From the NCBI GenBank assembly GCA_010692635.1, contig JAAHGL010000033.1, forward strand, positions 1-52,274: DNA of 52,274 bases, read 5' to 3'. Shown piece after piece: positions 1 to 52,274 of this stretch. Made by a program: the position numbers and the translations under genes. Positions within the stretch are counted from its first letter, which is position 1. Every line of letters starts with the position of its first letter. This DNA is from Symploca sp. SIO2C1. Its GTDB lineage: Bacteria; Cyanobacteriota; Cyanobacteriia; Cyanobacteriales; Coleofasciculaceae. The notes beneath the pieces are model-generated. The model did no database searches. It worked only from the letters and a program-made list of their open reading frames with translations, and had not been told where the DNA came from.

Positions 1-106
1 TGAACAATGGATAATGGATAATTACCTCTCCTTGAAAGAAGAGGATTGACAATCAGGAAAATATTTTCTTTTTATTTTCTTCATAAATGAAGATGTCAAA
101 GACCAA

Positions 107-150
107 ATTAACCAATTATCAATTATCCATTATCAATTATCCATTGATAA
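107..150. repeat. Heptad tandem repeat (ATTATCA/ATTATCC)
   Basis: About five consecutive 7-bp units of ATTATCA or ATTATCC type, partly mirrored so that the array can fold back. It is one member of the heptad family found throughout the window. Confidence 0.8.
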
Positions 151-316
151 TTATGCTCAAACCTCTATGCTACCCTTCCCAAATAGGGGTTTCTAGAGAT
201 GTCTAATAGTTATTAACCTTCCCTACGGTATGCTGTTTAACCGGATAAGATATTAAGTAGGTAGGTGCAAATAAACAGAACTATGTTACGAAACGTAAAT
301 ATGGCTCAAACCCTTA

Positions 317-345
317 CTAATGACAAATGACAAATGACAAATGAC
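317..345. repeat. Heptad tandem repeat (TGACAAA)
   Basis: Four near-perfect copies of TGACAAA end about 37 bases beyond the modBC stop codon. The same unit reappears, in the other orientation, between lpxA and its downstream neighbour at 12.4 kb. Confidence 0.85.
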
Positions 346-381
346 GACCTTCACCAGTTAACTTTAATAGTGTCGATCTAC

Positions 382-2250
382 TTAATGTGCCATTAACATC
401 AGTCGCAGTGGATCTAAACGAACGTACCAGGGAAATGGTCGGTGTTTAAGATTTGCCCATTTTTCTTTGTAGACTTCCGCTTGTAAATGATACTCCCGCT
501 CCCTGTTAGTCGAGTTGTGCAACTTGAGATAAAGCGTCATCTGATGTTGAGTTTCACTCAGCATCACCAAGGAGCAAGGAAAAGTATTTTCTCCCTCTGG
601 TTCTAGGGGAAAAGTGAGATGATGAGCACGGATGCCTATATAGGCTAAGGGATGGGGAATGGGTTCAATAATTTGCAACTTACACCCCCAATCGATCGCT
701 TGAACCTGTTGATGGGCAATAGGCTGTGCTAGGGAAAAATTTTTGCATTCTGTTAGCTGAGCAACTTGAAAGTTAGGGGGATGCTCAAAAATATCTTCTT
801 TGCGTCCCGATGCAATCACTTGTCCTTGAGAGAGAACTATCAAATTACCACAGACTCGGTAGGCTTCTTCTAGCTTATGGGTAACAAATAAGGTAACACC
901 TTGATAGGACAAGAAAACCTCAATTAACAGCTTTTCAATCCGACTTCTCAGATAGTTATCCAAGGCAGAAAGAGGTTCATCTAAAAGTAATGCTTCTGGT
1001 TCAATAGCTAAGGCTCTAGCTAATGCCACTCGCTGCTGTTGCCCACCAGAAAGTTCATGGGGATAGCGTCGTTCTAATCCCTGCAACTGCATTAGTTCGA
1101 TATATTTAGATACCCGTTGCTTGCGTTCTTTCTTCGATAAGTCTTGCAGCCCAAACTCGATATTGCGTGCTACTCTCATCTGGGGAAACAGAGCATAATT
1201 TTGAAAGACAAAACCAATGCGACGTTCTCGACTCGGAAGATTAATTCCCTGGGCTGAATCAAACAAAACCCTTCCATTGAGTACAATACGCCCTTGGTTA
1301 GGCATTTCTAACCCTGCCAGACAACGCAGAGTCATACTTTTCCCTGAACCGGATGCACCTAAGATTCCCAAGGGTTTACCCTGGGCAACAAAGTTGGTTT
1401 CCAGGGTAAAATTGGCAATTTTTTTTTGTAGGTTAACTATAATTCCTTGGTTATTGTTAATAGTTAATAATGGCACTTCTTGGTTGAGAAAGAGACGTTT
1501 TTCTGTTCGGTGTTGGTATAATCGATACCCTAAAATAGATGACCAACGATTAATTAAGAATGACCAATAAGTAACCAGTCGAGTTTGACCTAAACTAGGG
1601 GAATTAGATAAATAATTGATTCCTGTGATCGCTATTAGGGCAATTGCTACTACCACTAGTACCCAGAGTAACGCTTCATCCATCTTCCCCGCCTCCGCCG
1701 CAAAGAAAATCGCGATGGGCATGGTTTGGGTTTTACCGGGAATACTACCCGCTAGCATTAACGTTGCCCCAAACTCCCCTAATGCTCGAGCAAAGGTCAA
1801 AATTGTTCCCGCGATTACACCTGGCCATGCTAAAGGTAATAGTACCTCCCAAAAAATGCGCCATTCTGATGCTCCCAAAGTACGAGCACAGTTAATTAAG
1901 TCTCGATTAACTTGTTCAAAGGCACCCAAGACAGTTTTATACATTAACGGAAAAGCCACTACTGTTGCCGCAATTACTGCTGCTGGCCAAGAGAAAATCA
2001 GTGTAATTTCCCATTGGTATAATAGCTGTCCTAGAGGACTATTTTTTCCTAAAAGTAGCAGTAGCAAAAAACCAACTACGGTGGGAGGTAGTACCAATGG
2101 TAAGGTAAACAATCCATCCATTAATCCTTTGCCTTTTCCTCGGTATCCAAACATCCAGCCTGCTACCATAATTCCCGCCAAAAAGGCAAAAATGGTCGCA
2201 ACAGTTGCTGTTTTTAAAGAAATCCAGAGAGGCGAGAGATCAAGGGGCAT
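382..2250 (-). CDS. modBC: Molybdate ABC transporter, permease-ATPase fusion (ModB-ModC)
   Basis: Inner-membrane importer that moves molybdate handed over by a periplasmic ModA-type protein, powered by ATP. Residues 1-215 are a ModB permease with five or six hydrophobic segments and the EAA loop (ARTLGASEWRIFWE) near 122-135. Residues about 260-500 are the ATPase: Walker A GASGSGKS at 298-305, signature LSGGQQQR at 400-407 and Walker B LLLDEP at 421-426. The last 120 residues form a weak TOBE-like tail. At 622 residues it matches the ModBC fusions known in cyanobacteria. The ATG is preceded by heptad repeats and no clear Shine-Dalgarno. No modA lies in the window. The permease class could also carry tungstate or sulfate, but ModB similarity is strongest. 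Confidence 0.9.
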   Translation of the reverse strand: MPLDLSPLWISLKTATVATIFAFLAGIMVAGWMFGYRGKGKGLMDGLFTLPLVLPPTVVGFLLLLLLGKNSPLGQLLYQWEITLIFSWPAAVIAATVVAFPLMYKTVLGAFEQVNRDLINCARTLGASEWRIFWEVLLPLAWPGVIAGTILTFARALGEFGATLMLAGSIPGKTQTMPIAIFFAAEAGKMDEALLWVLVVVAIALIAITGINYLSNSPSLGQTRLVTYWSFLINRWSSILGYRLYQHRTEKRLFLNQEVPLLTINNNQGIIVNLQKKIANFTLETNFVAQGKPLGILGASGSGKSMTLRCLAGLEMPNQGRIVLNGRVLFDSAQGINLPSRERRIGFVFQNYALFPQMRVARNIEFGLQDLSKKERKQRVSKYIELMQLQGLERRYPHELSGGQQQRVALARALAIEPEALLLDEPLSALDNYLRSRIEKLLIEVFLSYQGVTLFVTHKLEEAYRVCGNLIVLSQGQVIASGRKEDIFEHPPNFQVAQLTECKNFSLAQPIAHQQVQAIDWGCKLQIIEPIPHPLAYIGIRAHHLTFPLEPEGENTFPCSLVMLSETQHQMTLYLKLHNSTNREREYHLQAEVYKEKWANLKHRPFPWYVRLDPLRLMLMAH

Positions 2251-2255
2251 AATAA

Positions 2256-2299
2256 TTTAGAATTTAGAATTTAGAATTTAGAATTTAGAATTTAGAATT
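2256..2299. repeat. Heptad tandem repeat (TTTAGAA)
   Basis: Six copies of TTTAGAA start five bases before the modBC start codon, so they form its transcribed leader if the promoter lies beyond them. The same unit occurs upstream of purC (18.46 kb), before the cyclase stop (19.08 kb) and after the tRNA (46.65 kb). It contains TAG or TAA on both strands, so it cannot be read through in any frame. Confidence 0.9.
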
Positions 2300-2336
2300 G
2301 GTAATTAAATAAATTTTGTACACAACTGTCCGATCA

Positions 2337-2358
2337 TTTAGTTTAAAATTAAACTAAA
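2337..2358. promoter_or_regulatory. 22-bp palindrome upstream of speA
   Basis: Perfect inverted repeat with arms TTTAGTTTAA and TTAAACTAAA separated by two A residues, ending 27 bases before the speA ATG. Its size and position fit a dimeric repressor operator or a factor site in the modBC-speA divergent promoter region. No regulator is identified. Confidence 0.5.
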
Positions 2359-2385
2359 CAATAGGGGTAAAGCTGAGGCCTAACA

Positions 2386-4479
2386 ATGACTATCACTGTT
2401 CAGAGACAAGACAAGACAAGCCAGGAAACCCTAGCAGAACTAAAACAGGAAAATGGTACAAAGCCAGAGCATACCTGGACTATTGAGGACAGTGAAGAAC
2501 TCTATCAGGTTCAGGGATGGGGGGAACCCTACTTCTCGATTAATGCCGCTGGTCATGTTACAGTTTCTCCCAAAGGCGATCGCGGTGGCTCTTTAGATCT
2601 GTTTGAACTAGTGGGAGCCTTGAAAAAGCGTAACTTAGGATTACCCCTGTTAATCCGCTTTTCAGATATTTTGGCAGACCGTTTGGAACGCTTAAACGCT
2701 TGTTTTGCGAAAGCGATCGCTCGCTACAAATATCCCAACACCTACCAGGGAGTCTTTCCCATCAAGTGCAATCAGCACCGACAGCTAGTGGAAGATTTGG
2801 TACAGTTTGGTCAACCCTTCCAATTTGGTTTGGAAGCAGGCTCCAAGCCGGAATTGATGATTGCTCTGGCAACGTTGAACACTCCCAATTCCCTGCTAAT
2901 TTGTAATGGTTACAAGGATCGGGAATATATTGAAACTGCTTTATTAGCTACCCGGATTGGACACAAGCCAATAATTGTCTTAGAGCAACTAGAAGAAGTA
3001 CTCCTCGTAATTGAAGCTGCACGCAAGCTGGGAATTAAACCAGTACTAGGAGTGCGAGCGAAATTAAGTACTAAAGGCACAGGACGTTGGGGAGAATCCA
3101 CAGGGGATCGTGCTAAATTCGGTATGACGATCCCTCAGATCCTCTCCTGCATTAACCAATTACGGGAAGTACAGATGCTGGAATCCCTACAGTTGTTACA
3201 CTTCCACATCGGTTCTCAAATTTCCGCTATCAGCGTCATCAAAGATGCCATCCGAGAAGCCAGCAAAATTTACGTTGAGTTGAAAGTCTTGGGTGCTAAT
3301 ATGCAATATCTTGATGTCGGTGGTGGCTTAGGGATAGATTACGACGGCTCCAAAACTAACTTTCACGCCTCCAAAAACTACAACATGCAGAACTATGCTA
3401 ATGACATTGTCGCAGAGGTCAAGGACGCTTGTGAAGCACGTCAGTTACCAGCACCGGTACTAATTAGTGAGAGTGGCCGTGCGATCGCATCCCATCAATC
3501 TGTCCTAATTTTTGATGTACTTAGTACTAGTGATGTTATTTCCGAAACCCCTGTCCGTCAGGAACAAGAGCATCTAATTATCCGCAACTTCTGGGATACT
3601 TACAATACGATCAAAATTGAGAATTACCAGGAAGCTTACCACGACGCTATCCAGTTAAACGAAGAAGCGAAAAGCCTCTTTAATCTCGGTTATCTTAGCA
3701 TTACCCAAAGAGCTAGAGCTGAGCAGCTTTACTGGGCATGTTGTCAGAAGATTCTGGAAATTACCAGAACTCAGGATTATGTCCCTGATGACTTGGAAGA
3801 TTTGGAAAAAATCATGGCGTCGATTTATTACGTTAACTTCTCCGTCTTCCAATCTGTGCCAGATTCTTGGGCAATTAACCATTTGTTCCCTATTATGCCC
3901 ATCCATCGGCTTGATAAACAACCAACCCGTCGAGGTATCCTCGCTGATCTGACCTGTGACAGTGATGGTAAGATTAATCAATTTATTGACCTGCGGGATG
4001 TTAAATCAGTACTAGAATTACATCCACTCCGGGAGGTGGGGGGACACGAAGATGGAGAAATGGGGAGATGGGGAGATGGGGAGATGGGGAGATGGGGAGA
4101 CACGCCAGACACACCAAACAATTCACAAACAACAAATAACAAACAACAAACAACAAATAACAAAGAACCCTACTACTTAGGTTTGTTCCTAGCTGGAGCC
4201 TATCAGGAGATTATGGGCAATTTACACAACCTCTTTGGCGATACTAATGCTGTCCACATCCGCTTGACACCAAGAGGCTATGAAATTGAACAGGTGGTGA
4301 AGGGGGATACGGTGACAGAAGTCTTGAGTTATGTGCAGTATGATGCTGAAGATTTGGTGGAAAGTATCCGTCGCCGTACTGAGCAAGCTTTGCAAGAGAA
4401 CCACATTACTATTGAAGAATCTCAACTACTGTTGCAAAACTATGAGCGGAGTTTGAGTAGTTATACTTATCTTGCTTGA
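2386..4479 (+). CDS. speA: Biosynthetic arginine decarboxylase
   Basis: PLP enzyme converting arginine to agmatine and CO2, the first step of polyamine synthesis. It belongs to the fold III (alanine racemase-type) decarboxylases: the PLP lysine is in GVFPIKCNQ (K127), followed by the GVRAKLSTKGTGRWGE stretch, HFHIGSQ and the glycine-rich LDVGGGLGIDYDG. The C-terminal half carries DLTCDSDGKI and YYLGLFLAGAYQEIMGNLHN typical of SpeA. It is 697 residues long; about 43 of them (roughly 551-593) are low-complexity sequence encoded by heptad repeats and fall between LHPLRE and EPYYLG, which are adjacent in ordinary SpeA. The frame is intact on both sides, so the enzyme is probably functional. The start is supported by GAGG nine bases upstream. 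Confidence 0.95.
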   Translation: MTITVQRQDKTSQETLAELKQENGTKPEHTWTIEDSEELYQVQGWGEPYFSINAAGHVTVSPKGDRGGSLDLFELVGALKKRNLGLPLLIRFSDILADRLERLNACFAKAIARYKYPNTYQGVFPIKCNQHRQLVEDLVQFGQPFQFGLEAGSKPELMIALATLNTPNSLLICNGYKDREYIETALLATRIGHKPIIVLEQLEEVLLVIEAARKLGIKPVLGVRAKLSTKGTGRWGESTGDRAKFGMTIPQILSCINQLREVQMLESLQLLHFHIGSQISAISVIKDAIREASKIYVELKVLGANMQYLDVGGGLGIDYDGSKTNFHASKNYNMQNYANDIVAEVKDACEARQLPAPVLISESGRAIASHQSVLIFDVLSTSDVISETPVRQEQEHLIIRNFWDTYNTIKIENYQEAYHDAIQLNEEAKSLFNLGYLSITQRARAEQLYWACCQKILEITRTQDYVPDDLEDLEKIMASIYYVNFSVFQSVPDSWAINHLFPIMPIHRLDKQPTRRGILADLTCDSDGKINQFIDLRDVKSVLELHPLREVGGHEDGEMGRWGDGEMGRWGDTPDTPNNSQTTNNKQQTTNNKEPYYLGLFLAGAYQEIMGNLHNLFGDTNAVHIRLTPRGYEIEQVVKGDTVTEVLSYVQYDAEDLVESIRRRTEQALQENHITIEESQLLLQNYERSLSSYTYLA
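4033..4165 (+). repeat. Heptad-type repeat cassette inside speA
   Basis: In-frame cassette in two parts: GATGGGGA-type repeats, then AACAAAC/AACAAAT heptads, joined by GACACGCCAGACACACC. It encodes Gly/Glu/Trp/Asp-rich then Asn/Gln/Thr-rich sequence. The opposite strand would encode Leu/Phe/Val/Cys-rich sequence. Confidence 0.85.
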
Positions 4480-4927
4480 GAATTGTATTGAATTGCCATA
4501 GAACAATGAGGTAAGGATTTAACGTCAGTTCCAGATCAAGAGTTTTTTTTGACATAACTATCCGGATTTTCCTCTGAAATTGTAGAAAGACTACTCAGAT
4601 AGATAGTTCGACCTATTGTAAATTCGCCAGCCACTGTTGGGGGTTGCATAATCTTAAGCTTTGCAGCTTAGTGATTTACCCACCTAGGAATTGTTTTGGG
4701 TGGGATTGGTAGTTGAATGAAAATGCTGCAAGCTACATCAATTCGGTGAAAGCAAGCACTCAAGGCAAGAATACAAGTTTCAGGTTTTGAGCTGCAACGG
4801 TAGAACCAGGATTTGAGTCTTACGTCAACTTACGTAAGTTCTTGGGTGATAATCGAACTCCTATTTCAGTCCGTTGTCTGGCTTGTTCCCAACAATATTA
4901 CTCAGATACAGCAAACAAGAGAAAGTT
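4480..4927. other. Intergenic region speA to RodZ-like gene
   Basis: No gene seen. It contains a small CCCACC/GGTGGG hairpin near 4679-4704 and a 14-bp palindrome at 4827-4840. An upstream TTG at 4874 would extend the next gene by 18 residues, but ATG 4928 is preferred. Confidence 0.6.
4827..4840. promoter_or_regulatory. 14-bp perfect palindrome upstream of RodZ-like gene
   Basis: AACTTACGTAAGTT is a perfect dyad about 88 bases before the likely ATG. A related partial copy, TTACGTCAA, lies just before it. This is a plausible operator with no assigned factor. Confidence 0.35.
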
Positions 4928-5968
4928 ATGGTAATGCAACCTATGTATGGTAACCCTGCGCTCCCAAGCTCTGCCATTGAAATCTCTCAGGAAGGATTAT
5001 GTTCTCTATTGGAGCAAATAGAAGCTGAACTGCTCAATAGCAAAGTTTACCGTCATACAACCGGTGGACTAGAAACAATGTTAAAAGAAGCTTATCACTC
5101 TGCCCAAATTCTTGTTAAGGAAGTGTGGCAAGAGGCTGTCCGTTTAACTGTCCACCACTTAGAAAAGCAGTATAACATCGTTCCTGTTGCTGCCAATGAC
5201 AACCATGAAGCTAGCTCGGAAAATTCAGATTCCCCCCAAGGACAAGAGAAGAAGCTAATGAAGATAGAGCAACCAACTCAGACAACCTCCGTTGATGAAG
5301 AGAGCAACCCCCCTGAGAAAACTAAACTACTTAGTCTAGTTCCCGGTGCAAAACTCATTGCCAAACATACTAAATCAACCAAAGAGTCTACTGAACAGGA
5401 ACTAGTGGCACAAAAAGAACAAGAACGAGATCAACTTTTGTTGGAAATTGCTCAACAACTACAGCAAAAGCGTCAAGCCATCTCCCTCAGCGTGCGCCAA
5501 CTTCATAATCAAACCCTAGTGCCGATGCATATCATTGAGGCTTTAGAAGCTGGTAATTTAGAAAGGCTGCCAGAGGATATCTACGTTCGGGGTTTTATTC
5601 GTCGGCTTGGTCAAGCTTTAGGTTTAAATGGTGTAGCGCTGGCTGCTTCCTTACCAGCACCAGACCCTGTGAAATCGGTAATCCCCTCTTGGTCCCACCA
5701 ACCATCAGAGTCAGGGGGATTGCAGTTTAGTTCAGTTCATATGTATCTTGGCTACACAGCTTTGATTGCTGGAGCTGTGGGAGGATTGAGTTTCATGTCC
5801 AATCAGCCACTCCCCAACTTTTTTGCGGAGCCTGAGTCAGATAATTCTTCTGGGATATCAGTTTCTGCTGAAGATGAAACTGATATCCCAGATAACAAAC
5901 CTGGTTTACAATCTAGCAAAAATGGTGTTAAAGCTGGCTCAGATATTTCTCCACCGGAATCATTATGA
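4928..5968 (+). CDS. RodZ-like helix-turn-helix membrane protein
   Basis: About 346 residues from ATG 4928. A long hydrophilic N-terminal half is followed by an HTH_25-type domain: a helix around LLLEIAQQLQQKRQAISLS, then HIIEALEAGNLERLPED and IYVRGFIRRLGQALGL, the usual RodZ signature. After it come a linker, one membrane segment (YLGYTALIAGAVGGLSFM) and an acidic tail. RodZ proteins link MreB and the cell-shape machinery to the membrane; in cyanobacteria the family is diverse, so the role here is inferred. The HTH sits in the middle rather than at the N-terminus as in E. coli RodZ. The 3' end carries a perfect 17-bp inverted repeat (5849-5892). Confidence 0.75.
   Translation: MVMQPMYGNPALPSSAIEISQEGLCSLLEQIEAELLNSKVYRHTTGGLETMLKEAYHSAQILVKEVWQEAVRLTVHHLEKQYNIVPVAANDNHEASSENSDSPQGQEKKLMKIEQPTQTTSVDEESNPPEKTKLLSLVPGAKLIAKHTKSTKESTEQELVAQKEQERDQLLLEIAQQLQQKRQAISLSVRQLHNQTLVPMHIIEALEAGNLERLPEDIYVRGFIRRLGQALGLNGVALAASLPAPDPVKSVIPSWSHQPSESGGLQFSSVHMYLGYTALIAGAVGGLSFMSNQPLPNFFAEPESDNSSGISVSAEDETDIPDNKPGLQSSKNGVKAGSDISPPESL
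5849..5892. repeat. Perfect 17-bp inverted repeat inside a coding sequence
   Basis: Left arm TCTGGGATATCAGTTTC at 5849-5865 and its exact reverse complement at 5876-5892 are separated by ten bases. It lies in the last 120 bases of the RodZ-like gene, in the part encoding the acidic periplasmic tail. The transcript would form a very stable hairpin before the stop codon. Confidence 0.9.
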
Positions 5969-5996
5969 GCAGTATATCCAAGCGATCGCTTATATT

Positions 5997-6158
5997 AAGC
6001 TCATCCCACGACTAAAGTACGTGGGATTTCGCGTTATTTGTTGTTGGTTGTTAGTTGAATGTTTAAGAAAAACTTTCTAACAAATAACAAACAACCAAGT
6101 GGCGGGCAGCTATACCCCCCATGCCTAGAAGGAATGGGCTTCCCGCCGCTTTCGGTGA
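5997..6158. repeat. MITE-like element, copy 1 (hairpin/heptads/hairpin)
   Basis: Begins AGCTCATCCCACGAC and has a 7-bp hairpin (TCCCACG at 6004-6010 with CGTGGGA at 6020-6026) followed by TTTCGCG. Two opposing stretches of TTGTT/AACAA heptads follow, then a GGCGGG...CCCGCC hairpin ending near CCCGCCGCT. Copy 2 at 22219-22375 has the same order with different heptads. No protein is encoded. Confidence 0.65.
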
Positions 6159-6629
6159 GCTGAAGGAGCGATCGCTCCATTGGAGTCAATAACTTCGTTG
6201 GGGTAAGCACTTACACAGAATTATTTACCTATTCTCGATAGCACAAAATTACAAGATTCACGCTGTATAAAAAACAATTACTATTAAAATATAAGAATTT
6301 TAACAATCTTAGATATAATTACTTTACAATAGCATCCGTTAAAACTGGGGCAATAATAACAAAAAACCGCTTTCCGACTTTCGGAGGCGGAAGTACCTAT
6401 TTTTGTCAACAACCAGTCGCTATTGCCTTGCTAGCACTTTGTCCTGATGAAGGTATTCCTCTCAACAGATAAATAGAAACTAGAGTAACCAAGAAAGGAA
6501 GCCAGAAAAGGAATATGGGTAATTGCAGGGTTAGTGCTTGTTGTCGAGAGATTAGAGAATTTGGTGTACTTTGCACACCTAGTTGCTTGATGGATATTAA
6601 TGATTGTGGATAGTTGAACTAAGTAACCT
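6159..6629. other. Intergenic region before the GT2 gene
   Basis: No gene seen. Position 6168 has a HIP1 octamer. The AT-rich stretch 6240-6350 is a likely promoter area. At 6367-6390 there is a hairpin (CCGC and TTCCGA pairing with TCGGA and GCGG) that could end an upstream transcript. Confidence 0.5.
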
Positions 6630-8048
6630 ATGCCCGAGAATTCCTGGTCAGAAAATGATTGTGGGAGTGAGCTTGACCCGATTAGCTCTCTGTTGTCTGA
6701 GTTGTCAGATGATGATTTTGAAAGTGACTTCTTCTTGCAGGGACAAGAAGGACGCCGACGCAAAGCGGCTTTGACATTAACGATAGTTTGGGGTAGCACT
6801 ATTACCCTACATTTAGTGTCTTGGGGTTCCTGGTTAATTTGGGGTTTGATGGTGCTCTTAGGAATTCAGGCGATTAGGTTATTCCTAGCTCGACCTTTAA
6901 CAACGCCTAAACCCCTCTGCGATGAGGAACAAGTTGATTTTCCTGAGGTTTCCTTACTAGTTGCTGCCAAGAATGAGGAAGCTGTCATCAGTAACTTAGT
7001 TGAAATGCTATGTAATTTAGATTACCCAAAAGATAAGTATGAACTTTGGGTAATTAACGATTACAGTACTGATCGCACACCAGCTTTATTAGAACAGCTG
7101 GCTACCAAATACAACCAGTTGAAAATACTGCATCGAGCTGCTGATGCTGGTGGTGGTAAATCAGGGGCACTGAATCAGGTACTACCCCTTGCCAAAGGAG
7201 AGATTGTAGGGGTGTTTGATGCAGACGCTCACGTACCCAAAGACTTGCTCAGGCGGGTTCTGCCTTTGTTTAACCGGGAGTCAGTGGGAGCAGTGCAGGT
7301 ACGCAAAGCGATCGCTAATGCTTCCCTTAACTTTTGGACAAAAGGGCAGATGACAGAAATGGCCTTTGATAGTTTTGTACAACAACAGCGTACTGCTATT
7401 GGTGGCATTGGCGAACTACGAGGTAACGGTCAATTTGTCCGGCGCACTGCCTTGGAGCGTTGTGGTAGCTGGAATGAGCAAACGATCACCGATGATTTAG
7501 ACTTGACCTTACGCTTACATCTCGATAACTGGGATATCCGCTTTCTCAACTATCCCCCTGTGGAAGAAGAAGGTGTTACCAACGCTTTGTCACTCTGGCA
7601 TCAGCGTAACCGATGGGCAGAAGGAGGATACCAGCGCTATCTTGACTATTGGCGTCTAATTGTCAGTAATCGTATGGGTACAGGGAAAACCCTGGATTTG
7701 TTCAGCTTCTTGCTTATGCAGTACTTGTTGCCTGCTGCTACTATTCCCGACTTTCTGATGGCGATCGCTTGCAGTCGTCTACCTATCCTTGCTCCTTTAA
7801 CTGGACTTAGTCTAACGTTCCCCTTAATTGGAATGTTCATTGGATTGCGCCGCACACGTAGTAACGAACGCCTTACTTTTTCACAATTTTTTGTCACCCT
7901 CTGGCAAACGCTACGGGGCAACTTTTATCTACTCCACTGGATGTTGGTAATGGTTGGTACTACTGCGCGGATGTCTATACGTCCTAAGCGGTTGAAATGG
8001 GTTAAAACAGTACATCAAGGCACTACCTCTGAAAGTTTTGAGTTTTGA
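6630..8048 (+). CDS. mgdA: GT2 membrane glycosyltransferase, probable monoglucosyldiacylglycerol synthase
   Basis: Processive-type family 2 glycosyltransferase of 472 residues. Visible motifs are VSLLVAAKNEE (about 107-117), IND at 142-144, the DXD-like FDADAH (D197, D199), the GNGQF loop near 265, the catalytic-base region TDDLDLTLRL (about 288-297) and QRNRW (325-329). Two hydrophobic segments lie at about 47-90 and several after 360. The arrangement and length agree with cyanobacterial Sll1377-type enzymes, which transfer glucose from UDP-glucose to diacylglycerol in the first step of galactolipid synthesis. That assignment rests on motif placement from memory; another polysaccharide or lipid GT2 is possible. 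The acidic N-terminus lacks a signal peptide. It converges on lpxB with only four bases between stop codons. Confidence 0.75.
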   Translation: MPENSWSENDCGSELDPISSLLSELSDDDFESDFFLQGQEGRRRKAALTLTIVWGSTITLHLVSWGSWLIWGLMVLLGIQAIRLFLARPLTTPKPLCDEEQVDFPEVSLLVAAKNEEAVISNLVEMLCNLDYPKDKYELWVINDYSTDRTPALLEQLATKYNQLKILHRAADAGGGKSGALNQVLPLAKGEIVGVFDADAHVPKDLLRRVLPLFNRESVGAVQVRKAIANASLNFWTKGQMTEMAFDSFVQQQRTAIGGIGELRGNGQFVRRTALERCGSWNEQTITDDLDLTLRLHLDNWDIRFLNYPPVEEEGVTNALSLWHQRNRWAEGGYQRYLDYWRLIVSNRMGTGKTLDLFSFLLMQYLLPAATIPDFLMAIACSRLPILAPLTGLSLTFPLIGMFIGLRRTRSNERLTFSQFFVTLWQTLRGNFYLLHWMLVMVGTTARMSIRPKRLKWVKTVHQGTTSESFEF

Positions 8049-8052
8049 ATCT

Positions 8053-9348
8053 TTAAGCTAAATGGGGCATTGTTTGCCGTTCGATTACTTTTTCAACGCC
8101 AAGTTGAAGAATTTCGCTAGCCGCACGATCGCATACTCCTACTTCCCCCAATAACTGCCGCATTTCTTTATAATCTGCCAAAGTTTGTTCACGTCTACCT
8201 TGATCAAACAGTAGTTCTAAAGCCTCTTTGAGAATATTTTCCGGTGTCGCCTTCTCCTGTAGTAACTCCGGCACAATCGAGCGCATCACCACTAGGTTTG
8301 AAGGTGACATAAAAGGAATAGAAACTTTCAATATGCGCGCAATCAAGTGAGTGAAAGAACTAACCCGGTAGAAAACTACTTGGGGTACAGCCAACAATGC
8401 TAACTCCAAGTTTACTGTGCCAGACTTTGCGATCGCTAAATCTGCAGCTGCCAAAACTTCCTGATTTTTACCAGCAATCACCTTAGCTCTTAAACCATAA
8501 CGCTCGATAGCTGCTTCAATAGAACGGCGATAAGCTTCTAGGGACAAAGGAATCCAAAAAATTGTTTGTTGTTTGTCCTTTGTTGTTTGTCCTTTGTTGT
8601 TTGTTGTTTGGGAATATCTCCCCATCTCCTTATCTCCCCATCCCATCACTTCCCCTGCATCCAACCGGGACTGCAACCGCCGTGCAGCTTCAAAAACAAC
8701 CGGCATCATATACTTAAGTTCTTGAGATCTAGAAGCTGGTACAAGAGCGATCACAATTTCCTCTGGTTCAATTCCTAATGCAGCTCTTGCTTCCTCTCGG
8801 GTTGGACTTGATTGCATCTTATCCAATAGAGGATGGCCTACCCAACTGACGGAAGCTCCTTTTTTTTCAAAAAAACGGGCTTCTTCTGGAAAAATTGCCA
8901 ACAAATGGTCTGTCATATTCACGATTGTTGCTGTATCGCGACCAACAATAAATGGAGCAGACCAAACCCAAGATTGGGGAGCAATGTAATAAACTATTGG
9001 TACTTGGGGCAACTCACGGTGAATAAAATTGCCCAAATTGAGGTTGGGCCCCATATAGTCAATCAACACTACTACATCAGGAGGATTCTGCCGCAGGTAT
9101 TGCTTAGCACGACGTTGGATTTTCCAAGTGGGCAGCACAAAAGGCAAAGACTCTAGTACTCCGATTGAGCCAATACTAGTAGTATTACTCAGCAGCTTAG
9201 CACCAGCCTTCGCCATTTTTTCCCCTCCTAAGGCAACAACTTCCAATTCAAAACCTGCTGTTGCTGCCTGACGTTTCAGTGCTTCAATGAGTAATGCCCC
9301 TTGCAAATCACCAGAAACCTCTCCAGTACTGATAAAAATCCTTTTCAC
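8053..9348 (-). CDS. lpxB: Lipid-A-disaccharide synthase
   Basis: GT19 enzyme joining UDP-2,3-diacylglucosamine and lipid X to form the lipid A disaccharide on the cytoplasmic face of the inner membrane. Recognisable parts are STGEVSGD (7-14), VVLIDYMGPNLNL, YYIAPQSWVWS, FPEEARFFEKKG, WVGHPLLD, ALVPASRSQE and the C-terminal AIAKSGTVNLELAL. It is 431 residues against the usual 380-390. Roughly residues 233-262 are encoded by heptad repeats inserted in frame between LQSRLDAGEV and IFWIPLSLEA. It is the last gene of the minus-strand envelope cluster, separated from lpxA by two unrelated genes. Confidence 0.95.
   Translation of the reverse strand: MKRIFISTGEVSGDLQGALLIEALKRQAATAGFELEVVALGGEKMAKAGAKLLSNTTSIGSIGVLESLPFVLPTWKIQRRAKQYLRQNPPDVVVLIDYMGPNLNLGNFIHRELPQVPIVYYIAPQSWVWSAPFIVGRDTATIVNMTDHLLAIFPEEARFFEKKGASVSWVGHPLLDKMQSSPTREEARAALGIEPEEIVIALVPASRSQELKYMMPVVFEAARRLQSRLDAGEVMGWGDKEMGRYSQTTNNKGQTTKDKQQTIFWIPLSLEAYRRSIEAAIERYGLRAKVIAGKNQEVLAAADLAIAKSGTVNLELALLAVPQVVFYRVSSFTHLIARILKVSIPFMSPSNLVVMRSIVPELLQEKATPENILKEALELLFDQGRREQTLADYKEMRQLLGEVGVCDRAASEILQLGVEKVIERQTMPHLA
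8558..8645 (-). repeat. Heptad cassette inside lpxB
   Basis: On the sense (minus) strand the order is GATGGGGAGAT repeats, a short spacer, then ACAAACA/AAGGACA heptads: the same modules in the same order as the speA cassette. It encodes Gly/Asp/Glu then Thr/Asn/Gln/Lys-rich sequence. Confidence 0.85.
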
Positions 9349-9465
9349 TGTCTCACCCTTTTAAAATGTCATAGTCTAAACTCCAGTTGATCAGCATCCA
9401 GCCAAGGTTTCTCCCCACTCGCTGGGGAAACTACTTGAATGGAAACAATTCAGATGACTATACGA

Positions 9466-11088
9466 TTACGCGACTTGATTGACAACACGTTGCTGTTCTG
9501 GCTGGATTTGCTCTGCATTCAACTGGGACTGCTGGGCTTGCTTGGCCACGAACAGCTCTAATTCTTGCTGGATTTGCGATCGCACCACATAGCGATACTC
9601 GCTGAAATGCTCCGCATAGGCACAAACAATCAAATAGCTGATTAAACCACCTGGATTGTGACGACAGATATTGAACAGATAGGGCCAGAACTTCCAGCGG
9701 GTTTTGCGCACCACCCCCTGCTTCCAGAACAAGATCAGCACCCCCAGCACATAGCGCAGCGACTGCCAGCTGACCGGCTTCGGCGCGCGATCCTTCTTGG
9801 GAAAATCCACCTCGCCCAGAATGCGGTAACAGCGATAGGTGCGATCCAAAAACATCTCCGGGTCGTACAGCTGCCAGAAGGTTTGAATATATTCCTGCAC
9901 GATGTCTTCAATCGGGCGGGTGGGAATAAAGTTCATCAACGTAGTCTGGTTAATGTCCCCCGAACCATCCACGAGACGACCTTCTTTTTTCAAGCGATGC
10001 CAGAGCGCCGTATCCGGCAGCGCTTGCAGAATGCTGTACAGCGCTAGAGGAATCCCACTTTCCTGGACAAACCGGACAATGCGATCGCCTGCTCCCGGCT
10101 TCTCCCCATCGAACCCAATGATGAACCCGGCCATAATTCGCAGTCCAGAACGCATAATTTTATCAACAGATTCCCGCAGCGGATCGCGCGTATTCTGGAA
10201 TTTCTTCGTCACCGTCAGACTATCCTCGTCCGGAGTCTCAATCCCCAGAAAAACGGAGCCAAAGTTACAGGCTACCATCAGATCCATCAGCTCTTGATCC
10301 TGAGCCAGATCCACCGAAGCCTCTGTATTGAAGGTAAAGGGATAGCCGCGATCCTGCATCCAGGGCAATAGCGCTTTCAGCAAGAGCTTGACATTGCGTT
10401 TATTGCCAATAAAGTTGTCGTCGACCATAAAAATCGTCTCGCGCCAGCCCAGATCGTAGAGTGTCTGCAATTCTGCCAGTAACTGTTGCGGCATCTTAGT
10501 CCGGGGCTTGCGACCGTAGAGCACGATGATATCGCAGAACTCGCACTGAAACGGGCAACCGCGAGAAAATTGCACCGACATCATCGCATAGGCATTCATC
10601 TCCAGCAAGTCGTAGCGCGGAATCGGTGTTTCGGTCACATCCGGCTTCTCGCCACCGGAGCGAAACGTGCCCGACTTTTTCCCCTGCTTAATTGCCTCCA
10701 CAAACGTCGGGATCGTGATTTCCCCCTCATCCAGAATCAAGAAATCAATCCCTGCTGCCTCGCATTCCTGAGAAAAGGCCGTAGGATAAGGACCACCTGC
10801 TGCAACCAATTTGCCGCGACGCTTTGCCTCCTCAATTTTCTCCAGCAAATCGGGTTTCTGGACAATCATCCCCGACAAGATAGCCACATCCGCCCAATCC
10901 CAGTCTGCATCAGTCAACGGGCGCACATTACAATCTACCAACCGCATGTCCCAATCCTGGGGTAACAGGGCTGCTGCCGTAATCAGTCCCAGGGGCGGGA
11001 CAAAGGCTTTGCGTCCAATGAGGGAAATAGTACTCTCAAGCGACCAAAAGCTTTTGGGGAATAGCGGATAAATCAGGAGCGCTTTCAT
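9466..11088 (-). CDS. B12-binding radical SAM protein (DUF4070 type)
   Basis: 540 residues. Residues about 1-140 form a cobalamin-binding-like Rossmann domain (PPLGLITAAALLP, VAILSGMIVQKP, VAAGGPYPT). The radical SAM core follows with the iron-sulfur motif C178-x3-C182-x2-C185 in SRGCPFQCEFCD, then VDDNFIGNK and FNTEASVDLA, and a C-terminal DUF4070-like part (PTRPIEDIVQEYIQTFWQLYDPE). This family includes the hopanoid C2-methylase HpnP, but most members have unknown substrates, so no substrate is claimed. Base composition is unlike the neighbours: a hand count gives 69 G or C in 120 bases at 9661-9780, against 49 in 120 in lpxB at 8161-8280. It interrupts the lpxA-lpxB order, which suggests acquisition by transfer. 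Confidence 0.85.
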   Translation of the reverse strand: MKALLIYPLFPKSFWSLESTISLIGRKAFVPPLGLITAAALLPQDWDMRLVDCNVRPLTDADWDWADVAILSGMIVQKPDLLEKIEEAKRRGKLVAAGGPYPTAFSQECEAAGIDFLILDEGEITIPTFVEAIKQGKKSGTFRSGGEKPDVTETPIPRYDLLEMNAYAMMSVQFSRGCPFQCEFCDIIVLYGRKPRTKMPQQLLAELQTLYDLGWRETIFMVDDNFIGNKRNVKLLLKALLPWMQDRGYPFTFNTEASVDLAQDQELMDLMVACNFGSVFLGIETPDEDSLTVTKKFQNTRDPLRESVDKIMRSGLRIMAGFIIGFDGEKPGAGDRIVRFVQESGIPLALYSILQALPDTALWHRLKKEGRLVDGSGDINQTTLMNFIPTRPIEDIVQEYIQTFWQLYDPEMFLDRTYRCYRILGEVDFPKKDRAPKPVSWQSLRYVLGVLILFWKQGVVRKTRWKFWPYLFNICRHNPGGLISYLIVCAYAEHFSEYRYVVRSQIQQELELFVAKQAQQSQLNAEQIQPEQQRVVNQVA

Positions 11089-11149
11089 AGAGATTTTTTA
11101 AATATTAGGTTAATGCAGCATTTAGACAGCATTATACAGGGGGGATAAT

Positions 11150-11198
11150 TATCTCGTGGTCTGAGAAGACCCTCGCTTTCAGCGACGGGAGTGTCAAA
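11150..11198 (+). mobile_element. Solo IS605/TnpB-type right-end relic
   Basis: A hairpin at about 11170-11189 (CCCTCGCT with AGCGACGGG) is followed by GGGAGTGTCAA. This is the architecture of the intact TnpB element's right end at 30790-30823, which also ends GGGGAGTGTCAAC. No tnpB remains. The stop codon of the neighbouring minus-strand gene lies within it. Confidence 0.6.
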
Positions 11199-12396
11199 TC
11201 AACTCTCCTATTACTGCTCTACGTAAAATCTCTGTTATTTCTGCTGCCATACTGGCATCAAGCTCCACCACTTCTTGGTCTAAATCCCTTGGCTCAAGTC
11301 GCTTTGCTCCTTTTATTGCCATACTTAAGCTAATCAACTTAGCTGGCTGTTCTAATTTCAGGGGATTCGGTATAACCAACTGTACCAGAGCTACATAAAC
11401 TGCTTCCGTTCTATTCCTAACATTAGTAGCACCGTTGCCCAACTTAGAGATAATGACTGGGTAGTCAATCACTTCCTGTAGACCTAATTTAGCGATCGCT
11501 AAATCAATATATCTGGCTGGATCTGTCCCTAGTGCCCTAACTATACTTTCCAGATTATGCCACTGAACACCAGGTAGCTTAGATGTCTCTGGTAGATGCT
11601 GATGCCAACCAACCAGAGACATCATCCTGGTTAAATCATAGGCAGATATTTTATTATCGCCCCGATGGTTTGGTGCTGTAGAAGTAAGCATTACCTGTTG
11701 AGTTGTGTTATCAAACAACTCCGGTTGCTCAATAAAAGGTTTTTCCCCATATCCCCCCCAGAACATCAGGTCATAATTACCCGTAATACTTTTTACCCAA
11801 TCAGTAATCTCTCCCTGGGTATAAAATTGCTTGAACATCACTCCCAAAGAGTTAGAAGTTCCTATACTTTCCTCGTAACTGACTACATCTTTAACTAAAT
11901 CAGAGAAAGGATAATTATTTTCAACTCCTTGTTGATTTGTACCTCGAATATAGCAATTGTCAAGATTAATATTTGGATAATTGATATTTAGTCTAGATAC
12001 CAAATTGACGATTGGCAAGATTTTACTTGTACTCCAAAATTCATCATTTTTTAGAGCATTTCTTCCTAGCCATTTAGTCTTGATTTGTTCCTCAACAAAG
12101 CTACTGACACAAATACAAGCCTCTGTAATATATTGATCAAGAAACTTTAGACCTTGTTCATCAATTTCAGGAACTTGCCCAATTTGGGGATAAGGGCTGA
12201 AAGTTGCATCTGCTTTCGGAACAGAAACCAAATTTTTGCCATCGGGTTTAATACTGAGGTAATTAGGATAATCCTTAATTGTTTGCTTGTAGGGACAAGT
12301 TTCAACACCCATATACATTAATTGCGGGTAATCCTCTAAACCACCAGCCGCAGCAGTAATGAAGTCTTGATAAATTTGTTGTTTTTCATTGGTCAT
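11194..12396 (-). CDS. Unknown protein with SxxK motif, possible serine-hydrolase fold
   Basis: I do not recognise this 400-residue protein. It has no signal peptide or membrane segment. Three features faintly recall penicillin-binding/beta-lactamase folds: STSK (S122-K125, an SxxK motif followed by ILPIVNLVSRLN), SAYDLTRMMSLVGWH in the middle, and SKLGNGATNVRNRTEAVYVAL near the end in the place of a KTG strand. This is tentative. The gene lies 38 bases after lpxA in the same direction and is probably cotranscribed. Its start codon and first residues (MTNEKQQ) are encoded by a heptad array, and its TGA falls inside a transposon right-end relic, so both ends appear shaped by repeats. Confidence 0.6.
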   Translation of the reverse strand: MTNEKQQIYQDFITAAAGGLEDYPQLMYMGVETCPYKQTIKDYPNYLSIKPDGKNLVSVPKADATFSPYPQIGQVPEIDEQGLKFLDQYITEACICVSSFVEEQIKTKWLGRNALKNDEFWSTSKILPIVNLVSRLNINYPNINLDNCYIRGTNQQGVENNYPFSDLVKDVVSYEESIGTSNSLGVMFKQFYTQGEITDWVKSITGNYDLMFWGGYGEKPFIEQPELFDNTTQQVMLTSTAPNHRGDNKISAYDLTRMMSLVGWHQHLPETSKLPGVQWHNLESIVRALGTDPARYIDLAIAKLGLQEVIDYPVIISKLGNGATNVRNRTEAVYVALVQLVIPNPLKLEQPAKLISLSMAIKGAKRLEPRDLDQEVVELDASMAAEITEILRRAVIGELI

Positions 12397-12439
12397 TGGT
12401 CATTTGTTATTTGTTATTTGTCATTTGTTATTTGTCATT
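12388..12439 (-). repeat. Heptad array joining lpxA stop and next start
   Basis: Seven or so units of TGACAAA/TAACAAA/TGACCAA on the minus strand. The array supplies the TGA stop of lpxA, fills the whole intergenic gap, and supplies the ATG and first codons of the following gene. Confidence 0.85.
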
Positions 12440-13250
12440 CATCTTTGCTGTGAGCTTTGCAATTACCAGGAATGGAACCTCGGCGTCCTTTAAGTTGAGA
12501 CTGTTGCAAAAAGTGGCGCAGGTGTTGTATGTGTTCGTTATCTGGCAGTAATTCTAGATGCTCTAATGCTTGATTAAAAGTTTGTTCAGAGCGGTAGAGA
12601 GTACGAAAAGCCTTTTTAAGTTGTCCGATTTGAGCTGTAGTTAGTCCAGCACGCTTGAGACCAACTAGATTTAGCGATCGCACCCTGGATGGATTGCCTT
12701 CAACTAACATATAAGGTGGTACATCTCGGTCAATGCGACTCATACCACCCACCATTGCCATACGTCCAATATGGACAAATTGATGAATTCCCAATACCCC
12801 ACCAATTACCGCCTTTGACTCAATGTGAACATGACCCGCTAAAGCCACAGCGTTAGCAATCACCACAGAATCTTCAATCAAGCAATTGTGAGCAACATGG
12901 ACGTAAGCCATCAGCAAATTGTTATTCCCAATCAGGGTTGCCTCTCCAGCACGAGTTGCCCGGTTAATAGTTACATACTCACGAATTGTGTTGTTATCAC
13001 CAATTCTTACCCAACTGGGAGCACCTTCATATTTTAGATCTTGGGGTTCTAAGCCAATTACTGCTCCAGGAAAGATTTTATTCCTGGCTCCAATTTCTGT
13101 TGGTCCTTCCAACACGACATGAGCACCGATGGTGGTTTCTGGACCAACTTTCACTTTATTTCCAATCACCGCGTAGGCACCAACGTTAACTGTTGGGTGC
13201 AGTTGAGCACCAGGGTGAATAACAGCAGTAGGATGAATCAGTGTTACCAA
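12435..13250 (-). CDS. lpxA: UDP-N-acetylglucosamine acyltransferase
   Basis: First enzyme of lipid A synthesis: transfers a 3-hydroxyacyl chain from ACP to UDP-GlcNAc in the cytoplasm. The N-terminal two-thirds are hexapeptide repeats of a left-handed beta helix (IHPTAVIHPGA, VGAYAVIG, IGAHVVLEGP). The catalytic histidine region is YVHVAHNCLIED, and the C-terminal part is helical (YRSEQTFNQALEHL). I place the start at TTG 13250, eight bases after AGGA, giving 271 residues, close to the usual 260-270. A TTG at 13283 would add 11 residues without homology. The stop codon is contributed by a heptad repeat. Confidence 0.9.
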   Translation of the reverse strand: MVTLIHPTAVIHPGAQLHPTVNVGAYAVIGNKVKVGPETTIGAHVVLEGPTEIGARNKIFPGAVIGLEPQDLKYEGAPSWVRIGDNNTIREYVTINRATRAGEATLIGNNNLLMAYVHVAHNCLIEDSVVIANAVALAGHVHIESKAVIGGVLGIHQFVHIGRMAMVGGMSRIDRDVPPYMLVEGNPSRVRSLNLVGLKRAGLTTAQIGQLKKAFRTLYRSEQTFNQALEHLELLPDNEHIQHLRHFLQQSQLKGRRGSIPGNCKAHSKDE

Positions 13251-13533
13251 TTTTTTAATCCTGAGTACTGAGTTCAATATCAACCTTCAATCCTTATGAT
13301 CAATAACTGGCTATATTTAATCAACTTCTTGTCGAAGTAGGGAATAGTTTTCGAAGACGCTTAAAGATAAATTGCTGCACAACAGGGAAAAGGTTAAAGG
13401 GTAAAGAGATAAGAACAAACTGGAGGTGTCGATTAAAGCAAGGAAGAACAATAAACGTTTTTTGCTTTCCCAGCGACTACAGGGAGCTTACCCCTTCCCC
13501 TGCAACCTATAAAACTCAACATTGACAACAGAT

Positions 13534-14049
13534 CTAATCTACAAGAGAAAACATCAGTTCCCCTTCTGTAACTCGTTCACCATTAACCAGCGCACTAGCC
13601 TGCATCTTCCCAAAACGACGTCGCTTGATAGACAACAGTTCCGTTTTCATTACTAGTTGATCTCCTGGAACCACTGGACGCCGGAAACGAATTTTGTCAA
13701 TACCAGCAAATACGAATAAGTTACCATCCATATCATCAGGTAGTTGAGTTAAGACAATACCTCCAACTTGAGCCATCGCTTCCACAATCATTACCCCAGG
13801 CATTATCGGACGTCCGGGAAAATGTCCTTGAAAATAGGGTTCGTTAAATGTGACATTCTTGATACCAACGGCTAGTTTGCCTGGAACATATTCAATAATG
13901 CGATCAACTAAGGCAAAAGGATAGCGGTGGGGTAGTATTTTTTGAATTTCTTCCAGGGTCAAAACAGCTTTATTAGATGGATTAGTGTCGGATTGCTTAG
14001 GATTTGTAGAAGAGGCATTGTCAGTATTAACATCAGTCAGTGTAGACAT
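13534..14049 (-). CDS. fabZ: 3-hydroxyacyl-[acyl-carrier-protein] dehydratase
   Basis: Hot-dog fold dehydratase that converts 3-hydroxyacyl-ACP to trans-2-enoyl-ACP in fatty acid elongation and competes with LpxA for 3-hydroxyacyl-ACP. Diagnostic sequence includes [12 protein letters not shown] (39-50), [20 protein letters not shown] with catalytic H76 and E90, and [12 protein letters not shown]. At 171 residues it has a 25-residue hydrophilic N-terminal extension compared with E. coli. It lies between lpxC and lpxA as in many bacteria; a 283-base gap with no recognisable gene separates it from lpxA. Confidence 0.95.
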
Positions 14050-14106
14050 AGGCTTGCTGTAGTTAGAGCTTTGGTGCTTGGTGCATTGCTAATTGTTCAT
14101 TGACCA

Positions 14107-15087
14107 TTAGCTATTCGCCATTTGTTGAGCCAGCTGTTGAGCAAGTTGGATATGCAGGTTGTGGCTGGCTTTGTAGGCGAGGAAGTGAGCTACAGGAAAT
14201 TGTCCTAATAAACTTAAATCCCCTACTAAGTCTAAAAGTTTATGACGCACTGGCTCATTTGAAAATCTTAAAGGAGGATTAAGCCATCCTTGCTTGCCAC
14301 AAACTAAGGCATTTTCCAAGCTACCGCCTTTTATTAAACCAGCTTTTCGCAATTCTTCTATTTGGTGAGCTAAACCAAAAGTACGAGCTGGAGCGATCGC
14401 TTCTGCAAAGCTTTCCTGTTCAGGTGTCCAACTATACCATTGATTGCCAATTGCAGGTAAATCAAAGTCAATACCGTAGGTAAATCGGATGATAGGAGCT
14501 GGCAAAGCAGCTACAAAGGCATCTCCTTGATATACCCAAATTGGTTGTTTGTTGTTTGGGAATTGGGAATTGGGAATTGGGAATTGGGAATCGGGAATTG
14601 GGAATGTCCCCTCCTCTCCGTGCTTCTGTACTTCCTCCTCTTTCTCTGCTCTCTGCTCCCTGCTCCTCTGCTCCCTCCTTTCCGCGTCTCCAAAAGTGAT
14701 ACCCACCTCCTGAATTGCCTTTACCCACAGAAGTGCAGAACCATCCAAAAGTGGGACTTCTGGGCCATCAATTTCAATTCGAGCATCATCAACACCACTG
14801 CCAGCCAGTGCTGCTAACAGATGTTCTACCGTCCTTACAAAAACCTCTCCCTTGCTGGGGTCACTCCGGAGTTCTGTGGAAAGTGTTGTCTGGTGGACGG
14901 CATCTACTCGTGCCTTGATAATTGGTGCTTCCGGTAGATCAACTCGCACAAAATAGCGTCCTTCTCCAGGAGATGCTGGTAGCACCCGCACTCTTGTCGA
15001 GATACCACTGTGCAGTCCCACACCCGAACGTTCAAATATACCACCCAAAGTATACTGATTGGGGATTGGCTTGGTCACTTTAACCAT
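14107..15087 (-). CDS. lpxC: UDP-3-O-acyl-N-acetylglucosamine deacetylase
   Basis: Zinc deacetylase for the committed step of lipid A synthesis. The metal-site histidine in [13 protein letters not shown] (H89) and the second site [16 protein letters not shown] near the C-terminus are present, as are GVGLHSG and the DGSALLW motif. It is 326 residues against the usual 280 or so. Residues about 134-180 are repeat-encoded (Glu/Arg-rich, then Pro/Asn/Phe-rich) and separate the first domain, ending near EVGITFGD, from the second, beginning [10 protein letters not shown]. The insertion therefore sits in the linker between the two LpxC domains, where it should be tolerated. Confidence 0.95.
14545..14697 (-). 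repeat. Heptad cassette inside lpxC
   Basis: Sense-strand order: GGAGCAGA-type purine-rich repeats, CACGGAGAGG, GACATT, five ATTCCCA heptads, then AACAAACAAC. It is the longest of the in-gene cassettes and shares the purine-rich to AACAAAC polarity of the others. Confidence 0.85.
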
Positions 15088-15107
15088 GCTATAATTTTAG
15101 ATTTTAA

Positions 15108-15153
15108 ATTTTGCTAATTGCTATTAGCCATCAGCCATTAGCCATTAGCCACT
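15108..15153. repeat. Heptad repeat between bamA and lpxC
   Basis: Units of CTAATTG/CATTAGC type fill almost the whole gap between the bamA stop and lpxC start. Confidence 0.7.
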
Positions 15154-17478
15154 CTAGAATCGCTCTCCAATACCAAAGTGAAACTGGTTATCACCTTCGT
15201 CACTCCAACCAAAGTCAATACGAATTGGACCGAGGGGTGACTGAATACGAGCTCCCACACCGTAACCAAGACCAGCACCGGGCAAACCCCTCACTTCACT
15301 GGGGTTACCCGGTACATCATCATCTGTACCCAAAGTAGTTGCAGCATCAACAAAAAGAACTGCTCCCAGGAAGTTAAAAATTGGGAAGCGATATTCAACT
15401 GTTCCCTGGATATAGCTACGTCCTGAACCTACTTCTCCTGATTCGTAACCCCTTACTGATTCACTACCACCGAGAGAAAAGGCTTCATAGGGGGGCAAAT
15501 CTCCTAAGACTGTTCCCCCTTGAATGTTCAAGGCAATAGTTTGACTTTCATTACCTTCTTCTTCTTGAACAAAGTTGGTTAATTGAACAGGGATGTAGTA
15601 GTTGTAGTTAGCCCTAATACGGTTCATAAGAATGCTACCACCGCCCAGGGGGACGGACTGCTCCGTACTTAGCCGTAGTAGAGAACCTTGGGTAGGTCGC
15701 AAAAGATTATTCCGACGATCTCTGACTGCACCCAACTGGAGGGTAATTAGGTTGTCTGTTCCATCATCACTAAAGCTCAACAGTTCCCCAGTAGTTGATC
15801 TTGGGGTGATATCACCATCACTATTTTTGACAGCAATAGTTTGGAACTGGGTTCCCAAAGATAGGAGCCAATCTGGTCGAACATAGGGATTGTCAGCTAT
15901 AGGACGGCTAAATCTGATACCACCGCCGGTGCGCACAATACGGGGACGATCCGTATTTACACCGTCTTCTTCAAAGACTCTGATGTCATCATCATCGTTA
16001 ACGCCAAAGACTAGTGAAATTGACCTTCGCCGGAAGGCATTAACGGTGTAAGAGGTGCGGTAAGGATCTCCAGCAATCCAGGGGTCAGTAAAACTCAAAT
16101 CAAACAGGAGAGCTCTGGTTCCTAGTTGAAACTCTGCCCCAAGAATGTGATGATTACCCCCTAGGTTTTGTTGTTGATAGCTAGCTGAACCAAAAAATCC
16201 ATTAGCCGAACTAAAACCCCCTCCAGCGGCAAAGGAACCAGTTTTTTTCTCAATCACGTCCACCACCATAATCACTTTGCTGGGGTCATCACCAGGAGCA
16301 AAAGAAAGGCGCACGTCATCAAAAATTCCTAGACCAAAGACTCTTTGCAAATCTCTTTGCACTGTAGCCCGATTAAATACTTCCCCTGGTTTTAACTGGA
16401 TCTCCCGTGTAATGATAAAAGGACGGGTACGTCCCCCAATTGGTTCTTCTTTATCACTTTGGGGTGGTAGAGGGTTTCCCTCTTCATCAACTACCGGGTC
16501 TCCCTCTTCGTCAAGATAACGTACTAGAATATCTTGAATGACCCCTTCTGCCACAATCAATTTGACTGTGCCATCATCGTTAATTTCCACTTGCTCAGCA
16601 TTAATTACTTGAGCTAAGTCATAACCTTGCTCTCGATACCACTCGTTTAATTCAATGATCCCTTGTTGGAGATCTCTAAGATTGATAATCTTGCCATATT
16701 GCTCACTGAAGATATTATCTACCACTTCCTGAGGCAATATACGTTCACCTTCTGTTGGTAAAGTGTCAACCGCAACCTCCCGCATGACTGGGTTAGGTGT
16801 AACCAGGAAGGTTATACGGACACCCAAAGGAGTATCTACTGGTTCTACATCAACATTGGAAAAGAAGCCAGTAGCAAAGACTGCATTCACATCTTCCTGT
16901 AGTTGAGAGCGGGTTGTCGGGCGTCCAGGTTGGGTCTTAATCACCCTGTAGATTTCATTTTCGAGTTCCACCGGTGCGCCAGTAACTAAGACTTCCGCTA
17001 CTAGTACTCGCGGTTCTGCTTCTTCAGGAGGTGTTTGTGTTGGGGTAATTGGTGGCGGTTCCGGTGCAATTGGTTCAGACTCAGACGGTTGGTTTTCCTC
17101 GTCTGAGAGCCTTTCTTGATCCTCAATTTCAGAACCCTCCGGCGTTTCTTGTGCCAGCACCGAATCTTCATCCGGTTGAACAATTATCTGCTCTGACATC
17201 AAAATTGGTTCTGGGGCTTCTATCTGGTTGAAGGATGGGGGGACTGATGCCTCCGGAACCTGGACTGAGAATTGGGGACTAGGGGTAGCAGAGGGAACGC
17301 TTGTAGGGGATGGGAGGCTAGGGAATATTGTCTCCCATCCAGGTTCATCAATCGATAATTTTCCATTAACTTCAAGGGTATCAGCAATAAACTCAGTAGT
17401 CTGTCCACTGCTGGGTTTAGATAAGCTAACACTAGCTACAGCGGCGATTGAGGCCGCTAACAAAGGAGATAAGCGCAT
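15154..17478 (-). CDS. bamA: Outer-membrane assembly factor BamA/Omp85
   Basis: Outer-membrane beta-barrel protein that inserts other barrels. ATG 17478 gives 774 residues with a convincing signal peptide (MRLSPLLAASIAAVASVSLS...); a TTG at 17526 would only add residues before the signal. A Pro/Glu-rich linker of about 90 residues precedes the POTRA domains (from VAEVLVTGAP), with GRPTTRSQLQEDVNAVFATGFF and KPGEVFNRATVQRDLQRVFGLGIF in characteristic POTRA positions. The C-terminal barrel includes LGGSESVRGY and ends in phenylalanine (GIGERF), the usual outer-membrane signal. The Pro-rich linker and reduced POTRA set are typical of cyanobacterial Omp85. It heads the lpx genes on the minus strand after purC. 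Confidence 0.93.
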   Translation of the reverse strand: MRLSPLLAASIAAVASVSLSKPSSGQTTEFIADTLEVNGKLSIDEPGWETIFPSLPSPTSVPSATPSPQFSVQVPEASVPPSFNQIEAPEPILMSEQIIVQPDEDSVLAQETPEGSEIEDQERLSDEENQPSESEPIAPEPPPITPTQTPPEEAEPRVLVAEVLVTGAPVELENEIYRVIKTQPGRPTTRSQLQEDVNAVFATGFFSNVDVEPVDTPLGVRITFLVTPNPVMREVAVDTLPTEGERILPQEVVDNIFSEQYGKIINLRDLQQGIIELNEWYREQGYDLAQVINAEQVEINDDGTVKLIVAEGVIQDILVRYLDEEGDPVVDEEGNPLPPQSDKEEPIGGRTRPFIITREIQLKPGEVFNRATVQRDLQRVFGLGIFDDVRLSFAPGDDPSKVIMVVDVIEKKTGSFAAGGGFSSANGFFGSASYQQQNLGGNHHILGAEFQLGTRALLFDLSFTDPWIAGDPYRTSYTVNAFRRRSISLVFGVNDDDDIRVFEEDGVNTDRPRIVRTGGGIRFSRPIADNPYVRPDWLLSLGTQFQTIAVKNSDGDITPRSTTGELLSFSDDGTDNLITLQLGAVRDRRNNLLRPTQGSLLRLSTEQSVPLGGGSILMNRIRANYNYYIPVQLTNFVQEEEGNESQTIALNIQGGTVLGDLPPYEAFSLGGSESVRGYESGEVGSGRSYIQGTVEYRFPIFNFLGAVLFVDAATTLGTDDDVPGNPSEVRGLPGAGLGYGVGARIQSPLGPIRIDFGWSDEGDNQFHFGIGERF

Positions 17479-17602
17479 TGTTTTGAGCTTTGTTGACACT
17501 TCCACACACCATACATTGATTGCCAAAAGAACAATCAGCTTTTTGTCTCGTTGTCTATTGTCTACTGTATGTTAATGTTTTTAGCAGTTTTTCATTTTAA
17601 GT

Positions 17603-17650
17603 AGGGAACAGAGAACAGGGAATTGGGAATTGGGAATTGGGAATTGGGAA
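17603..17650. repeat. Heptad repeat (GGGAATT)
   Basis: Five units of GGGAATT preceded by GAACAGA units lie in the gap between purC and bamA. Confidence 0.85.
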
Positions 17651-17684
17651 GAAGCTACTTTCATCACCTGGTGGTAAAATTTTT

Positions 17685-18452
17685 TCATCGCGACTGCCTC
17701 CTGCCTTCTGCCTCCTGCCTTCTGCCTTCCTTGATTGAGATAATTCGCTCTAGAACTTGCTGATAAGCAGCTTCGACATTTCCCAAATCGTGACGAAACC
17801 GGTCTTTATCCATGACTCGTCGGTCTGGATCTGTTTCGCTTTGGTTCCAAAGACGGCAGCTATCAGGACTGATTTCATCTGCCAAGAGTAACTCTTGATT
17901 GGAACTTACACCAAACTCTAGCTTAAAGTCCACTAGAGTAATGCTGCATTGATTGAAGGTAGCTGTGAGAATCTGGTTAATTTTTAAAGCTTGCTCCTTT
18001 AATTGGTTGAGTTGTTCAGGTGTTGCTAGCTCGAGGAGTAATAAGCGATCGCATGTTAACAAAGGATCTCCCAACTCATCGTTCTTGAAATAGAACTCCA
18101 CTAGTGGTGTTGGCAGGATCTTGCCTATGGGTAATCCAGTTTGTTGACACAGGCTACCGGCAGCAATGTTCCTGACTACCACCTCTACCAGCAAAATTTT
18201 TACTTTTTTGACCAGCATTTGGTTGGGAGCAGATCTTTCAATAAAATGGGTGGAAATTCCTTGAGCTTCTAGCAACTGGAATAATTGGGTTGCGATCGCA
18301 CAGTTTATCTCTCCCTTGCCAGTAATCTGACCCCGCTTTTGAGCATTGAAGGCGGTAGCATCATCTTTGAAATGAGTCAGCAGAATCTCCGGATCATCCG
18401 TAGTGTAAAGAATCTTGGCTTTTCCTTCGTACAGTTGGTGATGAACAGACAT
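17685..18452 (-). CDS. purC: Phosphoribosylaminoimidazole-succinocarboxamide synthase
   Basis: SAICAR synthetase of purine synthesis, ligating aspartate to CAIR using ATP. Start YEGKAKILYTTDDPEILLTHFKDDATAFN, then GKGEINCAIATQLFQLLE, VEVVVRNIAAGS, DFKLEFG and DEISPDSCRLW are all family hallmarks. The last dozen residues (EGRRQEAEGRRQSR) are encoded by TGCCTCC/TGCCTTC heptads, so the C-terminal tail and stop were supplied by repeats. The ATG is preceded by a TTTAGAA heptad array. Confidence 0.95.
   Translation of the reverse strand: MSVHHQLYEGKAKILYTTDDPEILLTHFKDDATAFNAQKRGQITGKGEINCAIATQLFQLLEAQGISTHFIERSAPNQMLVKKVKILLVEVVVRNIAAGSLCQQTGLPIGKILPTPLVEFYFKNDELGDPLLTCDRLLLLELATPEQLNQLKEQALKINQILTATFNQCSITLVDFKLEFGVSSNQELLLADEISPDSCRLWNQSETDPDRRVMDKDRFRHDLGNVEAAYQQVLERIISIKEGRRQEAEGRRQSR
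17694..17730 (-). repeat. Heptad repeat forming the PurC C-terminus
   Basis: Five units of GGCAGAA/GGCAGGA on the sense strand encode the Arg/Gln/Glu-rich tail of PurC just before its stop. Confidence 0.85.
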
Positions 18453-18455
18453 AAG

Positions 18456-18487
18456 AAATTTAGAATTTAGAATTTAGAATTTAGAAT
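18456..18487. repeat. Heptad repeat (TTTAGAA) in purC leader
   Basis: Four copies of TTTAGAA begin about three bases upstream of the purC ATG. Confidence 0.85.
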
Positions 18488-18603
18488 GAAGTTTTGGTCT
18501 AAAATCTTTGCTGTGCAAGGATTTTAGAACTTATTTTCGATGAATTTACCACACTTAATCTACGATAGCCATTTTTTTCGGTAGCGAGGGTGAAGGAAAG
18601 TTT

Positions 18604-18633
18604 AGGTTAATTTAAGGTTAATAAAAGGTTAAC
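18604..18633 (+). promoter_or_regulatory. Triple Pho-box-like direct repeat
   Basis: AGGTTAAT, AGGTTAAT and AGGTTAAC occur at 18604, 18615 and 18626, three 8-bp units with 3-bp spacers, so on an 11-bp helical repeat. The reverse complement TTAACCT matches the core of the cyanobacterial SphR Pho box (tandem TTAACC-like 8-mers with 3-bp spacers). A possible -10 box, TACAAT, follows at 18665-18670 toward the small gene at 18789. The purC start is equally distant on the other side, so the target is inferred. Confidence 0.7.
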
Positions 18634-18788
18634 AAAGGAACACTCGTTTTCTCATAGACATAACTACAATAGAGGTTGGTGGCAACATGAAGATTCATAA
18701 AGAGTAAATTTAATCTTGCTGAAAGCAAGCAGGGAAGACAATCCAAGGTTTTGATCGATCTGGGTATTTTGAAAATCAGGAGATAATT

Positions 18789-19049
18789 ATGGCAGATAAA
18801 TCAAATTTTCTATATCCCCGAAGTTCCTATCACGGTGATTTCACCCCAGAGCATCTGGTTTTCAACGCTAATCTACAAGAATTTTCTCAACAGGTGAACT
18901 ACATCTGCAATCTTGAGACTGGTGGCAAGCTCCAGCCAGAAGACGCTTATAAGCGAATCAAATTTCTCTGGAAGCAGTTAAAACGCTCCAAAAAGGAACT
19001 CGCAATTGGTCAAAATTCTTCCCAGAGTGATCAAGGAGGAGAAAGATGA
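18789..19049 (+). CDS. Conserved small cyanobacterial protein (DUF7219-like)
   Basis: 86-residue soluble protein with a strong AGGAGA Shine-Dalgarno seven bases before ATG. The sequence (FLYPRSSYHGDFTPEHLVFN, then EFSQQVNYICNLETGGKL, then KRIKFLWKQLKRSKKELAIG) resembles small proteins I remember as widespread in cyanobacteria; the function is unknown. It has a conserved aromatic N-terminal half and a basic helical C-terminal half, and no cysteine pair or membrane segment. The upstream Pho-box-like repeat suggests phosphate control. Confidence 0.7.
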   Translation: MADKSNFLYPRSSYHGDFTPEHLVFNANLQEFSQQVNYICNLETGGKLQPEDAYKRIKFLWKQLKRSKKELAIGQNSSQSDQGGER

Positions 19050-19072
19050 GGGAATTGGGGGAGATGGGAAGA

Positions 19073-19112
19073 CATTCTAAATTCTAAATTCTAAATTCTA
19101 AATTCTAAATTC
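19073..19112. repeat. Heptad repeat (TTCTAAA)
   Basis: Five copies lie between two converging genes, ending about nine bases before the cyclase stop codon. It is the same unit as at 2256 and 18456, in the opposite orientation. Confidence 0.85.
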
Positions 19113-19120
19113 ACCATTCC

Positions 19121-21781
19121 CTACTTCCTCAGCATCGTGTGAACACCATCCCAGAAATCTGGGGGTGGGTTGTCAAGATAGTTTTTTGCTCTTTGTAAGT
19201 GAGTAAGCACAGCTTGATCAGTGGCTTTTAATTGATGAGCTTGTTCAAAGTAGGTTAGTGCTTTTTGGAAGTCTCTGTTGATATAGGCATGACGTCCTGC
19301 TTCGTAGAAGGACAAAAACCGGTTCATATTATCATTAAGGCAGACATCAGCTGTGTCAATCAATTCGTAAATACTAACTGGTTGATTCTTGCCCTTAACC
19401 CGAATTTTGTCTAGTTCCCGCACACAGATGCGATCGCGGCAGAGGTTATAGGTATACTCGCTCAAGATAATGTCACAGCCATAGTCTTTGGTGACTCCTT
19501 CGAGGCGAGCGCTAAGATTAACCCCATCTCCAATCACGGTGTAATCCATCCGTTTTTGGGAACCAATATTGCCAGAAACAACTTCTCCAGAACTAATACC
19601 GATGCCAATATGGATTAGGGGCTGCTTGTTCATAATCCGGGATTCATTAAATGCTGCCAAGCGCCAGCGCATATCAAGAGCTGACTGCACAGCTAACCAA
19701 GCATGATTCTCTTTTAAAGGAAGCGGAGCCCCAAAAACAGCCATTAGAGCATCCCCAATAAACTTGTCTAAAGTGCCTTCATGGTTGAAGACAGCTTCTA
19801 CCATAGTTTCAAAATACTTATTCAGCAGGGATACTACTTCTGCTGCTCCCAGATTCTCAGTCAGCGTTGTGTAACCCCTAATATCAGAAAACAGAATTGT
19901 TACTTCCTCCTTACTTCCCTGCATTAGGGTATCTTCACCCAATGCCAATACTTGCTCAGCAACTCCGGGGGTTAGATAGCGATACATTGTGGTCTTAAGC
20001 CGCTTTTCTTGGCTAATATCCTCTAAGACGACTAAACCACCTCGCACAGTTCCCTCTGGATTAGTTAGAGGATTGACAGTTAGATTCGTACTGCGCTCTA
20101 TTTTCTGAACTTGCTCATAAGATAGATCAGTTGAAGTATTTGAATCCCAAGGTGTCTCATTCCAAGGGACATAAACTTCTGGATTATCCAGCTTCGGGAT
20201 TGCCAGGATATAGAAATTATCCTCAGCTTGTGAGTTAGACGGGGAATTTGATCGATGAGAACATGAGGAGCTGGAACTTTTAACATTCAACTTGGAATGA
20301 CTGTTAAACAAACCCACTATCAGGCTTTGTTCTGGCAGAAAATGCTTAGCACCAGTTGTCAAACTGTTTTTTAGACGGGACTGGAGGTGTTCAATTGGTA
20401 CAATGTCCCAAACATAGCGATTTGTGAGTTTGTACTCCCACAACTCTCTATTTTTACTATCGATTTGCTTGATGGGACAACCCAACAATGCTAGAGCAGC
20501 ATCATTAATCGTGACAATCTTACCCTCCATATCCGTTGATATCACTGCATCAGAGAGACTTTGGAGAATGTCTTTCTGATATTGCTTTTCTACCAGGACA
20601 CTTTCAAAGAGCTTAGCATTTTCTAGAGCCATCCCTGCCTGAATATTAAAAGCCCTCATAAACTCTTCATCAGAGCTCGTAAAACTGCCTTGTTCCTTAT
20701 TAATTAGTTGGGTAACACCAATTAATTCCCCGGCAGAGTTAAATACTGGCATACAGAGGATGCTGCGAGTCTTATAGCCGGTTTGTTTGTCAGCATTAGG
20801 GTCGAAGCGAGGGTCTTGATAAGCATCGGAGATATTGAGAGTTTCACCAGTAGAAGCTACATAGCCAGCAATTCCACGATTAGCAGGAATGCGAATTGGT
20901 ATAATCTCTGTACCTTCTTTGTTGAGTACTTTAGTCCAAAGTTCTCCGGTTTCTTTGCTCAGCATAAACAAAGTACTGCGGTCTGCCTTCATCAACTTAC
21001 GAGCTTGATCCATTACTGACTGTAGTGTGGCTTCTAAATCCAAGCTCTGAACAAGAGACTGGGTTGCCTTCAGCAGAGCGGCAGCTCCCCGTTGGTTGCG
21101 AGCAGCCATATACAAAGATTGGCAAGTTTCGAGGATAATGCCAATAGAAGCAGCAAAATCGCGAAATCGCTGTTCGTCTTCGCTATCAAATGGTACACCT
21201 CCAGCTTTGTTCAACAGCTGAGCTACCGCAACAACTTGATTAGTGCGGCTAAAAATCGGCATACATAGGAGGGTTTGAGTTTTATAGCCAGGACGCTCGT
21301 CAACTTCTCTGTTGAATAGGGGGTGGTTGTAGGCATCTGGGATATTAAGCTCATCACCAGTTTTGGCAACATGACCAGCTAAACCAACATTGAGGGGAAT
21401 CCTAATTTCTATGCCTTTGTTACTCTCACTTCCTGGTTCTACTTTAGAAGTTGGATCTGTTTGGAAGCGGGGAATTTTCGCCCAGAGCTGGTCTTTTTCC
21501 GCATCTACCAAAAAGATGGTAGTACGGTCAGCTTGCAGGATTTGACCAACTTTGAGGGTAAAAGCATCCATCACCTGCTCTAACATTGTTTCAAGAGCTT
21601 CGTTGTTGATCATCTCGATCGCCCGCAAAAATTGTTGAAATTCAGCGGTGATGAAGTCCAACAAGCAGATGAATTCGGGGACGGATAGCTCTTTGACTCG
21701 GTTAGTCAGGATGCTTGTCCGATTGAGTGTGGTTAACTGAGTCAATGTAGCCAGAATGCTACCAGTGTTAGAAAGTGGCAT
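19121..21781 (-). CDS. Class III adenylate cyclase with GAF-GAF-PAS sensory module (CyaB-like)
   Basis: 886 residues. GAF1 lies at about 60-215 (ADRTTIFLVD, LLNK...F-x3-DE) and GAF2 at about 240-395 (ADRSTLFMLS, LINK...F-x3-DE). A PAS domain (about 405-530) has a Ser-rich insertion, and the cyclase domain is at about 625-800. The cyclase has both metal aspartates (FSDIRGYT and GDALMAVFG), the adenine-specific lysine in LDKFIGD and the partner aspartate in MDYTVIGDGVNLSARLE, so cAMP rather than cGMP is expected. A short TPR-like tail (FQKALTYFEQAHQL) ends the protein. The order matches Anabaena CyaB1/CyaB2, whose GAF domains bind cAMP and stimulate the enzyme. Both GAFs here keep the NKXnFX3DE signature. 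Confidence 0.92.
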   Translation of the reverse strand: MPLSNTGSILATLTQLTTLNRTSILTNRVKELSVPEFICLLDFITAEFQQFLRAIEMINNEALETMLEQVMDAFTLKVGQILQADRTTIFLVDAEKDQLWAKIPRFQTDPTSKVEPGSESNKGIEIRIPLNVGLAGHVAKTGDELNIPDAYNHPLFNREVDERPGYKTQTLLCMPIFSRTNQVVAVAQLLNKAGGVPFDSEDEQRFRDFAASIGIILETCQSLYMAARNQRGAAALLKATQSLVQSLDLEATLQSVMDQARKLMKADRSTLFMLSKETGELWTKVLNKEGTEIIPIRIPANRGIAGYVASTGETLNISDAYQDPRFDPNADKQTGYKTRSILCMPVFNSAGELIGVTQLINKEQGSFTSSDEEFMRAFNIQAGMALENAKLFESVLVEKQYQKDILQSLSDAVISTDMEGKIVTINDAALALLGCPIKQIDSKNRELWEYKLTNRYVWDIVPIEHLQSRLKNSLTTGAKHFLPEQSLIVGLFNSHSKLNVKSSSSSCSHRSNSPSNSQAEDNFYILAIPKLDNPEVYVPWNETPWDSNTSTDLSYEQVQKIERSTNLTVNPLTNPEGTVRGGLVVLEDISQEKRLKTTMYRYLTPGVAEQVLALGEDTLMQGSKEEVTILFSDIRGYTTLTENLGAAEVVSLLNKYFETMVEAVFNHEGTLDKFIGDALMAVFGAPLPLKENHAWLAVQSALDMRWRLAAFNESRIMNKQPLIHIGIGISSGEVVSGNIGSQKRMDYTVIGDGVNLSARLEGVTKDYGCDIILSEYTYNLCRDRICVRELDKIRVKGKNQPVSIYELIDTADVCLNDNMNRFLSFYEAGRHAYINRDFQKALTYFEQAHQLKATDQAVLTHLQRAKNYLDNPPPDFWDGVHTMLRK

Positions 21782-22177
21782 AGTGATGACGGTTCAACAG
21801 CTGCTGTGCTCCGATGTATAGGTGAACGAACTCAAAAGAACGTCAACCCAATAGATAATTGCTGCCAAAGAGAAAGCATCTATCAAGATTAAAATCCACA
21901 AATAAACGAATCGATGTGACACACCCAACCCAGAAATTAAAGCTCACGATTGCCATACTCTTCACCAGTATAAAGTTAGTGTCTTGTTGCTGCATCCTAT
22001 TACCCTATTTCTATCTGGTAAGTAAGAAGTATCAGGACTTAGGCTTTCTTTGACTTGGAATCGTCACTAGTAGAGTTAATTCATCAATTGTCCCTACTGT
22101 AATCGAGTCCTCAGCTCTTTTCTCCTCAATGCTTTACCTTCTATCCTGAGAAACACAACCGTGAATATACTTAATTT

Positions 22178-22215
22178 TTGACATCCTTCCAGCGCCGAAA
22201 GCGCGGGATTCCTAA
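22178..22215 (-). mobile_element. Solo IS605/TnpB-type right-end relic
   Basis: TTGACATCC followed by a GCGC-CGAAA-GCGC hairpin and GGGATTCC resembles, on the minus strand, a TnpB-element right end, with the hairpin then GGATGTCAA corresponding to GAGTGTCAA of the intact copy. No coding remnant adjoins it. Confidence 0.5.
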
Positions 22216-22218
22216 AAT

Positions 22219-22375
22219 TAAGTTCATCCCACGACTTGCATTACGTGGGATTTCGCGTCATTAGTCATTAGTCCTTTGTACTAATGACTAATGACTAATG
22301 ACTAATGACTTTCGCGGCGGGGCGACATTTCCTCCAACCCCTTGAAAGAGTTGGCTTCCCCGTCGCTGTTTGTAA
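22219..22375. repeat. MITE-like element, copy 2 (hairpin/heptads/hairpin)
   Basis: Same plan as 5997-6158: TCCCACG/CGTGGGA hairpin, TTTCGCG, a heptad palindrome, then a GGCGGGGCGAC...CTTCCCCGTCGCT hairpin. Here the central heptads (TGACTAA) form a perfect 16-bp inverted repeat, arms 22257-22272 and 22280-22295 with a 7-base loop. The hairpins are shared with copy 1 but the heptad sequence differs. Confidence 0.7.
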
Positions 22376-22525
22376 CGAGTAACAAGTTTTGAAGAATTTA
22401 TCCTAGTTTTGAGCACTTGCAGTGCAAGCATTTTGAGCCAAAAGATACAATTTCCGTGCACTTATTTGGTCTCAAAAAGCTTAAAAGCCCTGTGTGGCAT
22501 AACTTGTACACTCATGCAGCAAGCG

Positions 22526-23431
22526 CTAGATAGAAGAAATTTGCCGATATTTGTCCAAAACGGAAGCAATAGCCTGAGCCCGTCGCAGCTGATCCTTATA
22601 AACACATTGCCATTCAGTTATCGGCAGATTTTCTCTTACACAGATACCAAGAAGTCCACTCGCTTTATTCTCACCCTGTTGTAAGTCAAACTCCTGATAT
22701 TCATTGATGTAGAAAGAAGCAGTTCTTGCCCAAGCAATTGCCTCAATCCCAGTTTTGCCTCCTTGGCGTGCTAGAGCTAAAGCTTCGGGAAATTTACGAG
22801 AATGGATTAATTTGGCTTGGTTGTAAAGATCAGCAGTGTTGAGTAAGGCTTCTAAGTCACCATTGGGATCAATTCCCACTGCGTTTAAATCAACCAGTTG
22901 TCGAGAAAGTCCTCCCAGTGATCGCTGTGAGCACATTTGCTCAGCTTTAGCGATATTACCCCCACTACGTCCTTGATCACTACACGGTCCGTAGTTGGTC
23001 ACTACTTCACCCCAAGATAAGTTACCTGGATCGGTGTGTCCGAAGTAGCCCGGAGTTTGCTCTAGATAGAGAGTACCATCTTCTATGAACAAGCGATAAT
23101 TCCCTTCTGCTACCCCAATTGCTACCATTCCTAGAGATGTAGAAGTGGCAAATAGAGAGGAATTGAGACTCAAGCTTTGGTTGAGATCAAAATGGCGCTC
23201 AGGTACTTGTATCTCATCCTCAAATTGCTTTTGTGTACTAAGTTGGGCTGTGGGGGTTGGCGGCGAAGCCACTCGCGATTTCCAGGTTTGGATATTTTCT
23301 TGAGTCAGAGCAATGACTTGGTTAGAGTCAATGTTTTCTTTAGTCCCTGTGGAGAATAACAAAATGGCACTTGTTGCCGTTCCTACCAAGCCAAGTAATG
23401 CTACTCGTGATAACCAAATCAAATAAGACAT
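22526..23431 (-). CDS. Unknown membrane-anchored protein
   Basis: 301 residues with one N-terminal hydrophobic segment (YLIWLSRVALLGLVGTATSA) that could be a signal anchor, leaving the rest outside the cytoplasm. No domain is recognised. The segment YRLFIEDGTLYLEQTPGYFG looks like beta-structure. Cysteines in YGPCSDQG, QMCSQR, GICVRE and WQCVYKD could form disulfides. The C-terminal half is helical (TADLYNQAKLIHSRKFPEALALARQGG), vaguely TPR-like. A neighbouring open frame on the other strand (22409-22684) is a shadow. Confidence 0.65.
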   Translation of the reverse strand: MSYLIWLSRVALLGLVGTATSAILLFSTGTKENIDSNQVIALTQENIQTWKSRVASPPTPTAQLSTQKQFEDEIQVPERHFDLNQSLSLNSSLFATSTSLGMVAIGVAEGNYRLFIEDGTLYLEQTPGYFGHTDPGNLSWGEVVTNYGPCSDQGRSGGNIAKAEQMCSQRSLGGLSRQLVDLNAVGIDPNGDLEALLNTADLYNQAKLIHSRKFPEALALARQGGKTGIEAIAWARTASFYINEYQEFDLQQGENKASGLLGICVRENLPITEWQCVYKDQLRRAQAIASVLDKYRQISSI

Positions 23432-23513
23432 GACTCGTATGACGCTGATGGATGCTCAATAAGTTCCCGACTCAACATTCTACGGTCAGTTGGCTAATTT
23501 GCCAAAATGGTAA

Positions 23514-23753
23514 AGAAGACTGGAAGTCGTCAGTGAGTCCACCCAAACTACAGATTACCGCAGTAAACGTTCCGAGTATGCTGTCCTGGAAATTCCTGAA
23601 TATTGGATTGTTGATCCTCTTCAAGAAGTAGTAACAGTATGCACGCTGGTAGAAGGATTCTACGATGGAGTTGAATTCCGAGGTAAAGAACCCATTATCT
23701 CCCCCACTTTTCCAGAGTTAGAGTTGAGTGCCGAGCTCATTTTGGCAACGTAG
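23514..23753 (+). pseudogene. Uma2-family (DUF820) endonuclease remnant
   Basis: An open stretch with no start codon, cut off upstream by TAA at 23511, encodes the C-terminal part of a Uma2 protein: EVVSESTQTTDYRSKRSEYA, then IPEYWIVDP and the usual PTFPELELSAELIL ending. The E...K and IxEYWIVD motifs of this PD-(D/E)XK-like family are visible, but the N-terminal half is gone. The TAG stop forms the first bases of a REP-like palindrome. Confidence 0.8.
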
Positions 23754-23794
23754 GGGCGCACCGACGTGCGCCCTTAACCGACGTGCGCCCTTAA
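23754..23794. repeat. REP-like palindrome and 17-bp tandem duplication
   Basis: GGGCGCAC-CGAC-GTGCGCCC is a perfect 8-bp hairpin (23754-23773). The 17-bp unit CCGACGTGCGCCCTTAA then occurs twice in direct tandem, at 23761-23777 and 23778-23794. GC-rich palindromes of this type are common intergenic repeats in cyanobacteria. Confidence 0.8.
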
Positions 23795-23865
23795 GGGGTG
23801 GATGAAGAATAAACAGACCCCCAGACACACCAGACATGGAGAATTTAAATTTACCTCACTCGCCC

Positions 23866-25809
23866 TTAAGGATTCCTCTGCACCGAAGCATTGTGAAAAT
23901 CAATCATAGTTTGGCGGTAGAACTCCGGCATTCCTATATCAAAATACTTACCTTTAACAAGATAACCAGTCATCCCTTCATTTTGCTGCAATTTATCTAG
24001 ACAAGATGTTAGCTGAAATTCTCCCTTTTCGCGGACGTTATGGTTAATACTTTCTGCTAAATAATCAAAAATTTGCGGTTGTAGCACATACATACCAAAT
24101 ACTGCTAAAAATAAATCTTTGGCCATACCCTCCATATGGAGATGGGCTCTGGCATACTCAATATCTGGCTTTTCCGATAGCTGAGTTACTGAGAGGATGG
24201 AATCTTGCTCTTGCCAAACTCCTGTAACACAGCCAGCCTTATGAATAATTTCTCCTGGCATTACTGTCAAACCAACAATACTTTGACCGACTTGCTCGTA
24301 AATGTCCAGCATTTGACTAGCACAAGAAGATTCATGGTCAGAGGTGTAAACATGATCGCCTAGTAACAGCAGAAATGGTTCATCTTTTACCCATTCTTGA
24401 GCACAGAATACGGCATGACCGTAGCCTTCTTGTTCTTCCTGAATGAGGATAGTAATTCGCTCTCCTAAATCTTGCAAATACCGACTGTATTCCTGATTTT
24501 GTGGTGATAGTTTATGGAAAAGTTCTTTGCTTGGTAACTCTTTAAAGAAATCTTCAAATAATTGGCGATCGCTTTTTTGCACGACAATCCCCACTTCTTC
24601 AATGCCAGCACTTACGGCTTCTTCCACAATCGCCAAAATCACTGGCTTAGCGCGACCATCTTGATCAACAATGGGAAACAGTTCCTTTTTTACCACCTTA
24701 GTGGCTGGAAATAAACGAGTGCCGAAACCAGCCGCCGGAATTACAGCTTTTTTCACTTTTTTGCTGGCTTTGATAGTTAGTTTCAAAGATTGCATTTGGG
24801 GAAAGTTCTGCTCAATAATTTCAATAACTTGTTCTTGACTAGCCTCATCTTTAACTATAAACTGGGCTGTACCATCTCCTTGAGAACCAACACCTTTTCC
24901 TCCTAAAATGTAAGGTTGAATTGGTTCATAATTCAGGAGTTGATGCAGTACAGGAGCTGTCAATTGCTCAGGACAGGCAGGTATTAAATGTTGGTCGAAT
25001 CCTGCTTGTGCTTGGTTCATCAGAACACCTAGCCCTCTAGCATCTCCCCTTTCTAGGGCATCCACTGCTTCTCGGGTAATTTGAGTGCTGATGAAACCCA
25101 GATATTTCTGGACATTTTGTTGTACTACATTACTAGCGAAAGGATAACACTGATTCAACTGCTCGAGGATTTCCTGAGTATTTTTGCTTGCACCAAGATC
25201 AACAATTACTAAGAACAACTCCTTCGGTACTTTTAGCTCAATGACTTCGGTGGATTCCCCATCAAAGACCATCATGATCGGTCGATTGCCGTAGGCACAA
25301 GCTTGATCCATCCTGCCACAACGAGAAGGGGTGGTAGTTTCTCCCAGATAAGCCAACTCCATTTCGTCCCGCAGGCTCAGTTTAAGGTGATAAAGACGAT
25401 TGAAGGCGCGAGCAACTAAGACACAAAAGGCAGCACTTGATGCTAAGCCTTTTTTGATGGGCAAATCTGTTAAATAATTGTCAATCTCCAAGCCACTTAC
25501 AGGATAGTGGGTGAGTAATTGGTAGGCAACACCAGCAGCATAGCTGAAAAAACCCCCCTTTTTAGCTTCTGTGAGCAAAGCATTACTTTCCATCGGTAAC
25601 ACGATTGGACTTTGAACTGTTCCGTCATTTAAGGAGGAACGGATAATTAGTTGAGTTGGATGAGGTTTCACCTGAGCATAAATTCCCTGATTAGTGCCAG
25701 TGATTATGGTGTATCCTTTCTCTAGCTCGGGATTAAGGGGGCGATAACCTGCTGCCCAATCGCTATGTTCACCAAAAAGACAAAGACGACCCGGAACAAA
25801 AATTTTCAT
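23866..25809 (-). CDS. Bifunctional GHMP sugar kinase / sugar-1-phosphate nucleotidyltransferase fusion
   Basis: 647 residues in two enzymes. Residues 1-350 are a galactokinase-like GHMP kinase: PGRLCLFGEHSDW (6-18), the ATP-binding PIKKGLASSAA (117-127) and the C-terminal GGKGVGSQGDGTAQF (303-317). Residues about 354-640 are a GalU/RmlA-type nucleotidyltransferase with AAGFGTRLFPATKVVKKELF (359-378), LLLLGDHVY and the late KGKYFDIGMPEFY. The logical product is an NDP-sugar made from a free sugar by phosphorylation then nucleotidyl transfer, as in the FKP fucose salvage enzyme but with the domains in the opposite order. The GalU-like half suggests UTP and a gluco- or galacto-configured sugar; the actual sugar is not known. 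The ATG start is clear, and the frame is intact. Confidence 0.85.
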   Translation of the reverse strand: MKIFVPGRLCLFGEHSDWAAGYRPLNPELEKGYTIITGTNQGIYAQVKPHPTQLIIRSSLNDGTVQSPIVLPMESNALLTEAKKGGFFSYAAGVAYQLLTHYPVSGLEIDNYLTDLPIKKGLASSAAFCVLVARAFNRLYHLKLSLRDEMELAYLGETTTPSRCGRMDQACAYGNRPIMMVFDGESTEVIELKVPKELFLVIVDLGASKNTQEILEQLNQCYPFASNVVQQNVQKYLGFISTQITREAVDALERGDARGLGVLMNQAQAGFDQHLIPACPEQLTAPVLHQLLNYEPIQPYILGGKGVGSQGDGTAQFIVKDEASQEQVIEIIEQNFPQMQSLKLTIKASKKVKKAVIPAAGFGTRLFPATKVVKKELFPIVDQDGRAKPVILAIVEEAVSAGIEEVGIVVQKSDRQLFEDFFKELPSKELFHKLSPQNQEYSRYLQDLGERITILIQEEQEGYGHAVFCAQEWVKDEPFLLLLGDHVYTSDHESSCASQMLDIYEQVGQSIVGLTVMPGEIIHKAGCVTGVWQEQDSILSVTQLSEKPDIEYARAHLHMEGMAKDLFLAVFGMYVLQPQIFDYLAESINHNVREKGEFQLTSCLDKLQQNEGMTGYLVKGKYFDIGMPEFYRQTMIDFHNASVQRNP

Positions 25810-25891
25810 CGATTTAATGCTGAACCTCAGATAGTTACTAGAGTTCTCTACAGTAAATTATTGCTAGAATTAGGCAATCTGAGGTTCTTGA

Positions 25892-26170
25892 ATGAAAGCT
25901 CAATATCTTTCGGTGTTACTGGGGATAATTGCAGCAGTGTCAGTAAGCTGCAAACCCAACATTAATAACCAAGTAGTTGTTCAACAAGAGCAACAGGAAA
26001 TCAAGATTAGCAGTTCCGGTAGTACTTATTCGGCGCTAAAGATTTTGGTTGCCGCCTACATAGCCAAAACTGAAAACACAAAAATTACCTTTCTGCCATT
26101 AAGTCAATCCTAAAGCAGTATCATTAGTACAAAAAATGGATTGGTTAACCTAGGTAGTATTATTCGTCTT
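25892..26170 (+). pseudogene. Phosphate-binding-like lipoprotein remnant
   Basis: Starts with a lipoprotein signal (MKAQYLSVLLGIIAAVSVSC) and continues ISSSGSTYSALKIL...ITFLPLSQS, like the start of PstS-type or sensor-linked binding proteins. An in-frame TAA at 26111 replaces the residue after SQS; translation past it ([16 protein letters not shown]) still resembles the family until another TAA at about 26172. It is therefore a broken gene. It may be the N-terminal part of the same ancestral gene as the kinase remnant that follows. Confidence 0.65.
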
Positions 26171-26189
26171 TAATGATTTCCAGATTACA

Positions 26190-26872
26190 GCTTCCAGCTT
26201 ACCAGCAGCTAAAAGTGCTTCTTGGCAACCACCACTGCTCCAATCACCCCGAGTGCAAGTTATGATTGCTGATGAGGGCTATCTTGCCAAAACTGTAGAG
26301 CTTGCTGGACTTCAGGGTAGAGCAGGCAAACTAGTGTTACCAAACCCAATTGCATCTCTAGAACAGGCAAAGGGGCAACTTTGGGTTAGTATCGCAGTGT
26401 TTTGTTTGTTGGGAGTAGGGTTCACTACCCTATTTGTTACAAACGTTACCTGTTTGCTCACCTGTCACATCGCCTATTTGACTAAGGGAACGCAGAAGTT
26501 AGCCAGTGAAGAGCGCCCAAGGAGCGCTTTCCAGCCCCAATTGAATGGAAGAAACAATATATTTTCTTCTTCCCTGCTCCCTGCTCCCTGCTCCCTGTTG
26601 CTTTATTTCTCAAGAGCTCCCATAGAAATTTGCATCAGAGATAACGGTTTTGGTATACCGCCAGATATTGTTGATAAAGTTTTCGATGCCTTTTTTACCA
26701 CTAAGCCACCAGGAGAAGGAACTGATCTGGGATTATCTATCAATCACGATATTATTATTGGACAACACCAAGGAGAGATTAACCTAAGGACACAAGAGAC
26801 TATACATAATTTAAGCTTAACTTGCCTCTCAAGTAATATTAATGAATCAAAGGTTCTAGGGAAGGGAGAATA
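26190..26872 (+). pseudogene. Sensor histidine kinase remnant with internal deletion
   Basis: An open frame from about 26253 holds a fragment of a periplasmic sensor domain, one membrane segment ([18 protein letters not shown]), a HAMP-like start, then repeat-derived sequence. It then jumps to the end of a kinase ATPase domain ([36 protein letters not shown]). The phospho-histidine domain and the first half of the ATPase are missing, and GTGLGLS has become GTDLGLS. CTCCCTG heptads mark the deletion point, suggesting repeat-mediated loss. Confidence 0.7.
26570..26601. repeat. Heptad repeat (CTCCCTG) at a deletion joint
   Basis: Four units of CTCCCTG/TTCCCTG sit exactly where the kinase remnant lost its central domains. 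Confidence 0.8.
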
Positions 26873-26873
26873 G

Positions 26874-28127
26874 ATGACTATGACAATTCTCTTTGTGGAT
26901 GATGAGCTGCCATTACAAAGAGTGATCAATCTAAAATTCAAAAAAAAGATTAGATCCAAACAGTGGGAATTTGTTTTTGCTCAAAATGGAGTGGAAGCAC
27001 TAGAGAAAATCAAAGAGTATCCTCAGATTTCAATGGTGATTACTGATATTAATATGCCAGAGATGGATGGTTTAACACTGTTAGGAGAACTTCATAGTAT
27101 CGACTCAAAGCTGAAAGCAATCGTACTCTCAGCCTACAGCGATATGAGAAATATTAGAACGGCAATGAACCTAGGGGCCTTTGATTTTGTAACCAAACCT
27201 ATAGACTTTCAGGATTTAGAAGTTACTATCAATAGAACCTTGGAGTATGTAGAACAAATTGATAAAAATCAGCAAAAGCTACAACACGCTCAGACTCAAT
27301 TAATTAACAGTGAAAAAATGGCAACTCTTGGTCAGTTGGTCGCAGGAGTAGCCCACGAAATTAATAATCCCCTGACTTTTATCGTTGGTAATCTTGACCT
27401 AGCCGAAGAGTACACCACGGACTTAATTCATCACTTGCAACTCTACCAACAGCAATTTCCTCATCCCGGAGCAGCAATCGAGGATAATGCAGTAGCTATT
27501 GACCTCAATTTCTTGCTTGAAGACTTGCCTCAAATCATCATAGTCATGAGAGAGGGAACTGAACTCATCTCCGAGATTAGTACTTCGTTGCGGGTTTTAG
27601 CTCGTTCGGATACACGAGTTCGAGTATCTTTTAATATTCATGAAGGAATTGATAGTAGTTTGATGATTTTGAAGCATCGGTTAAAAGCAAATGAACAACA
27701 CCCTAACATTGAAATTATTAAAGAATATGGCAAGTTGCCCTTAGTAAAGTGCTATCCAGGACAACTCAACCAGGTATTTATGAATCTGATTGCCAATGCT
27801 ATTGATGCTTTGGAAGAATCGAATAAGGGATATTCTTTTGCTGAAATCAAATCTAATCCCAATACAATTACAATTCAAACAGAGGTTTTAGAGAACAATA
27901 AGAGGGTAGTAATTCGGATCAAGGATAATGGGGTAGGCATGTCAGCTGAAGTACAACAGCAAGTATTTAAACCGTTCTTTACTACCAAAGCTGTAGGTAA
28001 AGGTACAGGATTAGGCTTGTCTATTACTCGTCAACTTGTAGAAGGAAAGCACGGTGGAAAGCTCAGATGTATTTCTTCGCCAGGGATGGGTACAGAGTTT
28101 GTGGTGGAAATACCCATTGATTCTTGA
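26874..28127 (+). CDS. Receiver-histidine kinase hybrid protein
   Basis: 417 residues. An N-terminal CheY-like receiver has acidic residues in FVDDE, phospho-acceptor D58 (VITDINMPEMDG) and lysine K108 (VTKPI). A coiled linker leads to a kinase with H161 in GVAHEINNP, N-box FMNLIANAIDALEE, G1 IKDNGVGM, F-box FKPFFTTK and G2 GTGLGLS. No membrane segment, so it is cytoplasmic and must receive phosphate from a partner kinase. The start overlaps the upstream remnant's stop (TAG-ATG) and has a GGGAGAA Shine-Dalgarno, so it was probably cotranscribed with the now broken sensor kinase and may be orphaned. Confidence 0.9.
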   Translation: MTMTILFVDDELPLQRVINLKFKKKIRSKQWEFVFAQNGVEALEKIKEYPQISMVITDINMPEMDGLTLLGELHSIDSKLKAIVLSAYSDMRNIRTAMNLGAFDFVTKPIDFQDLEVTINRTLEYVEQIDKNQQKLQHAQTQLINSEKMATLGQLVAGVAHEINNPLTFIVGNLDLAEEYTTDLIHHLQLYQQQFPHPGAAIEDNAVAIDLNFLLEDLPQIIIVMREGTELISEISTSLRVLARSDTRVRVSFNIHEGIDSSLMILKHRLKANEQHPNIEIIKEYGKLPLVKCYPGQLNQVFMNLIANAIDALEESNKGYSFAEIKSNPNTITIQTEVLENNKRVVIRIKDNGVGMSAEVQQQVFKPFFTTKAVGKGTGLGLSITRQLVEGKHGGKLRCISSPGMGTEFVVEIPIDS

Positions 28128-28139
28128 GAAACACGCTCA

Positions 28140-28183
28140 AAGCTAATGGCTAATGGTTAATAGCTAATGGCTAATAGCTAATC
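28140..28183. repeat. Heptad repeat (GCTAATG/GCTAATA)
   Basis: Six units follow the receiver-kinase gene by about 13 bases, in the convergent gap before the ABC gene ruin. Confidence 0.8.
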
Positions 28184-28275
28184 TCTGAATCAACACTGAG
28201 TCAGGAGGTAGGAGATAGTGTTTCTCCCATTCAATTGGGGGTGCGAAGCACTCCTCAGGAGTTCTCAAGTATCGA

Positions 28276-29465
28276 TTAAAGTAACTCACCAGTTTCTTGT
28301 AAGGCATGTAAACGCTGGTAAATCCCTTCATGGCCTAGTAATTCAAAATGATTACCCACCTCAGCAATCCGACCTTCGTTAAGAACCACAATTTTATCAG
28401 CGTCTCGAACCGTACTCAATCGGTGGGCAATGATAATTGTGGTGCGGGTTCCCTGAATATTTTGCATGGCTAACTGAATTGAGCGTTCTGACTCGTAGTC
28501 GAGACTGGAAGTTGCCTCATCAAAAACTAGGACATCTGGTTCCACCAACAGAGCTCTGGCAATTCCCAACCGCTGCCTTTGTCCACCAGATAAACGCATA
28601 CCCCGCTCACCAACAACGGTGTAGTAGCCTTGGGGCAGTTGTTCAATCATCTCATCTACTCTAGCAATGCGACAGGCTTCTTCTACTTTCTCAAAACTAG
28701 CCTTGCGATTGCCATAGGTAATGTTGTCTAGCAGCGTGCCATTAAACACATCTACTTCCTGGTGAACAATTGCCAGACGCTGGCGATAACCAGTAATATC
28801 TAGATTCTGAATATCTACACCATCAATTAAGATGCGACCTTGATTTGGTTGAAAATACCGGAATAACAGTTTTACCAGAGTAGACTTACCAGAACCAGAA
28901 CGACCTACCAGTGCTACAGTTTGATAGGGTTCAATCAACAACTGAATGTCCCTTAGAACTAGGTATCGAGAATCGTAACTGAAGCCCACATGGTTAAACT
29001 CAACTTTGCCGGTAAATTGATAGGAAGTAGCCTTCTCTGTTGGCGAAAGGACAATACCCGCAGCATCCTTGCCAACTGGTTGCTCCATAAACTCATGGAA
29101 GCGCTGCATGGAAGCATAGCGACGGGCAAACAACTCAGCAAGATCATTGATGGGCTCCATTTCCGAGTAAGCCATAGTGGAAACCGTTAGCGTTGTCACG
29201 AAATGTCCTAGGGATATCTTGCCCTGTACCGTAGCAAATAGAGTCAGAATCAGTACGGAAAAAACACATACCTGAATGACTGTTTTTTGCCAAGTACCTA
29301 GTTTGATATAACCCATGTGCAGGCGATACAAGACTACCTTGAGTGCCCGGTTGAGGCGCTGTTGCTGCCCTTTGAGTTCCAGTGCTTCGGTGGCAAAAGC
29401 TTTAACAGTTTTAATATTGGTGACAATTTCAGAGGTACGACTGTCAGTATTTTCTTGATATTTAT
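28276..29465 (-). pseudogene. ABC exporter (MsbA-like), 5' end lost, interrupted by TnpB element
   Basis: The surviving part encodes the end of the membrane domain and a full ATPase: ALVGRSGSGKSTL, IVHQEVDVFNGT, LSGGQRQR, VLVFDEATSSLD and IAHRLSTVRDAD. An ATG at 29331 would give 351 residues, but the frame continues upstream in family-like sequence (NKYQENTDSRTSEIVTNIK) until the insertion at about 29466. Beyond the element, the right flank on the minus strand continues in frame as roughly ATDFLRGKIN for some 12 codons before a TAG in a palindrome, so both an insertion and a 5' truncation occurred. Lipid or lipid A export (MsbA-type) is possible but not established. Confidence 0.8.
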
Positions 29466-30823
29466 TATTGACGCAGCTGAAAACCCTGTCTCTTCAGAGC
29501 AGGGATGAAAACAAGTTAGCACTTTTAAGTGCCTAGATATTTCCGGCTTTAACGACTGTCAAACATGGTATAATGCTAACATTGATAGGAGGTCGAATCA
29601 ATGCTAGTTCTCGAGTATAAAATCAAAGCAAAATCAGCTCAATATAGGACAATTGATGAAGCAATTAAGACAGTTCAGTTTGTCCGCAATAAGTGCTTGC
29701 GTTACTGGATAGATGCGCCTAAAGAAGCCAAACTAAAGCGTTTTGACTTAAATAAGTACTCCACTGAACTACGCAGAGAATTTACTTTTGTCAAAGACCT
29801 CAACTCAATGGCTTGTCAGGCATCTGCTGAACGGGCATGGTTAGCTATCTCTCGGTTTTACGATAACTGCAAGTCCAATAAACCAGGAAACAAAGGCTTC
29901 CCTAAATTTCAGAAAAATAACCGTTCCATTGAGTACAAAACAACAGGCTGGGTGCTTCACAAAACTAAGCGACGACTCACTATTACGGATAAGAAAGATA
30001 TTGGTGAGTTAAAGTTGTTAGGAAAGTGGGATATTCACACCTATCCTCTCAAATCTATCAAGCGAGTTCGCTTATTGCGTAGAGCTGATGGATATTATTG
30101 CCAGTTTTGTCTTGATCTTGAGTGTGTTGATGTTCAGCCCAAAACTGGACAAGAAATTGGGTTAGATGTTGGATTGGAGTCGTTCTATACCGATTCTAAT
30201 GGCTATCAGGAGCCTAACCCCAGATTCTTCAGAAAGGCTGAATCTGACATCAAACACTCTCAACGTCGCATCTATAAGAAGCAAAAAGGTTCAGCAGGAC
30301 GCCGTAGGGCAAGAGCTAGATATTCTCGTAAACACTTAAGAATAAGTAGGCAACGGAATGAACATGCTAAAAGATTAGCGCGTAACGTATGCAAGTCTAA
30401 CGACTTAGTAGCCTATGAAGACTTAAAGGTTAGCAATATGCTCAAGAACCACTGCTTGGCTAAAGCAATCGCTGATGCTAGTTGGTATCAGTTTAGGCAG
30501 TGGATAGAGTATTTTGCTAACAAGTTTGAGAAACTAGCTGTTGCCGTCCCACCACAATACACATCACAAGAGTGTAGCCAGTGCAAGGGAGTAGTTAAGA
30601 AATCTCTCAGTACTAGGACTCATGTCTGTCAGTGTGGTTGTGTTCTCCATCGGGATACAAACGCGGCAATCAATATTTTGCTCAAGGCAAGATCTAGGGG
30701 AGGGCATCCCCGAAGTAACGCGCTTGGGAGTAGCAACCTCTACGCTAGTTGGCGCAAGCCTGCTAGAGCAAGTGGCTACAGTGAACTTAGAATCCCCGTC
30801 GCTTTAGCCCGGGGAGTGTCAAC
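29466..30823 (+). mobile_element. IS605-family element with tnpB only
   Basis: About 1.36 kb. The left end carries the hairpin CCCTGTCTCT-TC-AGAGCAGGG near 29484-29505. The right end carries CCCCG...CGGGG (about 30793-30813) and terminates GAGTGTCAAC. There is no TnpA transposase, so movement needs a helper. It lies inside the ABC exporter gene. Exact ends are uncertain by a few bases because the left flank reads TTTATTAT. Confidence 0.8.
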
Positions 30824-30839
30824 TAATCTTTCCTCGTAG
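29601..30839 (+). CDS. tnpB: RNA-guided nuclease TnpB (IS605 OrfB)
   Basis: 412 residues, intact. The RuvC triad is visible: D189 in GLDVGLESF, E273 in AYEDLKV and D352 in HRDTNAAINIL. A zinc ribbon C325-x2-C328...C343-x-C345 lies between the second and third catalytic residues. The N-terminal KIKAKSAQYRTIDEAIKTVQ and WLAISRFYDNC are typical of the family. TnpB proteins cut DNA next to a short motif under guidance of an RNA made from the element's 3' end, and so preserve the element at its donor site. The open frame runs through the right end and stops in flanking DNA, so the last few residues depend on the insertion site. Confidence 0.93.
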   Translation: MLVLEYKIKAKSAQYRTIDEAIKTVQFVRNKCLRYWIDAPKEAKLKRFDLNKYSTELRREFTFVKDLNSMACQASAERAWLAISRFYDNCKSNKPGNKGFPKFQKNNRSIEYKTTGWVLHKTKRRLTITDKKDIGELKLLGKWDIHTYPLKSIKRVRLLRRADGYYCQFCLDLECVDVQPKTGQEIGLDVGLESFYTDSNGYQEPNPRFFRKAESDIKHSQRRIYKKQKGSAGRRRARARYSRKHLRISRQRNEHAKRLARNVCKSNDLVAYEDLKVSNMLKNHCLAKAIADASWYQFRQWIEYFANKFEKLAVAVPPQYTSQECSQCKGVVKKSLSTRTHVCQCGCVLHRDTNAAINILLKARSRGGHPRSNALGSSNLYASWRKPARASGYSELRIPVALARGVSTNLSS

Positions 30840-30843
30840 GAAA
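30690..30843 (+). ncRNA. Predicted TnpB guide RNA (omegaRNA/reRNA)
   Basis: By analogy with characterised TnpB systems, the 3' part of tnpB and the right-end hairpins form the scaffold, and the first 16-20 bases of flanking DNA act as guide. Here that guide would be TAATCTTTCCTCGTAGGAAA (30824-30843). The 5' end of the RNA is a guess. Confidence 0.45.
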
Positions 30844-30859
30844 TCAGTTGCTTGAGGTG

Positions 30860-30893
30860 TTTTATACTACATTTAATACATTGTAGTATAAAA
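30860..30893. terminator. AT-rich 12-bp inverted repeat, possible bidirectional terminator
   Basis: TTTTATACTACA (30860-30871) and TGTAGTATAAAA (30882-30893) are perfect complements with a 10-base loop. It could end transcription of tnpB from the left and of the pentapeptide gene from the right, though the stem has little GC. It also marks where the ABC gene frame is lost. Confidence 0.4.
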
Positions 30894-31012
30894 GCTCTCT
30901 CACTCGTCAAGTTTAAAATTTTGACTTGACTTTACAAAAATCAGCACAATGAGGACGCTATGTATGGTGAATTCTCAATCTCTTTTGTCAGCGAAAAATT
31001 CTCTAAGTCCCA

Positions 31013-32986
31013 CTACAAGTAAATAAATAAATTCAATCCAGGAATGGTACGAGAAAGAGTCCACAGTAATAAAGCAATGTAGAGAATACCCAGACTCCAT
31101 TGATACCAGGCAAGGGTAGTGATGATACCGGGGAGGTGTTCGTCCCGCAAGCGAATATCGTTGAAGCCGAATTTGAGGAGGTTATTGAGGCTGAAGTCGT
31201 AGTAATTGAGCCAACTCCAACGACGCTCCCAAAGAATAGGCAAATAGCGATCGCGGAAGATGGAAAACCGAGGCATAATTGGTAATCGTCCTACTAGCAA
31301 ATGTAACTGACGTAAACTGCCGTCTTCGACAAAGTAGCTAACATCCAGCAAGTTGTGGTAGCGACCTTGTTGGTAGAGTCGCCATACTAGCATTAATGGT
31401 ACTGGGAGCAGAATATTCCCCAGGCACAGGAGAGTGAGCCAGGGTTGCTCCCCTGTACGAAAGATGGTAAGCATGCCAGTAACCGTTACTACAGTAAAAG
31501 TCCCTAACATGTAAGCAGTTTCCTCATAAGTCGGTAGAATCGGTTGAGGGTAGCGTCGCCGCCATCGGTCAATTAACCAGAACAGCAAACTGAAAAAAGC
31601 GATCGCTACCATGCCTACTCCAAAAACTAGCCCAAAACTTGTGCCGTCTTCACTTAACAGTAGCAGTAGACTTAATCCGAGCCAGTGTAAGGCATCTAGT
31701 AACCAGTTGGGAGAGAAGGGATTAATTCTACCGTTACCCAAAAGATATCGCTGTAATTGCTGCTGCCTTAGCCGCTGGGTTGTATACTCTAGTTGATTAG
31801 CATCAGGAATTTGTTGTTGGTTCCGAAAGTTCCTGACTAAATTGCGCAGTACATCTTCATTATCTTGTAACCTAGAGACGGAGAACATCCTACCAATACG
31901 ACCAGTATCTCCTAAAATTTTTGCCAAGTTGGAATCAAAGGTCATACCTGCCACATTTAGATAGGTACTCTGGGTAAACCGAGCGCTGCTAAAATCTACT
32001 TGGTCGAGCAAACTGACATCTTGCAATACCACTGGTTCCTGGAAGTGACTTTCCCGAAAAGTGGTAGATTTTTCCAAGGTGGCATTAGTTAGCAATAAAG
32101 ACTTAGCAAAGCGACTTTTGTTCAATAGGGCGCGATCGTGCCAGTTAACTTCCCTCAAATCCGCAGTTTGGAGCCATCGAGTGCGACTAAAGTTGGCTAA
32201 TTGGGCAAACTCTGTCTGAAGGAAATTAGCGGTACGATGAAAAGTACTACCAGTAAAATTAGCAGCATCTAGAAACTGAATCTGGTTAAACTGAGCATTA
32301 TCAAAGAAACTGCTATTGCTAAAGTCTGTCCCTCGACCAAAGGTAGCATTGCTAAAGTCTGCTAACCTGTCAAAGCGAGTATTGGAAAAGTTGACTTCTT
32401 GGATAAATATGGTCTGTGATGCTTCTACCCTTTGTAAAAAGAAGGTATTGGCAAAATTAACCATACCAGTAAAACGCGCCTGTGGGAATTTCAATGGTCC
32501 TCGAAAGACGGTAACTAAGGGAATCTGTTCACCAGGTTTTGTGAAAAAGCGATCGTCAGTTTGCAGTTGTTCTTGTTCTATTGGTGAGAGCAGGGAGGAT
32601 ACAGCAGCTTGAGACAAGGGAGTTTGTAAACCCAATTTGCTAGCAATAAACTCTCCTTGAATCAAGGATTCACTCAAATCTAAGCCTAAAGGAGTTTTGG
32701 AGCGGTTAATCTGAGTTTGCAACCGCTGGTAGAACTGATCACGGAATTCCCCATTCTCGTTAGTTAAGTCAATAATCAGCTGTCGGAGGTCAATGGTAGA
32801 GAAACCTTCACTTTGAATAGGAGAATTGAGCCTCTCTTGGAGCAATTCTAGGGTGAGGGGTATTTTTTCTGGTGGAGTTGTTGCAGCTTGGGCAGTTGTC
32901 GGCAGTAGCAGCAGGAGTAAGAACATGAATAATCCTACCAGCACCCTGAGGACATTTCTAATAAATATTAACCTCACTATTAACAT
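31013..32986 (-). CDS. Pentapeptide-repeat membrane protein
   Basis: 657 residues. The signal-like N-terminus (VGLFMFLLLLLLPTTAQAA) is followed by a helical region, then from about 165 to 360 a run of degenerate pentapeptide repeats with the A/N-F pattern (VNFANTF, VNFSNTRF, ADFSNATF, TDFSNSSF, AQFNQIQF, ANFTGSTF), forming a right-handed quadrilateral helix. The C-terminal third has four or five membrane segments (LLDALHWLGLSLLLLLSED, FGVGMVAIAFFSLLFWLI, and others). The repeat domain is probably periplasmic or luminal. The function is unknown; such proteins are abundant in cyanobacteria. Confidence 0.85.
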   Translation of the reverse strand: MLIVRLIFIRNVLRVLVGLFMFLLLLLLPTTAQAATTPPEKIPLTLELLQERLNSPIQSEGFSTIDLRQLIIDLTNENGEFRDQFYQRLQTQINRSKTPLGLDLSESLIQGEFIASKLGLQTPLSQAAVSSLLSPIEQEQLQTDDRFFTKPGEQIPLVTVFRGPLKFPQARFTGMVNFANTFFLQRVEASQTIFIQEVNFSNTRFDRLADFSNATFGRGTDFSNSSFFDNAQFNQIQFLDAANFTGSTFHRTANFLQTEFAQLANFSRTRWLQTADLREVNWHDRALLNKSRFAKSLLLTNATLEKSTTFRESHFQEPVVLQDVSLLDQVDFSSARFTQSTYLNVAGMTFDSNLAKILGDTGRIGRMFSVSRLQDNEDVLRNLVRNFRNQQQIPDANQLEYTTQRLRQQQLQRYLLGNGRINPFSPNWLLDALHWLGLSLLLLLSEDGTSFGLVFGVGMVAIAFFSLLFWLIDRWRRRYPQPILPTYEETAYMLGTFTVVTVTGMLTIFRTGEQPWLTLLCLGNILLPVPLMLVWRLYQQGRYHNLLDVSYFVEDGSLRQLHLLVGRLPIMPRFSIFRDRYLPILWERRWSWLNYYDFSLNNLLKFGFNDIRLRDEHLPGIITTLAWYQWSLGILYIALLLWTLSRTIPGLNLFIYL

Positions 32987-33054
32987 CTTTTCCGATAAGT
33001 TTATTGAGAAAATAGCGAAGGTTTCCTACCTTCCAAGGCTTAAAGCTTTGGCTC

Positions 33055-33159
33055 ATACCAAATCCGCTTTACCAAGGGTCTATTAAAAAAAATCAAAGCC
33101 TTTGTCTGGAAAAGATTTGGTGATTTTGATAAGTACCCCACAATAACCGGATTTGGTAT
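33055..33159. mobile_element. 105-bp MITE with 12-bp terminal inverted repeats
   Basis: Ends ATACCAAATCCG and CGGATTTGGTAT are perfect inverted repeats and carry TA at the borders, as expected for Tc1/mariner or IS630-mobilised MITEs. No protein is encoded. The right border coincides with the TGA stop of the oxidoreductase gene. Confidence 0.7.
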
Positions 33160-34163
33160 CAATCAATTAGTAAAGCAATTTTGCCAGTTGTTGAACCAGT
33201 TTCGATAGCTTGGTGAGCAACAGCAGCATCTTGGAGGGGAAAAGTTTGGCTCAGGTGAATTTTGAGCTTCCCTTCGTCAATCCAACTAGCACATTGCTTG
33301 AGAATCGAACCTTGGTGCTGTTGGGCAACAACCAGCCCCTGTAACATAGGGGTAAGCATTAGTTCTAGGCTAATGCGGAGATTCCGCTGACGAGCAATCT
33401 TCAAATTACCCTCAGTAGAGTTAGGTTCCAGAATAGTCACTAAGTCACCATACACTCGCACTGCGCTACAGGTATCATAGAAAATTTTGCCCCCTACTGT
33501 ATCAAAGGCAACATCAACTCCCTCTCCTCCACTCCAGTCGAGAACAGCTTGCACAAAATCCGTTTGTTGGTAAAGTATGGGGTACTCAGCTCCCAGTGAG
33601 CGGACTAATCTGGCTTTTTCCTGAGAACTGACGGTAGTAGAGATTTGAGCCCCCTTAATTTTAGCTAGCTGGATAGCAACATGACCGACACCACCAGCAC
33701 CAGCCTGAATCAGGACTTTTTGCCCAGTTTCCAAGCGTCCTCTGTCGTAGAGAGCTTCCCAGGCGGTGATTAGTACTAGAGGGGCAGCCGCTGCTTCAGC
33801 AAAAGAGAGGGAGGTGGGTTTATGGGCGACCAATCGCTCCTCAACCACTGCCCACTGAGCATAGTTGCCAGTACCAGATTTTCCCAGTCCTCCCGCACAG
33901 AAATACACTTCATCACCAACCCGGAATTCTTGGACACCAGCACCAACAGCTTCTACCACACCCGCACCATCACAGCCTAAGATAGCTGGCATTTCGTTAG
34001 GATATAAGTTACCTCGACGCCGCAATTTAGTATCAATCGGGTTAACCCCGGCAGCATGAAGACGCACCAGGATTTGTGTGTCGGTTTTAATTATCGGTTG
34101 TGATACTTCCTGGAGTTGCAGGACTTCAGGATTCCCTACTTCGGTCATTAATACTGCTTTCAT
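33159..34163 (-). CDS. Zinc-independent quinone oxidoreductase / medium-chain dehydrogenase
   Basis: 334 residues from ATG 34163, where MKAVLMTEVGNPEVLQLQEV matches family N-termini. A longer frame to 34406 adds unrelated residues and overlaps the divergent HTH-GAF gene. It has GVNPIDTKLRR, the GCDGAGVVEAVGAGV loop, the NADPH-binding QAGAGGVGHVAIQLAK and DVAFDTVGG. It lacks the catalytic zinc ligands, so it belongs with zeta-crystallin-like NADPH:quinone reductases. The substrate is unknown. Its stop codon is provided by the MITE border. Confidence 0.85.
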   Translation of the reverse strand: MKAVLMTEVGNPEVLQLQEVSQPIIKTDTQILVRLHAAGVNPIDTKLRRRGNLYPNEMPAILGCDGAGVVEAVGAGVQEFRVGDEVYFCAGGLGKSGTGNYAQWAVVEERLVAHKPTSLSFAEAAAAPLVLITAWEALYDRGRLETGQKVLIQAGAGGVGHVAIQLAKIKGAQISTTVSSQEKARLVRSLGAEYPILYQQTDFVQAVLDWSGGEGVDVAFDTVGGKIFYDTCSAVRVYGDLVTILEPNSTEGNLKIARQRNLRISLELMLTPMLQGLVVAQQHQGSILKQCASWIDEGKLKIHLSQTFPLQDAAVAHQAIETGSTTGKIALLID

Positions 34164-34359
34164 CGGATAATTTTGGTAATTCAGACAACAAACTCGCATC
34201 TGAAACTTTAGCGCAGCAAGGGGTATTAGATGAAGCTTGACTATTTCCGATAGCTTTGAAAAAATAGGACTTTCTTCCCCTGCTACCTCTGTTAATAGTG
34301 GCAGTGGTGATTGATAATCAACCTCGTTTATGATCGGAGCAGTTTTTTGATGCTCAAAT

Positions 34360-35307
34360 ATGTCAAAATCTTTCAGCGTGCATCCCAAGTACATACAAAA
34401 ATTCAAATCTGCCTGGAGGCAAAAGATTGATGAAGGCGGGCAAAACTTACTTGAAGAATTAGGTCTATCTCCGTCTGTTGTAAGTATGTTTCTCCGAGGT
34501 CAACCTGTTAATAGCCTAAATTTTGTAGGAATTTGTCATATCTTAGGACTAGACTGGCGAGAAATTGCTGGCTTAGATATTAAGTCTGAGCAGATGTTTT
34601 TTCCAACACCAGAGCGGAATCTTGACTATATCACCCCTACGAGGGAAATTAGTACTGTTGATGAGGCATTAGGGGCTCTGGTTGAGACTCTTTGCGAGAT
34701 GCTGCGTCGCCTCACCCGCAAAGCTGGAGATGTGGTAGGGGCTGACCGCACTAGTATATTTTTACTGGATCAACAAACTAATACCCTAGGCTCGATTAAT
34801 GCTGAGGATGGACACGGAGGCTCCCTAGTAATTGATATTCCCTCAAACCGAGGTATTGCTAGTTTAGCTGTTGCTTCCTCACAAGTAATTAATATTCCTT
34901 TCGATGTTTATGATGATCCTCGCTCTGAAGAGGCACAAAAAACTGATCAAAGAACAGGATATCGTACTTACACAATGCTGGCATGGCCTCTATTTAATGA
35001 GCAAAAAAATATAGTTGCTGTTGTACAGTTAATCAATAAATTGAAACGAATTTATAATCCAGAAGACTACCTATCTAGAAGAATAGATACTAATGGTTTT
35101 AATGAAGAAGATGAAGTAGTATTTGCTAAATTTGCTCCTTCAATTCTCCAGACTTTAGAAAGATGCCAGTTTTGTTACCAACTAACCCAGAAACTTAAAG
35201 ACAATACTCTTACGAATGAAAAAAATGTTGTTGTTCAACAATCTGAATTAGTAGCTGAACTCCAATTTATGGAGCAACAGCTTCACAGAAACCTTGATAG
35301 AATATAA
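34360..35307 (+). CDS. HTH-GAF protein 1, possible cyclic-nucleotide-responsive regulator
   Basis: 315 residues. Residues about 5-75 form an XRE-like helix-turn-helix unit (WRQKIDEGGQNLLEELGLSP then VVSMFLRGQPV then ICHILGLDWREIAGLD), the DNA-binding type placed at the start of many cyanobacterial signalling proteins. Residues about 100-275 are a GAF domain with ADRTSIFLLD, RTGYRT and VVQLINK. It keeps the NKXnFX3DE signature (N226, K227, F247, D251, E252) found in GAF domains of cyclases and phosphodiesterases that bind cyclic nucleotides. The C-terminal 35 residues look coiled. Divergent from the quinone reductase. The role is inferred. Confidence 0.75.
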   Translation: MSKSFSVHPKYIQKFKSAWRQKIDEGGQNLLEELGLSPSVVSMFLRGQPVNSLNFVGICHILGLDWREIAGLDIKSEQMFFPTPERNLDYITPTREISTVDEALGALVETLCEMLRRLTRKAGDVVGADRTSIFLLDQQTNTLGSINAEDGHGGSLVIDIPSNRGIASLAVASSQVINIPFDVYDDPRSEEAQKTDQRTGYRTYTMLAWPLFNEQKNIVAVVQLINKLKRIYNPEDYLSRRIDTNGFNEEDEVVFAKFAPSILQTLERCQFCYQLTQKLKDNTLTNEKNVVVQQSELVAELQFMEQQLHRNLDRI

Positions 35308-35457
35308 GTTAAACAACTGGATATAGCTTGCCTTCCTAGGTTTACAATGCTTCATAGAAATGCTTCAGACAACAATCTAACCCCCTTGCATTTAGATGTG
35401 GCGATCACTTAACATAATCGTCATATGTGATCCTAGTAAATTATCTAATGTTTAGAT

Positions 35458-36432
35458 ATGCCCAGCCCATTGAGGGTGCATCCAAAGTACATCGAAGAGG
35501 TAAACTTAGCTTGGAAGCGTAAAAGCGATGGACGGGAGCAAGACTTAGCTCAAGAATTAGGGCGATCTTTGTATTTCGTTATCGCTAATCTCTTCCTCAA
35601 AGGCGAACCCGTCAACGAGCTTAACTTCTTGCGGATTTGCCAGACTTTGGAGCTCAACTGGCGAGAAATCGCTGGCTTAGATATGAAGGAGATGGAGGTC
35701 GTCCCTCCAAATGCCAATGCAAATCTTGGCGGTGATACCATGGCAAACTCTAAGTCTGGCGTGGAAGTTACTGCTATTGATGAGGCAATAAATAATCTGG
35801 TTAGCACTCTGTGTGAGATGTTACGCTACCTTACTCGTAAAGCAGGAAGCTTGCTCAGTGCTGATCGCACGAGTATTTTTTTAATTGATCCTCTAAGAAA
35901 AGAACTAGGTTCGCTGATTGCTGAGGATGGCAAGGGTGGCTCCCTAATGATTGATGTTCCTTTGGGAAAAGGGATTGCTGGGAGAGTTGCAACCTCTGCA
36001 GAAATTATTAATATTCCTTTTGATCTCTATCAAGATCAACGCTCTGAACAGGCAAGAATTACCGATCAAAAGACTGGATACCGTACTTACTCAATGCTAG
36101 CGTGGCCTTTATTGAATGGGCAAAAAGAATTAATTGCCGTTGTACAATTAATCAATAAATTGAAACACAATCATAATCCTCAAGACGATTTACTGCAAAG
36201 AATTGATACTAAGGGGTTTACAAAAGACGATGAAGCCATATTCGCTAAGTTTGCTCCTTCGATTTTACAAACTCTAGAAAGATGCCAATTTTGTTACCAA
36301 CTTACCCAAAAACTTAAAAATAATGAATTAATCGATCAATTTGGTTCTGTATCCCAGAAGGCTCAACTGGTTGCCAAGCTAAAGCGAGAAGAACAACAAC
36401 TGCGAGAGGGTCTCAATAGAATATCAGTATAA
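35458..36432 (+). CDS. HTH-GAF protein 2, tandem paralogue
   Basis: 324 residues and the same plan as its upstream neighbour: RVHPKYIEEVNLAWKRKSD, then LFLKGEPVNELNFLRIC and LNWREIAGLD, then a GAF domain with LSADRTSIFLID, KTGYRTYSMLAWPL and VVQLINK. The NKXnFX3DE signature is again complete (GFTKDDE). Identity to copy 1 is highest in the GAF and lowest in the linker around residue 80, as expected of an old tandem duplication. A 150-base gap separates the two. The ATG start aligns with copy 1. Confidence 0.75.
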   Translation: MPSPLRVHPKYIEEVNLAWKRKSDGREQDLAQELGRSLYFVIANLFLKGEPVNELNFLRICQTLELNWREIAGLDMKEMEVVPPNANANLGGDTMANSKSGVEVTAIDEAINNLVSTLCEMLRYLTRKAGSLLSADRTSIFLIDPLRKELGSLIAEDGKGGSLMIDVPLGKGIAGRVATSAEIINIPFDLYQDQRSEQARITDQKTGYRTYSMLAWPLLNGQKELIAVVQLINKLKHNHNPQDDLLQRIDTKGFTKDDEAIFAKFAPSILQTLERCQFCYQLTQKLKNNELIDQFGSVSQKAQLVAKLKREEQQLREGLNRISV

Positions 36433-36701
36433 AATTGGGAATTGAGAATTGCTAATGGCTAATTGAGAATTGTTCCCCTTGTCTCTTCGTCTCCGTGTCT
36501 CCCCATCTTCCAGCTTCCCCAGCTACGGGTGAGGTGAAAAAAGGTGTGGGAGAGCTTTTTTGAGTAATGAGTAATGAGTAATGAGTAATGAGGGTCGAAA
36601 CTTTTGTCAAATCCTCTTTCCTTCTACCTCCTACCTCCTCCCTCGCCTCGGAGCCTCCTGCCTCATGTTTCTTGAGAGCCACTGTAAATTTCACCTCACC
36701 C
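36433..36701. repeat. Heptad block with 13-bp inverted repeat
   Basis: Arrays of TTGGGAA/TTGAGAA, TGAGTAA (five copies at 36561-36594) and CTACCTC lie between converging genes. GGGTGAGGTGAAA (36527-36539) and its exact complement (36689-36701) frame the inner part; CCCAGCTAC occurs beside both. No gene. Confidence 0.75.
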
Positions 36702-36709
36702 CCCAGCTA

Positions 36710-38095
36710 CTATTCACCTTCAGGCAGTATAATTTGCAACCAGGCACCACCAGTTTCTGGATGATTTCTCCCTTCGATAGTACCACCGTGAGCTTGAATA
36801 ATTTGTTGTACAATCGAGAGTCCTAATCCACTGCCTTGACCTCTAGTTACAGCTTCACCATCAGAAGCACTTTGTTGCCTGCGCCGCGAAGCATCTCCTC
36901 GGTAGAATCGCTCGAAAACATGAGGTAAGTCGATTTCTGAAAAGCCACTCCCCGAGTCAATCACATCTATTTGAAGAACTGATTGAGCGCTAATTTCATC
37001 ACTAACCTTATCTGCTGCCTCAAGACGAGTTACCTCTACCCGAATAGCTGCTTGTGGAGGGCTACGTTTAATGCTGTTATCTAGTAAATTGAGAAAAACT
37101 TGGGTTAAGCGAGTTTGATCTGCTCTGAGGTACATGGGCTCAGATTCAGAATAGACTAAATTGAGCTGACGAGATTGTGCTAACGGTTCTAAAGTTTGCC
37201 AAACTGACTCAATTAAAGGTCGTAGTTCTAGATTTTGATAGGTGAGAATGGTACTGGGATCTTTTTCCATCTGGGTAAGTTCCAGCCAGTCTTGTACTAG
37301 ATTAATTAACCGCTCATTTTCTCGTAGCATTTGCTCCACCCATCCGGTAGCTGGAGGCTCTAGACGCTTTTGTAATGCTTCTGCTACTAGACGAATTGAA
37401 GTCAAAGGTGTTCTGAGTTCGTGAGCTAAGTCAGAAACCCATTGATTACGAGATTGAGTGATATTCACCAGAGGTTGCCGATTTTCTACAAATACACCAA
37501 CTTGCCTTTCTGGGAGAGGCCAACTGTAAGCTCGCAAAGTTAGAGAGTGCAACTTACCAATAGCATCTCCGTTGGTAAAACTCGGATGAAAAACCCACTC
37601 TTCCTCCATCGATTGCTGTTGACGACGAGTGGCTTCAATTAGTTGATCTAGTTCATAGGAGCGCACCAACTCAAGTAATAAGCGGAGTCTTCCTGGTTCC
37701 CAGCGATCAATCTGCAATACTTGCCGCGCCCGTTCATTGCACCAGAGCAACTGATTCTCTTCATCCACCTGCAAATAACCCAATGGCGCTACCTGAAGTA
37801 GTTGCTGCCAAATTTCTAGTTCATTCTCCAGCTGTTCTTGACGTTGATTGACTAGAGCAACTCCCCTTCGTAGACGAGAAATAATATTCAAAGCAACATT
37901 AGAGGTATCCTTGTGCAATACCCCTAATATCTTCTCAAGCTGCTGCTGGTGTCGGTGCTGCTGCCAGAAATAAAATCCAAGTCCTAAGGAAAGGCCTAGT
38001 AAAAATGGCAAGATGGTGGTCATGAGCCAGTGATTATTAGGATTTATTTGATAGCTACGAGCTTTAATCTTTAATGCTACCTGACTACTAATCAC
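36710..38095 (-). CDS. sphS: Phosphate-sensing histidine kinase (SphS/PhoR-like)
   Basis: 461 residues from GTG 38095; ATG 38023 is an alternative start just before the membrane segment (TILPFLLGLSLGLGFYFW). A coiled region and a PAS domain (APLGYLQVDEENQLLWCNER) precede the kinase core, with H225 in SDLAHELRTPLTSIR, N-box VFLNLLDNSIKRS, G1 VIDSGSGF, F-box FERFYRGD and G2 GSGLGLSIVQQI. One N-terminal membrane segment plus PAS is the SphS/PhoR arrangement of cyanobacteria. It follows the response regulator by 15 bases, so both are one transcript. It phosphorylates SphR under phosphate limitation if the assignment is right. Confidence 0.85.
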   Translation of the reverse strand: MISSQVALKIKARSYQINPNNHWLMTTILPFLLGLSLGLGFYFWQQHRHQQQLEKILGVLHKDTSNVALNIISRLRRGVALVNQRQEQLENELEIWQQLLQVAPLGYLQVDEENQLLWCNERARQVLQIDRWEPGRLRLLLELVRSYELDQLIEATRRQQQSMEEEWVFHPSFTNGDAIGKLHSLTLRAYSWPLPERQVGVFVENRQPLVNITQSRNQWVSDLAHELRTPLTSIRLVAEALQKRLEPPATGWVEQMLRENERLINLVQDWLELTQMEKDPSTILTYQNLELRPLIESVWQTLEPLAQSRQLNLVYSESEPMYLRADQTRLTQVFLNLLDNSIKRSPPQAAIRVEVTRLEAADKVSDEISAQSVLQIDVIDSGSGFSEIDLPHVFERFYRGDASRRRQQSASDGEAVTRGQGSGLGLSIVQQIIQAHGGTIEGRNHPETGGAWLQIILPEGE

Positions 38096-38110
38096 TGGCT
38101 ACTGAGAAAC

Positions 38111-38863
38111 TCACCCAAATCGGTAACCAAAACCACGAACAGTAATCAAATATTCTGGATTGCTAGGATCGTGCTCTAATTTTTCTCGCAGCCAGCGCAT
38201 ATGAACATCTACTGTTTTCGTATCTCCCAGAAAATCTGGTCCCCATACCTGCTCAATTAACTGCTCACGGGACCACACCCGACGAGGGTAACTCAAAAAT
38301 AATTCCAAAAGCTTGAATTCTTTCGGTGATAGATTAACCTCCTCTCCCCGAACAGTAACACGACATTCTTGAGGATTGAGAATGATATCTCCCCATTGTA
38401 ACACTGGCGTTTGAGGCAAACAGTTGAGGCGTTGGCGACGCAGCAAGGCTCGACAACGGGCAACCAACTCTCGCATACTAAAAGGTTTAGTCAGATAATC
38501 ATCAGCACCCACTTCTAGCCCTAAAACTCGATCAGTTTCACTAGCTTTAGCGCTGAGAATCAAAATTGGCACAGGATTTTCCTGGTAACGTAGCAAACGA
38601 CACAAATCCAACCCATTGATGTGGGGGATCATGATATCGAGGATTAGAAGATCAAAAGGACAAGTTGCCTCATTAGGCTCATTAAGCTGAAGACATTCTA
38701 TAGCTGTACGTCCATCTATAGCAGTCTCCACCTCATAGCCTTCTTCTTCTAAAGCTAAGACCAGCATTTCTCGAATTAAATCTTCATCTTCAACTACCAG
38801 AATGCGCATAGATGTTGCTAGTTCTGGACTAGAGGGACTCTGCGGTATATCGAGAGACAGCAT
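38111..38863 (-). CDS. sphR: Phosphate response regulator (SphR/PhoB-like)
   Basis: OmpR/PhoB-family regulator of 250 residues. Receiver: VVEDED, phospho-acceptor D76 (LLILDIMIP), LSAKAS and LTKPFSMREL. C-terminal winged helix: LSPKEFKLLELFLSYPRRVWSREQL, then DTKTVDVHMRWLREKLE and the final YLITVRGFGYRFG. ATG 38863 gives an 18-residue leader; an internal ATG at 38809 (MRILVVEDE) is also possible. The pairing with an SphS-like kinase points to control of phosphate genes through Pho boxes; a triple box of that form lies at 18604-18633. Confidence 0.85.
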   Translation of the reverse strand: MLSLDIPQSPSSPELATSMRILVVEDEDLIREMLVLALEEEGYEVETAIDGRTAIECLQLNEPNEATCPFDLLILDIMIPHINGLDLCRLLRYQENPVPILILSAKASETDRVLGLEVGADDYLTKPFSMRELVARCRALLRRQRLNCLPQTPVLQWGDIILNPQECRVTVRGEEVNLSPKEFKLLELFLSYPRRVWSREQLIEQVWGPDFLGDTKTVDVHMRWLREKLEHDPSNPEYLITVRGFGYRFG

Positions 38864-39244
38864 AAATTAGTGAAGTTAGATGTTTATAGTTGGAAGTCGA
38901 AGTAGAATCTTGTTGGCAAATGGGAAAAAACTCTAATTTGTTGCCAATAATTAGTAAGTTGACACTCCTCGTCCTTGAATGAGAGAGGATTCTTGCTTCA
39001 TAGGGAGCCGGAGTTTTACAACTTCGGTGGTTGTAGCCTAGCCCTCCACAAGCTTACACTGGCTGTCTAACAGTGGTGTAAATACCAAGATTTTTCTCTA
39101 TACAAAGAGAAAAAATTGTTTAAGATCTATAACTCTTAGCATACAAAATAGTAGCACTAGATTGAATCACGGGGAATTGAAAATTGAACCCCCATTATGC
39201 AAATTGTTGGATTGCTCTACTGTCATGGTAGGTCTTTAAAACCC
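38864..39244. other. Intergenic region between sphR and the Ser/Thr kinase
   Basis: No gene. It holds the sphR promoter region and a TnpB right-end relic (38958-39086, listed separately). The rest is AT-rich without further structure seen. Confidence 0.6.
38958..39086 (-). mobile_element. Solo TnpB right end / omegaRNA-like relic
   Basis: Begins GTTGACACTCC, the mirror of the GAGTGTCAAC terminus of the intact element, followed by a CCTC/GAGG hairpin. About 100 bases of scaffold-like sequence with further small hairpins follow (AACTTCGGTGGTT, ACACTG...CAGTGGTGT). On the minus strand this has the plan of a TnpB guide-RNA scaffold, but no tnpB coding remains. Confidence 0.6.
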
Positions 39245-40456
39245 CTAAAATGAACTTAGGAAATGAAATAAGAACGCTATATATACCCAAGCCATCGGTA
39301 TCCCAATAAAGAGTCCAGCAATTGCCCAACCTCTTTGATGAGCCTTAAACTGTTCAATACTCCGCCACCTTCTACTTTTCCAAGCCCATTCATTTCCCTT
39401 TACCCCCAGCCCAATTCCCATAAACCATCCTACTTGGGGCACTAAAGCCAAAAGTCCAATCCAAACCTTATTCGTGAAAGGCCACAAGTAAGGCATTAAA
39501 AACGCGCCCCAATTCCAGCCTTTGATTTCATCTGGTATCGGTATCGAAGCGTCAAATAACCCGCCACAGCCCGAATTATTAATGAACCCAGCTGAGTGCA
39601 CTAGCTGGTTTTCTTTCGTGGTATGTATTGGTGTTCTTGCTCTTAAAGCTGAGAGTGCATCAGTTGCACTCTGGAATCGCTCCTCTGGAGCTGGTGCTGT
39701 TAGCTTCTCAATCCACTTCACTAGCTTCGGACTCAGGCTCACTCGCTCTTGGAAACAAATTCGCAAGTTCCGCTGAGGCAAATCCCCTGGTGCAGTTCCC
39801 GTGAGTAAATGAATCAATGTTGCCCCCAAGGCATAAAGATCGGATGCCGGTACTGCCCTACCGCCAAATTGTTCCATGGGAGCATAACCATAACTTCCCA
39901 CTACAGTAAATGTCCCTCCCTCCTGCGCCGCTCGATCCTGCACTGCGCCAAAATCTATCAAATAAACCTGTTCATCTTCACCCCAAATCAGATTACTAGG
40001 CTTAATGTCACGATGTAGCACTGTGGGATTGAGTTGATGGAGAAACTGGAGAATGTTCAGCACATCCGTCGCAATTTTGTGAACTTCCTGCTCACTGAAG
40101 CGTTTACCCTGATTCAGTTGTTCTTTGAGAGAAACACCAGGAATATATTCATGTACTAAGCCAAACCAGAGGTAGCGCTCATCAATGTGAAAATAATCTC
40201 GATATTTAGGCATCCGAGGATGATTGAGCTGTTTGAGTACCTGTGCTTCTCGTTCAAATAGTTTCAAATTGTCCCACTGCACCTCACCTCCAAAACTCAG
40301 CAGTTTGACAATCACTAATTCAGCAGGTGTGGCTCCCATATCCTCCGCTAGCCAGGTTTGGCGTCCTGCATTCTGTCCCAATTTTTGCTTGAGTTGATAG
40401 CGGTACTCCTCCGGAGTCCCCTTGCGAACGTGTAGTATCTGTCCTGCTTGCAGCAT
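39245..40456 (-). CDS. Serine/threonine protein kinase with C-terminal membrane domain
   Basis: 403 residues. Kinase domain at about 15-275 with the ATP lysine K51 (LVIVKLL), E in FEREAQVLKQL, catalytic HRDIKPSN (D150) and DFG metal D168 (LIDFGAV), then GSYGYAPMEQFGG, the activation/APE equivalent, and SDLYALGATLIHLLTG. The C-terminal 110 residues hold two or three membrane segments (AFLMPYLWPFTNKVWIGLLAL, WAIAGLFIGIPMAWVYIAFL), so the kinase is tethered with its catalytic domain in the cytoplasm. The N-terminal glycine loop is poor (LGQNAGRQTWLAED), as often in cyanobacterial kinases. Targets unknown. Confidence 0.88.
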   Translation of the reverse strand: MLQAGQILHVRKGTPEEYRYQLKQKLGQNAGRQTWLAEDMGATPAELVIVKLLSFGGEVQWDNLKLFEREAQVLKQLNHPRMPKYRDYFHIDERYLWFGLVHEYIPGVSLKEQLNQGKRFSEQEVHKIATDVLNILQFLHQLNPTVLHRDIKPSNLIWGEDEQVYLIDFGAVQDRAAQEGGTFTVVGSYGYAPMEQFGGRAVPASDLYALGATLIHLLTGTAPGDLPQRNLRICFQERVSLSPKLVKWIEKLTAPAPEERFQSATDALSALRARTPIHTTKENQLVHSAGFINNSGCGGLFDASIPIPDEIKGWNWGAFLMPYLWPFTNKVWIGLLALVPQVGWFMGIGLGVKGNEWAWKSRRWRSIEQFKAHQRGWAIAGLFIGIPMAWVYIAFLFHFLSSF

Positions 40457-41007
40457 CTCACTCTTGCTTCCTTAGTGACTCATTCTTCTAATGTAGCCAG
40501 AAGTCAAGTGAACTACCCAGCGCTGACCTTCGGTACAGCCTGGGCTTCTGACTTCATCGGAGATTGCCTTAGCTTAGACTTGCGTCCTCGCTTTGGACTC
40601 ACATCCCCTCCATCAGCAGCAGTCCTGGTTCCCAAGACCGACAACATTCTGATTCCCTCTGCTCGGATATTCGTAGCAGCATTCCCGTCTCTGTCATGGT
40701 GGGTGCCGCAACTTGGACAAATCCAAGCCCTAACATCATATAAAATTAATGATAACTTGCCATCAGTGCTTGGAAATTTTATCGGGATTGACCGAATAAA
40801 ATTTACTTGGAGGATGTCCATGTATCCCGGCGCTGACTCTACGAGTACAGCGCGGGACTTATTGCCTCCCCCAAGCCCCCACCATCAGTTAAATTTGCCT
40901 GAAATCTTCATGCTTCTTAGGATGGGGATGAGTTATCTTTGGTTATTAAAATACAATGGAGCAGAGCTTCTCCCTATTTAAGCTAACATTACAACATCTA
41001 TAATCGA
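40457..41007. other. Intergenic region with decayed IS605 element
   Basis: Apart from the tnpB remnant, it holds a CCCGGCGCTG...CAGCGCGGGA imperfect hairpin at about 40827-40859. Together with CCAGCGCTG near 40518 this probably marks the left and right ends of an element reduced by internal deletion to roughly 360 bases. Confidence 0.55.
40513..40760 (-). pseudogene. tnpB 3' remnant
   Basis: Encodes the C-terminal end of a TnpB different from the intact one: [20 protein letters not shown], with the second half of the zinc ribbon and the last catalytic aspartate, then [20 protein letters not shown]. Upstream sequence in the same frame ([13 protein letters not shown]) is not TnpB-like, so the first 300 or so codons were deleted. 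Confidence 0.75.
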
Positions 41008-41607
41008 GTGACTCAAGTTCCCCTGTCTACCCTAGTTGCTGGAGCACGCTCAGGAAAGCTAGTGAGCTTTCCTACAGATACCGTGCCAGCATTAGCAGTG
41101 CAACCTGACAAGTCAGAGTTGATATTTGCTGCCAAACAGCGCTCACCAAAAAAACCCTTGATTTTGATGGGGGCATCTCCTAAGTCTCTTTGGCCCTTTG
41201 TAAGAGGCACTGCTGAAGAGTTGGAGAGTTGGCAAGAAGTTGCGCAAAAGTACTGGCCAGGAGCACTTACACTAGTGTTACCTGCATCAGCTAATGTCCC
41301 AGCAGTAATGAACCCAACAGATACCACTACTATTGGGATACGAGTGCCTAATTCTAAGCTTGCGATCGCAATTTTGTCTCAGACTGGTCCATTGGCAACT
41401 ACTAGTGCCAACTATTCTGGTGAGCCTCCCTTGGAAACAATGGTAGAAGTAGAGAAAGTCTTTCCCTATGTTCTGACACTCCAGCTCACCGACGTAGTAC
41501 AAGCTGAACCAATAACTACTGATATTCCCTCCACGGTCGCCCAATGGACAGGTAACAGCTGGAACATCCTACGTCAGGGAAGCGTCCAACTCAATATTAA
41601 AAGTTAA
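41008..41607 (+). CDS. tsaC: L-threonylcarbamoyladenylate synthase (TsaC/YrdC/Sua5 family)
   Basis: 199 residues from GTG 41008. Makes threonylcarbamoyl-AMP from threonine, bicarbonate and ATP for the t6A modification of tRNAs that read ANN codons. Family features are VSFPTDTVPALAVQP, KQRSPKKPLILMGASP, the WPGALTLVLPAS strand, IGIRVPNS and TTSANYSGEPP. No C-terminal Sua5 extension, so it is the short TsaC form. Single gene with no close operon partner. Confidence 0.9.
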   Translation: MTQVPLSTLVAGARSGKLVSFPTDTVPALAVQPDKSELIFAAKQRSPKKPLILMGASPKSLWPFVRGTAEELESWQEVAQKYWPGALTLVLPASANVPAVMNPTDTTTIGIRVPNSKLAIAILSQTGPLATTSANYSGEPPLETMVEVEKVFPYVLTLQLTDVVQAEPITTDIPSTVAQWTGNSWNILRQGSVQLNIKS

Positions 41608-41650
41608 TACAGCGTTTTTCATTTATATGAGGTACAAAGAGCCTGGTTTT

Positions 41651-41687
41651 TGGGAATGGGGAATGGGGAATGGGGAATAGGGAATCG
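41651..41687. repeat. Heptad repeat (GGGGAAT)
   Basis: Five units of GGGGAAT/AGGGAAT follow tsaC; a looser array of CAATAAC-type units lies at 41778-41816. The 280-base gap holds nothing else recognisable. Confidence 0.8.
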
Positions 41688-41887
41688 GATCTGTACCTCA
41701 CTAGACTGAGAAATGCTGTAGGCATGTATGTATAAGGCACGAGTCTGGGTGAATAAGCTGTCATGCATTTAAGTTGTTATCAATAACTAATAGGCAATAA
41801 CCGATAACCAATAACTAAAAAAACGGCTATGCTGGAGAAAATTTGAGCCTTGGCAAAATTTTGAGATATAGTTGATACTTTATAAGT

Positions 41888-42898
41888 ATGGATGTAATGG
41901 AACTGATCTATTTGTTAGCAGGTGTTGGGCTAGGGTTCATAGGGAACCGCCTTATCCGCTCTCCTAAGGAAACGGTTACTACTACAGCAGAGTCTTTAAC
42001 CCAAGATGCCCCTCAGGAAAACAAACCTGATCTCAAGCAAAAGACAGTGGAATCAAAAGTAGCGTCTATACCTCAAGAGGATTCTTCAGAGAAACTCCAC
42101 ACTCTCCAAAAAGAACTCAAACAAACCCAAATGGCTTATGAAATGGCAAAGCATATGGGTCAGTTTAAAGCCGGATTTTTAGCACGGACTTCCCACGAGT
42201 TGCGATCGCCCCTCAGCAGCTTAATGGGTATGCATCAACTGATTTTGTCCGATCTTTGTGATTCTCCAGAAGAAGAACGAGATTTTCTTGCTCAAGCAAA
42301 CATCTCTGCTCAGAAGATGGTGAAACTCTTAGATGAAGTAATTGCTGTAGCAAAAACTGAACATGGCACAAATAGCTTAGACACTCAACCTGTCGAGTTG
42401 ACCAAGGTATTTGAAGAAGTAGATGATCTTACCTATCTACAAGCAGCAAATCGCAATCTCCAGCTGGAAATAGTTTCTCCTGAACCCAAAATTCAGATTT
42501 TAGCAGACCCACGGCGCTTCAAGCAGGTTCTCTTAGCTCTTGTGGATACTGCCATTTCCCAAATAGAAGATGGTAGCATTAAGGTTTGGGCTAGTCTCTC
42601 TCCTGAGGGTCAAGAGGTTTACATCTGGATTGATGTCCAAGCCCCCAATTCTATTTGGAGTGAATCAGTTGATTCACTTTCCACGACACCTGAGGTAGAG
42701 GAGTCAACATCTGAAACTGCAAAAATTTCACCTGGGTTAAATTTTTTCATGGTTCAGACCCTGATCGAACAAATGCAGGGACACCTCCAAGTCGTATCAG
42801 TATCGGAAGAAGATAGCCAAAGTAATGCTGATAACGAAAAAAATCTTACCCGGCTTCAGTATTCTATGCCCCTAACTCCTGAGACTGTAGAGAAGTGA
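41888..42898 (+). CDS. Histidine-kinase-like membrane protein with degenerate ATPase domain
   Basis: 336 residues. N-terminal membrane anchor (LIYLLAGVGLGFIGNRLI), acidic linker, coiled region, then a normal dimerisation box with H103 (FLARTSHELRSPLSSLMG). The ATPase part is eroded: the N-box asparagine is replaced (QVLLALVDTAIS). No DxGxG G1 motif is seen (IDVQAPNSIW instead), and G2 reads SPGLNFFMV rather than GxGLGL. It could accept or dock phosphoryl partners but is unlikely to bind ATP normally. Tail-to-tail overlap of 35 bases with the GNAT gene. Confidence 0.8.
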   Translation: MDVMELIYLLAGVGLGFIGNRLIRSPKETVTTTAESLTQDAPQENKPDLKQKTVESKVASIPQEDSSEKLHTLQKELKQTQMAYEMAKHMGQFKAGFLARTSHELRSPLSSLMGMHQLILSDLCDSPEEERDFLAQANISAQKMVKLLDEVIAVAKTEHGTNSLDTQPVELTKVFEEVDDLTYLQAANRNLQLEIVSPEPKIQILADPRRFKQVLLALVDTAISQIEDGSIKVWASLSPEGQEVYIWIDVQAPNSIWSESVDSLSTTPEVEESTSETAKISPGLNFFMVQTLIEQMQGHLQVVSVSEEDSQSNADNEKNLTRLQYSMPLTPETVEK

Positions 42899-43352
42899 CT
42901 GGTACAGGAGCCGCTAGAGGTTGATTATGTAAAACCATCGTAGTACTGGAGTTATACTCAAAACCAATACGTTCGTAGAAACTTTGTTGGTAAGTAGTCA
43001 TTAGATAAACCCGCTCTACCCGATTCACTTGAGGATGAATCAGCACTGTTTCTACTAACTTACGCCCAAGTCCTGCACCGCGATATTCTGGGTGAATTAC
43101 CACATCCCAAATTGTTGCCCGGTAAACACCATCTGAGTTAGCCCTAGCAAATCCAATCAGCTTCTGATTATCCCACACAGTAACAACAGCTTGAGAGTTA
43201 GCGATCGCTATTTGCAAGTCCTCAATTTTTCTGTCTTGTGCCCAAAAAGCACCTAGGCGAAACAACCCCTGGAGTTGGTAATAATCAATTTTAGAGGTGC
43301 GATTCTCTTGTGGAGACACTTCGTTAACGAATTCAATATGGCGACAATCCAT
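42864..43352 (-). CDS. GNAT-family N-acetyltransferase
   Basis: 162 residues from ATG 43352, with AAGGA 12 bases upstream; a TTG three codons earlier would be too close to that site. The acetyl-CoA-binding motif A is VIHPEYRGAGLGRKLVETVL, preceded by the strand ATIWDVV and followed by VYLMTTYQQSFYERIGF. The substrate is unknown; the N-terminal domain (YYQLQGLFRLGAFWAQDRKI) is typical of a cyanobacterial subgroup. The 3' end overlaps the kinase-like gene by 35 bases. Confidence 0.85.
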   Translation of the reverse strand: MDCRHIEFVNEVSPQENRTSKIDYYQLQGLFRLGAFWAQDRKIEDLQIAIANSQAVVTVWDNQKLIGFARANSDGVYRATIWDVVIHPEYRGAGLGRKLVETVLIHPQVNRVERVYLMTTYQQSFYERIGFEYNSSTTMVLHNQPLAAPVPVTSLQSQELGA

Positions 43353-43544
43353 TTTTACCAAAATTCCTTTTGAGTGTTTTTATAGTTACGGCAGATCTAA
43401 GATGCAAGAGCTAATCCTGCTAAGACTAAAACTTAGCCTTAGTCATTCAATTACACTCAGACATTAACAGCACATTGTAACGATTTTCAACAAAAATGCA
43501 AGATTAGAACAATTATTTGTTAAAGGTTGCTAACATTTCGGTCA

Positions 43545-43640
43545 AATTGAGAATTGCTAATTGCTAATTGCTAATTGAAATTCCCTTATCTCCCTTGTCT
43601 CCAGGTCTTCCCAACTTCCCCAGCTCCCCATCTCCCCATA
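43545..43640. repeat. Heptad and pyrimidine-rich repeat block
   Basis: Four CTAATTG heptads are followed by TCTCCC/CTTCCC pyrimidine-rich units. Seen from the other strand this is the same purine-rich module that occurs in the in-gene cassettes. It occupies the gap between the GNAT gene and rpoD; the rest of 43353-43703 shows no gene. Confidence 0.75.
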
Positions 43641-43643
43641 AAT

Positions 43644-43677
43644 AAAGGAGGGGCAACCCTAATGTCACTCCTCCTTT
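43644..43677 (-). terminator. Probable rpoD terminator
   Basis: AAAGGAGG and CCTCCTTT are 8-bp perfect complements with an 18-base loop, 26 bases after the rpoD stop. On the minus strand the stem runs directly into TTTATTTAT, consistent with intrinsic termination. Confidence 0.6.
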
Positions 43678-43703
43678 CAACTGCTAGGTAGATAAAGGGA
43701 TAT

Positions 43704-44831
43704 CTAGCGGATGTATTCCTTGAGAATACTATTACGATTGGGATGGCGCAGTTTACGGAGGGCTTTGGCTTCTATTTGCCGAATTCGTTCGCGAGTGACG
43801 TTGAAGATTTGACCAATTTCTTCTAGGGTTTTCATACGTCCATCATCCAACCCATAGCGTAGCCGGAGCACATCACGTTCGCGAGGGCTGAGGGTATCAA
43901 GGACGCTTTCGAGGTCTTCTCGCAGCAAATTTTTAGAAACTTGATCTTCTGGGGTTTCTCCATCAGCTTCAATGAAGTCTCCTAATCGAGAGTCTTCTTC
44001 TTTCCCAATTGGCGTTTCTAGAGAGATAGGTAATTGAGCAGATTTAGCAATGAATCGCAGCTTCTCGATGGTCATTTCCATGCGATCAGCAATTTCCTCT
44101 TCTGTGGGTTTGCGACCCATTTCTTGGGAAAGTATTTTGGTGGTTTTTTTAATCCGCGAGATTGTTTCATAGAGGTGAACCGGTAAGCGGATGGTGCGGG
44201 ACTGATCAGCGATTGCCCGAGTAATTGCCTGCCGAATCCACCAAGTAGCATAGGTGGAAAACTTGTAACCTTTTTCGTGATCAAACTTTTCTGCTGCCCG
44301 GATCAGACCCAGAGAGCCTTCTTGAATCAGGTCTTGAAATGAGAGCCCCCGATTCATATATTTTTTAGCAATTGAAACCACCAGACGCAGGTTTGACTGC
44401 ACCATTTTATCTTTAGCTCTTCGACCCAGGTAGAGGCGATGCTGAAATGCGGGCAGTCGCATATTTACTTCTTCTGCCCATTCACTGTCGTGGGGTTCCC
44501 GCTCTAACTGATCCCCTAGGCGCTCTCGTACTCGCTCTAATTCCAACAAGTCAGCAATTTTGCGAGCCAGTTCAATTTCTTCATCTGCTCGCAAGAGGCG
44601 AATTCTGCCAATTTCTTGCAGGTAGAGTCGAATTGAATCTTCTGTATAGTGCTTCTTTTTTGTTTGTGTTCGACGACGGGTCGATCGCACCTTCCCAGGC
44701 TTATTGTCTTCTTCCTCCTCCTGTTGAACCTCTATCAAATCGTTTCTGGTTGCATCGTCCTCAATCAAAGATTCCAACTCGCTCTGAGGCGGAGTGATAG
44801 TTGCCAGAAAATAATCGTTTGCCTGGGTCAT
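43704..44831 (-). CDS. rpoD: Principal RNA polymerase sigma factor (SigA)
   Basis: Group 1 sigma-70. ATG 44831 gives 375 residues beginning MTQANDYF, as in other cyanobacterial SigA, with GAGG eight bases upstream; a TTG at 44855 adds eight residues. Region 1.2 is [16 protein letters not shown]. Region 2 has [20 protein letters not shown] and the -10-recognising [15 protein letters not shown]. Region 3 starts at [11 protein letters not shown], and region 4.2 has [20 protein letters not shown]. The N-terminus is basic and Arg/Lys-rich ([14 protein letters not shown]), replacing the longer region 1.1 of E. coli RpoD. A long non-coding leader lies upstream. Confidence 0.95.
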
Positions 44832-45790
44832 GCCTTTATCCTCATGCTCCTTCAATTAAAGACCAGTAGATGATAAGTGTGAATCTGCTCAAGAGTGCTT
44901 ACATAGTGAGTAAATTTGCGTAGTCTTCTAAGCGTCGGAATAACCGAGTTATAGAAATTTTGATGATAATTATTTCCCTTTACTCAGCCTTCACCTGAAG
45001 ACTTTGGCTATAGTTGTTAGCACTAGTTCCTCTTGAGACTTTTTGATTGTAGCTTTATTTACAAAAAATGGGCGTCTGCTTTCAGCTTGAATCTTCAATA
45101 GCTAGTTGGGCTTCTAAAGAGCTTTTATGTACTAGTAATGGTATTTTAATTAATGCACCCATGATAGGTTCCCTCTTCTTGTGTTGTCTGCTCAGAGAGG
45201 TTAGCCTCAAAGTTCAGGTTAATAAAATTAGCTCTATTGCAGTGTTCTTGGACTGTGTTTAGCGTTTTCACCAAACTTAGGCTCAAATGTCTAGCTCTAG
45301 TTGACACTAATTTTTTTGACTCCTTTGAGTTGAGCAATGGCGATGATATCTCCTTTGCTTTTTCAATTCTTCCTCTCTAAACTCTACTGCCGGATTCAAT
45401 CTCGATCATTTCGGAGGAAAATAGCTGAAATACCATCAGCTATTTTAGTGAATTTAGCTGAAAGATGACAGCTATCAGGTCAGAAAATTTCATCAGCTCA
45501 CATTCCATTGATTAATACAGATGTTCTATAAAGCTGACAATATTCTTTGGTGACTAGATTACCGAATTTCTTTTGGACAAGAAACATTTTCTATAGATAG
45601 AGAGAAAAATTGTGCTGGGCAGAGTGTGCCGGTGTCAACCATTTTCTAACACACAAATTCCCATATGTGGTCAAGGAAATGTAAAAAAGCTATAAATTCT
45701 TGGTAAAGCACTCTCGGAAGTTATCATTGTAGCTGCCGCATCCATTTCGAGAAAGTGAAACCGACTAAACTACCTTCCTTGTTAGTTTAT
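44832..45790. other. Long non-coding region upstream of rpoD
   Basis: 959 bases without a credible gene. Short open frames at 45068-45262 and 45146-45337 have neither ribosome sites nor family resemblance. The region probably carries the rpoD promoters. At 45421-45443 there is an inverted repeat ATAGCTGA...TCAGCTAT, and AGCTGA recurs at 45456 and, inverted, at 45494. Confidence 0.6.
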
Positions 45791-46471
45791 TCAACCACCT
45801 GCTGGGGAGAGCATCCATAATTGGTCGATAGTAACAAAGTGATAACCTTGCCCTAACAGCTCAGGAACTAACTTAGCGGTTGTTTGGGCTACATCTTGAC
45901 CTCCATAATTACCATCATGTAGGACAATCAGTGAGCCACTTTGAACTTGTCGTAAGATTCGTTTTACCACAACTGAGATACCAGGACACTCCCAGTCTTC
46001 TGGCACCACACTCCACATAACGGGTCGATAGTTCCACTGATGCAATAAGCTCAAGGTTCGGGGAGTAAACAGTCCGTTAGGGGGGCGAACATCTCGAAAA
46101 ATTTCCGGATCAATCTGACATGCTTGGGAGATCGCCTGTTGGGTAGAGAGCAAACTTTGCTTGAGGACATCTGGCGACAGCGAGGGAAAGGAATAATGGT
46201 AGTATCCATGTAACCCAATCCAATGACCTTGTTGGTAGACATCTATAGCAACAGTTGGTGCATGGTTGACACAAGTGCCCAACCAAAAAAAACTAGCTCG
46301 GATATTGTAGTAGTCTAGTACTTGCAGTAATTCTGGAGTGTACTGAGGATGGGGACCATCATCAAAGGTAAGTGCGATCGCCTTTGAATTAGGATCTCCT
46401 GACCATAAGCAACGAGGAAAACAAGGTTTGAGAATTCGGTACAGGATAGGGTAAAGTGGGGCAAGCTGCAT
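45791..46471 (-). CDS. Polysaccharide deacetylase (NodB family)
   Basis: 226 residues from ATG 46471; a TTG at 46492 adds seven residues. Metal-dependent deacetylase of N-acetylated polysaccharides such as peptidoglycan or exopolymer. Motif 1 is TFDDGPHP with the catalytic and metal aspartates, motif 2 GLHGYYHYSF (H-x3-H), motif 3 RDVRPPNGLF with arginine and PP, motif 4 WSVVPEDWE and motif 5 IVLHDGN. No signal peptide is obvious, but the N-terminus (LAPLYPILYRILKPCF) is hydrophobic and could be an anchor. Confidence 0.88.
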   Translation of the reverse strand: MQLAPLYPILYRILKPCFPRCLWSGDPNSKAIALTFDDGPHPQYTPELLQVLDYYNIRASFFWLGTCVNHAPTVAIDVYQQGHWIGLHGYYHYSFPSLSPDVLKQSLLSTQQAISQACQIDPEIFRDVRPPNGLFTPRTLSLLHQWNYRPVMWSVVPEDWECPGISVVVKRILRQVQSGSLIVLHDGNYGGQDVAQTTAKLVPELLGQGYHFVTIDQLWMLSPAGG

Positions 46472-46559
46472 GATAAGCAATTCAAAATTCAAACTTCATT
46501 CCCTATTTTCAGGCTCGAGCAGCTGTATTGCCTCATAATTTGCTATATTGTCTGTAGTT

Positions 46560-46632
46560 GCTGGTGTAACTCAGTTGGTAGAGTAGTGGTTTTGTAAACC
46601 ACCTGTCGCAGGTTCGAGTCCTGTCACCAGCT
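46560..46632 (+). tRNA. tRNA-Thr (TGT anticodon)
   Basis: GCTGGTG (46560-46566) pairs with CACCAGC (46625-46631). The anticodon arm is GTGGT-TTTGTAA-ACCAC with anticodon TGT, the T arm GCAGG-TTCGAGT-CCTGT and the D loop AGTTGGTAGAG. The discriminator is T and CCA is not encoded. It reads ACA and related threonine codons. Confidence 0.95.
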
Positions 46633-46649
46633 TATAAATAACGTGTTTG

Positions 46650-46762
46650 AGAATTTAGAATTTAGAATTTAGAATGTCTTCCCCGTCTCCCTAAACTGCT
46701 TACACTCCCTCATCTTGGCGTCCAGTGCGTCTCCCCTATCTCCCCCTGTTCCCTGTTCCCTG
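46650..46762. repeat. Heptad and pyrimidine-rich repeats forming the rnc leader
   Basis: Three to four TTTAGAA units, then CGTCTCC/ATCTCCC and CTGTTCC repeats, run right up to the rnc ATG and leave no room for a Shine-Dalgarno sequence. Confidence 0.8.
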
Positions 46763-47488
46763 ATGACTATCACAGATCCTCGCCGTCAGAAACAACTGCA
46801 AAAGTTCCTGCAAAAATTGGGATTGCCTGAACAGGTTACATTAAACTGGTCACTCCTTGACCTAGCACTGACTCATCCAAGTATTTCAGCAGAAGCCAAC
46901 TACGAGCAGTTGGAGTTTGTCGGTGATGCGGTAGTACGTTTGGCAACTTCTGAGTTATTATTGGAAACCTATCCTGACTCTGGGGTTGGTGAGTTTGCTG
47001 CCATTCGTTCAGTATTGGTTAGCGATCGCATTCTTGCCCAAATTGCTCGAACTTATGGACTAGAACGTTATTTGCTCGTTTCTAATAGTGCTGCTCATGA
47101 TAGTGCTGGAGAGACATCACGGTTGGCAGATGCCTTGGAAGCAGTTTTAGGAGCCCTATATTTGAGTACTCATACCCTAGAACTCGTGCGTCCATGGTTA
47201 GATCCTCATATGGAGCAACTAGCAGCGGAAATTCGTAAAGATCCAGCACGTCAAAACTATAAAGATGCACTCCAAGAATGGACTCAAGCTAACTACAAAA
47301 TTCTTCCAGACTATCGCATTAGAGAAACTAATCCAGTACATGGTGGTGCTCACCGATTCACTGCTGAAGTCTGGCTCCAAAACCGGCGATTAGGAGAAGG
47401 AACAGGACGTTCTAAAAAGGCAGCGGAACAAGCTGCTGCCAAACAAGCATTTTGGGGAATCAGAGAGCAGGGAGCAGAGGAAGTCTAA
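46763..47488 (+). CDS. rnc: Ribonuclease III
   Basis: 241 residues from ATG 46763; the frame extends 16 codons upstream but those are repeat-encoded. It cleaves double-stranded RNA in rRNA maturation and regulation. Catalytic domain: NYEQLEFVGDAVVRLATSEL (signature with the acidic site) and DALEAVLGALYL with the second acidic cluster. The C-terminal dsRNA-binding domain runs from NYKDALQEWTQ to KKAAEQAAAKQAFW. The last residues (REQGAEEV) are encoded by GAGCAGG-type repeats. The gene ends 23 bases before the oxidoreductase start. Confidence 0.93.
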   Translation: MTITDPRRQKQLQKFLQKLGLPEQVTLNWSLLDLALTHPSISAEANYEQLEFVGDAVVRLATSELLLETYPDSGVGEFAAIRSVLVSDRILAQIARTYGLERYLLVSNSAAHDSAGETSRLADALEAVLGALYLSTHTLELVRPWLDPHMEQLAAEIRKDPARQNYKDALQEWTQANYKILPDYRIRETNPVHGGAHRFTAEVWLQNRRLGEGTGRSKKAAEQAAAKQAFWGIREQGAEEV

Positions 47489-47511
47489 AAATTGGAATCA
47501 TTTATTTCAAC

Positions 47512-48624
47512 GTGAAAAAGATTGGAATTGCAGTATTAGGAGCGGGTCGTTGGGGTACACACCTAGTACGTATTTTCTGGAAACACCCAGATGCTAATTT
47601 GATGGCAGTTATTGATCCCCAAGCAGAAAGATTAGCAGCTGTTGAAGAGCGTTTTGCTCTCAATGGTGTAGTTTTGGCTAAAGATTGGGAATCTGTACGT
47701 GGCAATCGGGAGATTGAGGCAGTTGCGATCGCAACTCCTGCTATTACCCATTATCATTTGATTGCTGATGCTCTACAGCAAGGTTACCACGTCTTAGTAG
47801 AAAAACCCCTGACCCTTAAGGTATCTGAATGCTTAGAACTATGCCACCTGGCTGAACAACACCACCGACAGTTAATGGTTGATCACACCTATCTGTTTCA
47901 CCCAGCAGTTAAGCGCGGTGAAGAGGTGGTTCAGTCGGGATACTTAGGGGAGTTACGGTATGGATACGCCGCCCGTACTCATTTAGGGCCAGTACGTCAC
48001 GATGTTGACGCCATGTGGGATCTAGCGATTCACGACATCGCGATTTTCAATACTTGGTTAGGACAGTTGCCAGTGCAAGTACAAGCGACAGGTAGAGTAT
48101 GGTTGTCAAGAGATGAGGAGATCGAGAGATTGGGAGCTGGGGAAGATGGGGGAGCGGAGGAGAGAAGGGAGACATTACCAACTCCCGATTCTCAAACAAC
48201 AAAAAACAAACAACAAAGATTAGCTGACTTAGTGCAGGTTACTCTCAACTATCCAAGTGGTTTCCAAGCTTTTATTCACCTGTGTTGGCTCAATCCTGAT
48301 AAACAGCGGCGTCTTACCGTTGTGGGAACGCAAGGAAGCTTAATTTTTGATGAAATGAACAGCCAAACTCCTCTGATTGTCCAGCATGGATATCTCAAGC
48401 AACAGGGAAATCAGTTTACTCCTGCTGGCCAAAGTCGTGAAGTTTTAGATATAGAATCAACTCAACCCTTGAGTAGAGTATGCGATCGCTTTCTCAATGA
48501 TATCCGCACTGCCGAACCCTCAAACCTTTCTTCTGGCTGGGTTGGTACTCAACTAGTAAAGATTCTTACTTGTCTGAGCCAATCTCTTGAACAAGGAGGA
48601 AACCCTGTTAAAGTTCCGAATTAA
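47512..48624 (+). CDS. Gfo/Idh/MocA-family oxidoreductase
   Basis: 370 residues from GTG 47512 (VKKIGIAVLGAGRWGTHLVR). N-terminal NAD(P)-binding Rossmann domain with GAGRWG and AVIDPQAERL, the EKP motif (VLVEKPLTL), then the C-terminal domain with VDHTYLFHPAV and the WDLAIHDIAIF stretch bearing the usual D-x2-x-H pair. The substrate is probably a sugar derivative but cannot be named. Residues about 201-236 are repeat-encoded (GAGEDGGAEERRET...TTKNKQQ) and split the beta-sheet of the C-terminal domain between VWLSRDEE and LADLVQVTLNY. Confidence 0.87.
   Translation: MKKIGIAVLGAGRWGTHLVRIFWKHPDANLMAVIDPQAERLAAVEERFALNGVVLAKDWESVRGNREIEAVAIATPAITHYHLIADALQQGYHVLVEKPLTLKVSECLELCHLAEQHHRQLMVDHTYLFHPAVKRGEEVVQSGYLGELRYGYAARTHLGPVRHDVDAMWDLAIHDIAIFNTWLGQLPVQVQATGRVWLSRDEEIERLGAGEDGGAEERRETLPTPDSQTTKNKQQRLADLVQVTLNYPSGFQAFIHLCWLNPDKQRRLTVVGTQGSLIFDEMNSQTPLIVQHGYLKQQGNQFTPAGQSREVLDIESTQPLSRVCDRFLNDIRTAEPSNLSSGWVGTQLVKILTCLSQSLEQGGNPVKVPN
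48120..48222 (+). repeat. Heptad cassette inside the Gfo/Idh gene
   Basis: Purine-rich GAGATTGGGAGCTGGGGAAG, then GACATTACCAACTCCCGATT, then AACAACAAAAAACAAACAAC: the same three modules, order and orientation as in lpxC. Confidence 0.85.
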
Positions 48625-48685
48625 TTGGGATTGCTTTATGTTGGGTCAACACTAGGACTTATGCACCATAACGAAATTACGGAAC

Positions 48686-48742
48686 GTGGAGCAAAGCCCA
48701 CGTCTTTCAAGCGTGGGATGTAGCGTCAGCGGATTTATCCGC
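48686..48742. mobile_element. Solo IS605/TnpB-like end relic
   Basis: Hairpin CCCACG-TCTTTCAAG-CGTGGG (48697-48717) followed by GATGTAGCGTCA and a second hairpin GCGGAT-TT-ATCCGC (48729-48742). The first hairpin with ATGTAGCG resembles ends of TnpB elements; no coding remains. It could alternatively end the Gfo/Idh transcript. Confidence 0.45.
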
Positions 48743-48851
48743 CGTGATAAAATGCTCATAATTCCTGCGACTCACTTGGAGTATGGGGTTCCAATCAGAA
48801 GTTAATTGGGTAAAACGCCAAACGCACCCTTAGAATTATGCATAATGGGAA

Positions 48852-49634
48852 TTACTGCTCAGAAGTGCAACAATCAACTAAAGGCTTATCGCTAATCTCC
48901 TCCAAACCAATCTGAGTCTGCTCCCACAATTCCACCCAATCCTCATCAAGTTCCTGAGCCTCCACATTACCCTCACGCAGTTCTGCCAGTGTCGTCAGGA
49001 AATCAAACCAAAGACCATTTTCTGCATAAATCTTCAGTCGTTCCCGCTTCGTTTTAAACTTTAATTGACTCTTAAGTTCAAAACTCATCGACACCCGTTC
49101 AAATCCACCCCAAACATAGTCATCATCTAACCGATTATCGGGATTACACATCATGAATAAGCGCCAAACATAAAGTCGTTCAACTTCTAGGGGTGATAAT
49201 GTTTCCGGCAGAGTAATTTTAATAATTCCTGGGGTATTGTTCAGGGCAACAATTTGTGAGTCAATCTTATTGCCTTCGTTATCTTCCAGCAAAAACTCTG
49301 CTTCTAGTTTGTAACTTTGATAAGGAACATAAAACCAAAATGTAGGACGTTCAGCAACCGTTAACCCAAAATTGGTCTCCGGGATCAAGGCAATAAGCTT
49401 TTCATTAGAGGAACAATAGCCTTCACGACTGCCTGCACCTCGACGCCTACCTGGTGTCCCTTTTGATGGTAATCTAAACTTGAGTGCCAGCTGGAATGGA
49501 GATTGATTGAGAGATATTGCTGAGGCAATTTTTGGTGTAATTAGGGCCTTGAGGATGCCCAAGCTACCCAATAGTAGGCTCGTCAATGTTAAGCCAAGAA
49601 TTATCGGTTTTGTTGGTGATTGTTTGTTGTTCAT
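48852..49634 (-). CDS. DUF928 domain protein
   Basis: 260 residues from ATG 49634 (a longer frame to 49667 lies in structured leader DNA). N-terminal hydrophobic signal or anchor (IILGLTLTSLLLGSLGILKA), then the DUF928 hallmark GTPGRRRGAGSR and KLIALIPETNFGLTVAERPTFWFYVPY. It ends with an all-beta central part and an acidic helical tail (EELWEQTQ-like). It is an exported protein of unknown function, widespread in cyanobacteria, often near CHAT or signalling genes. The Arg/Gly-rich stretch looks like repeat-derived sequence but is conserved in the family. Confidence 0.83.
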   Translation of the reverse strand: MNNKQSPTKPIILGLTLTSLLLGSLGILKALITPKIASAISLNQSPFQLALKFRLPSKGTPGRRRGAGSREGYCSSNEKLIALIPETNFGLTVAERPTFWFYVPYQSYKLEAEFLLEDNEGNKIDSQIVALNNTPGIIKITLPETLSPLEVERLYVWRLFMMCNPDNRLDDDYVWGGFERVSMSFELKSQLKFKTKRERLKIYAENGLWFDFLTTLAELREGNVEAQELDEDWVELWEQTQIGLEEISDKPLVDCCTSEQ

Positions 49635-49636
49635 AT

Positions 49637-49750
49637 CAATAAGTCTGACAGAACCGCGTCCCAACAACCGGGAAGTCTGGGTAACCTCGCCGACAGAAAT
49701 TCATTGAATATTCCGTTAACTGTTTGCGGCGAGTTCACCCAGACTTATTG
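49637..49750 (-). promoter_or_regulatory. Structured leader or small element upstream of the DUF928 gene
   Basis: CAATAAGTCTG (49637-49647) and CAGACTTATTG (49740-49750) are perfect 11-bp inverted repeats. Inside, AAGTCTGGGT-aac-CTCGCCG (49673-49692) pairs with CGGCGAG-ttc-ACCCAGACTT (49727-49746), 17 of 20 positions. The 114-bp structure begins two bases before the DUF928 start, so the right arm can pair with either of two left arms: an alternative-hairpin arrangement or a MITE. Confidence 0.6.
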
Positions 49751-49967
49751 AGAAGATAACCACTGTAAGGCTTTGGAGTTTCACACCGGGAACTAAGTTT
49801 CTGGCTGCCCTAATTTTCTCTCATCACAATGAATTAGCCCTGCCCATTCCCCATTCCCAAACGACAAATAGGTACACCATGAACAGCCGGAAACATTAAA
49901 ATTTGTTACTTTTGGAGGTTAACGGCTTTAACCTTAAAGCATAACCTAGACCTGCACAATTCCATTC

Positions 49968-51269
49968 ATGGACCTATTAGAGTACCAGGCAAAAGAATTA
50001 TTTCGTGAGATTGGTATTCCGGTTTTACCATCTCAAGGCATCAACCGTCCTGCAGATCTCAAGAGTTTACAGATTCCCTATCCGGTGGTGCTGAAGTCTC
50101 AAGTACCTACAGGGGGTAGAGGTAGAGCCGGAGGTATCCGATTTGTTGAGAATACCATTGATGCGATCGCAGCAGCTAGGGTGATTTTTAGCCTCTCGAT
50201 TTTAGGTAAGTATCCCCAAGTACTGCTAGCAGAATCTCGTTATGATGCAGACCAGGAATTTTATCTGGCAGTAATCCTTGACTATACTATTGGACGTCCA
50301 GTTCTGTTAGGTTCTACCCGAGGAGGTATCGGTATCGAGGTGCTGATAGAAGATCTACAAAAAGTTGTAGTTGAGGAAAATTTCTCTCCTTTCTATGCAC
50401 GGCGTTTAGCTGTTCAAATGGGACTCCAGGGTAACCTCATCGAGTCCGTTAGTGGGATTGTACAGAAGATGTACCAGCTATTTGTGCAAAAAGACCTAGA
50501 CTTAGTAGAAATTAATCCCCTCGGTATCAGTGCTACAGGAGAGGTGATGGCTTTGGATGGCAAAATTACAGTAAACAACAATGCTCTAGGACGCCATCCT
50601 GAATTAGCAACTTTACTTTCTACTACAGTCAACGGTAACCTTGAACCACAGTTACCCAAAAGTAAACTCACTGAAACAGAAGGTAACATTGGCATTCTCT
50701 GTAACAGCAGTTGTTTAGCGGCAACGACGTTGGATTTACTCTACCAAAAACAGGGAAAGCCAGCTAGTTGTTTGATTGTCGAGGAGGATGCTATTGGTAA
50801 CTTGCACTCAGCCTTTTCTGGAGAAGAACAACTAAAAATTGCTCTAGAAAAACTCACTCAAGCCCAGGGTATTAAAGTCATTTTAGTCAACATTTTGAGT
50901 AGTGCTGCCAAGAGTAAACAGGTAGCTGAAGTGATTGCCAATTATCTCCTTGCTCAACTTGAGGAAACTCCTGTGCTGAGTGTCGCCAACCGAAGGGAAA
51001 TAGCAGCGGGTGTTGCCTCAAGTTCCCGTCAACAGAGAACTCCTCTCAACACTACTGCTAAGCAGGAATTAGCATCTGTTAAGAGACGTTTCAGCAAAAG
51101 TTCTTTACCTCAGTTTGTCATCCGCCTCGTTGGAGGAGCAATTGACTCCAGCCAAGAGCTTTTAGCTGGGATGCCTGTATATTGGATGGATAACTTAGAT
51201 CAAGCAGTAGGGCAAGCTGTATCCTTAGCTCAGTCAACTGTCAAGAAGTCCAGACAAAAAAAAGGATGA
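49968..51269 (+). CDS. SucC-like ATP-grasp protein (succinyl-CoA synthetase beta homologue, divergent)
   Basis: 433 residues. The N-terminal ATP-grasp half is well kept: DLLEYQAKELFREIGIPVLP, KSQVPTGGRGRAGGIRFVE, YLAVILDYTIGRPVLLGST-like strand, LVEINPLGISATGEVMALDG with the metal-binding acidic and Asn residues. The C-terminal ligase domain is eroded: the family's DVGGGA becomes VEEDAIGN, and LVNIFGGI becomes LVNILSSAAKS. There is a 40-residue extension with a basic tail (KKSRQKKG). It pairs with a SucD homologue lacking its phosphohistidine. ATP binding is plausible; normal succinyl-CoA synthesis is doubtful. Confidence 0.8.
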   Translation: MDLLEYQAKELFREIGIPVLPSQGINRPADLKSLQIPYPVVLKSQVPTGGRGRAGGIRFVENTIDAIAAARVIFSLSILGKYPQVLLAESRYDADQEFYLAVILDYTIGRPVLLGSTRGGIGIEVLIEDLQKVVVEENFSPFYARRLAVQMGLQGNLIESVSGIVQKMYQLFVQKDLDLVEINPLGISATGEVMALDGKITVNNNALGRHPELATLLSTTVNGNLEPQLPKSKLTETEGNIGILCNSSCLAATTLDLLYQKQGKPASCLIVEEDAIGNLHSAFSGEEQLKIALEKLTQAQGIKVILVNILSSAAKSKQVAEVIANYLLAQLEETPVLSVANRREIAAGVASSSRQQRTPLNTTAKQELASVKRRFSKSSLPQFVIRLVGGAIDSSQELLAGMPVYWMDNLDQAVGQAVSLAQSTVKKSRQKKG

Positions 51270-51300
51270 GCAATAAAGGCTGCATTATCAAAATTCAAGG

Positions 51301-52218
51301 ATGAACTTAACACCAGACAGCAAAGTCCTAATACAGGGTATTACCCAACCACTAGGTTCATACTACGCAGCCCGCATGAAAGCTTATGGTACTAATGTTG
51401 TAGCTGGGGTAAGTGTCCGTAACGGGGGATACCAATTGCCTGAAATTCCTGTGTTTGACTTAGTAGAGCAAGCTTGTCAACATACAGGACCAGTGGATAC
51501 AACAATTATTTTTGTGGAACCATACAGAGCACTAGATGCTGCTTTAGAAGCAATAGATGCTGGTATACCACAAATTGTGCTCTTCACTGGCGGTATTCCA
51601 CCACTAGATGTGGTTCGTCTCATCCGGAAAGCAGAAGCGACGAAAACTCTCATCCTTGGCCCTGGTAGTTCTGGGATCATCATGCCGGGAAAAGTCTTGC
51701 TGGGTACTCACGAAAGTGAGTTTTATACCCCTGGATCTGTAGGATTAATAGCCCATGCTGGTATTCTTACCTATGAAGTAGCCCTTGCTCTTAGTCAAGC
51801 TGGACTGGGACAATCAATAGGGGTCAACCTTGGTAATGAGGCAATTGTTGGGTCTTCTTTTCGTCAATGGCTAGAAATTTTGGCTAGGGATGAGAGTACC
51901 CAAGCAATTGTTTTAGTGGATCAATCTGGCGGCAGTAGTGAGGAGGCAAGCGCTGAATTCATTGCCAATGTCATTGATAAACCAGTAATTACCTATTTCG
52001 CTGGCAACTATATACCTGTGGATAAGCAAATTGGCAATGCTGATTCTATTATTGCTGCTCAATTATCAGGGTCAGTGACTAAAACTACTACAGTTCAGCA
52101 CAAGGTTGCTGCTTTTAAGCAAGCCAGAGTACCAGTTGCCCAGAGTCCTTCGGAGATTCCCAAATTAGTAAAAAAGGCACTGAAAGGGGCCAGCTTTTTA
52201 ACCGATAATTTCTCTTAA
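51301..52218 (+). CDS. SucD-like CoA-binding protein lacking the phosphohistidine
   Basis: 305 residues, 31 bases after the SucC-like gene and surely cotranscribed. N-terminal CoA-binding Rossmann fold: VLIQGITQPLGSYYAARMKAYG, GGIPPLDVVRLI, ILGPGSSGIIMPG, then the ligase domain from SVGLIAHAGILTYEV. In E. coli SucD the catalytic sequence is MGHAGA with H246; here it reads IGNADS with N246. The partner glutamate of the phosphohistidine loop (E208) is Q208 in VLVDQSGGSSEEA, and the GPNCPG cysteine is serine (S123). These changes remove the phosphotransfer route, so the protein has either lost catalysis or taken another role. Confidence 0.82.
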   Translation: MNLTPDSKVLIQGITQPLGSYYAARMKAYGTNVVAGVSVRNGGYQLPEIPVFDLVEQACQHTGPVDTTIIFVEPYRALDAALEAIDAGIPQIVLFTGGIPPLDVVRLIRKAEATKTLILGPGSSGIIMPGKVLLGTHESEFYTPGSVGLIAHAGILTYEVALALSQAGLGQSIGVNLGNEAIVGSSFRQWLEILARDESTQAIVLVDQSGGSSEEASAEFIANVIDKPVITYFAGNYIPVDKQIGNADSIIAAQLSGSVTKTTTVQHKVAAFKQARVPVAQSPSEIPKLVKKALKGASFLTDNFS

Positions 52219-52274
52219 CCGAGCAGTATTGGGGGTGGGCTGAGATCTTGCACCATTCTCGATAACCCACCAGG

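Follow-up and report, generated by a model that had tools for sequence, protein, structure and literature searches.

The SucC-SucD pair of Symploca

The window, i.e., the whole stretch of 52,274 nucleotides from Symploca sp. SIO2C1 that was analysed, contains near its end two intact open reading frames on the same strand, separated by 31 nt. They encode a SucC-like beta subunit (49968..51269, +, 433 aa; ATP-grasp_2, E 1.4e-36) and a SucD-like alpha subunit (51301..52218, +, 305 aa; CoA_binding, E 2.7e-18). The beta-alpha gene order, both folds and the ATP-grasp nucleotide-site residues are those of the succinyl-CoA synthetase (SCS) SucCD, and the alpha subunit is 37% identical to E. coli SucD, but both proteins miss the NCBIfam cut-offs, with 209.8 bits for SucC against TIGR01016 (cut-off 375.55) and 244.4 bits for SucD against TIGR01019 (cut-off 353.2). 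A promoter and terminator scan of positions 49600-52274 gave no signal above shuffled sequence. The divergent neighbour of sucC in the window is a DUF928 protein (PF06051, E 2.6e-55; 48852-49667, -). No second SucD or SucC was found in the window genome (assembly 95.95% complete, 470 contigs), nor was the E1 component of 2-oxoglutarate dehydrogenase (2-OGDH), by a search that was positive in E. coli and six others. Within the same genus, the pair is missing from one genome (G002) and present in another (G001, 86-88% identical).

The AF2 models recover the two SCS folds. For SucD (pLDDT 85.4) the best match was 3ufx_A (TM 0.89/0.94), with low-confidence blocks (55 and 49) in the catalytic-loop region, residues 241-260. 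For SucC (pLDDT 79.9, pTM 0.56) it was 3ufx_E, with TM 0.51/0.59 and an rmsd of 12 A over the whole chain, a poor fit that we take as uncertain domain placement; fragments of the ATP-grasp domain matched at ~3 A, the highest TMt being 0.77.

Catalytic residues and CoA pocket of SucD

In alignments to the SucD of E. coli and of Thermus, N246 (codon 52036..52038, +) takes the place of the phosphohistidine (His246 in E. coli), Q208 (51922..51924, +) that of Glu208, its partner in SCS, and S123 (51667..51669, +) that of Cys123, just as the preliminary description had read them from the letters. All 37 comparison SucD sequences, drawn from Bacteroidota, Acidobacteriota and those genomes of the phylum that lie outside the class, carry H, E and C at these positions, so that chance is no explanation for the three replacements, and the presence of the same N, Q and S in G001 makes a sequencing error unlikely. 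Of the three residues listed there, the Ser is the weak point. S123 alone is no argument for inactivity, since Ser also occupies this position in 44 of the 67 His-bearing cyanobacterial rows and the structure of an E. coli C123S mutant has been solved (2nu7).

At the His column, the rows without His carry N, D, Q, E, P or T (D in 34 of 213 aligned rows). Another histidine placed in the active site by the alignment would have spoken against the loss, and no alpha column reached 90% His in any of the His-less groups; the closest come E. coli position 24, at 88% in Nostocaceae, and 261, at 61% in the family of the window, the latter being the best alpha column of this lineage. On the beta side, His226 is present in nearly all cyanobacterial rows, the His-bearing ones included. 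The SucC of Nostocaceae has fixed His at position 27 (98%) and at 291 (41/41 rows), within the former power helix, and the window SucC is without the latter.

The changes extend to the CoA pocket. G18, K43, P74, E98 and N123, which we assume from SCS structures to be residues of the CoA-binding site, are invariant or nearly so in the 37 canonical SucD and appear in the window as G18Q, K43N, P74E, E98G and N123G. More broadly, 33 alpha positions that are at least 90% conserved in canonical sequences fall below 60% in cyanobacteria, including T17, G18, G21, K43, P74, E98 and N123. Judging from the alignment, the pocket is eroded even in the cyanobacterial copies with His, which keep K43 in 3/33, G18 in 1/33 and N123 in 24/33.

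The two halves of SucC

The ATP-grasp domain of the window SucC (49968..50627, +; pLDDT 72-98 by blocks of ten) keeps K46, R54, E197, N199 and D213 (E. coli numbering), the last two being presumably the Mg ligands of SCS; Glu197 beta is the residue mutated in PDB 1jll (E197A). In the beta ligase domain (50679..51266, +) the glycine motifs, which include the power-helix glycines, have gone, GGG being EED at 290-292 and GGI being SSA at 320-322, so that the early reading of a beta subunit with intact ATP-grasp residues and no ligase-domain glycines holds. This domain matches PF00549 weakly (E 0.0021, 18.6 bits, below the cut-off of 24.5). It also contains a low-confidence stretch (residues 335-377, 50970..51098, +; pLDDT under 50) that falls in an insertion: the segment between E. 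coli beta positions 334 and 346, in the window mostly of pLDDT under 50, has 59 residues there versus 11-12 in 30 canonical rows and a median of 15 in 57 His-bearing cyanobacterial rows. Segments of at least 25 residues are found in 82 of 88 His-less rows versus 6 of the 57 with His.

The same division between halves is seen across cyanobacteria. Almost every row has K46, R54, E197 and N199. There are 56 SucC positions whose commonest residue is non-canonical and fixed in 85% or more of the cyanobacterial rows, and 53 of them lie in the ATP-grasp half. Canonical rows have mean identities of 0.51 for the ATP-grasp half and 0.56 for the ligase half, versus 0.77 and 0.47 for cyanobacteria with His, 0.74 and 0.58 for the family of the window, 0.82 and 0.60 for Nostocaceae and 0.65 and 0.31 for the remaining His-less rows; the absolute values vary with the spread of each set of rows, and it is the contrast between halves that is informative. 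It thus appears from these comparisons that the beta ATP-grasp half is conserved while the beta ligase half drifts. Nostocaceae show changes at the nucleotide site too, with D213 replaced by N in 41/41 rows and G53 mostly by E (30/41), and they have R at 290 in addition to the H at 291, in 41/41 rows.

Distribution and phylogeny of the His loss

Of 386 genomes searched across the phylum, 169 gave matches. In the window's class, 109 genomes carry a SucD-like gene with an E-value of at most 1e-30, and the residues were read in 106 of them (G079, G180 and G182 were left out); the remaining matches are to same-phylum genomes outside the class or are weak hits, many to frames of ~900 aa. By the order given in the search table, SucD is present in 100 of the 105 genomes of the window's order. 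Alignment of these homologues extends the loss far beyond the window: His is absent from SucD in 78 of the 106 cyanobacterial genomes, in one of them through a deletion, and kept in 28. The partner Glu (Glu209) accompanies it in 28/28 genomes with His and persists in 4/78 without. H, E and C are all in place at each of the 15 same-phylum loci read from outside the class.

At the His column, family f19, taken as Nostocaceae because the named Nostoc and Calothrix loci carry Q, has 36 Q, 1 E, 1 N and 1 T; f8 has 14 D and 2 N, f14 has 5 N and 1 P, and f2 has 10 H and 1 P. SucC adjoins SucD at 194 of 235 loci (some genomes being counted twice), the open-frame ends overlap at 10, and at 31 the piece that was fetched showed no SucC. 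The f14 SucD (L211-L216) have very long branches (stem 1.38), and no SucC was found within their 8-9 kb pieces. Three single-contig genomes of 2.8-3.1 Mb (G293, G209 and G174; loci L181, L183 and L184, 33-35% G+C) keep the His-less pair; diatom endosymbionts would fit. At one locus (L057, Microcoleus vaginatus HSN003) the SucD open frame is without its N-terminal part, perhaps through a frameshift.

Two model organisms can be connected to this series. Both qPCR primers given for the sucD (sll1557) of Synechocystis PCC 6803 in PMC4295605 flank the catalytic loop and match locus L186 with zero mismatches; its loop has the sequence KRHFGDSL, in which D occupies the His column, and the locus is a close orthologue of Synechocystis sll1557. 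The gene preceding it resembles by eye a type 2 isopentenyl-diphosphate isomerase, which fits the assignment of sll1556 to K01823 listed in PMC8385029. Genomes G087 and G111 are identical over 4000/4000 plasmid bases to Picosynechococcus PCC 7117 and PCC 7003 and have D for His and R for Glu; from its membership of this genus we infer that the SucD of PCC 7002 is His-less too.

In a tree of 115 SucD rows, thinned at 86% identity, with the catalytic columns masked and leaving out L112, which duplicates the E. coli row, and the fragment L222, the sequences of the class form a single clade (100, starred) on a long stem. The His-bearing copies (Microcoleus, Laspinema, Leptolyngbyaceae) fall in this clade and are orthologous to the window's, sharing much of the CoA-pocket erosion and the conserved ATP-grasp half, but they have His247 in 67/67 and Glu209 in 63/67 rows, and the long beta insertion is rarer among them. 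Nostocaceae group with His-bearing Chroococcidiopsis-type rows and the window's family with unicellular lineages. By parsimony the loss of His takes four changes, or five if the deletion row is counted; starred branches require at least three (115 rows). A single His-less clade was not rejected with SucD alone (AU p 0.056, 115 rows) and was rejected with SucD plus the beta ATP-grasp half (p 0.0026, 42 rows), the rows of the latter test having been chosen after the first tree was known and analysed under a simpler model. Overall, the trees make it probable that His disappeared more than once. The ties of His loss to the loss of Glu and to the beta insertion are strong by count, and they amount to three independent contrasts that are not significant on the tree.

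Selection

For SucD, dN/dS was obtained from 64 pairs with usable dS, regrouped so that the window pair counts once and the 8 H pairs from outside the class stand apart. The medians are 0.071 for Q (15 pairs), 0.091 for cyanobacterial H (25 pairs), 0.111 for D (7 pairs) and 0.196 for N (6 distinct pairs), with Moorena-type pairs at 0.20-0.32; the 8 outside-class pairs give 0.033, with dS partly near saturation. The window pair has 0.138 for alpha and 0.140 for beta. These values indicate that the His-less copies are under purifying selection. In Nostocaceae, the SucC ATP-grasp domain has 0.059 and the beta ligase half 0.208 (13 pairs), and the two SucD domains 0.071 and 0.068. Selection is therefore not specific to nucleotide binding, since the constraint on SucD, also in its ligase domain, is about equal to that on the beta ATP-grasp half.

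Known relatives and physiology

FdrA (PRK06091, PDB 3dmy), one long chain without an ATP-grasp subunit, shares the SCS-like CoA-ligase fold (E 1.3e-6), but the window's protein scores 36.7 bits against the PRK06091 cut-off of 433. According to PMC8550087, no SCS activity was detected for FdrA, which is called there an oxamate-producing enzyme. ADP-forming acetate-CoA ligase and citryl-CoA synthetase/ATP-citrate lyase belong to the common superfamily, and ADP-forming CoA synthetases are described as acting via a swinging-loop His (PMC11494057). In the window the latter residue is N246, and TIGR02717 gives 47.8 bits against a cut-off of 567.15.

Old work on Anabaena reportedly failed to find SCS activity in extracts. 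Cyanobacterial SucCD is treated as succinyl-CoA synthetase in papers on metabolism and the proteome (PMC7133116, PMC9175036 and PMC9855186), and the enzyme is called absent in another review (PMC11546870). In Synechocystis, sucD transcripts are reported to rise in early light (PMC4959675), sucC and sucD both to fall in nitrogen starvation (PMC4295605), and the SucC and SucD proteins to be detected (PMC9175036), which suggests that the pair is expressed. Succinyl-CoA was also measured in this organism, and a foreign 2-OG:ferredoxin oxidoreductase raised 2-oxoglutarate in it (both as given in PMC9855186), so that succinyl-CoA must have some source. For the sucCD deletion of PCC 7002, PMC5160925 reports succinate and malate at ~60% (light) and ~40% (dark) of the wild type, and that growth was not possible under the 2% CO2 sparging used for other strains; its authors read the low succinate as SCS activity.

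Putative function

Taken together, the pair is an SCS orthologue by descent that has, to judge from its residues and family scores, very probably ceased to act as SCS. There is good support for the loss of the SCS mechanism; what follows on a new function is inferred. Since the pair is kept under selection and its ATP site is largely intact, it probably has another, nucleotide-dependent job. This agrees, at the level of a probability, with the preliminary description, which had proposed an intact pair selected for something other than succinyl-CoA synthesis. Of the roles it had named, nucleotide sensing would fit the conserved beta ATP-grasp half; acyl-CoA sensing finds no support, as the five CoA-site residues are changed in the window and eroded in sister lineages.

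The pair combines the features of a pseudoenzyme, i.e., a lost catalytic residue, retained ligand-site residues and purifying selection. We therefore favour, tentatively and at somewhat less than an even chance, a regulatory or scaffold pseudoenzyme complex that binds ATP/ADP-Mg and into which the cyanobacterial SCS orthologue would have turned. With no phosphoryl acceptor and a changed CoA site, ATP, succinate and CoA would not react through a phosphohistidine; ATP/ADP-Mg would be bound at the beta ATP-grasp site and its state might be relayed by conformation or partner binding. The CoA site may have eroded first, in the common ancestor of the oxygenic cyanobacteria (organisms without 2-OGDH), and His would then have been lost together with its Glu, probably repeatedly. 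A more detailed version, which is possible but somewhat unlikely as a whole, is that SCS became a CoA-independent, ATP-driven or ATP-sensing regulator. It would have begun as a phosphohistidine switch without CoA ligation, persisting in the His-bearing lineages where His and Glu go together, and phosphorylation would later have been lost more than once with the nucleotide-binding core kept; in many lineages the regulator would be paired with a divergently transcribed membrane protein. The pseudoenzyme reading also draws on the kept folds, the retention of the gene in most of the window's order, the window genome's lack of a second copy and of 2-OGDH E1 in the searches made, and the phenotype of the sucCD deletion in PCC 7002, a member of a His-less genus. 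Against the pseudoenzyme stand the succinyl-CoA of Synechocystis, the drop of succinate in PCC 7002, the constraint on SucD, for which a new substrate would be an equally good reason, and the D213N of Nostocaceae, which, with the G53 change, weakens ATP-Mg binding as the common denominator.

The new-substrate reading of this constraint leads to an ATP-grasp ligase for another reaction, with a remodelled SucD pocket, another substrate and a product other than an acyl-CoA, in which a carboxylate would be phosphorylated directly, as is the mode of classical ATP-grasp enzymes, or another residue would take the phosphate. The retained K46, R54, E197 and N199, the 53 newly fixed ATP-grasp positions, the constraint throughout SucD and the precedent of FdrA all agree with it, but SucD has fixed no alternative acceptor, its His column varies among six residues and D213 is changed in Nostocaceae, and we regard this ligase as unlikely. 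Some weak or altered SCS-like activity might also persist without His, for instance with a loop Asp as acceptor or by direct acyl-phosphate formation. It would account for the PCC 7002 phenotype and the Synechocystis succinyl-CoA, and the D of 34 rows could accept phosphate; the N of the window and the Q of nearly all Nostocaceae, the loss of the partner Glu along with His and the altered CoA site make it quite unlikely.

That the genes are a decaying leftover, drifting toward loss in organisms with no need of SCS, is suggested by the higher dN/dS of the N lineages, the drifting beta ligase half and the absence of the pair from genomes such as G002. However, the SucD of Nostocaceae is no less constrained than the cyanobacterial His-bearing copies, the gene is found throughout nearly all of the window's order and the PCC 7002 deletion phenotype points the other way; drift is unsupported by dN/dS in most lineages, and this explanation seems very improbable to us. 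It is scarcely credible that His was misaligned or lost through sequencing error. The loop of the SucD model is of low confidence and a few rows are gapped near it, but the loop flanks align in most rows, G001 agrees and the sll1557 primers on either side match exactly a locus whose loop has D, so this candidate was rejected.

Most of the cyanobacterial copies read, model genera included, are thus without the residue on which the known SCS mechanism depends. As far as we have seen, this His-less variant is widespread in cyanobacteria, and in our searches of the open PubMed Central literature we recognised neither a description of it nor a report of the missing His in cyanobacterial SucD. The absence of the His reopens the question of where cyanobacterial succinyl-CoA comes from and gives reason to reinterpret the PCC 7002 sucCD phenotype. 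The His-bearing, His-less and Mg-ligand-changed copies form a natural series in which the turning of an enzyme into something else could be studied.

A divergent neighbour gene of sucC

At 45 of 135 loci the region upstream of sucC carries a gene of one family, always on the opposite strand (45/45; e.g., L166:6731-8833). Its full-length members have ~500-700 aa and four invariant Cys columns and, in the alignment inspected by eye, one hydrophobic span and a helical part. Against Pfam and NCBIfam they gave no clear match, the best being MIT (1.6e-4, 6 of 12 members) and ANR_neg_reg (6.2e-5, also 6 of 12). Among the 386 genomes, 86 have both the neighbour (at E 1e-40) and SucD, 23 have SucD only (5 of these with weaker hits to the neighbour family) and two have the neighbour only. 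The association is a lead rather than proof, the co-occurrence being confounded by phylogeny. In 47 of the 86 genomes with both, the two loci are adjacent; in Picosynechococcus and in the window genome (copy G000:C97:1-1710, L243) the family is found away from sucC.
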